From Nitrospirales bacterium (GTDB taxonomy: Bacteria; Nitrospirota; Nitrospiria; Nitrospirales; UBA8639): a stretch of DNA of 42,580 bases. The notes beneath the pieces are model-generated. The model saw only the letters and a program-made list of their open reading frames with translations, was not told the origin of the DNA and searched no databases. The position numbers and the translations under genes are program-made. The DNA is taken from NCBI GenBank assembly GCA_021603905.1, contig BQIU01000030.1, positions 1 through 42,580 on the forward strand. The letters are read 5' to 3'. Shown here in pieces: positions 1 to 42,580 of the stretch; position 1 is the first letter of the stretch; every line of letters begins with the position of its first letter.

Positions 1-221
1 ACCCCGGGAGCGACTAAACGGTTTGTGCTGGAATCAAAGACTGCGGCACCAAAGGGACCTCCAGTACGATTCTTCACATTCAGACGAGCCAGCTCCGTGA
101 CAAAATCCATTTTTTGATCAATGGTGCTGATATATGCAGGGGTGTTGATCAGGTATCCGAGTAGCCAATCGGGTAGCTGAAGTGTGAAGGTCGAACATGA
201 TGAGATGGTTTCTTGATTCAT
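1..221 (-). CDS. Nucleoside/cytidine deaminase family protein, N-terminal part (cut by window edge)
   Basis: About 73 codons are visible, starting at the ATG at 219-221 and running off the window start. A good ribosome site (GAGGCGG) lies just upstream. After about 35 residues with no clear domain, the protein shows NRTGGPFGAAVFD and then NRLVAPG. This is the first strand region of the zinc-dependent CMP/dCMP/guanine/tRNA-adenosine deaminase fold. The zinc-binding HAE and PCxxC motifs would lie beyond the edge and cannot be checked. The family hydrolytically deaminates a nucleobase or nucleoside, but the substrate cannot be told from this fragment. A guanine-deaminase-like enzyme and a TadA-like enzyme are both possible. 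Confidence 0.75.
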   Translation of the reverse strand, partial: MNQETISSCSTFTLQLPDWLLGYLINTPAYISTIDQKMDFVTELARLNVKNRTGGPFGAAVFDSSTNRLVAPG

Positions 222-358
222 ATAGAATCCGCCTCGCGTCGAAAAGATTCGTGTTACCGTTTCGCTTTAAGGCGAAAGCATGAACGATATGAGGGAGCTG
301 TGGTCTTAATATAGATGAGAGTAGAGATGAATAATCATGATGACGGGAATGTCTATAC

Positions 359-399
359 TCAAAAAAACAGGCTCCCATCACCCGAAGATGATGGAAGCC
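359..399 (-). terminator. Rho-independent terminator
   Basis: Read on the minus strand, an 11-bp stem GGCTTCCATCA / TGATGGGAGCC (one G-U pair) encloses an 8-nt loop and is followed by TG and seven T residues (the A run at 361-367). This is a textbook intrinsic terminator. It lies downstream of the small minus-strand ORF at 641-733 and upstream of the deaminase gene, so it would end the small ORF's transcript and insulate the deaminase. Confidence 0.8.
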
Positions 400-640
400 C
401 ATATTTCGCACACATTGTGCAGTCTTTCTTGTGCCTTCGATATGTATCGTCCCATCTGAGGTCGAACAAGGCCTTTTCATTTACATCATGGCCAGTTGTT
501 TCTGCTATCAAATCGAGTCCTCTTGGTGAGGTACTCTATTTCCATCATCCTTTTCACATCCTCTGCCTGAGAAGAGCTGTGAATGTCAGAAATATGAACA
601 GTGTGCTTTAGAGCACCATCTCTTGATCAGAATGGGAACA
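400..640. other. Gene-free stretch between small ORF and terminator
   Basis: I see no convincing gene here. The open frames in this interval lack family resemblance, and one of them reads straight through the terminator hairpin. On the minus strand a 20-codon frame with a weak ribosome site is present but unsupported. The stretch would be the 3' untranslated part of a transcript starting upstream of 733, and a short imperfect hairpin (GCACA / TGTGC) is visible near 413-425. Confidence 0.4.
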
Positions 641-733
641 TCAACTTGGCAAAAACGATAAAGACCGTTGTGGTTGGAAGGCAATCATTACCACAGACGG
701 GGCTAGGTGGCCAGGCGGCGTAGCGTCATCCAT
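641..733 (-). CDS. Small ORF with strong ribosome site, 30 aa, unknown
   Basis: The frame starts at the ATG at 731-733 and encodes 30 residues beginning MDDATPPGHLAPSV. It is preceded by a near-perfect Shine-Dalgarno (AAGGAGG) at about 6 nt spacing, which is the main reason to list it. A mid-protein hydrophobic patch (PSVVMIAF) is followed by a basic, serine-rich end. It has no recognised family. The transcript would continue about 240 nt to the terminator at 359-399. It could be a regulatory leader peptide, a peptide precursor or a chance ORF. Confidence 0.4.
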   Translation of the reverse strand: MDDATPPGHLAPSVVMIAFQPQRSLSFLPS

Positions 734-902
734 GAGAGACCTCCTTTTCATGTAGGGGCTTGTGCTTGAATCGCAATTGCTTGATATTTCCTGCGACTCA
801 TCCGCAAGCCGTGGAAACATTATTAATGCTACGCTTATCTTGATAGCCTGTCAATATATAAAATTGCTCGAAATTAAAATGTTTTGACCTCTCAGTAGTC
901 TG

Positions 903-925
903 AGGATGCAATGCTCTTGCATCCT
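903..925. other. Hairpin upstream of the SDR gene
   Basis: A perfect 8-bp inverted repeat AGGATGCA / TGCATCCT encloses a 7-nt loop. It lies about 90 nt upstream of the SDR start, in the divergent region between the small minus-strand ORF and the SDR gene. No T tract follows on either strand, so it is not a clear terminator. It may be an operator or a leader structure. Confidence 0.4.
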
Positions 926-1013
926 TAATAAAAACATCGTACAAACAAAGACTCCAAAAGTAGAGCGTTTGGCTTAACCTGGCTTGAGATCACTCGAAGC
1001 CCATAAGGTATAT

Positions 1014-1820
1014 ATGTCCATTTTTTCTAAAAAAGTCATCATCATTACAGGAGCCTCCGAAGGTATTGGACGAGCCCTAGCTCTTGCGTTAGCGCCACAA
1101 CAGCCAAAGCTTGTTCTTGCCGCAAGGAATGAGCAACGACTCTCAGACTTAGCCGCTTCGTGCGAGCAGGTCGGAGCCGCTACATGTGTCGTGCCCACTG
1201 ATGTTTCAGACAAGCAGGCATGTCAACGGCTTGTTCAGCAAACAATTGAGACATTTGGTGCTCTGGATGTTCTTGTGAATAATGCTGGAATATCGATGCG
1301 GGCTACGTTGGAAGAGATTTCAGATCTCTCGATGTTCGACCATGTTATGAAAGTGAATTATTTGAGTAGTGTCTATTGTACAAAATATGCGCTGCCCTAT
1401 CTTAAGCAGTCAAAGGGGCGTGTGGTGGCGGTGACGAGTGTAGCTGGTCTGACGGGTGTTCCCTCACGAACAGGGTATTGTGCGAGCAAGCATGCCATGA
1501 TGGGGTTCTTTGAATCATTGAGAATAGAATTGGAGGATGTAGGTGTTTCGGTTACGATCATCGCACCGGATTTCGTGGTGTCAAAAATTCATGAGCGATC
1601 GTTTGATGCACATGGGAACCAGCTTGACGAAAGCCCGGCCAATCAACATACGTATTTAACGGCAGAGTCCTGCGCAGAGATGATCAAGAAGGCCATGGTA
1701 AAACGTCAGCGGTTGCTGATTACTTCCTGGCGAGGCTATTGGGGTCGACTTGTGAGAATCATTTATCCTCATTTCATCGATAGTATTGCGAAAAAGGCAG
1801 TGAAGGAAGAGATGCGTTGA
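1014..1820 (+). CDS. Short-chain dehydrogenase/reductase (SDR) family oxidoreductase
   Basis: This is a classical SDR of 268 aa. The NAD(P)-binding TGASEGIG motif (TGxxxGxG) is close to the N-terminus, NNAG follows in the middle, and the catalytic Ser in the TSVAG segment precedes YCASK (YxxxK). The C-terminus (SWRGYWGRLVRIIYPHFID) is hydrophobic and basic, like membrane-associated SDRs of the DHRS7 type, which suggests a lipid or other hydrophobic substrate. The start is set at the ATG at 1014 because AAGG lies 5 nt upstream and the TGASEGIG motif then falls at the usual distance. A TTG 30 nt earlier is possible but lacks a ribosome site. The exact substrate is not predictable. The gene converges with its right neighbour. 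Confidence 0.9.
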   Translation: MSIFSKKVIIITGASEGIGRALALALAPQQPKLVLAARNEQRLSDLAASCEQVGAATCVVPTDVSDKQACQRLVQQTIETFGALDVLVNNAGISMRATLEEISDLSMFDHVMKVNYLSSVYCTKYALPYLKQSKGRVVAVTSVAGLTGVPSRTGYCASKHAMMGFFESLRIELEDVGVSVTIIAPDFVVSKIHERSFDAHGNQLDESPANQHTYLTAESCAEMIKKAMVKRQRLLITSWRGYWGRLVRIIYPHFIDSIAKKAVKEEMR

Positions 1821-1846
1821 CCATTTGAGTTATGCTTTTTCCAACG

Positions 1847-2269
1847 TTATGGCTCTGGTGGTTTAGGTGAGGATTCCTGCTGAATGACATGAAAGTCTTT
1901 TTGGGTGATGAATTGCCCATTAGCATGGAGACGAAATTCATACCGGCCGGGTCCGGGAAAAACAATGGTCGAGATGTTCAGTCCAAAGTCATGAGTTTCG
2001 AGTCGACTCTTGATTTCGATAGGCGAAAGAGCTCCCTTCCCCACGGTTTGGTTTTTATCGAGATAGATGAGTTCAATTTCAAATTGATACGTTCCCTCCG
2101 CGTCGTTGAGACAGAAATACACGCCCATTTGCGGGTGTTGGCAAGGAAACGTTTTAGCCCACAAATGGGTAAAGGCGCCGATGATACTTTTTTTGCCTGT
2201 CAAACTATCAATGATGATCGTGTCACAGACCAAGAAGGCTTGGACGCTCGGTTTTACAATGTCGGGCAT
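1847..2269 (-). CDS. DUF6941-like conserved hypothetical protein
   Basis: This 140-aa protein has no signal peptide or membrane span. Its pattern resembles DUF6941 proteins: an N-terminal 'FLVCDTIIIDSLTGKKSIIGAF' type strand pair, a middle strand with 'GTYQFEIELIYLD', and a C-terminal 'GPGRYEFRLHANG' strand. The predicted fold is an all-beta sandwich. The function of the family is unknown to me. The tail is proline-rich (SSPKPPEP). AAAAGGA lies about 10 nt before the ATG. The assignment to DUF6941 is from memory of the pattern and should be treated as tentative. Confidence 0.7.
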   Translation of the reverse strand: MPDIVKPSVQAFLVCDTIIIDSLTGKKSIIGAFTHLWAKTFPCQHPQMGVYFCLNDAEGTYQFEIELIYLDKNQTVGKGALSPIEIKSRLETHDFGLNISTIVFPGPGRYEFRLHANGQFITQKDFHVIQQESSPKPPEP

Positions 2270-2394
2270 GAATATTCATTCCTTTTCGTTTCGAAACATG
2301 AATCGCCTCAGAAGAAGCCATTTACCTTACAATGTTCGACCTTAATGTGTCAGCCCCTGCTATCTTTTCCGAGATACGAGATACAGACGACGAG

Positions 2395-3093
2395 TCAGGT
2401 GAGTGCGGTTTTGATCCAGAGGTACAACACCATGACTTCTATCGCGTGCGCAGCCATCACCGCATAGAGGTTTTTTAATCGAACCCACATCCAACCCCAA
2501 ATGATGCCATCCCATAGTGCAATCCAATGTAGGTGTTGAAAGGTGGAAACCATAAAGGGGTCAAATGTAAAAACCAGGGCGGAGAGAAGAATGGCAATGA
2601 TGTGATTGAGGTGTTTTGGGTATTTGTCGTAAGAAGGAGTGAGGTATTGAATGTGCGCGATGAGTGAGATAAGACGTCCAAGCAGGAATCCTCTGAAGTT
2701 AAATTCGACGGCAATGGCTATGACCGTAATGGTCCATGGAATCATTAATAGGGTTGGAACTTGTGCATGGGGCGTTTGTGCAAGAAAGGTGATGTCCTTT
2801 CCTAAAATCGGAACGATGTAGAGGATGATACATGAATTGCCTATGCCTAAGAGAAGTCCAACCATACATCCCCACCGCAAGCCGACCCACATGTGGGTGG
2901 ATTGTATTCCTAATCGAATGCTCACGTTGTCGTTTGTCGCGGTCCACATTCCTAATCCCAAATATGCCAATATTTGCGGCATAAACTGGACAATCGTATA
3001 TTCTTGATATGAGTGAGGAAGAAGATAAAAAATGATGGTACCGGCAACCGATACTAAGGCAAGGCTCGGCCATTGTTCTGGTTCAATCCGCAT
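2395..3093 (-). CDS. CPBP/CAAX-like intramembrane protease family, degenerate motifs
   Basis: This 232-aa protein has about six to seven hydrophobic segments. The segment AVEFNFRGFLLGRL (E130, R134) matches the core of the CPBP (Abi) glutamic intramembrane protease motif EExxxR, but the first Glu is Val. The second motif, normally FxxxH, reads VFTFDPF and lacks the His. A His (H216, AAHAIEV) is present where the third motif is expected. The protein may therefore be inactive, or belong to a sortase-like subgroup with a single Glu. No good ribosome site is seen at this ATG. It lies 59 nt downstream of the export permease and may be cotranscribed with it. Confidence 0.65.
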   Translation of the reverse strand: MRIEPEQWPSLALVSVAGTIIFYLLPHSYQEYTIVQFMPQILAYLGLGMWTATNDNVSIRLGIQSTHMWVGLRWGCMVGLLLGIGNSCIILYIVPILGKDITFLAQTPHAQVPTLLMIPWTITVIAIAVEFNFRGFLLGRLISLIAHIQYLTPSYDKYPKHLNHIIAILLSALVFTFDPFMVSTFQHLHWIALWDGIIWGWMWVRLKNLYAVMAAHAIEVMVLYLWIKTALT

Positions 3094-3152
3094 TCGAGTG
3101 CATGGTTAGTCGGAAGACATGCTGATTAGTTGTAGCCAGTGGCCATTCTCTT

Positions 3153-4376
3153 TTATTGATAGCGGAGCGCTTCGGCGGGGTCCAGCTTTGAGGCTTTGAT
3201 GGCGGGGTAGAGTCCGAAGAAGACACCGACGATCACGGCAAATGAAAATGCAATCGCAATGGCCGACGGGTGAATCACGGCCCCCCAATCTCCTCCTCCG
3301 GGCATGGCTTGGGCCACAAAGTCTCCAAACCCATACGCGAAAACAATACCCATGAGCACGCCAATGAGTCCACCGACGACGCTAATCGTCACAGATTCAA
3401 TAAGAAATTGAAGGAGTATATCTTGACGCCTGGCTCCTATCGCTTTTCGGAGTCCAATCTCTCGTGTTCGCTCCGTCACCGTCACCAACATAATATTCAT
3501 AATACCAATGCCGCCCACAACAAGAGCCACGACGGCAATGCCGCCGAGAACGATACGAAACGTCCAGATGGTGCGATCCACGGCGTTTAGAAAGTCGCCT
3601 TGATTGCGGACACGAATGTCGTCGACTCCATCGTGTTGTTGAATGAGAAATGCATGGAGTCGTTTCATCGTTTGATCCATCATGTCTCGTTTAGGAACGT
3701 GAATGACCATTGATTGTAATTCATCTGTTCCTTGAAAGCGCCGTATCGCTGTGGTCACGGGGATAAAGATCATTTCATCATAATTTGATCCATACACGAT
3801 GCCTTTGGGTTGCATGACGCCGACTACGGTCAAACGTTGGTTGCCGATGTTGACTTCTTTTCCCACTGCCGTTTCACTCCCAAAGAGGCGTTCCGCAATT
3901 TCCTTTCCTAAGACAACGACTCGTTTCCATTCTTCTATATCGTTTGTGAGCAGGAAACGTCCTTGTGCGACATGAAAGTTTCGTGCTTCTGAATATTCCG
4001 GCGTTGTTCCGGTGATGTCTCCGCTAAAGTGGCGTTCTCCCGCTTTGACTTCTTGTTCAAGTTCGACACGAGGGATGACGTGAAGATGTGGAAATTTTTG
4101 ACGAATGGCAAGGGAGTCATCATAATCCAATCCAGTAGACCGGCCATTAAAAAGACGCTGCTCTTCGACAGTCAAGGATTTTTTCCAGACAAACAGTAAG
4201 TTGGTCCCGAGACGCTCAATGGAGCTGACGAGCCAGATTTGCCCGCCTTCGACAATGGCAATCATGGTGATCACAGAGGCGACTCCAATGATGACGCCCA
4301 GCATCGTCAGAGCTGAACGAAGTAGGTTAGCCGATAAATTTCTCAAGGCATCAAGTATGATTGAGTATAAGATCAT
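3153..4376 (-). CDS. MacB-like ABC transporter permease
   Basis: This 407-aa permease has the MacB/LolC layout. One transmembrane helix sits near the N-terminus, a large periplasmic MacB core domain covers about residues 45-240, and three C-terminal helices form the FtsX domain. The motif ERTREIGLRKAIGARR (about residues 308-323) between helices is diagnostic. Members transduce ATP hydrolysis in the cytoplasm into periplasmic movement that pushes substrate through a TolC tunnel. It is the last transport gene of a tolC-adaptor-ATPase-permease operon, 12 nt after the ATPase. The substrate (peptide, macrolide or lipid) is unknown. Confidence 0.92.
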   Translation of the reverse strand: MILYSIILDALRNLSANLLRSALTMLGVIIGVASVITMIAIVEGGQIWLVSSIERLGTNLLFVWKKSLTVEEQRLFNGRSTGLDYDDSLAIRQKFPHLHVIPRVELEQEVKAGERHFSGDITGTTPEYSEARNFHVAQGRFLLTNDIEEWKRVVVLGKEIAERLFGSETAVGKEVNIGNQRLTVVGVMQPKGIVYGSNYDEMIFIPVTTAIRRFQGTDELQSMVIHVPKRDMMDQTMKRLHAFLIQQHDGVDDIRVRNQGDFLNAVDRTIWTFRIVLGGIAVVALVVGGIGIMNIMLVTVTERTREIGLRKAIGARRQDILLQFLIESVTISVVGGLIGVLMGIVFAYGFGDFVAQAMPGGGDWGAVIHPSAIAIAFSFAVIVGVFFGLYPAIKASKLDPAEALRYQ

Positions 4377-4388
4377 AGGCTATGGGGA

Positions 4389-5105
4389 TTAGACTACCAC
4401 TGGCCTTGGAGTAGATACGCCGTCGTCGGCCACGATTTCGCCATCGGCCAAACTGATACGACGCTGAGCTTGCGAGGCGATGTCCCGGTCGTGTGTGATC
4501 AGAATAATTGTTTGCCCCTGTTGGTGGAGTTGGTGAAACATCGTGAGGACATCGTGCCCGGATTGGCTGTCTAAATTTCCAGTTGGTTCGTCCGCTAGGA
4601 TAATATCGGGTCGATTGACTAAGGCTCGTGCAATCGCCACTCGCTGTTGTTGTCCTCCTGACAATTGATTCGTGTAGTGATGTGTCCGATTGTCCAGTCC
4701 AACTTTCGTGAGCAATTCGAGTGCGCGATGCCGTTGTTTGTCTTCAGAAAATCCCGCATACAGCAGCGGCAATTGCACATTTTCTACAGCGGTTTTTCGA
4801 GGAAGAAGATGAAAGGTCTGAAAGATAAATCCAATTTTTCGATTTCTAATCCTTGTCAGTTCATGCTCGGGTAATGAATGAATGACATCACCGTCGAGTC
4901 GATATTCTCCATCAGTCGGACGATTTAAGCATCCTAATATATCAAGTAAGGTCGTTTTCCCACTTCCAGATTGTCCGATAATCGCGACAAACTCCCCACG
5001 CTGAATAGAAAAGCTGACATTGACCAGCGCACGTACTTCAATCTCTCCAGCTTGATAGACCTTACTCACCTGTTCTAATTCGATAAGAGGAGTAGCCTGT
5101 GTCAT
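4389..5105 (-). CDS. MacB/LolD-type ABC transporter ATP-binding protein
   Basis: This is a 238-aa ATPase subunit. It has Walker [10 protein letters not shown] at about residues 44-52, the signature LSGGQQQR, Walker [13 protein letters not shown] and a switch His in LITHDRD. The start is taken at the ATG at 5105 ([17 protein letters not shown]). A longer open frame upstream overlaps the adaptor gene and has no family similarity. The start lies 4 nt after the adaptor's stop, so the two are probably translationally coupled. It powers the permease encoded just downstream. Confidence 0.93.
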
Positions 5106-5109
5106 GGAC

Positions 5110-6255
5110 TTACCGTTGTGAGGATTCCGGTTTGTTGAAGGACGGAATGACAACCTCATCGCCTTCAGTAAGCCCTTCTGTGATGACTGCTTGAGACTCT
5201 GTTCGAAAGGCGACTCGGACCTTACGCTTTGTGGGTGTGCCGTTGTGTATGACTTCGACAATGTCATCACCTCGGTCGGCCTGAAGTGTTTCGAGGGGGA
5301 TGGTCAGGACATCGTCAAGAGAGTCGGTGACAATATCAACATTGGCTGTCAACATCGGGCGGAGGTCTGACGTGGGATTTTCAATGGCGATGGTCACTTC
5401 ATAGGTGACAATATTGTTTTCTTGAAGTCCCTGGGTCGAAATGTTCGTGACCGTTCCTTGAAACTGTTGTCGTAATAAGGCATCAAGACGAATATCTACG
5501 CGTTGACCAACTTTGACTCGGGCAATACTGACTTCATTGATTTTTGATTTTACGACCATTTGACGTAAGTCGGATACGCGCATAAGGACTGTGCCGCCCC
5601 CAAATGTGGCCGTCCCGGACGTAATGATTTCTCCAGGTTGCACCAGAACTTCTAAAATCGTCCCGGAGGATGGTGATTTGAGTTGAAATTCTTCCGGACG
5701 ATTAGGAGATAGCTGTTTGGTGAGATACCTTTGGTACAGCACTTGATTGCTGCCCAGTGCAAGGAGTAATTGTCGTTCGGCTAACTCTAAACGAACCAGG
5801 GTTCGACGGTGCTCTTGTTCAGCCGATTCTAACTCTTTTCTTGGGATAAACCCCTTCTCGAAGAGTGACTGCATGCGAACAAGTTCACGGTTTGCTTTGT
5901 CCGCATTGATTCGTTCTTCCTGAATCGCAGCTCGAAGTTGGGCGACTTGTCGAGCCTCTCGAGGCTCTTGAATGATAACCGCCAGCAGTTGCCCGACTTC
6001 AACACGTTGTCCGGCTGTCACCAACAGTTGTGCCACTTCACCTGAAAACTGTGATTTAATTTCAACGGTTTTTGAGGGTTGGAGTGTGCCGGTTTCCGAA
6101 ACTCGCGTCTCAATGGACCCCCTGGTCACGGTGACAAGGTTTGGTGTATTCGGGGAGGTATCAGCGGTTCCAGATAGTGGAGAAAATACCCAGACAAGTG
6201 CGCCAACACCGAAGGCGATAAGTAGGGAAAAGACGATGGTCCATCGCTTCATCAT
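5110..6255 (-). CDS. Periplasmic adaptor (HlyD/MacA family membrane fusion protein)
   Basis: This 381-aa protein has an N-terminal signal anchor (about residues 5-25). A split biotinyl-lipoyl domain (IETRVSETGTLQPSKTVEIKS, then VTAGQRVEVGQLLAVI) flanks a coiled-coil hairpin at about residues 110-175. A beta-barrel and a membrane-proximal domain follow (LTIPLETLQ, EGLTEGDEVVIPS). Such adaptors bridge the inner-membrane MacB-type transporter to TolC. It lies between tolC and the ATPase gene, all in one direction, which supports a complete tripartite exporter. A start preceded by CCGCGG-type sequence gives no strong ribosome site. Confidence 0.93.
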   Translation of the reverse strand: MMKRWTIVFSLLIAFGVGALVWVFSPLSGTADTSPNTPNLVTVTRGSIETRVSETGTLQPSKTVEIKSQFSGEVAQLLVTAGQRVEVGQLLAVIIQEPREARQVAQLRAAIQEERINADKANRELVRMQSLFEKGFIPRKELESAEQEHRRTLVRLELAERQLLLALGSNQVLYQRYLTKQLSPNRPEEFQLKSPSSGTILEVLVQPGEIITSGTATFGGGTVLMRVSDLRQMVVKSKINEVSIARVKVGQRVDIRLDALLRQQFQGTVTNISTQGLQENNIVTYEVTIAIENPTSDLRPMLTANVDIVTDSLDDVLTIPLETLQADRGDDIVEVIHNGTPTKRKVRVAFRTESQAVITEGLTEGDEVVIPSFNKPESSQR

Positions 6256-6324
6256 ATTAGGTTTCCGCGGTACTCAGGTTCCTGAGCGCTTAAGAAGGTG
6301 GTCGACAGAAAGCTGTTGGTCACC

Positions 6325-6340
6325 GGTACTCTATAGTACC
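6325..6340. other. Intercistronic hairpin between tolC and adaptor gene
   Basis: A perfect 6-bp inverted repeat GGTACT-CTAT-AGTACC lies about 70 nt upstream of the adaptor start, within the 233-nt gap between tolC and the adaptor. It has no T tract. It could stabilise or attenuate the operon transcript, or serve as a binding site. Confidence 0.35.
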
Positions 6341-6488
6341 AAGCCTGAATGACTTGAGGGAATGGAGGATTGCAGTTATGAGAGGAATATGAGACAGATT
6401 CACATTCAAACAAATTTGCCAGTGAACAGATATCCCGGACAGATGAAACGTATTACATTGTACCCTTTTAAGTTTGCATGACAAGTGT

Positions 6489-8072
6489 CTATTGGAGGAC
6501 GATTTGATATTCATCTAGTGCCGTCGCCGTCATTCGGCGAAGATTGGCCAATGATTGATTATAGTCGACAATGGCTCGTTGTTCATTGCCCCGTGCGACG
6601 GCAAGGTCGCCTTGAAACTCAAGGACAATACGGGTCGTACTCAAGCCTAGCTGAAATCGTTCCTGTTCAGCCTTCAGTTGTTTTTCAGCCAGTTGCCGGG
6701 CAGTTTGAGTGGTGCGGATACGCTTGAAGTCAGTTTTGACTCGGCGAACCGCCTCCTTCGTATCGATGATGACTTGGTGACGAACACGTTGGAGCAATGC
6801 CTTGGCCTGATTGGCTTCCAGGACTCTTCGATTGTATTGGCTTTGCGCTGCACGATTACCAAGGGGGTAGCTCAAGATGAGGCCACCACCAATATTGTAA
6901 AAGTCTGAACTGGATGTCCGGTCAAGTGAATCTTGAGGAGTCTTTCCTAACCCACTCAGGCCCACTCCCCCTTCGAGTGACAGGCTGGGAAGCAGCTGAT
7001 TTTTTGCTAAGGTCGTGTTGAGTGTTCCCGTTTCAATATTTTTTTGAGCTTGTAGGACTTCTGGTCGATTCTTAAGTGCAGTTTCAATATCTTGCCTTAA
7101 GGTACTTGTGTTCGCTTTTTGTATCGGGGTATCAGTTGCCAGTACGACAATGTCTTGTCGAAGGTCTTCTTCAGAAGGACTGAAGAGTCGCCGCAGTTGA
7201 TCTTCTTGATCGCGCACGGCTTTCTGGGCCACGAGGACTTGTTCCACACGGCTGGCCACGCCGGCTTGTGCTTGCAACACTTCGATTTCAGCCATGACTC
7301 CTGCTCGTACTTTCGCGCGGTTGGTGGCTAATAACTCTTGGGCCGCCTTGAGCGTGGCTTTGGCAACTTTTTCATTTTTTCGAGTAAAGACCAGTTCCCA
7401 ATACGTTTGTTCGACATCTTTGATCACGGTTAACACCTGGTCGACAAAAACATGGTGTTCGGTTGTCGCGGCATTTCGGGCAATGCTAATTTGTGTTTTG
7501 TTAATATCCGCTCCAAAATCACGTAGCAACGGTTGGCTGAGATTTAACGAAAGGGTATTGGTATACGCTGGATTGAACAAAAAAAACGTTTGTCCTGCGA
7601 CGGAGTTTCTGTTCGAATCAAATGCCAAATCGAACATTCCTCCCGAATACAGTTTTTGGGTGAGGCCAAGCCTCATGCTTATATCGTTTTGGTCAAAGCT
7701 ATCTGGGTCTGAGCCAGTCACCATGTTATCGAATCCGAATATGGGCCGATTGAGAGGAGTAATGGTTCGATCGTATCGGCTGGAGAGTTCGACCGTAGGG
7801 TCGAATTGTGCTTGTTGCAGCATAATATCGGTCAGCCGAACATCTCGTGCTTGACGACCAATGGTAATATCCAGATTACTTTCAAGTGCTCGTAGTACCG
7901 CTTCGTTCAGTGTGAGGGTCTCTACGGGTTCGGGGTCGATGAGTGCAGTCAGGGGAGATTTGGCGATCGCGATATAGCTCTGCCCCAGCAATGAAGAGAA
8001 TAGGAGGCAATTGATGAGCCAGACCGTTCGGATTGTGATACGAGAGGTCCAACCGTAAGTATGTAGCTGCAT
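6489..8072 (-). CDS. TolC family outer membrane channel protein
   Basis: The start is set at the ATG at 8072, giving 527 aa with a signal peptide (WLINCLLFSSLLGQSYIAIA). A start at 8183 would add 37 residues before the signal and is less likely. Two outer membrane efflux repeats are visible: one beginning LTLNEAVLRALESNLDI, the second around TLRQDIETALKNRPEVLQAQ. Long helical stretches follow (for example AEKQLKAEQERFQLGLSTTRIVLEFQ), as in the TolC periplasmic barrel. It is the first gene of a four-gene export operon and supplies the outer-membrane exit for the MacA/MacB-like pump downstream. The ribosome site at either start is weak. Confidence 0.88.
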   Translation of the reverse strand: MQLHTYGWTSRITIRTVWLINCLLFSSLLGQSYIAIAKSPLTALIDPEPVETLTLNEAVLRALESNLDITIGRQARDVRLTDIMLQQAQFDPTVELSSRYDRTITPLNRPIFGFDNMVTGSDPDSFDQNDISMRLGLTQKLYSGGMFDLAFDSNRNSVAGQTFFLFNPAYTNTLSLNLSQPLLRDFGADINKTQISIARNAATTEHHVFVDQVLTVIKDVEQTYWELVFTRKNEKVAKATLKAAQELLATNRAKVRAGVMAEIEVLQAQAGVASRVEQVLVAQKAVRDQEDQLRRLFSPSEEDLRQDIVVLATDTPIQKANTSTLRQDIETALKNRPEVLQAQKNIETGTLNTTLAKNQLLPSLSLEGGVGLSGLGKTPQDSLDRTSSSDFYNIGGGLILSYPLGNRAAQSQYNRRVLEANQAKALLQRVRHQVIIDTKEAVRRVKTDFKRIRTTQTARQLAEKQLKAEQERFQLGLSTTRIVLEFQGDLAVARGNEQRAIVDYNQSLANLRRMTATALDEYQIVLQ

Positions 8073-8394
8073 CTTTTTGAGCAGACGAGAAACAGCTGAT
8101 GGATTGTAGAATCGAAACGTCGTTTTCAAGTCGCTGATAGTATATCTTACGCTATCAAACGAGTCAGTCACTATGCAAATCAAGGAAGTGATGAATACGG
8201 TTGGAATCCCTCGTGTTGTGGTAAATTTAAGTAGAAATGCTATTCTTTGCTTTCATCTGCGACTCTATCATCGGCTTGTGTCCAATCACTGGTAGCTCTT
8301 GAGAACGTGTGACGTAAATTCGTAAAATCATGACATATTCCATATCGCCTTCTGCGATTTATTCCATCATATTTTGTGAAAGATAAGGAGTTGT

Positions 8395-9216
8395 ATGTAC
8401 GTGTTGGCAAAGACTTTCCTGAAATCCTGGTGTAGATCATCGAAATTTGACACTCGTGATGTGAAGACTCGGTATGTGTTGTGGGCTGCGATTGCATTAT
8501 TTGGTCTTTCAGGCCCTCCTGAGGCTTTTGCAGATCAAGAGGCATGGCCACAAGAACTTCCTAAGCCTAAAATTAAAATCACACAGCCGCTTTATAAGGA
8601 TTGGAATTTTGATAAAGAGCAGGCTGGCTCTCCGCCAGCTGGCTTTATGAGCGATGTGAAGAATCATGATGCCAAAGGCACATGGTTGGTCACCAATGAG
8701 CCTTCAGCGCCTTCTCAACCACAAGCTGTGGTTCAAGATGCGGATTGTTCCGATGTTTCGTGTTATGACGTGATTCTGGGTGAAGAAACGGAAGTGACCT
8801 ATGTCGATGTATCCGTACGTATAAAGCTTACAAAGGACATAGGACCAGGGAAGGCTGGGATTGTGTTGGGAGCCAAGGATCATAAGAATTTCTATGCAGC
8901 GGTTGTGACGCCCGCCTCCAAGACGGTAGAAGCCTTTCTCGTTCGAGATGGAAAAGCCACGTCGTTTGGTCAGTCAGAATTAAAGCTGGTTAAAGGCGAT
9001 TGGCATGCTCTTCGTGTTCAGCGAAGTCCGATGATGAGCCATGATCTATTCAATGTATTCTTTGACGACCGTATGTTGTTATCACTTTCCGATTCCACGT
9101 TCAAAGAAGGCAAGGTTGGCCTGGTCACATGGGGGAAAGGACCATTTACTTTCGATAATCTTCGTGCACAGGAGTACTTGACGAACCTTCCACTCTCGCG
9201 CCCGCCGGCATACTAA
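8395..9216 (+). CDS. Secreted LamG/3-keto-disaccharide-hydrolase-like beta-sandwich protein
   Basis: This 273-aa protein starts at an ATG with AAGGAG 4 nt upstream, so the long N-terminus is probably real. The hydrophobic segment TRYVLWAAIALFGLSG followed by AFA-DQ near residue 47 looks like a signal peptide preceded by an unusual basic leader. The mature part has the 'NFDKEQAGSPPAGF', 'VSVRIKL', 'AGIVLGAKDHKNFYAAVV', 'WHALRVQRS' and 'GKVGLVTWGKGPFTFDNLRA' pattern of DUF1080/concanavalin-like jelly rolls. No catalytic residues can be assigned. It stands alone between two minus-strand genes. Possible roles are sugar binding or an envelope accessory protein. Confidence 0.75.
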   Translation: MYVLAKTFLKSWCRSSKFDTRDVKTRYVLWAAIALFGLSGPPEAFADQEAWPQELPKPKIKITQPLYKDWNFDKEQAGSPPAGFMSDVKNHDAKGTWLVTNEPSAPSQPQAVVQDADCSDVSCYDVILGEETEVTYVDVSVRIKLTKDIGPGKAGIVLGAKDHKNFYAAVVTPASKTVEAFLVRDGKATSFGQSELKLVKGDWHALRVQRSPMMSHDLFNVFFDDRMLLSLSDSTFKEGKVGLVTWGKGPFTFDNLRAQEYLTNLPLSRPPAY

Positions 9217-9359
9217 CCATTTCGGGCTGAACTGAAATTAAGAGTGGTGTTCTTCCTTGTGTGGAAAATGTAGAGTCGAAGTACCTCAAATGTAAGAATA
9301 AGAACTTTGTCCATTGACGGCACGTAAACTTGGATTCCGTAGAATGTTGGTATCTCGTT

Positions 9360-10037
9360 TCATGTAATCTGGCGAGATTTCTTCAATAATCTGTAGACAT
9401 ATCCAATCTTTTTTTGTCCGCCCGTAGCTTTTCGGAGTGCAGAGTCAAGAGGAATCTCTTCCACGGAAAATTTAAAATTTTCTTGGAAGTAGTACTCAAT
9501 CGTCCCCACTCCAAGACGGTTAGGATCACAAAACCATCCCTGTCCTCCGGGTTTGAGCGCAGTGCTCAGGACATTTGAGATTCCTGGTAAGTTCTTTTCA
9601 TCATAAAACACCTCACTTCCCAATACGATAGTGTAGATCTGATTCAAATTGATGATGTCAAACCAATCCAAGGTGCAGGTGTCGAAGTGTGTGATGTCAT
9701 TTAAGTGGCACGATTCCTTCACTCCTTCGAGCGTGACGGGAACCATGTCAGAAAATGTCATGGATGCACCTAATTGTGCGGCGACGATGCCGGCTAAGCC
9801 CACACCGCAACCAATTTCCAGAACTTTTTGTCCCTTCAATTTTTGTGGAAAGAAGTTTTTGATAAGGAATATCGACAGGGCCACTTCCGACGGCCAGATT
9901 CGATCCCAATATCCCCACCCAAGTGACTCATCATCCCGTTTATCGATGGAGGTTTCATCTGAAATGTCTCGTTTGGTCTTGATGACAATTGGAACGTCTC
10001 CGAGCTGAGGAAGTGTGATGATTTTTGTATGACTCAA
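9360..10037 (-). CDS. Class I SAM-dependent methyltransferase (METTL21/METTL18-like)
   Basis: This 225-aa enzyme has SAM-binding motif I VLEIGCGVGLAGIVAAQLGA, preceded by the WPSEVALSIFL segment typical of the PF10294-like lysine or small-molecule methyltransferases. The acidic strand end TFSDMVP follows. A DxWF-like post-motif (LDWFDI) and GSEVFYD (motif IV) come later. The target, a protein lysine or a small molecule, cannot be told. A purine-rich AGAGGG lies about 13 nt upstream of the ATG. It is in the same direction as the small hypothetical gene upstream, 57 nt away. Confidence 0.85.
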   Translation of the reverse strand: MSHTKIITLPQLGDVPIVIKTKRDISDETSIDKRDDESLGWGYWDRIWPSEVALSIFLIKNFFPQKLKGQKVLEIGCGVGLAGIVAAQLGASMTFSDMVPVTLEGVKESCHLNDITHFDTCTLDWFDIINLNQIYTIVLGSEVFYDEKNLPGISNVLSTALKPGGQGWFCDPNRLGVGTIEYYFQENFKFSVEEIPLDSALRKATGGQKKIGYVYRLLKKSRQIT

Positions 10038-10094
10038 AGGAAAACCCTCTTTCTCAGGTAACGTCCGATCTTGTTTTTCTGAGCAGATTTATCC

Positions 10095-10421
10095 CTACCC
10101 ATCAATCTTTGCAAGTTCGGTGTCGACAAATGCCAGGATCTTTTCCGCGTCCTCAACCAAACCATCGGTGATATTCATGCCAAGAGCGAGCTCTTCATCG
10201 TCTAGGGTATCGGCTAATCCGTGATTTTGGAGCAAACTGACATCCCAAAAGACCAATCCGATGTTTTCTTGTTTTCCATCGATCGTCGCAATGGCATTAA
10301 TATTGTCGCCGTGTTCGGTGGGAGTGTTCACAAACGAAGGTTTGACGCCTTGTTCTTTGGTGCGTTGAAGAAATTCCATAAATGTCTTAATTCGTTTCAA
10401 ACTTGTAATATCCATTTGCAT
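10095..10421 (-). CDS. Small conserved-looking hypothetical protein, 108 aa
   Basis: This soluble, acidic 108-aa protein has no signal or membrane span. An N-terminal helix (LKRIKTFMEFLQRTKEQGVK) is followed by beta-rich sequence (INAIATIDGKQENIGLVFWDVSLL) and an acidic C-terminal helix (EDAEKILAFVDTELAKID). Composition and codon use look coding, and a GGGGGAGG ribosome site lies about 6-10 nt before the ATG. I do not recognise the family. Its position just upstream of the methyltransferase gene, in the same direction, suggests a two-gene unit. Confidence 0.7.
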   Translation of the reverse strand: MQMDITSLKRIKTFMEFLQRTKEQGVKPSFVNTPTEHGDNINAIATIDGKQENIGLVFWDVSLLQNHGLADTLDDEELALGMNITDGLVEDAEKILAFVDTELAKIDG

Positions 10422-10630
10422 TTAATCCTCCCCCTTAAAGCAGATCCTCATAAAAAATACTCACAAAAGTTAAAACTGGTAATTACTCACTTTCCTGAAT
10501 TTCATTAAAATAATGATATTTATGATAGAAAAGAATTTGATGTTGCCTCTTTTGTATTTTGTAAATTTGGTCAGATGGCAGACAAAGTTAGAAGCTTGAA
10601 GCTGCTTCTTTTTCATGGCGACTACGCATT

Positions 10631-11286
10631 TTACTGGCGGTGTGTTTCTGAGATAGGCAACGATTCTATCGCCGCACGATAGAATTTATTAAATTTTAAT
10701 ACAACACTGATTAGCGAAACACTGTGGAACTGAACCTCTGAATCCAGTTGGTTATTTTCTAAGTTTAGCACTGATATACAGGGCTCATCGACCCCCATTA
10801 TCGATGTTGTATCCGAATTTATGAATGAATGCTTAAAAGCATTACCTATATCGTTTAGCAAACGGAGAATGTCAACATGATCGTTCCAGAGTGGTAATCG
10901 TGTATCTAAGTTTCGTTTTAACGCATGACCGATGCAATCAACCTTTATTTTATTAGGATAGTTATGATTCTTCTCCCAACCCCACAAACACTAAGTGAGT
11001 GCGATTAGATCGTCAGCGCCTCTTTTGATTAAGTAAATCGCTTGCTCTGTCGCATATTTGTGACGTTCAAGAGAGTTATCTGGAAATATGGAATCCACTT
11101 GACACATATTCCACAATTTGAAACTGTCGATTAGCCGGCGATTCGCTTCGTCAAATCGATGGATTAGCCTATCAGCTTTAGTGAAAAGTTCCCATACGGA
11201 GAGTCTGGTGGAAGCCAGAGTCCTAGATGTGCACTGAGTGGCTCATCCGGAGTTTTCCCGTTGTCTCTCAAAACAGGATTAATCAT
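10631..11286 (-). pseudogene. Broken gene of unknown family (1-nt deletion plus in-frame TAG)
   Basis: Three pieces of one protein can be joined. Piece one starts at the ATG at 11286 (MINPVLRDNGKTPDEPLSAH) and reads to PPDSPYG. One base appears lost from the G run at 11191-11193, after which the frame continues ELFTKADRLIHRFDEANRR to GADDLIALT. There a TAG (10991-10993) interrupts, and the same frame resumes CLWGWEKNHNYPNKIKV to the stop at 10631. The joined product is about 217 aa, mostly helical, with no family I can name; segments such as LLNDIGNAFKHSF recall HEPN-type helical proteins. The region is AT-richer than its neighbours. Only the last piece is a long ORF by itself. Confidence 0.7.
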
Positions 11287-11414
11287 TACTTTCTCATTTC
11301 TTGAAGAATACGGTTGAAAGAAACATTCTTGGTATTCGGTTGCGAATTACTTACGGCTTTATCCTATTTTCATGTCATACTAAGTGGTGTGTTTAACTTA
11401 TTGCTCCATTCGAC

Positions 11415-12641
11415 CTATTGATTCCTTCCCATAATAGTGCCGAATTGACTAACACTTGTAACAAATTCTTGGTCCGTATTAAGTATGTCTGGACAGATGC
11501 GAAGAAGGTTTTCTCGAGCATCGATGGTGATTTTGGCATTCTTCAGCTTTGACGCAATGCTATTTGCCGATTGATGACGGATGGTCAAGAAAGCCCCTCG
11601 TGTTTCTGGTTTCCCCAATACGTGTATACCATGTTTGTGGAGAAGGTCTGTCAATCTTGCTTGTTGCTTTAGCGAATACGCACGGAGACGTTCAACTCCA
11701 AGGCCGAGTGTGAGTGCAAGCCCGGCTTTCGCTTGGTAGTACGGAAGAACGGCTGGTGTGGATTCAAGGAAGGCATTCCCGCCTTGCGCAAGTTTTGCTT
11801 CCTCTGGCCGTCTGAATTCAAATGGACTCGGTTGTGCGAACCAACCGGTATCAAGAGTGGTTAATGAACCGGTGAGGTGCTGTGGATGGATGTATAACCA
11901 ACAGGCACCTGGCCCACCGCGTAAGTATTTGTAGCATCCGCCAATCGCGAAATCAGCTCCTAGCAGTTCAATGTTAACTGGTAACGCTCCAGCTGCATGA
12001 TACAGATCGATGAGCACCATGGCCCCACGTGCCTGCATTTCACGAATCATTTCCGCTAAATTGGTGAAATACTGACCTGTTGAGAACAGAACCATTGAGA
12101 TGACGACTAATGAATTGGCATGCTTCACGGAAGCGGCCATATCTTCTTCGTGATAGATCCCCTGGTCGTCCGGCTTGACATGTTGTAATGCGATCCGATC
12201 TCGTTGCGCATAAACTTTGAGGATGTGATCAATGGAACTAAATTCAGCTGTCGTAGTAATGACGTTGTACTTTTGATCAAAACAATTCAACACTGCTCGT
12301 AATCCTTGGCCTGCACTGGTTTTGGGTACAATACAGTCTGTTGAAGGTGCGCGGATGAGTTGAGCAATACTGTGACGAAAGTGTTGAATTTCGGCAAGCC
12401 AATCGTCCCAGGCATTATCCATATCTGCATACCAATGGTTTAATGCCTGCTGAATGTCTGTCTTTGTCTGGTCTAACGGGCGCCCTAATGAGTGGTTGGC
12501 GAGATACGTCTCCTGTCGACGTAATACCTCTGAAAACAAGGGGTGAATATGAGTTAGAAGAGTGTGTTCCTCTAATGGACCAGAGCCCAGGGCCGCCAGG
12601 GCATGCTGAATGTTATTCGTTTCCAATTTCCGTCCGGACAT
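11415..12641 (-). CDS. kynU: Kynureninase (PLP-dependent)
   Basis: This 408-aa protein has the aminotransferase class V fold. The PLP-anchoring segments are visible: [12 protein letters not shown] (D212) and the Schiff-base lysine K238 in [12 protein letters not shown], a kynureninase-like context. An Asn/Trp-rich N-terminus ([14 protein letters not shown]) binds substrate in this family. Kynureninase cleaves kynurenine to anthranilate and alanine. The start at 12641 overlaps the end of the tryptophan 2,3-dioxygenase gene by 29 nt, so the two are co-translated. No formamidase gene, which would be needed between the two steps, is next to them. Confidence 0.92.
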
Positions 12642-13473
12642 CGATGAGCTCTGGGAAAAAGGTGATCTCGAGTGCCTGTTTGAGAAAATTCACGCCTGAA
12701 GAACCCCCGGTTCCCCGCTTAAACCCAATAATACGCTCCACGGTTTTCAGATGACGAAAGCGCCAAAGCTGAAAATTTTCTTCGACATCCACAAGTTTTT
12801 CACACATTTCATAGGCGTCCCATTGCGCTTCCGGATGGTCATAGATTTGCTTGAAGACTTGCGTGAGCTCTGCATTACGTGAATGCGGTTGAGACCAGTC
12901 TCGCTCAATGCATGTCTGAGGAATGGGGTGTCCTTGTCTGGATAATGAACAGAGAAATTCATCGTAGAGGCTGGGGGCATTGAGCACGCGCATCATTTCT
13001 TGATACAGGCGGTCATTATGTCGAAAGACTTCGACAGCGGCAGCATCCTTATTGCCAAGAATAAATTCGATAGACCGGTATTGGATAGATTGAAATCCTG
13101 AAGCATTGGCTAACACGTTACGAAATTGACCATATTCATTAGGGGTCAAAGTCTCGAGTACGGCCCATTGTTCAAAGAGTTGCCGTTGGATTTGCTTGAC
13201 TCTCGCCAAGATTTTAAAGCAAGGATTGAACAGATCTCGTTGAATATGGGTTATTGCTGCCCGCAGTTCATGAAGAATCAGTTTCATCCAGAGTTCAGAT
13301 GTTTGATGCTGAATGATAAAAAGCATTTCATCGTGATGCGGGGGATGGCTTAACGGTTTTTGTGTGGCGAGTAATTGATCGAGATGCAAGTACCCGGCAT
13401 AGGTCATTCGATCGTGAAAATCGAGTTGAATGCCTGCTTCTAACTTTCGAATATGTGGGGTGTGCTCGTCCAT
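12613..13473 (-). CDS. kynA: Tryptophan 2,3-dioxygenase
   Basis: This 286-aa haem dioxygenase opens the indole ring of tryptophan to N-formylkynurenine. Family signatures are intact: [13 protein letters not shown] near the N-terminus, [24 protein letters not shown] (the substrate-binding helix with its His), [11 protein letters not shown], and the haem-ligand region [27 protein letters not shown]. Length is typical of bacterial enzymes. It is followed by overlapping kynU, giving a short tryptophan-to-anthranilate module that lacks a visible formamidase. Confidence 0.95.
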
Positions 13474-13535
13474 AGTTGTGAATGTATGGACTGATTGTAG
13501 GCCGATGGCTGTATTTTGTGAAGAGGGAATTTTTA

Positions 13536-14120
13536 TTACTTGACGATAGCTTGTTTTCTTGGGGAGGATTTTGAAATTCTTACTTTTTCATTCATTTGGT
13601 CTAACAATCGTTTTGGGTCCTGGTTTTGAAGGATCAGGGTGCGATTGGTTAATGTCACAAAGCCCTGTTGAACTTGATGGTCCATGAAGGCGAGTAACGA
13701 ATCGTAAAACCCTTCCACGTTTAAAAGCCCGCAGGGCTTGTGATGAATGTTCAATTGAGCCCAGGTTACCATCTCGCATATTTCTTCTAATGTTCCGTAC
13801 CCACCAGGGAGTGCAATAAACCCATCGGAGAGTTGTTCCATGAGCGCTTTTCGCTCATGCATGGTTTGGACAATGCGTAAGTCAGTCAATTCCTGAAAGG
13901 CCATTTCCTTTTCTACGAGAGCAGCTGGAATGATACCAATGACTTCCCCATGTTCTTTCAGCACTGTTTCTGCGATGACGCCCATCAACCCGATATTGCC
14001 GCCACCGTAGACTAAGCCGATCCCTCGTTGAACGAGTAGCTGAGCGAGCTGACGAGCCGCCTGTTCATAGGCTGTTTGACTGCCTTTTGTCGAACCGCAG
14101 AAGACACAAAGACGTTTCAT
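13536..14120 (-). CDS. LOG family protein (nucleoside 5'-monophosphate phosphoribohydrolase)
   Basis: The start is the ATG at 14120 ([13 protein letters not shown]), with GAAAG 8 nt upstream; a TTG 15 nt earlier is also open. The protein is 194 aa. It has a Rossmann-like fold with the family motifs GGGNIGLMG and PGGYGTLEE (PGGxGTxxE). These enzymes remove the base from AMP-type or cytokinin ribotide substrates, although older annotations call them lysine decarboxylases. It lies between the M23 peptidase and the tryptophan dioxygenase, 62 nt from the latter, in one direction. The substrate is not determined by sequence. Confidence 0.92.
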
Positions 14121-14194
14121 GTGTTTTGCTTTCAATAATGATCACGATTGTTCTCTGAGTCTCCTGAAGTTCAGGTTCAGAGATGGGCGTGTAG

Positions 14195-15118
14195 TTAGGA
14201 TTTCATGGGAAGATTGATGAGCGCGTAAGGATTGATTCGTGATCCGTTTAGGCGGACGCCCCAATGAAGATGCGGGCCGGTGGCTCGTCCAGTTGAGCCA
14301 ACCTGTCCAATGATCTGTCCTTTCTTCACAACCTCTCCCTCTTTGACGGAGATTTTTGAGAGATGGAAATACATGGAGTACAGTCCGACTCCATGATTGA
14401 GGATGACTCCTTTGCCTGTGAAAAAATGATCATGGGTGAGGCTGACCGTTCCTGTATTCATGGCGACGACCTTGGTGCCTTTCGGCGCGGCGATGTCCTC
14501 TCCACTATGAGGGTTTTTGGATTGTCCATTAATGACTCGTCGACTGCCAAATCGACCGGAGATACGCCCTTTCACTGGAGCGATGAACGGGCCTTCCCAA
14601 AATGGGTGAGGGCTGATAGATACAAAGGCTGCCATCATTTCTTTTCGTTCTGCTTTGACACGAATGAGTGTTTTGTCGTCCAAGTCAACTTTCTTTTTAG
14701 GAAGTTTCAAGTGTTGGACAGAGTAGTTTTCTTTCATGACCAAGACGGTGTAGCTTCGATGTTTTGTCTCAGCCTCTGTTGTGATCGTGATATCTAATTC
14801 ATGCAGGCTGGGCTTATCCTGCATGTCGATTCCCAGGAGTCCGACATAGGTTGTTGATGATTCTTGAATAAACGGAATGTTTCGCTTAAGAAATGTCCCT
14901 GTGACCTTTGTGGGGTTGAGGGTCCCGACCGGCACGTGGACCCAGAGTACCTCTCCTTGTTTGGCACTCAATTGTCCATCAATGCCTGGTCGTTGTTCTT
15001 TTGCACTTGGAACCAATTTGAGCGGAAAAATGCTGGCAATGAGTAAGGTGATGACGAGCAGGATTTTCCCGGGCAGTCGGGATTTTGAGAACGGTTGATC
15101 AATTCGATAAATACTCAT
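14195..15118 (-). CDS. M23 family metallopeptidase (LytM type), signal-anchored
   Basis: This is a 307-aa protein starting at the ATG at 15118. The ATG overlaps the TGA of pafA as ATGA, which fixes the start and implies translational coupling. A hydrophobic N-terminal span (GKILLVITLLIASIFPLKL) anchors or exports it. An accessory beta domain follows, then the M23 domain at about residues 190-305 with the zinc ligands HSGED (HxxxD) and HLHWG, and MYFHLS between. All three motifs are intact, so it should be an active peptidoglycan endopeptidase in the periplasm. Coupling to pafA is odd for a cell-wall enzyme. Confidence 0.92.
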   Translation of the reverse strand: MSIYRIDQPFSKSRLPGKILLVITLLIASIFPLKLVPSAKEQRPGIDGQLSAKQGEVLWVHVPVGTLNPTKVTGTFLKRNIPFIQESSTTYVGLLGIDMQDKPSLHELDITITTEAETKHRSYTVLVMKENYSVQHLKLPKKKVDLDDKTLIRVKAERKEMMAAFVSISPHPFWEGPFIAPVKGRISGRFGSRRVINGQSKNPHSGEDIAAPKGTKVVAMNTGTVSLTHDHFFTGKGVILNHGVGLYSMYFHLSKISVKEGEVVKKGQIIGQVGSTGRATGPHLHWGVRLNGSRINPYALINLPMKS

Positions 15119-16488
15119 GTCTTGAGTCTCGTCTGTGGTACCTGCGTGAGGAGTTCTTCCACTCGTCGGTTGGATGCGCAAAAGGGATCCATGCAGAGTA
15201 TGGTTTCCTCCCAGTAGCCATTCAGTTTTAAGTACGTCCAATCCACGGTGTATGAACGATTTTTGGCTCTCGCGAAGCGAATGAAATCCCCTCTCACTTT
15301 TGCCCGAGTCGTTTGCGGTGGAATATTTTTGGCCCGCTCAATCGCTTCTTCCGAAACGACCTTTCGGATATGATCCCGACCAACTAAGAGATAATACAAC
15401 CCTCGTTGCTGGTTGATATCATGATATTGAAGATCCATCATGGCGAGGCGAGGGTCATCCCATTCACACCCTTTTTTCTCAATATACGATTCCATGATCA
15501 ATTTCTTGGTTACCCAATCGAGTTCTCGAACGAGGAGCATGGGGGAATCTTCTAAGCGATCAAGGACCCGTTCCCATTCTCTCAAAACATCGTGCATGAT
15601 TTTGTCATGAGGCTGAGTTTCGAGGTATTCGCTGGCTCGTTCCCAATACATCCGCTGAATTTCCAGGGCCGTGAGTTCCCGCCCGTCTTCAAGCTTGATT
15701 CGTTTTTTCAGGGTGGTGTCTTTCGAAATATCGCGAATGGCTTTGACTGGTTCATCAAGCTCAACGCTTGGCACGGTGAACTTGTCTTCAATCATGGAAA
15801 GGACTAAGTCTGTGGTTCCAACTTTGAGGTAGGTGGCGAATTCAGACATATTCGAGTCGCCAAGAATAATGTGGAGACGTCGATATTTTTCTGCATCGGC
15901 ATGTGGTTCATCTCGTGTATTGATGATACTTCGTGATGAGGTGGTCGATGAAGAGGTTTTTTCATGAATATGTTGGGCACGTTGAGAAATAAAGTATTGC
16001 GGTTTCCCTGACACCTTGAGGATTTTCCCTGCTCCTGAAAAGATTTGTCGCGTGACGAAGAACGGAATCAATTGTTCCGAGACTTTCCAAAAGTCGACGT
16101 CTCGACGCATGAGGAAATTTTCGTGGCATCCATATGTATTGCCAAGCGAGTCGGTGTTATTTTTGAAAATGAAGATATTCCCGGAAAGACCTTCTTCCCG
16201 TAGTCGATCTTCTGCAATCGGGAGACATGATTCTAGGACTCGCTCTCCGGCTTTATCGTGCATGACGAGGTCAAGCAGATCGTCGCATTCTGGCGTAGAG
16301 TACTCGGGATGACATCCTGTGTCCTGATAAAAGCGTGCGCCATTTGCGAGGAAAGCATTCGATGGCCAACTATTGGGAATCAATCCCTCGAAGATATATC
16401 CAAGGATTTTTTCAATAGGCAAATAGACGCGGCCGTTTGGTGAAAACGTCAGACCATATTCGCATTCAAGCCCAAAGATGCGTTTCAT
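15115..16488 (-). CDS. pafA: PafA-type Pup ligase
   Basis: This 457-aa protein belongs to the Pup-ligase/deamidase family, a glutamine-synthetase-like fold. The N-terminal MKRIFGLECEYGL carries the ATP/Mg-binding Glu positions. HPEYSTPECDDLL and FKNNTDSLGNTYGCHENFL are the shared active-site motifs, and INTRDEPHADAEKYRRLHIILGDSNMSE follows. It lacks the extra N-terminal 'Dop loop' seen in its paralogue at 18586, which argues for PafA. PafA joins the Pup C-terminal Glu to substrate lysines. It is separated from prcA by 540 bp with no gene. GGGGG lies about 7 nt before the ATG. Confidence 0.9.
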   Translation of the reverse strand: MKRIFGLECEYGLTFSPNGRVYLPIEKILGYIFEGLIPNSWPSNAFLANGARFYQDTGCHPEYSTPECDDLLDLVMHDKAGERVLESCLPIAEDRLREEGLSGNIFIFKNNTDSLGNTYGCHENFLMRRDVDFWKVSEQLIPFFVTRQIFSGAGKILKVSGKPQYFISQRAQHIHEKTSSSTTSSRSIINTRDEPHADAEKYRRLHIILGDSNMSEFATYLKVGTTDLVLSMIEDKFTVPSVELDEPVKAIRDISKDTTLKKRIKLEDGRELTALEIQRMYWERASEYLETQPHDKIMHDVLREWERVLDRLEDSPMLLVRELDWVTKKLIMESYIEKKGCEWDDPRLAMMDLQYHDINQQRGLYYLLVGRDHIRKVVSEEAIERAKNIPPQTTRAKVRGDFIRFARAKNRSYTVDWTYLKLNGYWEETILCMDPFCASNRRVEELLTQVPQTRLKT

Positions 16489-16519
16489 GGTAGAACCCCC
16501 AAGGCAATGGAAGCCGTGG

Positions 16520-16762
16520 TTATAGCCGTTTCAGTTATGCCGAATCGGTAGAATATCCATTTGCTAATTTAGATATCCACTACGTGATATACAAGGTCAA
16601 TTGCTGCAGAGCATCCATGTGGGTATAACCTTCCGATATTTGAGGCTTAGTCATACGCTGTGGCAGTCTTATAGCCGATTCAATGTTCTTCCAATTGTTG
16701 GAGTAGTAAATTCCGCTGGGTGAGTCTGGTTGGCTCGCCTGGAAATTTTACTATTCGCTATA
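16520..16762 (-). repeat. Dispersed repeat, copy A (possible MITE or degraded element)
   Basis: Read on the minus strand it shares exact blocks with the copy at 29577-29765: CGGAAGGTTATACCC (16621-16635) and ATAACTGAAACGGCTATAA (16520-16538), 116 nt apart here and 118 nt apart there. A third shared block, ATAGCGAAT, lies near 16753. The ends carry TTATAGC / GGCTATAA, like short terminal inverted repeats. An extra internal TTATAGCCGATTC (16669-16681) makes this copy longer. No intact ORF is present. Confidence 0.7.
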
Positions 16763-16919
16763 ATAATTCAATTGGAAATGAAATGGCTTCGCTATAATTC
16801 AGCATACATCGTGACTCCTCAATCTTCAATATTATAGCAAATTCTAATAATTACTAGTTGAAATTATAACTATTCGTTATGGCATGAATGGTATGAGACT
16901 GAACGATAACCGCTTTAGG

Positions 16920-17026
16920 GAGTCATGTGTCACTTGCCTTGTTGATTGCGAATGTTCGTATTTCTCCCGGTGGCGTGTGCCCAGGCCCTAAGGGTCGGTG
17001 CTCATCCCAAGTGACATGTGACTCAA
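16920..17026 (-). other. Long inverted repeat after prcA
   Basis: The arms 16920-16936 (GAGTCATGTGTCACTTG) and 17010-17026 (CAAGTGACATGTGACTC) are complementary at 15 of 17 positions, across a 73-nt GC-rich interior containing shorter pairings. The structure begins 2 nt after the prcA stop codon. There is no T tract. It could be a 3'-end stabilising or processing structure that sets the prcA/pafA dosage, or a small structured RNA. Confidence 0.5.
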
Positions 17027-17028
17027 CG

Positions 17029-17712
17029 TCAGGAAAGTAGTGTGTGGGTTTCAGCCGAAGGAATGCGTCGAAACTTTCTGCCAAGCCTGTCGCGATCAAG
17101 GATGGCGACTTCTAATCCTTCAATCGTGATGTGTTGTTCTGTTACCTGTTCAAAGGCCTTTTTGCAGAGGGTTAGGGCTTGTTGTAACGTTGGGAGGTTT
17201 TCAGGGCTTTCATTGCGGAGAAAAGTCAGGAGAGCTTCGGCGCGTCCTCCAATCGCGGTCATCCGTTGTTCGTCAGCGATGCTTCCGTCGAACGCAATAC
17301 GATACAGTTCGTTTCGTCCTGGCGCTTCACCCACTTGAGCTAACAGCAGTTCAACTTCGAATGGTTTGAGTTCTTGGCTGAAAATGGTTCCGAGGGTCTG
17401 TGAATATCCGTTGGCTAATGATCGAGCTGTGACATCTTCTCGGCTGTACATTAACCCTTTGAGGTCGGCATGTTGAATGCCAGCTTTTCGAAGATTTTCA
17501 AATTCGCTATATTTCCCAGCTCCAGAAAAGGCGATGGTATCATAGACTTCAGAGATTTTAAATAATGAGGCGCTGGGATTGTCGGCGATTAATAACAAGC
17601 CGTGTTCATATTCAATGGCAATAATGGAGCGTCCTTTGGCAATACCCTTTTTGGCATACTCCGCCTTGTCTTGCATCATTTGTTCTGGAGAAACGTAATA
17701 GGGGAGTGCCAC
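17029..17712 (-). CDS. prcA: Proteasome alpha subunit
   Basis: This 227-aa protein forms the outer, non-catalytic rings that gate the 20S chamber and receive the ATPase C-terminus. The N-terminal YYVSPEQMMQDKAEYAKKGIAKGRSIIAIEYEHGLLLIAD is the standard alpha-subunit start. The first helix is followed by GRS and the first strand, and no N-terminal catalytic Thr is present. Translation starts at GTG, 3 nt after the prcB stop, with AGGAG about 9 nt upstream inside prcB, so it is coupled to prcB. Confidence 0.93.
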   Translation of the reverse strand: MALPYYVSPEQMMQDKAEYAKKGIAKGRSIIAIEYEHGLLLIADNPSASLFKISEVYDTIAFSGAGKYSEFENLRKAGIQHADLKGLMYSREDVTARSLANGYSQTLGTIFSQELKPFEVELLLAQVGEAPGRNELYRIAFDGSIADEQRMTAIGGRAEALLTFLRNESPENLPTLQQALTLCKKAFEQVTEQHITIEGLEVAILDRDRLGRKFRRIPSAETHTLLS

Positions 17713-17715
17713 GAA

Positions 17716-18561
17716 TTAATGCTCCTGGGTTCGAGTGCGAGAGAGTTCTTCCCATACTGTTGAGAGGGTGGCCTCTTCAACGTCTTGAACGCCTTGGGTA
17801 TTGACGAATTTCATCGTAGGGTAGATGCGTCGACGTGGATCTGGTCCACCCGTGCCAACATCTTCCTCGGCGGCATTGGCTAAGGCAAGAAGAGCAATTC
17901 GAATGGCGGCCTGTTTGTCGAGATTTTTTTTGAATCGTTCTTTGAGCATGAGTCGTGCGTCTTTTCCCCCTGATCCCACTGAATGATATTCCGTCTCTTC
18001 ATATCGGCCTCCAGTGATGTCATACTTAAAAATTCGGCCCAGATTTCGTTTGATATCGTACCCAACAAACAAGGGGATGACGACGAGCCCTTGCATGACT
18101 AATGGAAGGTTGGCTTTGACCATTTGTCCCAGTCTATTGGCTTTGCCCTCGCAGGATAATTGAACGCCGTCAAGTTTTTCGTAATGTTCGAGTTCAATGC
18201 TGAACAGTTTGGCCATTTCCACGCAGGGTCCCGCCGCTCCTGCAATAGCCATGGCTGAATAATCATCTGTTTTAAACACTTTTTCCATTCGATTTTCGGC
18301 GATCTGAAACCCTTCCGTTGCCCGCCTGTCGCCTGCAATCACGACTCCCTGATCATATTTGAACGCGAGAACGGTTGTCCCATGCGTCAGGGGGGATGGT
18401 TTGGGTGTGCCACTGAACTCGAAGGTGCTGGGTTGTTGAAGGATCGGTTGTCCCCAGCGTGAAGCTGGTGTGAGTTCTGGTCGATGGGTTGAAAGAAATT
18501 GGAAAAAACTGGAACAGTGATCATGTGGAAATTGAGGGATATCAAGGTCGTGAGTTTTCAT
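17716..18561 (-). CDS. prcB: Proteasome beta subunit (catalytic)
   Basis: This 281-aa protein has a 61-residue propeptide. Self-cleavage would occur in THG-TTVLAF, giving Thr62 as the N-terminal nucleophile. Downstream, GVVIAGDRRAT (with the conserved Asp), EKVFK (Lys) and GSGGKDA are the conserved active-site and ring-contact motifs. Seven-membered rings of this subunit degrade proteins delivered by the ARC ATPase. AAGGA lies 5 nt before the ATG. The gene follows dop by 24 nt, exactly where pup sits in actinobacteria, so there is no room for pup here. Confidence 0.95.
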   Translation of the reverse strand: MKTHDLDIPQFPHDHCSSFFQFLSTHRPELTPASRWGQPILQQPSTFEFSGTPKPSPLTHGTTVLAFKYDQGVVIAGDRRATEGFQIAENRMEKVFKTDDYSAMAIAGAAGPCVEMAKLFSIELEHYEKLDGVQLSCEGKANRLGQMVKANLPLVMQGLVVIPLFVGYDIKRNLGRIFKYDITGGRYEETEYHSVGSGGKDARLMLKERFKKNLDKQAAIRIALLALANAAEEDVGTGGPDPRRRIYPTMKFVNTQGVQDVEEATLSTVWEELSRTRTQEH

Positions 18562-18574
18562 GAAGATCCTTTAG

Positions 18575-18597
18575 CTCTCAGGCGCTTATCCTGAGAG
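18575..18597. other. Hairpin at the dop/prcB junction
   Basis: A perfect 8-bp inverted repeat CTCTCAGG / CCTGAGAG with a 7-nt loop spans the dop stop codon and ends about 14 nt before the prcB ATG. It may serve as a processing or stability site between dop and prcB. Without a T tract it is not a terminator. Confidence 0.45.
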
Positions 18598-20061
18598 TTT
18601 CGTAAGAAGTTGCTCGACGGTTGAGACGCCCTCTAAGAGGTCATTGGTTAAGGCGCGTGTTCCGCGGTAAGGATCCATGAGAGGAATTCGTTTGATTGTA
18701 TCGTTTCCTTGGTCCAACAAGACGGATGTCCAACTGACGCCGTACACCTTTTCTGCGAATTGCTTAAGACACGTTCCTCGGAAGTATGCCCGTGTATTAA
18801 GCGGCGGTTCGACCATGGCCTGTTCAATATCGCTATCTTGAAGTAAGCGTTCAATGCGTTTTCCGCGTTCAAGAGTATAGTACAAGCCTTTATCCGGCCG
18901 CATATCGTGATACTGCAGGTCGAGTAGAGCAATGCGAGGATCTTTCCAGCCACAGACCTTGCGATCCATGAATGATTGAATCATCTGTTGTTTGGCCACC
19001 CAGTCCAGCTCTCGTCCAAGTTGTGTCGGGTCTTGCTCAAGTTTGTCGAGGATTCGTTCCCAAGATACAAGGACATCTTTTGTTCCTGGCGGAAGGTCTC
19101 GAGTATTAAAAAACTCATAAGCTGCCTGAAGATACGTGCGTTGAATATCGATGGATGAGGTGGCCCGGCCATTGGTTAATCGCAGGCTCGCCTTGACGCC
19201 TATGTCACGTGAAACGGTCTTGATATCTCGAACTGGATCTTCAAGGACAATTTTGGGAAACTCCCATCCTGCGTCAAGCATCTCCATAATGATGGCGGTC
19301 GTGCCAATCTTCAGGTAGGTGGGAATTTCTGCCATGTTGGCATCACCAACGATGACATGTAATCGTCGGTAAACATCTTGCTCGGAATGAGGCTCATCGC
19401 GTGTGTTGATGATGGGCCGTTTGACCATCGTATTGAGATCCATCACGCATTCGAAGAAGTCTGAACGTTGAGAAATTTGGTAATCGACGGCGTCGGTGCC
19501 GTTTTCAGACCCGACTTTTCCGGAACCGGTAAAAATTTGACGCGTGACAAAAAATGGAATGAGCGTTCGGGCAATTTTTTCGAAAGGTACTGAACGCGAA
19601 AGCAAATAATTTTCGTGATAGCCGTAGCTATTGCCTTTTCCATCAGAGTTATTTTTGTAGATAAAGAACGTATCAGACTCCTGAGTCGAATTGAGAGCCT
19701 GTAGGCAAACGTTGATCATTCGCTCGCCGGCTCGTTCGTATGCCAGGAGTTCAAGCGGAAGCGTACATTCCGGCGTGGAGTATTCTGGGTGAGCTCCGTC
19801 GACGTAGAGACGTCCTCCATTCAGGAGAAGTTTGTTCAGCTGACGATTATGTCGGATATTCGGTCGCTCAGGTTCTCCCTCAACGAGAAAGCCTCGAGCA
19901 TCAAAGAATGGATTTTCATTCTCATAATCCCAGATGCCCTGGGGAGAAGGGAGCGTGGGGTAGTGACTGATGAGTCGAATGGAATCTGTGACGGGATCGG
20001 AATGTCCAGCCCCCTTGGCAAGTATGCCAAACTCTGTTTCCGTGCCTAGAATTCGGTGCAA
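18586..20061 (-). CDS. dop: Dop-type Pup deamidase/depupylase
   Basis: This 491-aa paralogue of PafA starts MHRILGTETEFGILAKG. It has the additional segment NPFFDARGFLVEGEPERPNIRHNRQL, which corresponds to the Dop loop region, then HPEYSTPECTLPLEL, IYKNNSDGKGNSYGYHENYL and IINTRDEPHSEQDVYRRLHVIVGDANMAE. Dop deamidates Pup-Gln and removes Pup from substrates. The start codon is TTG, with GGAGG 4 nt upstream. It lies 49 nt downstream of the ARC ATPase gene. The assignment to Dop rather than PafA rests on length and the extra loop. Confidence 0.9.
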   Translation of the reverse strand: MHRILGTETEFGILAKGAGHSDPVTDSIRLISHYPTLPSPQGIWDYENENPFFDARGFLVEGEPERPNIRHNRQLNKLLLNGGRLYVDGAHPEYSTPECTLPLELLAYERAGERMINVCLQALNSTQESDTFFIYKNNSDGKGNSYGYHENYLLSRSVPFEKIARTLIPFFVTRQIFTGSGKVGSENGTDAVDYQISQRSDFFECVMDLNTMVKRPIINTRDEPHSEQDVYRRLHVIVGDANMAEIPTYLKIGTTAIIMEMLDAGWEFPKIVLEDPVRDIKTVSRDIGVKASLRLTNGRATSSIDIQRTYLQAAYEFFNTRDLPPGTKDVLVSWERILDKLEQDPTQLGRELDWVAKQQMIQSFMDRKVCGWKDPRIALLDLQYHDMRPDKGLYYTLERGKRIERLLQDSDIEQAMVEPPLNTRAYFRGTCLKQFAEKVYGVSWTSVLLDQGNDTIKRIPLMDPYRGTRALTNDLLEGVSTVEQLLTKLSG

Positions 20062-20110
20062 TGCTCCTCCATGTCAGCTTGAAATTGATGGGTAGGAAGT
20101 GAGACTCACA

Positions 20111-21790
20111 CTAGAAATAGTGTCCGACGCTGACGGTTTCTATTTCTCGTGATTCAGATGGTTCTTCAGTCAATGTCCGAACGTGGATAATTTTTTCACC
20201 TTTTTTGCCGGCTATCCTCGCCCAATCATCGGGGTTTGTTGTATTGGGAAGATCTTCTTGTTCTTTAAATTCCTCTCGAATGGCTTTGAGAAGATCATCA
20301 GCAATAATGCCTTTTTCGCCTGTCGCAATCGCACGTTTGATAGCCATCTTTTTCGCTCGAGAGACGACGCCTTCAATGAGTGCACCACTCGCAAAGTCTT
20401 TAAAGTAAAATGTTTCTTTTTCGCTATTTGCATACGTGACTTCCAGGAAACGATTTTCCTCCGATTTAGCATAGAGCGCATCAGTGGCGAGATCGATAAG
20501 ATGTGCGACCAGTTTTTTAGCGTCATTCTGCTGTTGATCAAGTTCAGTTTTAGAGAAGGGAAGATCGGGCGTGAGATATTTTCCTAGAATTTCCTTGGCG
20601 CCTAGTTTGTCCGGTCGAGGGATTTTCACTTTGACGTCTAACCTGCCTGGTCGCAAGACTGCTGGATCAATGAGATCTTGTCGATTGCTGGCACCGATGA
20701 CGATGACATCTCGGAGGCTTTCGACTCCATCGATTTCCGCAAGAAATTGTGGAACGATAGTTGACTCTATATCTGAAGAAATGCCCGTACCTCGTGTTCG
20801 AAACAACGCATCCATTTCATCGAAAAATACGATGACTGGATAGCCGTTAGAAGCTTTTTCTTTGGCTTTGGCAAAGACTTCACGAATTTGACGTTCAGAC
20901 TCTCCAACATATTTATTTAATAACTCTGGGCCTTTGACATGCAGGAAGTAACTTCGAATATCTTTTCCTGTGAGATGTTTTAACTTTTGAGCAATCGAGT
21001 TGGCGACGGCCTTGGCGATCAAGGTTTTGCCGCACCCTGGAGGACCATATAGCAAGATCCCTTTGGGTGGAGAGAGTCGGTGTTCGGCGTAGAGGTCAGG
21101 ATGTAAAAATGGTAGCTCGACAGCGTCTTTCACTTGCACGAGTTCTTTTTCAAGGCCTCCAATTTGCTCATAGTTCGCGTCTGGGACTTCTTCCAGTACT
21201 AATTCTTCCATTTCGGATTTAGGAAGTTTTTCGGTGATGTAGCCGGACCGTGGATCGAAGAGCAAGAGATCCCCAACGCTAAGGGGTTCATGTTGTAACG
21301 GTTGAGCCACTTCAACGACACGCTCTTCATCATGCCGTAATTTGACCAACGCTCGATGATCATCGAGCTGGATTTTTAATTGGACGACTTCGCCCTGCGG
21401 ATCAAATTCTCGCATTTCGATGATGTTGAGAGCTTCGTTGAGAATCACCTCTTGTCCTTTTCGCAATTCTTTCCCGGTAAGTGCTGGGTGCATGCTGACG
21501 CGCATTTTTCTGCCAGAGACTGACACGTTGGCGGTATCGTCCTGATTCAGACTGCAGAAAATGGCGTAGCTTGAAGGAGGCGCAGTAAGTTTTTCTACTT
21601 CCTTCCGTAATGCTTCAATCTGGGATTTGGCTTCTTGAAGGGTGGAAACGAGACGCTCGTTTTGTTGTTGAGACTGACGAAGTTGCTGACGTGAGTCGTA
21701 GAGCTGATGCATTTCAGTCTCCATAGACTCCAGTTCGCTGCGGAGTTTTTCTAGTTCACTGTTCGGATCATTCTGTTTTCCCATCCCCAT
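20111..21790 (-). CDS. arc: Proteasome-activating AAA ATPase (ARC/Mpa)
   Basis: This 559-aa protein starts at the ATG at 21790, chosen because AGGTGG lies 7 nt upstream. An N-terminal coiled coil (about residues 8-60, Glu/Gln/Leu-rich) would bind the tag protein. Two OB-like domains follow, then one AAA module with Walker A GPPGCGKT, Walker [12 protein letters not shown] and the arginine-finger region [19 protein letters not shown]. The last residues are VGHYF, a Tyr-penultimate tail of the HbYX type that docks into the alpha ring. The protein unfolds tagged proteins and feeds them to PrcAB. It is the first gene of ARC-dop-prcB-prcA. Confidence 0.95.
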
Positions 21791-22018
21791 AGTCGTTCCA
21801 CCTATTCGTTTATGATGAACGTTCCCGGCAGGACTTAGGAGAGAACATCTCAATCACTGGGTAATGCGTATATCAAGACTGTCAAATCATATTCTGTATT
21901 TCGTATTTCTTAATCTATGTGAATTGTTTGAAGTAAAATTATCTTATCACTCGATTTTCAAAAGGGTCAACCGACAAAGCATATGGTCAATGCTGTTTGA
22001 TGGGCAAAAAAGCTTGAC

Positions 22019-22654
22019 TTATGAATTTTCAAGTGCTTGCAAAAATTGATGAGTGGCAGAAGGAATGCTGGTGGATTCCAGTATTGCTGAAATGACTGCG
22101 ACGCCATAGGCCCCTGCCTGTTTCACATCGCTTACACGTTCCGGGGTGATTCCGCCTATGGCGTAAATAGGCAGCGTGGATTGTTGACAGGCCTGCTCTA
22201 ATACCCCTAATCCGAGGGGGGGACCGTAGGTTTTTTTTGAGGGCGTATCATAGATTGGGCCAAGTACAAGAAAGTCAGCACTTTCACGCTCTGCGGTTAA
22301 TACATCCTGTAGTGTGTGTGTGGACTTGCCAATTAACGCTTGTGGGCCAAGGAATTGGCGCACCTGAGGAATTGGCAAACTGTTTGATCGCAAGTGAACG
22401 CCATCTGCGCCAATATGTTTTGCAATATCCGCCCGGTCATTGATGAGGAGGAACGCATGATGTTGGTGGACTACGGGCAGTAGGTCTTGTGCGAGTGCAA
22501 GAAGATGCCGGGTGTGGATATCTTTTTCTCGTAGCTGAACGAACGTTGTTCCTGCACTGAGGGTTTCTTGAAGAACTGCCTGAAGAGAGCGTTCACGCGT
22601 TTGGTGACGGTTGGTCACCACATACAAACGGGGTAAAATTTTTTTGGTCATCAA
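22019..22654 (-). CDS. thiE: Thiamine phosphate synthase
   Basis: This 211-aa TIM-barrel enzyme joins the thiazole phosphate and HMP-PP moieties to thiamine phosphate. The motifs are RLYVVTNRHQ at the N-terminus, TFVQLREKD (Lys/Arg for pyrophosphate), LINDRADIA, GADGVHL and the phosphate loops YAIGGITPE and GAYGVAVISAIL. It lies 92 nt downstream of thiG in the same direction, forming a thiS-thiG-thiE cluster. The ARC gene is about 230 nt further downstream. Confidence 0.94.
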   Translation of the reverse strand: MMTKKILPRLYVVTNRHQTRERSLQAVLQETLSAGTTFVQLREKDIHTRHLLALAQDLLPVVHQHHAFLLINDRADIAKHIGADGVHLRSNSLPIPQVRQFLGPQALIGKSTHTLQDVLTAERESADFLVLGPIYDTPSKKTYGPPLGLGVLEQACQQSTLPIYAIGGITPERVSDVKQAGAYGVAVISAILESTSIPSATHQFLQALENS

Positions 22655-22746
22655 GGAGGAAGGGAAATTTAAAACAAAAAGTCTAAATTGAAAAATTCAA
22701 AGTAAAGAAGCCCTGCTTGTATACTTTTGCACTTTATATTATCCTT

Positions 22747-23520
22747 CTAGAGCATCCCTTCGATAGTCGTGCTTGCGGTGGCATAAAGTTTTCTGGGGAT
22801 TCTGCCTGCTTTGTAAGCCAATCTTCCCGCCTCAATTCCCAACTTCATGGCTTCGGCCATCATGATGGGATTCTTTGCGCCGGCAATTGCTGTATTCATC
22901 AGTACGGCGTCTGCCCCGTACTCCATGGCCAAGGCCGCATCTGATGCCGTTCCGACGCCAGCATCGACGACAATGGGGACTTTGATGGTTTCAAGAATGA
23001 TTTTCAAATTATACGGATTACGAATACCCAACCCTGACCCAATGGGTGCAGCTAACGGCATGACGGCTGGGCAGCCAACATCAACAAGCTTCTGTGCCAC
23101 GATGGGGTCGTCATTGGTGTAGGGTAAGACGATGAATCCTTCTTTAACCAAAATTTTTGCCGCTTCAATGAGCCCTGCAGTGTCAGGGAAGAGGGTTCGT
23201 TCATCGCCAATCACTTCGAGTTTGACTAAATCCGAGACCCCGGCTGCTCGGGCAAGACGTGCGTAGCGAAGTGCATCTTCGACGGTGTAACACCCTGCCG
23301 TATTTGGAAGAATGGTGTAGTGTTTTGGATCGATGTAGTCAAGCAAGTTTTCTGACTTTCGATCCGTGATATTGACTCGCCGAACGGCGACGGTGACGAC
23401 ATCGGCTCCGGCAGCGTCAATGGCTTTTTTGGTTTCATTGAAATCTTTATATTTTCCTGTACCAACCCAAAGACGGGACCGAAACTCTCTGCCTGCAATC
23501 ACTAATTGATCATCACTCAT
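22747..23520 (-). CDS. thiG: Thiazole synthase
   Basis: This 257-aa TIM barrel makes the thiazole phosphate from DXP, dehydroglycine and the sulfur of ThiS thiocarboxylate. Characteristic segments are [87 protein letters not shown] and [34 protein letters not shown]. It starts 22 nt after thiS. The intact ThiG shows that the adjacent ThiS is used for thiamine synthesis, which matters for the tail on ThiS. Confidence 0.96.
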
Positions 23521-23542
23521 AGTCTAATATTTAATCCTGTAT

Positions 23543-23788
23543 TTAGTGTGGAATTGTCGACGTAATGTGTCTTCGTGATGTTGTCCCAGCCCCGCCGCCA
23601 ATGAAGCTTAAAATTTCTATCGCATCTCCATGGCGTAGGATTGATTTGGAGAAATCATCACGATCCAAAATTTGTAAATTGAGTTCAACCGCGACCTGTT
23701 CGGTACGAATGTCCAACTGCTGGAGAAGGTCTGTGACGGTGAGCCCGTCTTGGAAAGTTTGAGATTCTCCGTTGACTTGAATATCCAT
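23543..23788 (-). CDS. thiS: ThiS sulfur carrier with C-terminal extension beyond Gly-Gly
   Basis: This 81-aa beta-grasp protein begins MDIQVNGESQTF, then VTDLLQQLDI and VAVELNLQIL. It ends in EILSFIGGG (residues 59-66), the usual C-terminus of ThiS, but continues another 15 residues, AGTTSRRHITSTIPH. The family normally ends at Gly-Gly, which is adenylated by ThiF and converted to thiocarboxylate. Here the tail would have to be removed first. A frameshift after GGG cannot be excluded, but the frame runs cleanly to a stop. It is the first gene of thiS-thiG-thiE. No TPP riboswitch motif was found upstream. Confidence 0.93.
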   Translation of the reverse strand: MDIQVNGESQTFQDGLTVTDLLQQLDIRTEQVAVELNLQILDRDDFSKSILRHGDAIEILSFIGGGAGTTSRRHITSTIPH

Positions 23789-24375
23789 GAAAAGACCGTA
23801 GAACCATGGTCAAGAATGTTAAGTGAATATGGATGCTTAGCTTAAATTTTATCCTACGGTAGGCTTGAAATGCTTGTCAATAAAATAGCCTTAAGGGACT
23901 TGATGTGGGTTCGGGGTGTTGTTGAAAGTCGCTTGTGACCATAATACACGAGGAGAAAGTTCCCATAACCGTATTCATAAATTTCCGTGCGTCTGAACGG
24001 TCCATGCCTTCTGTTGGTTCGCTCTATAGCCGTTGCAAATAATTTCTGATGTTTGAGGCGTAGGATTACACTGTCTTGGCTACTTCTAATCAACACAGCA
24101 GGGGAAGAGCCGGGTTCAACGTTCAATGCCTATTCGGTTCTCGGTGAGATATACAGCGATCGTAGCCAAGGCTAACTTAAATCGATACCGCAGGGGCTGA
24201 ATAATATTCAACGTCAGTTGCGCCATTGGGATGCATAGGGTTACGCCACAACCGTCGTCTAGGGCTCCCTTTCAAATTAACTGGAAATTTATTGGATTTA
24301 CTACAGTAGATCAAATGGAGAATTTCCCTTAGAATACGATTTTTGGGTTGCTGGTTATTGAGACGGTCATGAGTC
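23789..24375. other. 587-bp gene-free divergent region
   Basis: This region lies between thiS (minus) and the HhH gene (plus). No TPP riboswitch core (CTGAGA-type) was found in the thiS leader. A 90-codon minus-strand frame (23854-24126) has no recognisable family and overlaps a short piece resembling the dispersed repeat, so it is not called. A short GACC/GGTC pairing lies just upstream of thiS. The region probably holds two divergent promoters and decayed sequence. Confidence 0.4.
24024..24070 (-). repeat. Possible third, shortened copy of the dispersed repeat
   Basis: Plus-strand TATAGCCGTTGCAAATAA (from 24025) resembles TATAGCCGTTTCAGTTAT of copy A. GTTTGAGGCGTAGGA (24051 on) resembles TATTTGAGGCTTAGTC at 16638 on, beside the copy A block. 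The middle of the element is missing. The match is weak and could be chance. Confidence 0.3.
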
Positions 24376-24852
24376 GTGAGTATGGCACATCACAATCAAG
24401 CATTAGCGGGCCTCTTTCATTCGATGGCAGGCTTACTGTCAGGGCGAAATACCAATCCCTATCGTATTCGAGCTTACCGTAAAGCTGCAGAGTCGTTGCT
24501 CGAATTACAAGAGGATGTGAGTGAGATCGCAAAACGAGGAGATTTGCAGTTGATTCCAGGGGTAGGGAAAGATCTCTCCGTGAAAATTCAGGAGTATTTA
24601 TCGACCGGACATATTCAAGCGTATGAAGAACTCAAAACCCCATTGCCGGATGAGGTGAAAGAGTGGACGACGCTTCCAGGTTTTTCTGAGCATCTAGTGC
24701 ATGATTTGTATTTTCGTTTAGGCATTCAGACGTTAGATGATTTAGAACAATTAGTCCGCTCTCACATGTTGCGAACAATTCCGGGAATGGCGGAACGGAC
24801 TGACGAAATCTTAGCGGCCATTCATGTCCTCGCTTCAAAGTTAACTCGATAG
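24376..24852 (+). CDS. Helix-hairpin-helix protein, PolX N-terminal-like
   Basis: This 158-aa protein resembles the 8-kDa and HhH part of DNA polymerase beta/X. NPYRIRAYRKAAESL is the family's opening helix, and LQLIPGVGKDLSVKIQEYLSTG is a DNA-binding HhH. WTTLPGFSEHLVHDLYFRLGIQTLDDLEQL and LRTIPGMAERTDEIL are two further hairpins. The nucleotidyltransferase and PHP domains of full PolX are absent, so it is a stand-alone DNA-binding module. It starts at GTG (24376) or ATG (24382), and the ribosome site is weak. It may act in base-excision repair with a separately encoded polymerase. Confidence 0.85.
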   Translation: MSMAHHNQALAGLFHSMAGLLSGRNTNPYRIRAYRKAAESLLELQEDVSEIAKRGDLQLIPGVGKDLSVKIQEYLSTGHIQAYEELKTPLPDEVKEWTTLPGFSEHLVHDLYFRLGIQTLDDLEQLVRSHMLRTIPGMAERTDEILAAIHVLASKLTR

Positions 24853-25041
24853 CTGTCGATTGACGGTACCGTAAGGCTTTGGTAGCGTTTGAAGAATCCC
24901 AATGTCAATTTCTTACACTTAAAAATCAGAGAGATTGAGGGCAGACGCTCTGTATGATATGGGTAGCCCATCTCCAGGCTGAATTCCCGAGTTTGGAAGT
25001 CTTGTGAATAACAATTTCTAACGAAGAAAGAATCGTTTGTT

Positions 25042-25278
25042 ATGTCGATTTCTGCTTTTATTCTTATTGATGTAACAGGAAATCATACGAAAAGTGCTTA
25101 TAAAACGATCATGAGAATTCAGGGTGTCCAATCGCTAGCTGCTGTAACAGGTGCACACGATCTTATTGCGCAAATTGAAGCTGAAACCATTGAAGAATTA
25201 CATGATATTGTCCTCTCCCGTATTCGAAGTATTGATGGTGTGCTCAAAACCAGCACGGCACTTGTCCTGAAATTCTAA
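25042..25278 (+). CDS. Stand-alone Lrp/AsnC ligand-binding (RAM) domain protein
   Basis: This 78-aa protein contains only the RAM domain of Lrp/AsnC regulators (SAFILIDVTGNHTKSAYKTIMRIQGVQSLAAVTGAHDLIAQIEA) and lacks a helix-turn-helix. Such domains form dimers or octamers that bind amino acids, and can modulate full-length Lrp proteins or enzymes. GAAGAAAG lies upstream of the ATG. It converges with ctpA, with 15 nt between the stop codons. Its ligand is unknown. Confidence 0.9.
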   Translation: MSISAFILIDVTGNHTKSAYKTIMRIQGVQSLAAVTGAHDLIAQIEAETIEELHDIVLSRIRSIDGVLKTSTALVLKF

Positions 25279-25293
25279 CGCGCATTCACGACG

Positions 25294-26616
25294 TTAAGCT
25301 GCTGGCCTTAACTGTTTGAAGACTTTCCAGGTTTTCAGAAGTTCCAAGGCCTTCTGGAGTTGGATATCATCTGGCGGAACGTCGTTATCGTTCTTTTTCT
25401 TGTCTTCAGATTTTTCTTCGCCGGCGTCTTGAGCAGGTTTCTGCGAAAGGGCGACGGTGTCTTCAGCCTTAGCGTCTTCTTCTTCCGTTGAGGCGGTTTC
25501 TTTGACCTTTGCCGTGGCTTTTGGGTCCACGACGATGTCCGGCTTGACTCCAATGTTATGAATCGACTCACCTTCAGGCGTGTAATATTTGGCCGTCGTT
25601 AAGCGGAGTCCAGACCCATCAGACAGTGGCAGAATGGTTTGAACTGAGCCTTTCCCGAAGCTGGTTGTTCCAAGAATAACAGCTTTTCCCCAATCTTGCA
25701 TGGCAGCGGCAACAATCTCAGAAGCACTTGCTGAACCATGATTGATCAGAACAATCATCGGATATTCGAGTGTATTGCCATTCGCTCTGGCACGATATTC
25801 ATCTTCTCGCCCGTTTCGCCCTTTAATCGATACAATTAATTTTCCAGATTTCAAAAATTGCTCTGAGACTCCAACCGCTGCGGTCAAGAGTCCACCAGGA
25901 TTGTTCCGTAAATCCAAAATTAAACTTTGGATGTTTTGTTCCTTCAGGGTTTCTAATGTGTCGGATAAATCATCAGGAGTTTGTTCTTGAAATTGCGTGA
26001 TACGAACATAGCCGGTATTGCCACCAATAACCTTGCCGCGCACGCTTTGAATCTTGATGGTATCTCGTGTGATCTCATAGACTAACGGCTTTTTCGTCCC
26101 TTCGCGAAGGACGGTTAGGGTGACAGCGGTGCCTTTGGGGCCGCGCATTTTTTGTACAGCTTCCATGAGTGTCAGGTCCTTGGTTGGTGTATCACCAACC
26201 TTGGCAATCACGTCACCGGCTTGAATGCCTGCAGCAAAGGCTGGGGTATCTTCGATTGGCGCAATGACGGTTAATCGGTTGTCTTTGATTCCGATTTGGA
26301 TCCCCAATCCCCCAAATTCTCCTTTAGTTTCGACTTGCATCTCTTTATACATATCTAAAGTCATATATGATGAGTGCGGATCTAAGCCAGCCAGCATGCC
26401 ACGGACGGCACCATGCACAAGGTCTTGCATCTTCGTCTCTTCGACGTAGTGCTTTTTAACTTGGGATAACACTTCCGCAAAAATTTGAAGTTCTTCATAG
26501 TTCTCACTCGCATAACCGGTTCGATCCCACCCTTTCCCGATGAGGACACCGACAAGAAGAATAGTGACGACGGTGAGTCCGGTTACCCATACAGTTGACT
26601 GGTGTTCTTGTTTCAT
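25294..26616 (-). CDS. ctpA: S41 family C-terminal processing protease (CtpA-like)
   Basis: This 440-aa protease has an N-terminal hydrophobic signal anchor (VVTILLVGVLIGKGW). A PDZ domain at about residues 90-170 (GGLGIQIGIKDNRLTVIAPIEDTPAFAAGIQAGD) comes next, followed by the S41 core. The catalytic Ser lies in NHGSASASEIVA and the Lys in TTSFGKGSVQ. The C-terminal about 80 residues are Lys/Glu/Asp-rich and low complexity. It acts in the periplasm on C-termini of proteins and often regulates cell-wall hydrolases. It follows the EnvC-like gene by 27 nt, with AAAGGA before the ATG, which fits a role in the FtsEX-hydrolase pathway. Confidence 0.94.
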   Translation of the reverse strand: MKQEHQSTVWVTGLTVVTILLVGVLIGKGWDRTGYASENYEELQIFAEVLSQVKKHYVEETKMQDLVHGAVRGMLAGLDPHSSYMTLDMYKEMQVETKGEFGGLGIQIGIKDNRLTVIAPIEDTPAFAAGIQAGDVIAKVGDTPTKDLTLMEAVQKMRGPKGTAVTLTVLREGTKKPLVYEITRDTIKIQSVRGKVIGGNTGYVRITQFQEQTPDDLSDTLETLKEQNIQSLILDLRNNPGGLLTAAVGVSEQFLKSGKLIVSIKGRNGREDEYRARANGNTLEYPMIVLINHGSASASEIVAAAMQDWGKAVILGTTSFGKGSVQTILPLSDGSGLRLTTAKYYTPEGESIHNIGVKPDIVVDPKATAKVKETASTEEEDAKAEDTVALSQKPAQDAGEEKSEDKKKNDNDVPPDDIQLQKALELLKTWKVFKQLRPAA

Positions 26617-26643
26617 ACAAAAATTCCTTTTGCTACTCCACAG

Positions 26644-27840
26644 TTATGGACGTTTGACAAGCCATCGAAGAGGATCAACGGGTGTAGTGCCTTTTCGTAA
26701 TTCAAAGTAGAGCGTATTCTTATCTGTAAGTCCAGTTTCTCCGGTCTTTCCAATGACGTCTCCCTTGGCCACAGCCTGTCCTTCTTTGACGAGTAAGGTC
26801 GAGGCATGAGCATACAAAGAAAAGAAGCCATTGGTGTGATCAACAATCACGACGAGTCCGTACCCTTTCAGCCAATCGGCATAGACCACGTTACCTTGAG
26901 AGACTGTGTGAATCGGACTCGATTGATGAGTTTTGATTTCTATTCCCTTTTTATTGACATACGTATCAAAGGTTGGATGCTTTTGACGGCCAAAAAACGA
27001 CACCACTTTTCCTTGTGTTGGCCAGAGTAAGGATCCTTTGGTGTGGACCTGGCCCTTTTTTGACTTTGGCTTTGCTTGAGAGAGTTTAAAGCGCTGATCC
27101 AACTCTTTGAGTAAGGCATCAACCTGCTTCGCCGATCGCTTCAGTCCCTCGACGGTGCGCTCATATAACTCTTGTTCTTTCGACAAACTCGTCAAGACCA
27201 CATGTTTGTCTTTTTTGACACCCTTCATCTCTATGATGGTTTGTTGTGTATGCTGTCTATAGTTCAGAAGTTCTTCCCGTGTTTGCGTTTGACGTTCTTT
27301 GAGGTCTTCTAATTCCATCAATTGCTGGCGATAGGTGTCCAACAGTTCAAACTCCTGTTTTGAAATCGTCGATAAATAGGCGACCCGTCGTTCAAAGTTT
27401 GCCAAGGTGTTGGCTTCGAATAAGGTTTTGAGATATCCGCCACGCCCTTCCATGTAGAGAACCCGGAGCCGATTTGAAATTGAGCGTCGATGTTGTGTGA
27501 CTTCTGCCTGAACGTCTGTTAATTGCTCTTGAAGTTTACCGAGTTCGCGATCTTTCCCTTTGAGTTCTTTGCTGACGCGACGGTATTCCCGTTGCTTTTC
27601 AATGAGCGACTTATCCAGCTTTTCAATTTTCTTGAGAACGGACTCTGATTGTTTTCCAGCTTTTTCCGCTTTTTGTTTGGTCTGGTTAATTTCATCATTG
27701 AGCTTTTTGAGCCGAAGGCGCTCTTGTTCCAACTCTTGAGAAATGGCTGTTTTGGTAAGCGGTTTGGCCCACGTCCACGATGAAGGGAGTAGATGTGTCT
27801 CGATAATGAAGAGGAGGAGCAGTGGCGCGATGACTCTCAT
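26644..27840 (-). CDS. envC: EnvC-like murein hydrolase activator (degenerate LytM domain)
   Basis: The start at 27840 overlaps the ftsX stop as ATGA. The protein is 398 aa, with a signal peptide (APLLLLFIIETHLLPSSWTWA), a long coiled coil (about residues 25-240) and a C-terminal LytM/M23 domain from about residue 265. The catalytic motifs are lost: HxxxD reads NKKGIEI, and the HxH segment reads LYFELRKG. Such EnvC/NlpD-type proteins do not cleave peptidoglycan; they activate amidases when FtsEX changes conformation. Its place directly after ftsEX supports this role. Confidence 0.92.
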   Translation of the reverse strand: MRVIAPLLLLFIIETHLLPSSWTWAKPLTKTAISQELEQERLRLKKLNDEINQTKQKAEKAGKQSESVLKKIEKLDKSLIEKQREYRRVSKELKGKDRELGKLQEQLTDVQAEVTQHRRSISNRLRVLYMEGRGGYLKTLFEANTLANFERRVAYLSTISKQEFELLDTYRQQLMELEDLKERQTQTREELLNYRQHTQQTIIEMKGVKKDKHVVLTSLSKEQELYERTVEGLKRSAKQVDALLKELDQRFKLSQAKPKSKKGQVHTKGSLLWPTQGKVVSFFGRQKHPTFDTYVNKKGIEIKTHQSSPIHTVSQGNVVYADWLKGYGLVVIVDHTNGFFSLYAHASTLLVKEGQAVAKGDVIGKTGETGLTDKNTLYFELRKGTTPVDPLRWLVKRP

Positions 27841-28736
27841 GTTCTGACCTTCATCCATCCGTAAATTGACAGGGCACTTCCTGCGCAGCCCAGAATCAGT
27901 CCTGCCAACACTAACATACCCGACATGTGAATGGGGAAGAAGTCAAGAGTGGTTTGAAGGCCTCCGACCCAGCCCAATTCGTGAATTTTGTCTTTCACAA
28001 TTTCAAAGCCTCCGCGTAACAAACCCAGAGACAAGGCTCCTCCGACCGCTCCTAGTACCGCCCCTTCGATGAGATATGGGATGGCGATAAATGCTCCAGT
28101 TGCTCCAATCAAACGAAGGATTTCAATTTCGTCGCGTCGCGCATAAAACGCAAGTCGAACCGTATTCGAAATGATGGTCATTGACGCCAGAGCGAGAATG
28201 AGGCCGATGCTCAATGCTCCAATTTCAAGGTAGTTGGTAAAGAGCGTCAATCGTTCGACCCAGTCACGACTATACCGGACATGCTCGACCCCTGAAAGCG
28301 TTTTGACCCGAGAGGCGAGTTCTGAGACAAGATCAGATACTTGAGCATGCGGAGTGACCGTGACGACGAAGGAGGCAGGTAATGGATTATCGCCAATGCC
28401 ATCAAGCAGATAAGACTCCTCAGGGAATTGCTCGTGGAATTCCTTGAGGGCCTGGTCTTTTGAGACAAAGGTCAGCGTATCGATGTGTGTTTCTTGGTTC
28501 AATGTTTTTTTGAGGTTGGCATGTTCTTCGTTGGATATCTCCTCCTCAAGGTAAACGATCACTTGGACATGATCCTGAAGTGAGCCGGCAATGGTCCGAA
28601 CATTGTGATACAACAATAAAAACATGCCAAAACTCGCGATCGTAAAGGCCGTCGTGATAATGCCGATCAGCGTGTTGGTTCGGTTCGTCCGGAGGCCCCT
28701 CATGGCCTCACGGAGAAGATACATGAGACGTTTCAC
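27837..28736 (-). CDS. ftsX: Cell division protein FtsX
   Basis: This 299-aa protein has four transmembrane helices: one near the N-terminus (TLIGIITTAFTIASFGMFLLLY), then a periplasmic domain of about 130 residues, then three more. It has the FtsX permease motif FYARRDEIEILRLIGATGAFI. Translation starts at GTG, overlapping the ftsE stop (GTGA), so it is coupled. FtsX transmits ATP use by FtsE to the periplasmic hydrolase activator encoded next. Confidence 0.95.
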   Translation of the reverse strand: MKRLMYLLREAMRGLRTNRTNTLIGIITTAFTIASFGMFLLLYHNVRTIAGSLQDHVQVIVYLEEEISNEEHANLKKTLNQETHIDTLTFVSKDQALKEFHEQFPEESYLLDGIGDNPLPASFVVTVTPHAQVSDLVSELASRVKTLSGVEHVRYSRDWVERLTLFTNYLEIGALSIGLILALASMTIISNTVRLAFYARRDEIEILRLIGATGAFIAIPYLIEGAVLGAVGGALSLGLLRGGFEIVKDKIHELGWVGGLQTTLDFFPIHMSGMLVLAGLILGCAGSALSIYGWMKVRT

Positions 28737-29401
28737 GAAAGTGTTCCTTGATCAGTCAGCAGGCGGCCGCAGTCGAGTTTGATCATTCGCCCATTGATTT
28801 GCTCGACAACTTGACGGTTGTGAGTGGCGAGCATCACGGTGGTGCCTCGAGCATGAATCGCTTTGAATAACTCAGAAATTTCATACGTTAATTGGGGGTC
28901 AAGATTTCCTGTTGGTTCATCAGCGAGCAAGATAATGGGGCTGTTCACAATGGCTCGTGCAATACAGACTCGTTGTTGTTCACCGGCAGATAGGACAGAT
29001 GTTTGTGTGGTCCGTTTGTGATCCATGCCGACCGATTGGAGAGATTCGGCGACTTTTCTTCTGGCATCAAACGAAGACAGCCCTCGAATAATCAGTGGCA
29101 GTTCGACGTTTTCATACACCGTTTTATGTGGCAAGAGCTTAAAGTCTTGCAGGACGAATCCCATGGTTCGGCGAAGGTAGGGAATGTCTGTCGCCCGAAG
29201 ACGGGCGATATTGCGATTTTGAACGAGTATTTGGCCATCATCAGGAAACTCCGCCCCAAAGATAAGCTTGAGTAGGGTTGTTTTTCCTGCGCCGCTTGGC
29301 CCTGTGATTAGAATACATTCACCTTTGTCCACCCGTAGGGAGAGGTCGGAAAGAGCGATGCATCCTTCATAATATTTTGTGACGTGAAAAAGTTGAATCA
29401 T
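28733..29401 (-). CDS. ftsE: Cell division ATP-binding protein FtsE
   Basis: This 222-aa ABC ATPase starts MIQLFHVTKYYEGCIALSDLSLRV. It has Walker A GPSGAGKTT, signature LSAGEQQR, Walker [14 protein letters not shown] and switch His ATHNRQ. It works with FtsX at the division septum. The ATG and its ribosome site (AGAGG, 4 nt upstream) lie in a strong hairpin formed by the first 35 nt upstream (29401-29435), which would hide them. Confidence 0.95.
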   Translation of the reverse strand: MIQLFHVTKYYEGCIALSDLSLRVDKGECILITGPSGAGKTTLLKLIFGAEFPDDGQILVQNRNIARLRATDIPYLRRTMGFVLQDFKLLPHKTVYENVELPLIIRGLSSFDARRKVAESLQSVGMDHKRTTQTSVLSAGEQQRVCIARAIVNSPIILLADEPTGNLDPQLTYEISELFKAIHARGTTVMLATHNRQVVEQINGRMIKLDCGRLLTDQGTLS

Positions 29402-29435
29402 CCGGCCTCTGTCATACGAGGTGATAGAGGCCGGA
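29401..29435 (-). promoter_or_regulatory. Leader hairpin covering the ftsE ribosome site
   Basis: The arms TCCGGCCTCT (29401-29410) and AGAGGCCGGA (29426-29435) are perfectly complementary. The pairing extends inward with two G-U pairs to about 15 bp and a 5-nt loop. The AGAGG Shine-Dalgarno and the first base of the ftsE ATG fall in the stem. An ATG in the inner part of the hairpin opens a mini-ORF (MTEAG) whose TGA overlaps the ftsE ATG. The arrangement suggests translational control of ftsE. Confidence 0.6.
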
Positions 29436-29781
29436 CGAACATGGTCAATTCGAGTTCATTCATCGATACTACTCTTCGGTCGAGACGAGATCACATGATT
29501 TCTCAGGTTTTCGCAAGCTTCTGTCAGCGGCTTTGTTAGTGGATACTATCGCGAATTCATCCAATTCAAATGTCTGCTATAGCGAATCCAAATAAGTTCC
29601 AGCTGGGCATATCAACTAACTCAGCGAGATTATTCACTTCAAACATGCGGAAGGTTATACCCGCTTGGATGTACTGGTGATGATTGAGGTTTTCTGTCAC
29701 GTATTGGATATCAACATTGTACAAGTTGACGCTTTATCGTTTCGGTATAACTGAAACGGCTATAAGGGTCATTATACCAGC
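29436..29781. other. Gene-free stretch between yraN and ftsE holding a repeat copy
   Basis: No gene was identified. Most of this interval is the dispersed repeat copy B (29577-29765). The remainder is expected to contain the promoter for the ftsE-ftsX-envC-ctpA operon, but no clear -35/-10 pair could be assigned. Confidence 0.4.
29577..29765 (+). repeat. Dispersed repeat, copy B (about 190 bp)
   Basis: It shares CGGAAGGTTATACCC (29648-29662) and ATAACTGAAACGGCTATAA (29747-29765) with copy A at 16520-16762, in opposite chromosome orientation and with nearly equal spacing. Its ends, CTATAGC and GGCTATAA, form a short inverted pair. The right end also holds a hairpin GTTTCGGT-ATA-ACTGAAAC. Reading frames across it are interrupted by stops, including a 44-residue open piece (AEGYTRLDVLVMIEV). 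Confidence 0.7.
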
Positions 29782-30174
29782 TCACCATCTGCTGTCTTCC
29801 CCTGGAACTTCAAATGCATGTTCAATGTGGATAATTTCAAAAGAATCATCCGGATGTTGACGGCAGAGCACCACATCGAAGCGGCTTTCTTGATAGCTGA
29901 GTTGATGTTGAGATAAATAGCGGGCGGCCAGTTTGATTAATCGCTGTTTTTTTGATTCAGTAATTGTCGAAAGCATACCTCCGTGGCTGTCTGAGCGTCT
30001 GGCTTTGACTTCGACAAACACAAGAGTCTTTCCATCACGGGCAATCAAATCCAGTTCCCCACCCTGGAACTGCACATTTCGACCAAGGATGTGATAGCCT
30101 TTCTTTTTGAGATGTTGAGCGGCGAGCGATTCAGCTGTTTGTCCAAAAAGGTGACTCGCTGGCTTTTTCGTCAT
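29782..30174 (-). CDS. YraN family (UPF0102) nuclease-like protein
   Basis: This 130-aa protein starts at the ATG at 30174, 2 nt after the rnhB stop, rather than at the ATG upstream that overlaps rnhB. It has the restriction-endonuclease-like core GQTAESLAAQHLKKKGYHILGRNVQFQGGELDLIARDGKTLVFVEVKAR with the GELDLIA...EVKAR catalytic pattern. It is usually found beside rnhB, as here, and may act in DNA recombination or repair. Confidence 0.93.
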   Translation of the reverse strand: MTKKPASHLFGQTAESLAAQHLKKKGYHILGRNVQFQGGELDLIARDGKTLVFVEVKARRSDSHGGMLSTITESKKQRLIKLAARYLSQHQLSYQESRFDVVLCRQHPDDSFEIIHIEHAFEVPGEDSRW

Positions 30175-30176
30175 GC

Positions 30177-30791
30177 TTAGGCAATATCCTGACACTCTCG
30201 AACGGGACGAAAGCTCTGCCTGTGTCCTTGGCAGGGACCATATTCAGCAAGAAGTTGAAGGTGTTGTGGTGTCGGGTAGCCTTTGTGGATATGGAATTGA
30301 TACTGAGGAAAGCGCTCATGATACTCGTTCATCACGCGATCTCGACTCACTTTGGCCAAGATTGAGGCTGCAGCAATCGTCAGAGACAGGCTATCGCCCT
30401 TGATAATTGCGCGTTGGGGAATGGGAACATGAGGTAAATCAACGGCATCAATGAGTAGATAATCGGGAATAACCGACAGAGCAGTCAGTGCTCTGAGAAA
30501 AGCCAAGCGTGTGGCTTCAAGAATGTTCAGGTGATCAATTTCTTCTTCGGTAGCTAGGCCAATGGCCCATGCCGAGGCGCGATGCGTCAGATCGATAAAG
30601 AGAAGTTCTCGTTGGGATTCGGTCAAAACTTTTGAGTCATTGAGTCCGCAGAGTTGAAATCGTCGAGGAAGAATAACCGCGGAGGCGACTACTGGCCCTG
30701 CCAAGGGACCTCGTCCCGCTTCATCAAGGCCGGCAATACGTTGATACCCACACGAATGGGCCGAGTCTTCAAAAAAATGGTCGGGCTCCAT
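30177..30791 (-). CDS. rnhB: Ribonuclease HII
   Basis: This 204-aa enzyme cleaves RNA of RNA-DNA hybrids and single ribonucleotides. It has AGLDEAGRGPLAGPVVASAVIL with the catalytic Asp and Glu, DYLLIDAV, and ASILAKVSRDRVM with further active-site residues. The start codon is in the loop of a short hairpin, GGGCTC-ATG-GAGCCC (30783-30797). The next gene upstream is rplS, with the stop 63 nt before this start. Confidence 0.95.
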   Translation of the reverse strand: MEPDHFFEDSAHSCGYQRIAGLDEAGRGPLAGPVVASAVILPRRFQLCGLNDSKVLTESQRELLFIDLTHRASAWAIGLATEEEIDHLNILEATRLAFLRALTALSVIPDYLLIDAVDLPHVPIPQRAIIKGDSLSLTIAAASILAKVSRDRVMNEYHERFPQYQFHIHKGYPTPQHLQLLAEYGPCQGHRQSFRPVRECQDIA

Positions 30792-30797
30792 GAGCCC
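30783..30797 (-). other. Hairpin with the rnhB start codon in the loop
   Basis: A 6-bp perfect inverted repeat GGGCTC / GAGCCC has a 3-nt loop that is exactly the rnhB ATG. The stem is short, so an effect on initiation is possible but unproven. Confidence 0.4.
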
Positions 30798-30853
30798 TCA
30801 TGATTGGGGTGGTTGTTGATCTGTTTTCATACGATGGTCGCAGCAGGCACTGG

Positions 30854-31321
30854 TCATGCTTCTTGAGCTGAATCAGAAGCATCGGCTGTTTCATTAACCG
30901 GTTCTGAAGACGGAGCTGTGACAGGGGTCTTGCTGACCTTGCTTGTTCGCGTAAATTCTCGTTCAGCCACCTTCGCGGCTTTCCCTTTTTTCGTTCGCAG
31001 GTAATAGAGCTTGGCCCGTCGGACTTTCCCTTTCCGAACAACCTCGATCCCGGCAATACTGGGCGAATGAATCGGGAAAATTCGTTCGACTCCGACGCCA
31101 AAGGAAATTTTACGAACGGTAAATCGTTCACTGACGCTTTTGCCTTTTCTGGCAATGACGACCCCTTCAAATACCTGAATCCGTTCTTTTTCTTCTTCAG
31201 TTTTTTTCCCGGATGATTTTGATTCGATGACTTTCACCTTGACGCGAACGGTGTCACCAATCTCAAAAAAGGGTACTGTGTCTTGTGCAAATGATTGTTC
31301 TAATCGCTCTAACCGGTTCAT
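30854..31321 (-). CDS. rplS: Ribosomal protein bL19 with C-terminal extension
   Basis: The first 115 residues match L19 of the large ribosomal subunit: [72 protein letters not shown]. The protein is 155 aa, about 35-40 residues longer than usual. The extra tail after KAAKVAERE is Ser/Thr/Pro/Ala/Glu-rich and looks disordered. AAGGAG lies before the ATG. Confidence 0.95.
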
Positions 31322-31460
31322 CGTTGGGCTCCTTCCTGCCGCTTTCTTCTACAAACGAGTCTTGTTATAAAAAATCTGTTGTTTGATGCTTCAGTATGGA
31401 AAATACACTGTTCTTGCTCTTCATAGAATGACCTATGGAAATATGGCAGTTGATCGCGTG

Positions 31461-32213
31461 CTAACTGCTCGTGGCGTGAGATTGTTCGTGCAGAATTTCA
31501 TCAAGTAACAGTTGGTCTTTCTCGCTCAATGTTTGTTGATTGAGTAAATCTGGCCGTTTGACAAGAGTATTCCGTAACGCTTCTTTCCGGCGCCACAGCC
31601 TGATCGCTTCATGGTTGCCTGATGAAAGAATTTCAGGAACGGCCGCTCCTCGAACTTTATTGGGCCTTGTGTAATGCGGGTAATCTAACAGAGAATCCAT
31701 GAAAGAGTCATGTTGAGCAGAAAGTGGGTCGCCTAACACTCCTGGAATAAGGCGGACGGCCGCATCAATCATGACCATAGCTGGTAACTCACCCCCCGTT
31801 AAGACGTAATCACCCACAGAAATTTCTTCTGCAAAAAGTGTAGATCGGACTCGTTCATCGATGCCTTCATAATGGCCGCAAATAAATACAAGTCTTCTAG
31901 ATTCATTGCTCAAGGCCTGTGCATGGCCTTGAGTAAAAGAGATGCCTTGGGGGGAAGGTAAAATGATCCGAAGATCTTGATGATCTTTCCGCAAGACATC
32001 AATGGCACGAAAGATGGGCTCGGCTTTCATCACCATACCTTCGCCGCCGCCATAGGGCGTATCATCGGCATTGAAATGAGGGCCATCGGCATAGTCCCGG
32101 ATATTGTGGATCTTGAGGTGGAGCAACCCTTTTTCCTGTGCACGTTTGACGATGCTCTGAGACGTCACAGCCTGAATACTCGCAGGGAATAGGGTGAGAA
32201 CATCACACTGCAT
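31461..32213 (-). CDS. trmD: tRNA (guanine(37)-N1)-methyltransferase TrmD
   Basis: This 250-aa SPOUT methyltransferase modifies G37 of tRNAs to prevent frameshifting. It has MQCDVLTLFPA, IRDYADGPHFNADDTPYGGGEGMVMK, ICGHYEGIDERV and the SAM knot LTGGELPAMVMIDAAVRLIPGVLG. The ATG overlaps the rimM stop by 11 nt, so the two are coupled. The C-terminus (QLLLDEILHEQSHATSS) is normal. Confidence 0.96.
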   Translation of the reverse strand: MQCDVLTLFPASIQAVTSQSIVKRAQEKGLLHLKIHNIRDYADGPHFNADDTPYGGGEGMVMKAEPIFRAIDVLRKDHQDLRIILPSPQGISFTQGHAQALSNESRRLVFICGHYEGIDERVRSTLFAEEISVGDYVLTGGELPAMVMIDAAVRLIPGVLGDPLSAQHDSFMDSLLDYPHYTRPNKVRGAAVPEILSSGNHEAIRLWRRKEALRNTLVKRPDLLNQQTLSEKDQLLLDEILHEQSHATSS

Positions 32214-32733
32214 CGGATAACCCCCACTGCTCTACCGGAGCGACGGTCATAGACTTGCCTTTGAGGTCGATCTGTTTGATGACCTGTCGTGTGGCGGGAA
32301 TGAGGTATTCGTCGCTGTCTTGCCTCACTATAAACACAAGGTGTTGGGGAAGATCTAAAACTTCTTCAACCTGTCCCAAGGCTCGATGATGTTCATCATG
32401 GACATCTAAGCCAATGAGCTCGTATTGATAAAACTGTCCAGCTGGAGAAGGCGGTACGGATTCAAGGGAAACCTGAATCAACGCTCCTTGATAGGCCGAG
32501 ACGGCTTCCGGTGAAGAAAACGCTGAAAACTTGAGGAGATACGAGCGTCCAGAGAGTCGAGCTTGCGTGACATTCGTTTTTAACGATTGGCCGGTTGGCG
32601 AGACCAGCGTAACAGATGGAAGGTTTTCAAAACGTCCGGGAACATCCGTTAATGATTCAATGCGAACTTCACCCTTCACCCCAAAAGGTTTGAGTACACG
32701 TCCTATTGTGATGGAGTCAGTTGTCGATTGCAT
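32203..32733 (-). CDS. rimM: Ribosome maturation factor RimM
   Basis: This 176-aa protein starts at the ATG at 32733 (MQSTTDSITIGRVLKPFGVKGEVRIESLTD). A longer frame upstream lacks family similarity. The RimM N-domain and PRC-barrel (GQFYQYELIGLDV, VEEVLDLPQHLVFIV, LIPATRQVI) are complete. It binds S19 and helps mature the 30S head. It is in the ffh-rpsP-rimM-trmD-rplS cluster. The KH-domain gene found between rpsP and rimM in many genomes is absent. Confidence 0.93.
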   Translation of the reverse strand: MQSTTDSITIGRVLKPFGVKGEVRIESLTDVPGRFENLPSVTLVSPTGQSLKTNVTQARLSGRSYLLKFSAFSSPEAVSAYQGALIQVSLESVPPSPAGQFYQYELIGLDVHDEHHRALGQVEEVLDLPQHLVFIVRQDSDEYLIPATRQVIKQIDLKGKSMTVAPVEQWGLSDAV

Positions 32734-32816
32734 GCTCAATGTTGTGGTTTCGCATCGGCCTTTTACAGTCCTCTCCCTAGTCGTGACTTGTTGAGAGTGA
32801 GACTCTTGGCTCGCAA

Positions 32817-32834
32817 AGCTGGTTATAGCCAGCT
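32817..32834 (-). other. Hairpin between rpsP and rimM
   Basis: A 6-bp inverted repeat AGCTGG / CCAGCT with a 6-nt loop lies just downstream of the rpsP stop on the minus strand. It may be an attenuator or processing site setting the ratio of S16 to the downstream genes. It has only TTTG after it, so it would be a weak terminator. Confidence 0.35.
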
Positions 32835-32845
32835 GTCTGTTTGAT

Positions 32846-33130
32846 TTATGATGCTTGTGCTGCACTCTTTTTAGCTTCAGCCAGCGCTTTCATCACTCCT
32901 GTCTTTCGGAGGAGGGCACGAACGGGGTCCGTGGGCTGCGCACCTTTTTGAAGCCAATCAAGCACTCGATCTTCCTTGAACGTCGCTTTATCAGAATCCT
33001 TTAAAGGGTTATAGGTTCCAATGACTTCCAAGAAACGACCGTCGCGTCGTTTACGCGAATCAGCGGCAACGACGCGATAAACAGGATGCTTATGTCGTCC
33101 CACTCGTGTTAACCGTAAATGAACTGCCAC
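32846..33130 (-). CDS. rpsP: Ribosomal protein bS16
   Basis: This 94-aa small-subunit protein starts [42 protein letters not shown]. The start codon is GTG, with GAGGAG about 9 nt upstream. Its C-terminal helix region [18 protein letters not shown] is typical of S16. It sits between ffh and rimM. Confidence 0.96.
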
Positions 33131-33208
33131 TGTGTGTACTCCTCGTTAAAATGTGATTGAAACTCTGAAATATCGTGATTGTGATGATGAATGACGTGAT
33201 GAATTGGG

Positions 33209-34600
33209 TTAAGGGGTCTGGAGGACCCTGACTAACTTCTTTCGTTTTTTCCCTTTTCCCATCTTCCCCATGCCCATTCGGCCACCAACCAGGGACTTCA
33301 TCATACGCCGGGCTTCTAAAAACTGTTTAATGAGACGATTAACTTCTTGAACGGACGTCCCGCTTCCTCGTGAGATTCGTTTTTTCCGATTGCCATTGAT
33401 AATGGTGTGATCGCGTCGTTCTTTTTTCGTCATAGAGTCAATGATGGCGACGACACGCTTAATCTCTTTTTCTGGAAGTCCACCTTGAGAGCCTGCATCG
33501 GCAACCATGGATTTAATTTTTTGTCCACCAGGAAGCATGTCCAAGATTTGATCAAATGACCCCATCTTATTCACTTGTTGGATTTGATCGCGAAAATCCT
33601 CAAGTGTGAGTGTATTACTCGAAACTTTTCGTTGAAGGGTTTCGGCCTGTTCTTTCGAAAAGTTTTCTTGTGCCTTTTCAATAAGGGTGAGCACATCGCC
33701 CATACCCAGAATTCTGGAGGCCATGCGGTCAGGATAGAAGGGTTCCAGGGCGTCAAGTTTTTCTCCCACGCCGAGAAATTTAATGGGTTTGCCGGTCGCT
33801 GATCGAATGGACAGGACGGCACCGCCGCGAGCATCACCTTCCACTTTTGTCAGGATCACGCCATTCAGGCCGACGACTTGATCAAATCGTTCGGCCACAG
33901 AAACGGCTTCTTGTCCAGTCATGGAGTCTGCAACCAACAGCACTTCGTCTGGATTGACGGACTGTTTAATGTCGACGAGTTCCTGCATCAGTGTTTCATC
34001 AATTTGCAGGCGTCCTCCAGTATCAAGAATGACGACTTCATAGCCAAGTTCTTTGGCGCGAGATACGCCGTCGCGACACGTTTGGACTGCGTTGGCGTTC
34101 GGTTTGCCTTCTTGATCGCCACGGTGGACTATGACCTCAAGGTCTTGACCTAATGAAGCGAGTTGTTCTCCGGCGGCTGGTCGACGCGGGTCGGCAGCTA
34201 CGAGCAGCACTCGTTTCCCTTGGGTTTTGAAATGATTGGCCAGTTTTCCTGTTGTTGTGGTTTTTCCTGAGCCTTGAAGACCCACCATCATAATGACAGT
34301 CGGGGGAGTCGAAGAAAGATGAAGCTCAGCTTGATCTTTGCCGAGGAGATCACGAAGCTCTTCCCAGACAATTTTGACCACTTGCTGGGCAGGGTCTAGG
34401 CCCTTGAAGACTTCTTGTCCAATAGCCTTTTCACGAATTCGTTCAATGAAATCTTTAACAATTTTGAAGTTGACGTCCGCCTCTAACAGCGCGAGGCGAA
34501 CTTCCTTTAATGCGTCGGTAATATTCTGTTCAGAAAGAACAGCCTGTCCACGCAACTGCTTGAAAACGTTATCGATTTTTTCTGTTAACGAGCCAAACAT
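33209..34600 (-). CDS. ffh: Signal recognition particle protein Ffh
   Basis: This 463-aa SRP GTPase has an N domain (residues 1-90) and a G domain with G1 GLQGSGKTTTTGK, the DPRRPAA loop, G3 DTGGRLQ (usually DTAGR), TKVEGDARGG and FLGVGEKLDALEPF. A Met-rich M domain follows (MLPGGQKIKSM, GRKSGT-like RISRGSGTSVQEVNRL and GGRMGMGKMGKGKKRKK). It binds signal peptides and 4.5S RNA to deliver nascent membrane proteins. It is the first gene of the cluster and diverges from the LuxR-type regulator. Confidence 0.96.
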   Translation of the reverse strand: MFGSLTEKIDNVFKQLRGQAVLSEQNITDALKEVRLALLEADVNFKIVKDFIERIREKAIGQEVFKGLDPAQQVVKIVWEELRDLLGKDQAELHLSSTPPTVIMMVGLQGSGKTTTTGKLANHFKTQGKRVLLVAADPRRPAAGEQLASLGQDLEVIVHRGDQEGKPNANAVQTCRDGVSRAKELGYEVVILDTGGRLQIDETLMQELVDIKQSVNPDEVLLVADSMTGQEAVSVAERFDQVVGLNGVILTKVEGDARGGAVLSIRSATGKPIKFLGVGEKLDALEPFYPDRMASRILGMGDVLTLIEKAQENFSKEQAETLQRKVSSNTLTLEDFRDQIQQVNKMGSFDQILDMLPGGQKIKSMVADAGSQGGLPEKEIKRVVAIIDSMTKKERRDHTIINGNRKKRISRGSGTSVQEVNRLIKQFLEARRMMKSLVGGRMGMGKMGKGKKRKKLVRVLQTP

Positions 34601-34847
34601 GAATTAACGATCCTATCCCCTCTTTTTTAGCTACAAAAACAAGCTAGTCTAGTAAAGACTTTCTGAGGAGTCAAGCAGTAATAGTTGGTTTATTTGCCTA
34701 GGTTAAAATTACTATTATTCTGAAGACTTTTTGGAGCGAGTCCTGAGTAATGAGTTTCCAGTCTGGAAATTTATCAGTAAGATACGTCTCAAAATTTAAG
34801 TGATAGAGAGCATTCGGTTTACAAGTCATATTATTGCAAGTTTCCCG

Positions 34848-36098
34848 ATGAAGTCGAAAGATTGGGTTGCACTCATAGAAGCCGGGTATAGCCTTGAGGG
34901 AAACGAGGAAGCGTGGCTCAACAATGTCTTGGATCGGGCGGCCCCGTTATTTGACCGCGGATGGTGGCCGGGTTTGGCTTCCTACCGTTTTACTCCCACA
35001 ACCGTTGATATTGAGCATGCCGTGACTCGTGGGCCGAAGAAGCTTCTAACTTTCTTGCGTGAAGGTACACGTGAACTTCCAGAGGCAGTTGATCTTGTCT
35101 ATCGAAGTTCTGTCCAAGTTGCTTCGATGAGTGAGTTGGTATTTTCCCGCTTTCCTGACCAACGCACCGTCATGCGACGTAGCACTAAGGGGCTCATTCA
35201 AGATGTTCTTGGCATAAAGGCTTTTACAGGACAAGATACTGGACTGTTCTTGTGTCTGATGTTCTTCAAAGAGATCACCTCTAAAGCTATAGAGAAAAAA
35301 CGCTGGCCATTGATTGCGAGTCATTTGGGTGCTGGGCTCCGATTACGGGACGTGGCTGCGTCATTAACGCTTGATAAGGTCCCTGTCGAAGCAATTTTCG
35401 AACCAGGCGGGAGGCTCTGTGATGCTCGAGAATACGCAATGGATACTTCTGCTCGTGAAGCATTGCGAGAGGCAGTCCGTCGCATTGATCGAATTCGTAC
35501 TCGAGCAGGTCGCAGTGACCCGGATAATGCTATGGAAGCCTGGGAAGGTCTCGTGCAAGGCCGCTGGTCCCTGGTAGATCATTTCGATACGGACCGACGG
35601 CGGTTTGTCTTGGCCATCAAAAACGATCCTACTTATCCTGATCCCCGTGGACTCACCATGCGTGAGCGACAAGTGGCAGAATTTGTCGGTCTGGGTCATT
35701 CAAGTAAGGAAATTAGCTACACACTTGGAGTGTCTCACTCTGCGGTTACGAACTGTACTGCCCGTGTACAAAGCAAGCTTGGTTTGTCATCGATTGCCGA
35801 ATTAGCCGCCTTCTTTGCCCCAAGCGGACTGCGAGCTAAGCTTGCAGAAGTCTCAATTGCTGGTGAAGATCTTCTCGTTGGGGCCTATCCATTAATCAAT
35901 GAAGAACGTGTGAGCAAGCTAACCGAGGCAGAGCGCGCCGTCTTAGCTCATTTAGTGGCAGGCTCCACGAACAATGACATTGCCCAACGTCGGAACGTGA
36001 GTGAATATACGGTCGCCAATCAGGTGAAAGCCATTTTTCAAAAACTTGAGGTTTCCTCACGTGGTGAACTCGCGGCACGCTTACAAAGCGTGGCGTAA
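34848..36098 (+). CDS. Regulator with two tandem LuxR-type helix-turn-helix domains
   Basis: The protein is 416 aa from the ATG at 34848; a GTG at 34800 would add 16 residues and neither start has a strong ribosome site. The N-terminal about 250 residues begin KDWVALIEAGYSLEGNEEAW and have no domain I can name. Two C-terminal LuxR HTH units follow at about residues 268-325 (GLTMRERQVAEFVGLGHSSKEISYTLGVS) and 356-414 (VSKLTEAERAVLAHLVAGSTNNDIAQRRNVSE). Two HTHs in one chain could bind tandem half sites. The pattern recalls large myxobacterial regulators. The target is unknown. Confidence 0.88.
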   Translation: MKSKDWVALIEAGYSLEGNEEAWLNNVLDRAAPLFDRGWWPGLASYRFTPTTVDIEHAVTRGPKKLLTFLREGTRELPEAVDLVYRSSVQVASMSELVFSRFPDQRTVMRRSTKGLIQDVLGIKAFTGQDTGLFLCLMFFKEITSKAIEKKRWPLIASHLGAGLRLRDVAASLTLDKVPVEAIFEPGGRLCDAREYAMDTSAREALREAVRRIDRIRTRAGRSDPDNAMEAWEGLVQGRWSLVDHFDTDRRRFVLAIKNDPTYPDPRGLTMRERQVAEFVGLGHSSKEISYTLGVSHSAVTNCTARVQSKLGLSSIAELAAFFAPSGLRAKLAEVSIAGEDLLVGAYPLINEERVSKLTEAERAVLAHLVAGSTNNDIAQRRNVSEYTVANQVKAIFQKLEVSSRGELAARLQSVA

Positions 36099-36548
36099 AG
36101 GAATCTTTGCCTTCTCTCTGTTGGTTTATGACTCGCTCTGAAGTTTTCACTTACCGTCAGCCTATTCTTCTTTGAAATCCTACGAGTTTACTTCAGTAAA
36201 CCACACCTTTTTGGGGGCATGTTGTGCCTCACAAAGCTTGATGTGTGAAATTAGCTATAGAATTGAATATTCAATCAGCCTATATTTTGTCTCATCGGAT
36301 TAGAGTAAAAAGGGATGTAGTTGAAAAATAGAGTCTCTTTCTTTAACAAGGAAGCAAGATGGTTGTTTGCCAAAATTTATTCAGAGTCTGGGTTACCTCT
36401 TCTGTCATGCAACAGACAGTTACGGGGTAATGACCTAAGAAGTGGACGTGACATTGTTGTTATGATACTGACTGGTTTTCCTGATACTGATGTGTGTGTG
36501 AGGTCTAGAATTCGATCCAAGGCTGATAGAACTGATGAAGGCAATACC
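36099..36548. other. 450-bp gene-free region with two perfect palindromes
   Basis: Two dyads stand out. GTTTACT-TC-AGTAAAC (36186-36201) is followed within 10 nt by a five-T run, so it may weakly terminate the upstream gene or serve as an operator. ATTGAATATTCAAT (36262-36275) is a perfect 14-bp palindrome and a possible binding site. The frame upstream of the NtrC-like start is open for 76 codons from a TTG but has no family similarity. Confidence 0.45.
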
Positions 36549-37973
36549 ATGAAAGCGAAAGTCCTTATTGTTGATGATGATGTTGATACCGGAGTTCTTC
36601 TGCATCAGCGATTGGAAATGTTGGGGTATGAGTCTATCTCAGCTCAAGATGGGGCGCAGGCTCTTGAGCAGATTCAGCAAGAATCTCCTGATGTCGTCTT
36701 ACTCGATCTTGAATTGCCAAAATTCTCCGGAATCGAGGTATTGCGGCAATTACGAGGTCGCAAGAATCAGTCTCAATCAACAAAGTTGATGTCGTCGGCA
36801 GGGTATCAACTGGTCCGGCCATTCGTGATTGTGATGACCGCGTATGGGTCGGTTGACGATGCGGTAGAAGCGATGAAATGTGGGGCCTATGATTTTCTCA
36901 CGAAACCATTTGATTTTGATCACTTGGAAATGGTGATGCAGCGAGTTCTTGAACAGACGGCACTGTTAAAGGAGGTCAAGTTTCTCCGAGAAGAGGTCAA
37001 CTACCGGTATGCGAAAATTGTCGGAGAGAGTCAGAAGATGAAAGACGTGTTGTTTATGGCAGAGCAAATCGCGTCCTCCAAAGAAACTGTGCTGTTATTA
37101 GGGGAAACGGGGACGGGGAAGGACATTCTTGCGAGATCGATTCATCGCTGGAGTCGGCAATGTGATGGTCCATTTATGGCCGTCAATTGCTCTGCCTTTC
37201 CAGAGACGCTGTTAGAGAATGAACTGTTCGGCCATGAAAAAGGTGCGTTTACCGGTGCCACGGAAATGAAGGCGGGCAAGATTGAAGCCGCAGATGGGGG
37301 CACGGTCTTCCTGGATGAGATCGGAGATATGCCGATTCAACTCCAAGGTCGGCTGTTGCGGCTGCTTCAGGATCAAGAGTTCCATCGGGTTGGCGGTACG
37401 AAATCTATAAAAGTTAATGTTCGATTTATTGCCGCGACGAATAAAGATTTACAGAAAGGCATCACCAGCGGCACGTTTCGTGAGGACTTGTTTTTCCGTC
37501 TCAATATTCTCCCTATCACCCTCCCACCGCTTCGTGAGCGAATGACAGACATTCCGGAACTGGCGAAATATTTTGTGATTCGACATTGCCGTCATACCAA
37601 ATGTCCGGGCAAGACCTTGTCCTCTAGCGCGCTTGAGGCCATGATGCATTATCATTGGCCAGGAAATATTCGAGAATTAGAGAGTGTGCTGGCACGGGCT
37701 GTGATTTTGAGCGCTGAAGAGACGATTACGGCAGAGAATTTACGATTGGAGAACGGCGGTCCGACAAAAAAAGAATGCCGTGTTGATGATGACGATGATT
37801 ACATTCCACCATTTAAAGAGTCTCTTGATCGTCATAGCCGGTTTTTACTGATCCAAGCGCTAACGCAGACCGGTTGGAATCAATCGAAAGCGGCTGAAGT
37901 CTTACAGATTCATCGCTCCTATTTCGTACGGCTCATGAAACGACTTGGTATCTCATCGACTCCTCCTTCATAA
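36549..37973 (+). CDS. NtrC-family sigma-54-dependent response regulator
   Basis: This 474-aa protein starts at the ATG at 36549, chosen for AAGG 7 nt upstream and because it begins the receiver ([15 protein letters not shown]). The receiver has phospho-acceptor D53 (VVLLDLELP) and MTAYGS. It carries about 15 extra residues between its third helix and fourth strand. The AAA module has GETGTGKD (Walker A), [16 protein letters not shown] (sigma-54 contact) and [13 protein letters not shown] (Walker B). A Fis-type HTH ([26 protein letters not shown]) ends it. It activates sigma-54 promoters on signal from an unidentified histidine kinase. Confidence 0.94.
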
Positions 37974-38359
37974 ACATATGTTCATTCAAAAAAACATCGA
38001 TCGAGACTACTGCCAATCCTCTTCTCTGATTTCTGACATAGTCTCGACTTCATATTTCGTTTCCTCATAAGCTGTATGTCGCTCCAGTTCAGGAAGTCTA
38101 AATTAGAGGACTCGTCATCGTCTCGCCTACCAGCTGTCTCAAATTGAGTCATCTCCTACAAGCTGCTGCTGTGACGAAATAGGACAGCCATAGTACATCT
38201 CTCATCTTTGTTTCACGTCTTTACCTAAAATCTTTTTAAAAATTAAGAAGTTCTGCGCATGTTCACTTGATGCTTGTAATGTGAGAGGCAAGGTATTGAT
38301 GTTGCTAATAATAAGTTGTGAAGCGTTAACAATTCACAAATTCATAAAGGAGCGAAATC
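37974..38359. other. Gene-free stretch with an inverted repeat and a short sequence shared with the subtilase gene
   Basis: TCGAGACTA (38001-38009) and TAGTCTCGA (38039-38047) form a 9-bp inverted repeat with a 29-nt loop, soon after the NtrC-like gene. It could be a weak terminator or a binding site. The 18-mer starting at 38001 (TCGAGACTACTGCCAATC) is repeated exactly at 39768-39785 in the subtilase gene. No gene was recognised. Confidence 0.45.
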
Positions 38360-38506
38360 ATGGAAACTGGCCCATTCAGTCTCGGATTCGGAACCTATTG
38401 TGCGTTGGCAAAACGGGAAAGAGTGTTTTCTTCGGAGTCTGAGGAGGACAACCAGCAATCTAATCTAGATAGGTTAAGAGAAAAGAGTGTAGAAGAAAAT
38501 GAGTAA
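38360..38506 (+). CDS. Small ORF, 48 aa, strong ribosome site, unknown
   Basis: The ORF encodes METGPFSLGFGTYCALAKRE followed by an acidic tail rich in Ser, Glu, Asp and Gln that ends in KSVEENE. AAAGGAG lies 7 nt before the ATG, a near-ideal site. The N-terminal half is Gly-rich and hydrophobic; the C-terminal half is highly charged. A 14-codon frame starts in the last codons of this gene (38499) but is not called. No family is recognised. It lies about 340 nt upstream of the large secreted subtilase and could be a regulator, a peptide precursor or a leader. Confidence 0.5.
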   Translation: METGPFSLGFGTYCALAKRERVFSSESEEDNQQSNLDRLREKSVEENE

Positions 38507-38848
38507 TGAACCATCGCGTAATTTAAAAACGAAGCAACAATGATTCCTGTGAAAATCCTGAACCTGCGGTGTGGTTCTCAGTAACGGATCGATACTCGCT
38601 AGACATCTTTTCGTAATCACGATTTCGCATTCTTGGCTTGATGTGGCTGTTCATCTATACCGTGGATGAAAAATATCGTGCGTCAGGATTAATCTCCAAA
38701 CTGTTCGTACTGATAGTACCGCAGACTTGAGAGGCAAAGACACAGAACGTTATGTCCATGTGCCGGCTACAGTGGTCATTGGGTGATGACTATTTTGTGT
38801 ATGTTCATAAGGTGATTCAGTACAGTTTCATCAGGAAGGTCTCGTGCG
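38507..38848. other. Gene-free stretch before the subtilase gene
   Basis: No gene is recognised. It should contain the promoter of the large secreted protein. The ribosome site AGGAAGG lies about 9 nt before the ATG at 38849. Confidence 0.35.
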
Positions 38849-41800
38849 ATGAGCAGTAAATACGACAGGGCGAAAACTATTCAGATAAAACCCATTCATT
38901 CTCAGGCCGGGGGCGTTTCATTTAAAGCTAGGTATGTGTTCGCTGGATGGCATCATGCTGCCCTTGGAGTGATCCTGCTCGGTGTTCTGGGGTCACTCCT
39001 GGGTTCATCCGCATCCGCTGGAGAAAATGACCGGAAAATTCGTGCAGCACCGAATTCTTTGCCCGCTGCCATGACGTTGGATCAAGATCTGGATGGTGTA
39101 GCAGATGACCAGGATAATTGCCCGAATATTCCGAATGCTCCGAAAAAAGGCAATAGGCAGCCAATAGTCTGTGGTCCAGGCTTTAAGACGGCGATCGATC
39201 GCCATGTGTACCTCTCTTCACGAACTTTTCGTCCTCGACTTGGGATTGATCCGGAGCTAAAGCCGAGAGGTTCCTTCATACACGTTCTCCTTCACATCAA
39301 ACCCAACAAAGATCAAGTTGTCCTACACAAGAAGCAACGTGAGCGGCTCCAAGCTGCTGGCGTCAAACTGTGGGAATATTTACCTCATTTCACGTATTAC
39401 GCCACGATACCAGGGACGGAAGCAAAGATAACTTCCATAGGTAACATTCCGTTTATACAGGGTATCAGCACCATTCAACCCAATGATCGTCTTGCTCGGA
39501 GTGTACGTGTCGGCAAGGGCTCGAAGCCAGAACGTCAGCCGGATGGAAGCTTACAATATACAGTTGAATTCTTTCCGGACGTGATCCAAGGAGCCATAGA
39601 CAAACTCTTTGACAAGTTGCGTGTGCGACAGATTGAGCGGGATGAGGAAGAGAGGCTGGTGCAGGTGGAGCGATATGAGTCTGTCTTGGCCCTTGCCATG
39701 AGCGATCTTGTGTACTGGATTGACGATGGCCCTGTTGAGCTAAGAGGTCAAGACGAACGGGCTCGTGTCGAGACTACTGCCAATCTCGTGGAGCAAGTTA
39801 TGGGTTTTACAGGAAACGGTCTTACCGTTGCGATGGTAGAAGGGGCCTTGGTTCCGCCAACGCATCCAGATCTGGCAGGCCGGATCATTCACGATAGCTC
39901 TGGGCCGGAGGAGTTTGATGATGACAATCACAACCTCAAGGTTGCAGGGATCATGGTCGGAAATGGTTTCCTCAGTCTCGATAAAACGAATCGTGGATTT
40001 TTACCTGATGCTAAGTTGATTGATTTCTCGAGTAAACCTTCTATAGGTGCTGGTCGGACGTCAAAGAAACTCTATTACAAATTTCCCAAGAGAGCGCGTG
40101 ACGATCATAGTGCGGTGCTTATCAATTATTCGAACGGTGACCCGAATTGTAATAAGGTGGGTGAGTATAGGACGGATGGCAAAAATTTTGACAAGAGCGT
40201 GTACGAAAAGAGTATCTCCATCGTACGAGCCGTGGGTAATACTCGCGGGAGCGGGGGATCCTTCGGGTTGGATCCAAAGGATAAAGATCCCGATATCGCC
40301 GCTGCAGCCGCAAAACACGGTCCCTGTCCACGAAACCTGGAAAGTCTTCCGCATCCGGTTCCCAAAAACGATGTCGCGGTCGGTAATTGGGATTTGAGTA
40401 TCAACGACATCCATGCCACGAGTGCAGTGGGACCTGCGGCAGACGGCCGCTTGAAACCTGACCTGGTTGCCCCTGGAACGGGAAACATTACGACTGCCTA
40501 CGAGGTAATCCCAGCTACTGACCCTGCAAAAGCTATTTTTACCTACGGTACCCTTGGCGGTACCTCGGCAGCGGCACCGGTAGTCTCCGGCGTGATGGGA
40601 CAAGTCTATGAAGCGTTCTCAAGAATTGGCACAAGGCCTACTCGCGACCCGTTGACGGTTCCACCCGCAACAGTCAAAGCCATTTTGATTCATTCCGCCA
40701 CTGATGTGGGGCCGCCTGGTCCTGATTATTTCACGGGTTGGGGGCGGGTCAATGCATCTTCCGCGGTCCACTTGGCCTTGAACAATGGCGCACATGTGTA
40801 TGAAGGATCACTCGATGCCGCTAACAACTACGAGGATACGTACAATATTGATGTTTCTCAAACGACGTATGGACTGAAAGTCACTCTGGTTTGGGACGAT
40901 CCGCCGGCGTCGAAGTCTTCGAACGTGGCGTTACTCAATGACTTAAATCTTGTGATCCTCGATCCTCATGGCAATCCCTATTTTCCATTCGAAACTGAAC
41001 TTACAAGTGTAGGAACGGCGGAACGTTTAGCAGAGGCGGAACAGGGAGCGCAACCATGCAACCGCAATGCTATCTATTGTGATCGCCTCAACAACGTGGA
41101 GCAGGTTCTCGTCACAAGGATTGATCCCAATATTGGTACTGCCCAAGCGTTGCCAACTGGAACATGGCAAGCTCGGGTGACTCACGGTATATTGAGCGAG
41201 CCGCCGCAATCTTTCAGCTTGGTTTTTACGACTGGGGAATGCCCGCTCCGTATTTATAGCCACACGACGTTAACCACAGAAATCTCGTGTCCACGAGAAT
41301 TGCTTGAGCCCGCAGTCTCCATCGAGAACGAAGATGTTGTGTTCGACTGCACTGATCACGCTGTGATAGGCGAGGGGAACAACTTCGACGCGAATTCATT
41401 AGGACTGTACGCGGGTATTCGGACGAATCGTGACCGAGTGACTGCCCGCGAGTGCCAGGTTCGGGATTTCGATATTGGCCTTCATGTTATTGGTGGACGT
41501 AGCGGTGTGATTGATGGAAATACCGTGACAGACACAGATATTGGCGTTCTGGTGGATGCGTTGGGTGAAAACGGTACGAACAACCTTACAGTCCGAACCA
41601 ATACCATAGTGAATATAGCGGATCACGGGATTTTGGCGAAGGGAAAGCTAACCAACAGTACGATGACCCTGAACAGAATAGATAATCCGGATCGTTCCGG
41701 TATCGCACTGGCCGCAGTTCGAGGTCGGTCACCGGTGGATAATATCGTCTCATTTAACATCATCGATGATGCAGCAGTTGGTGTAATGCTGGAGGGACTT

Positions 41801-42379
41801 AAATATGCCGACATGTCAAGACAAATGCAAATTGACAGCCCGCTGAGAAATAAAATTTTTGGGAACCTCATTAATCAGGAAGTCCGTGTGGGTGTCCAGG
41901 AGTCATGGGGACAACAAAATCAGATCTACGGGAATTTCATACATGCCTCAGTGCTGGGTATCGATATCATAAATAGTTTAGGGAATCCGGCCCTCAATAA
42001 TATTTATACCAATATTATAACCAGAGCTGGAACAGGCATCATCCTGGCGGGCGCCTCAAGCGGGCTGGTTTCGAATAACACCATTCGTCACGCCGAGACC
42101 GGCATATGGATCAAATCAACTGAGGGAGAACTCATAAACGTGCGCTATAACAATAAGATCGATGTTCTCGGTGGTGGTACAGGCATTCGAGTGTTCGATA
42201 GCGATAACGTGGAAGTGAAAGGGAACTTTATTAGTAACGTCGTTGTTGCTGATGATGTTGTGAACGATGACTCCTTGACTGGAGCCGGTATCGATGTGGA
42301 AGGAGGCAATGCTCTGACAATTTCAGGTAACATCGTTCATGACCTGACTATAGAACCCTCTGCAAAAGTAACTGAATAA
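38849..42379 (+). CDS. Large secreted S8-like subtilase with beta-helix C-terminus and altered triad
   Basis: This 1176-aa protein has a signal peptide (hydrophobic span about 39-52, cleavage near SASA57). A thrombospondin type 3-like calcium loop (residues 78-91, DQDLDGVADDQDN) and a propeptide-like region precede the S8 domain (about 325-620). The His is kept (H361 in NHNLKVAGIMVGNG) and so is the Ser (S573 in GGTSAAAP), but the catalytic Asp position reads Glu331 (VAMVEGALVPPTHPDL). After a beta domain, residues about 800-1170 are a right-handed parallel beta-helix (NosD/PbH1-like repeats: GNTVTDTDIGVLV, NTIVNIADHGILA). It ends 39 nt before an IS5-type transposase. AGGAAGG lies before the ATG. 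Confidence 0.9.
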   Translation: MSSKYDRAKTIQIKPIHSQAGGVSFKARYVFAGWHHAALGVILLGVLGSLLGSSASAGENDRKIRAAPNSLPAAMTLDQDLDGVADDQDNCPNIPNAPKKGNRQPIVCGPGFKTAIDRHVYLSSRTFRPRLGIDPELKPRGSFIHVLLHIKPNKDQVVLHKKQRERLQAAGVKLWEYLPHFTYYATIPGTEAKITSIGNIPFIQGISTIQPNDRLARSVRVGKGSKPERQPDGSLQYTVEFFPDVIQGAIDKLFDKLRVRQIERDEEERLVQVERYESVLALAMSDLVYWIDDGPVELRGQDERARVETTANLVEQVMGFTGNGLTVAMVEGALVPPTHPDLAGRIIHDSSGPEEFDDDNHNLKVAGIMVGNGFLSLDKTNRGFLPDAKLIDFSSKPSIGAGRTSKKLYYKFPKRARDDHSAVLINYSNGDPNCNKVGEYRTDGKNFDKSVYEKSISIVRAVGNTRGSGGSFGLDPKDKDPDIAAAAAKHGPCPRNLESLPHPVPKNDVAVGNWDLSINDIHATSAVGPAADGRLKPDLVAPGTGNITTAYEVIPATDPAKAIFTYGTLGGTSAAAPVVSGVMGQVYEAFSRIGTRPTRDPLTVPPATVKAILIHSATDVGPPGPDYFTGWGRVNASSAVHLALNNGAHVYEGSLDAANNYEDTYNIDVSQTTYGLKVTLVWDDPPASKSSNVALLNDLNLVILDPHGNPYFPFETELTSVGTAERLAEAEQGAQPCNRNAIYCDRLNNVEQVLVTRIDPNIGTAQALPTGTWQARVTHGILSEPPQSFSLVFTTGECPLRIYSHTTLTTEISCPRELLEPAVSIENEDVVFDCTDHAVIGEGNNFDANSLGLYAGIRTNRDRVTARECQVRDFDIGLHVIGGRSGVIDGNTVTDTDIGVLVDALGENGTNNLTVRTNTIVNIADHGILAKGKLTNSTMTLNRIDNPDRSGIALAAVRGRSPVDNIVSFNIIDDAAVGVMLEGLKYADMSRQMQIDSPLRNKIFGNLINQEVRVGVQESWGQQNQIYGNFIHASVLGIDIINSLGNPALNNIYTNIITRAGTGIILAGASSGLVSNNTIRHAETGIWIKSTEGELINVRYNNKIDVLGGGTGIRVFDSDNVEVKGNFISNVVVADDVVNDDSLTGAGIDVEGGNALTISGNIVHDLTIEPSAKVTE

Positions 42380-42418
42380 TGTAGAATAGTCCTCATGCAA
42401 ACCACCATGAGGTACCAG

Positions 42419-42580
42419 ATGAAAACGAAACCCTTACGAATTGAGCGCTTTCTCAACGAGATGGATCAGGTCGTGCCGTGGAAGGAACTCGAGGAGGTTA
42501 TTGAGCCGTACTATAAGAGCCCCGGTGGGCGTCCCCCGCACGAGCTGCGGGTCATGCTGCGCATTCATTTTCTCCAACTG
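42419..42580 (+). mobile_element. IS5-family transposase, N-terminal part (cut by window edge)
   Basis: The visible 54 codons (MKTKPLRIERFLNEMDQVVP then WKELEEVIEPYYKSPGGRPPHELRVMLRIHFLQL) match the N-terminal DUF772 domain of IS5 transposases. The catalytic DDE domain is beyond the edge. In-frame ATGs at 42395 and 42407 are alternative starts. The left end of the element must lie between 42379 and 42395 or nearby, so the insertion may have trimmed the 3' end of the subtilase gene. No terminal inverted repeat could be fixed. Confidence 0.85.

Follow-up and report, generated by a model that had tools for sequence, protein, structure and literature searches.

The genome of a member of the Nitrospirales (assembly GCA_021603905.1) encodes a proteasome operon in which the ATPase, both core subunits and the two tag-handling enzymes are present and the gene of the tag itself is not. 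Which modifier these enzymes act upon is the question raised by this locus. The window, by which we refer to the whole stretch of DNA analysed, comprises positions 1 to 42,580 of contig BQIU01000030.1 (C30). The assembly is a draft of 203 contigs estimated to be 90.8% complete with 7.5% contamination.

A preliminary description of the locus had noted the close packing of the genes and the lack of a Pup-type gene among them, leaving open whether the modifier is encoded elsewhere or is a different protein. The gaps recomputed from the coordinates (49, 24, 3 and 540 nt between ARC, dop, prcB, prcA and pafA) agree with those described, and a whole-genome search for Pup has no match in the window. 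The range given at that time, 16489-21790, excludes pafA (15115-16488). The features of the locus are collected in Table 1.

Table 1. Proteasome genes and intergenic regions of the window, with the model scores or readings on which each assignment is based
Feature	Position	Strand	Basis
PafA, Pup ligase	15115..16488	-	TIGR03686, 568.5 bits (cut-off 551.3)
prcA-pafA gap, 540 bp, without tag gene	16489..17028		frames read, Rfam search
PrcA, 20S proteasome alpha subunit	17029..17712	-	TIGR03691, 290.3 bits (cut-off 139.05)
PrcB, 20S proteasome beta subunit	17716..18561	-	TIGR03690, 288.5 bits (cut-off 191.9)
dop-prcB gap, 24 nt, empty	18562..18585		gene coordinates
Dop, depupylase/deamidase	18586..20061	-	TIGR03688, 541.1 bits (cut-off 492.3)
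ARC/Mpa proteasomal AAA ATPase	20111..21790	-	TIGR03689, 732.3 bits (cut-off 504.75); OB and AAA domains

All five products score above the curated NCBIfam equivalog cut-offs of the Pup-proteasome system. The PafA matches the solved PafA 4b0t over nearly its full length (phmmer, 378.4 bits), and the Dop matches the solved Dop structures 5lrt and 4b0r with 463.2 bits, the match to 5lrt being nearly full length and the motif LYVD-x-AHPEY being kept. The aspartate of the Y-x-D-x-G/A-x-HPEY-like motif, which we take to be the catalytic residue of PafA and Dop, is aligned and kept in both enzymes of the window, and D56 is invariant in all 12 PafA sequences. The end of the PrcB propeptide precedes TTVLAF. 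ARC starts with the ATG at 21790, an alternative TTG start extending it to 21853, and it terminates in VSVGHYF. The docking tail at the C-terminus of actinobacterial ARC is GQYL (x-Y-x), a pattern to which the GHYF of the window conforms. All 29 Pup-type ARCs read end in a GHY-x tail, as against none of 12 UBact-type ARCs.

The profile search of the whole genome has identified a single Pup match, located on another contig (C125:5835-6026), with a score of 71.2 bits (cut-off 27). The product ends in FVKNYVQKGGE, scores 58.5 bits with TIGR03687 (cut-off 41.45) and 72.0 bits with PF05639 (cut-off 27), and an ungapped alignment of its C-terminal 38 residues with the solved Pup chain 3m91_B has an E-value of 3.6e-11. 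A Pup gene with a Gly-Gly-Glu/Gln end elsewhere in the genome is what the preliminary description had said would reduce the case to a simple relocation, and the gene on C125 is such a gene. Of the two possibilities left open there, the modifier encoded elsewhere is thus supported; the new modifier is not, the enzymes being of Pup type by cut-offs and tree (see below) and UBact having a complete operon of its own on contig C32. The draft does not directly show C125 and C30 to be linked, and the four congeners have the identical split. The position of the gene departs from the usual arrangement, in which pup adjoins dop/prcB or pafA: the slot of 24 nt is empty. The slot between dop and prcB holds pup outside the order of the window and UBact in the operon on C32. 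Such adjacency is a habit of gene order described in the literature and no biochemical requirement.

We therefore consider it very probable that the operon is an ordinary Pup-type operon whose pup was relocated in a single event, in the order's ancestor, and that its tag is the ordinary Pup encoded on C125. This account is based on gene content, gene positions, family membership, the tree and conservation.

The separation is a character of the whole order. Adjacent pup and prcB occur in none of the 127 genomes of the order for which a hit to each gene was listed, as against 39 of 39 outside it. The two genes share a contig in 40 of the 127 and lie 41 kb to 1.42 Mb apart; in the remaining 87 they are on different contigs, which excludes adjacency and gives no distance. 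They are 1.41 Mb apart in a congener assembled in 2 contigs, and Nitrospira moscoviensis likewise has pup outside the operon. A second, independent case has been identified in Candidatus Rokubacteria.

The new position of the gene is also conserved. As on C125, where pup lies just upstream of recJ and rsh, the relocated gene is followed by recJ on the same strand at 45 of 50 loci (47 genomes); in the other five it is directly followed by rsh (three) or lies on a short contig (two). All four congeners possess the string pup-recJ-rsh, their RSH proteins being 84-97% identical. Among 19 genomes searched outside the order, all 10 that have a RecJ match contain recJ-rsh without a Pup match. The moved pup has landed upstream of an older recJ-rsh pair.

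Pup has been found in 93 of the 97 genomes of the order searched, counting the genome of the window and a decayed copy in G056. The latter genome lacks a prcB match and yields no more than a trace match to PafA, and its decayed pup, ending in HYIQQGRG, lies at the same place. There is no Pup hit in five prcB-bearing genomes of the order (G030, G047, G054, G233 and G305), and G064 has neither a prcB nor a Pup hit. A RecJ match is also absent from G233, G054 and G064, and all that G305 shows is a fragment of recJ where a contig begins, an indication that sequence is missing. RecJ is uninformative for G030 and G047, as the two long loci from their genus do not have recJ next to pup.

A tree of 82 Dop and PafA sequences from 41 operon loci places the 21 PafA of operons without a tag gene in one clade (support 100/100) and the 21 corresponding Dop in another (100/98), both inside the Pup-type side; the enzymes of the window cluster with those of operons still holding pup. 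The 24 enzymes of UBact operons form a separate group (98/96). The slot is occupied by pup at five loci from entries titled Nitrospirae or Nitrospira sp. (L144-L148), none of which belongs to the tag-less clade. One of them, L145 (titled Nitrospira sp.), was considered as a counter-example. The PafA encoded there clusters with the one from G203, of another order of the same class, so this locus alone does not break the pattern. L144 is the nearest neighbour of the tag-less clade with weak support (90/72). A locus titled Nitrospinota (L128) has an empty slot, and its PafA is at zero distance from the PafA of G006, which belongs to the family of the window.

The genome also encodes a second complete proteasome cluster, on C32, in the order ARC2-Dop2-UBact-PrcB2-PrcA2-PafA2, with a UBact ending in RQRTGE between dop and prcB. 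This is the arrangement of the UBact system (NF033388, PF20513; ARC-Dop-tag-PrcB-PrcA-PafA), and the operon is paralogous to that of the window, whose proteins are not of UBact type. All five paralogues on C32 score below the Pup-type equivalog cut-offs. A fifth Proteasome-family match of the genome sits on C47. As both tags are encoded, the genome does not present the lack of Pup and UBact expected of a new tag system.

The presence of UBact in the same genome, together with the match of both enzyme pairs to the Pup_ligase family, raises the possibility that PafA and Dop of the window act on the UBact of C32 besides, or in place of, Pup. We regard such cross-use as highly improbable. The window operon has no UBact gene, its enzymes do not group with those of UBact operons and are of Pup type by cut-off as well as by tree, and the ARC tails of the two types differ as described. 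Tag and enzymes segregate together in the order: the PafA model, which detects Dop as well, has 3-4 matches in each of 43 genomes that contain UBact and 1-2 in each of 14 that do not, UBact thus going with a Dop/PafA pair of its own. Further, Pup occurs without any match to UBact in 20 sampled genomes of the order. On the tree and the cut-offs, UBact was rejected as the modifier used by the window operon.

That the operon uses a new, unrecognised modifier is a far poorer explanation, hardly credible in our view, for which only the empty dop-prcB slot speaks. Against it stand the standard Pup with an intact GGE end in this genome, the wide occurrence of Pup in the order and the decay of pup in G056, a relative without the enzymes of the operon. 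Nor does the gap between prcA and pafA provide a candidate. The earlier reading that it holds no tag frame was confirmed on both strands, no frame of at least 20 codons ending in GGE or GGQ, and an Rfam search gave no match. The length of the gap is not conserved, being 102-443 nt in the four congeners and 27-1454 nt among 20 loci of the order read. Part of the gap (16520-16643) shares about 75% similarity with another stretch of the window (29639-29765), which suggests a likely short interspersed repeat. A modifier inside the gap was rejected on these four observations. Promoter and terminator scans at the gap and at the pup locus gave counts at chance level. Contamination of the draft bin by the Pup gene of another bacterium, which the estimated 7.5% would permit, is likewise scarcely worth entertaining and was dismissed on the synteny in all four congeners, one of them the 2-contig genome, with their closely similar RSH, the G+C content of the 3.2-kb pup stretch (0.47-0.50) also lying within the range of the window (0.42-0.50).

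In the relocation account, pup would have left the operon once, in an ancestor of the order shared with Nitrospira moscoviensis-like genomes. By analogy with known pupylation biochemistry, PafA would attach Pup through its C-terminal Glu to substrate lysines and Dop would remove Pup from substrates; as the Pup of C125 ends in Glu, Dop is predicted to serve as depupylase rather than deamidase. The helix of Pup would be bound by ARC, which would unfold the tagged proteins and, by way of its GHYF tail, pass them into the core formed by PrcA and PrcB. The parallel machine of C32 would do likewise with UBact, and it is probably Pup, not UBact, that serves the enzymes of the window in the cell.

The operon shares its enzymes, subunits and gene order with the actinobacterial Pup system (arc/mpa, dop, pup, prcB, prcA, pafA), and the VQKGGE/Q end of Pup is common to both; actinobacterial pup lies between dop and prcB, whereas that of the present genome lies upstream of recJ-rsh. 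Two operon sets per genome, as found here, are also known from Leptospirillum ferrooxidans, for which PMC3511204 (legend of Fig. 2) describes two full sets (L1, L2), the second with a tag that lacks GGE and is called Pup. Both copies are described there as identical in gene context, whereas the Pup-type copy of the window has lost pup. We infer that the second tag of L. ferrooxidans is a UBact.

Published accounts describe pup as an invariable neighbour of pafA (PMC2588565) and the gene order as rigidly conserved (PMC3511204). The adjacency rule fails in the whole order and independently in Candidatus Rokubacteria, and such genomes would therefore wrongly pass as tag-less if only the locus were searched. 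No report of pup outside the operon in this order was found among the titles, openings of abstracts and passages covered, the passages being from PMC7947786, PMC2588565, PMC3511204, PMC11354881 and PMC4569737. The present analysis removes a false lead towards a new modifier and corrects a published generalisation on gene order. Of 295 genomes sampled from the phylum, 96 contain both Pup and UBact, hence why both systems are kept can be asked in one cell. We put forward, tentatively and as a rather doubtful suggestion, that the removal of pup and its fixation upstream of recJ-rsh may have a regulatory use, the supply of the tag being controlled apart from the degradation machine, with or beside the gene of the (p)ppGpp synthetase/hydrolase, while the same cells run another proteasome, for which UBact is the tag and whose ATPase has a docking tail of a different kind. 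If true, each cell would possess two insulated tag-proteasome channels, one of them with a tag supply linked to the stringent response.

The genes for ARC, dop, prcB, prcA and pafA have been confirmed on the minus strand of the window at the positions assigned to them in the preliminary description, and the gaps of 49, 24, 3 and 540 nt have been recomputed with the same result. No tag gene (Pup or UBact) lies among the five, as had also been described. All five encoded proteins pass the curated Pup-system cut-offs. Two stretches of the window that are approximately 75% alike perhaps represent a short interspersed repeat, and a 28-nt piece of them also matches a locus of a congener.

A search of the source genome (4.74 Mb in 203 contigs, 90.8% complete, 7.5% contamination) has revealed a single match to the Pfam Pup model, on contig C125, scoring 71.2 bits against a cut-off of 27. 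The ORF is accepted by both TIGR03687 and PF05639 and has the C-terminal end LEENAAEFVKNYVQKGGE. In a phmmer search, its last 38 residues gave a gap-free alignment with the solved Pup chain 3m91_B (E-value 3.6e-11), in which 27 of 38 are identical by our count. A Pup gene with a GGE end elsewhere in the genome, which the preliminary description regarded as the sign of a simple relocation, is therefore present. The window operon is an ordinary Pup-proteasome operon with its tag gene relocated, and the new modifier that had been considered for it is dismissed, the tag very probably being ordinary Pup.

Coordinates of the features referred to in the text
Feature	Location	Remark
Pup gene of the source genome	C125:5835-6026	
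Second operon, ARC2-Dop2-UBact-PrcB2-PrcA2-PafA2	C32:18190-24895 (= L090:8191-14896)	complete; gene order as read
Pup gene of Nitrospira moscoviensis	NZ_CP011801.1:3405290-3405478	
Repeat-like stretches of the window	16520-16643 and 29639-29765	
28-nt piece shared with a congener	L052:2796-2823	

The positions of pup and prcB were compared across all genomes with both among the matches listed. In the order Nitrospirales the two genes are adjacent in none of 127 genomes: they lie on different contigs in 87 and share a contig in 40, at a distance of 41 kb to 1.42 Mb (same strand in 39). The order is represented by 138 genomes; those left out have pup without a listed Pup-type prcB (G013, G056, G077, G255, G330), prcB without pup (G030, G047, G054, G233, G305) or neither (G064). 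In the rest of the class (15/15) and of the phylum (24/24) pup immediately precedes prcB in the same orientation, the two domain matches being no more than 184 bp apart; two genomes with pup and no listed prcB match, G127 and G183, were left out here, the latter having only a partial prcB match on a contig other than that of pup. No Pup ORF was found between dop and prcB in the 21 operons of the order that were read, the window included. In Nitrospira moscoviensis this slot is likewise empty and Pup, about 50 kb from prcB by our arithmetic, adjoins recJ and rsh.

Downstream of pup, 17-660 bp away and in the same orientation, recJ is present in 45 of 50 loci from 47 genomes of the order. The remaining five comprise three loci where rsh is the direct neighbour (336-400 bp) and two on short contigs with neither gene. 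All 20 long pup loci carry a same-strand rsh. Outside the order a RecJ match was found in 10 of 19 genomes, with rsh adjoining in all 10; no Pup match was found within up to 1.5 kb of these pairs, nor in longer stretches around six of them. The recJ-rsh pair is thus the older unit, and the insertion of pup in front of it most likely took place in the ancestor of the order.

A scan of the genome collection gave 80 named loci, 60 of them showing both dop and prcB. Pup lies between the two in 40 and not in 20, comprising 17 Nitrospirota-like records and three of Candidatus Rokubacteria. A PafA tree of 52 hand-chosen rows (29 operon loci and 23 of the 80 named loci) requires two changes of pup placement, one in the order and one in Rokubacteria. 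In all three Rokubacteria genomes (L151-L153 and L214-L216) the slot is empty and Pup is found elsewhere, and the sequence retrieved on either side of it gave no match to RecJ or RSH; in the two with ORFs listed it follows a deoxycytidine-triphosphate-deaminase-like gene and precedes a LysR-type gene, as named by eye. Rokubacteria provide a second, independent instance of a pup gene located away from its operon.

In the genome G056 (96% complete), prcB is without a match and PafA/Dop gave no more than a trace (E-value 7.3e-4). Its pup (L069/L219, contig C79), at the usual recJ place, still exceeds the cut-off of 27 with 28.4 bits, and has decayed, ending HYIQQGRG without GGE. Decay in the absence of the operon enzymes is as expected if the unlinked pup serves the operon; the lack of the operon could in principle reflect gaps in the draft assembly. 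Among 113 Pup ORFs, picked by a C-terminal pattern demanding GGE or GGQ and with some genomes counted twice, 80 end in GGE and 33 in GGQ. Within the genus of the window (L002, L050-L053) the end varies, being GGE in the source genome and G004 and GGQ in G001, G002 and G003; a GGE-ending Pup would need no deamidation step. The Pup of G019 (L066) has a short internal insertion (...ALGENAVKENAAEFVKNNVQKGGE), with an otherwise complete operon at another place in the same genome.

In the source genome the Pup_ligase family has four matches and the Proteasome family five, of which the window and contig C32 hold two of each apiece, the fifth Proteasome match being on C47. C32 encodes a second operon (table) in which UBact, of 81 residues with the C-terminal RQRTGE, is placed between Dop2 and PrcB2, as it is in all 12 UBact operons read. 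It scores 79.5 bits against NF033388 (cut-off 35) and 74.5 bits against PF20513 (cut-off 27.8), and the five other proteins of the operon all miss the Pup-type cut-offs. With Pup on C125, the genome thus has both tag systems. Of 295 sampled genomes of the phylum, Pup is found in 137 and UBact in 103 (96 both, 41 Pup only, seven UBact only, 151 neither). In the 57 genomes of the order covered by both the PafA and the UBact searches, the PafA model, which picks up Dop as well, has 3-4 matches in each of the 43 with UBact and 1-2 in each of the 14 without; tag and enzymes thus come and go as a unit.

A Dop/PafA tree (82 rows from 41 hand-chosen operon loci) separates Pup-type from UBact-type enzymes with support 98/96. 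PafA from all 21 tag-less operons forms one clade, as does their Dop (21/21), both within the Pup-type side; the long-branch warning of the tree program, concerning L120 foremost, leaves the clade of the window unaffected. The ARC tails agree with this split, since GHY-x ends 29 of 29 Pup-type and none of 12 UBact-type ARCs of the operon loci, the latter having other tails with a final I, V or E. It may be that the two types of ATPase dock in different ways, each type to a core of its own.

Earlier papers describe a rigid conservation of gene order (PMC3511204), Pup as invariably adjacent to one PafA gene (PMC2588565) and Dop and PafA as conserved in Actinobacteria and Nitrospirae (PMC7947786). 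As regards Pup, the order departs from the first two of these statements. PMC3511204 also describes two copies of the operon in Leptospirillum ferrooxidans, with the same gene context in both. Two points deserve a note: the relocation of pup to a place next to recJ-rsh throughout the order, and the presence, side by side, of two complete tag-proteasome systems.
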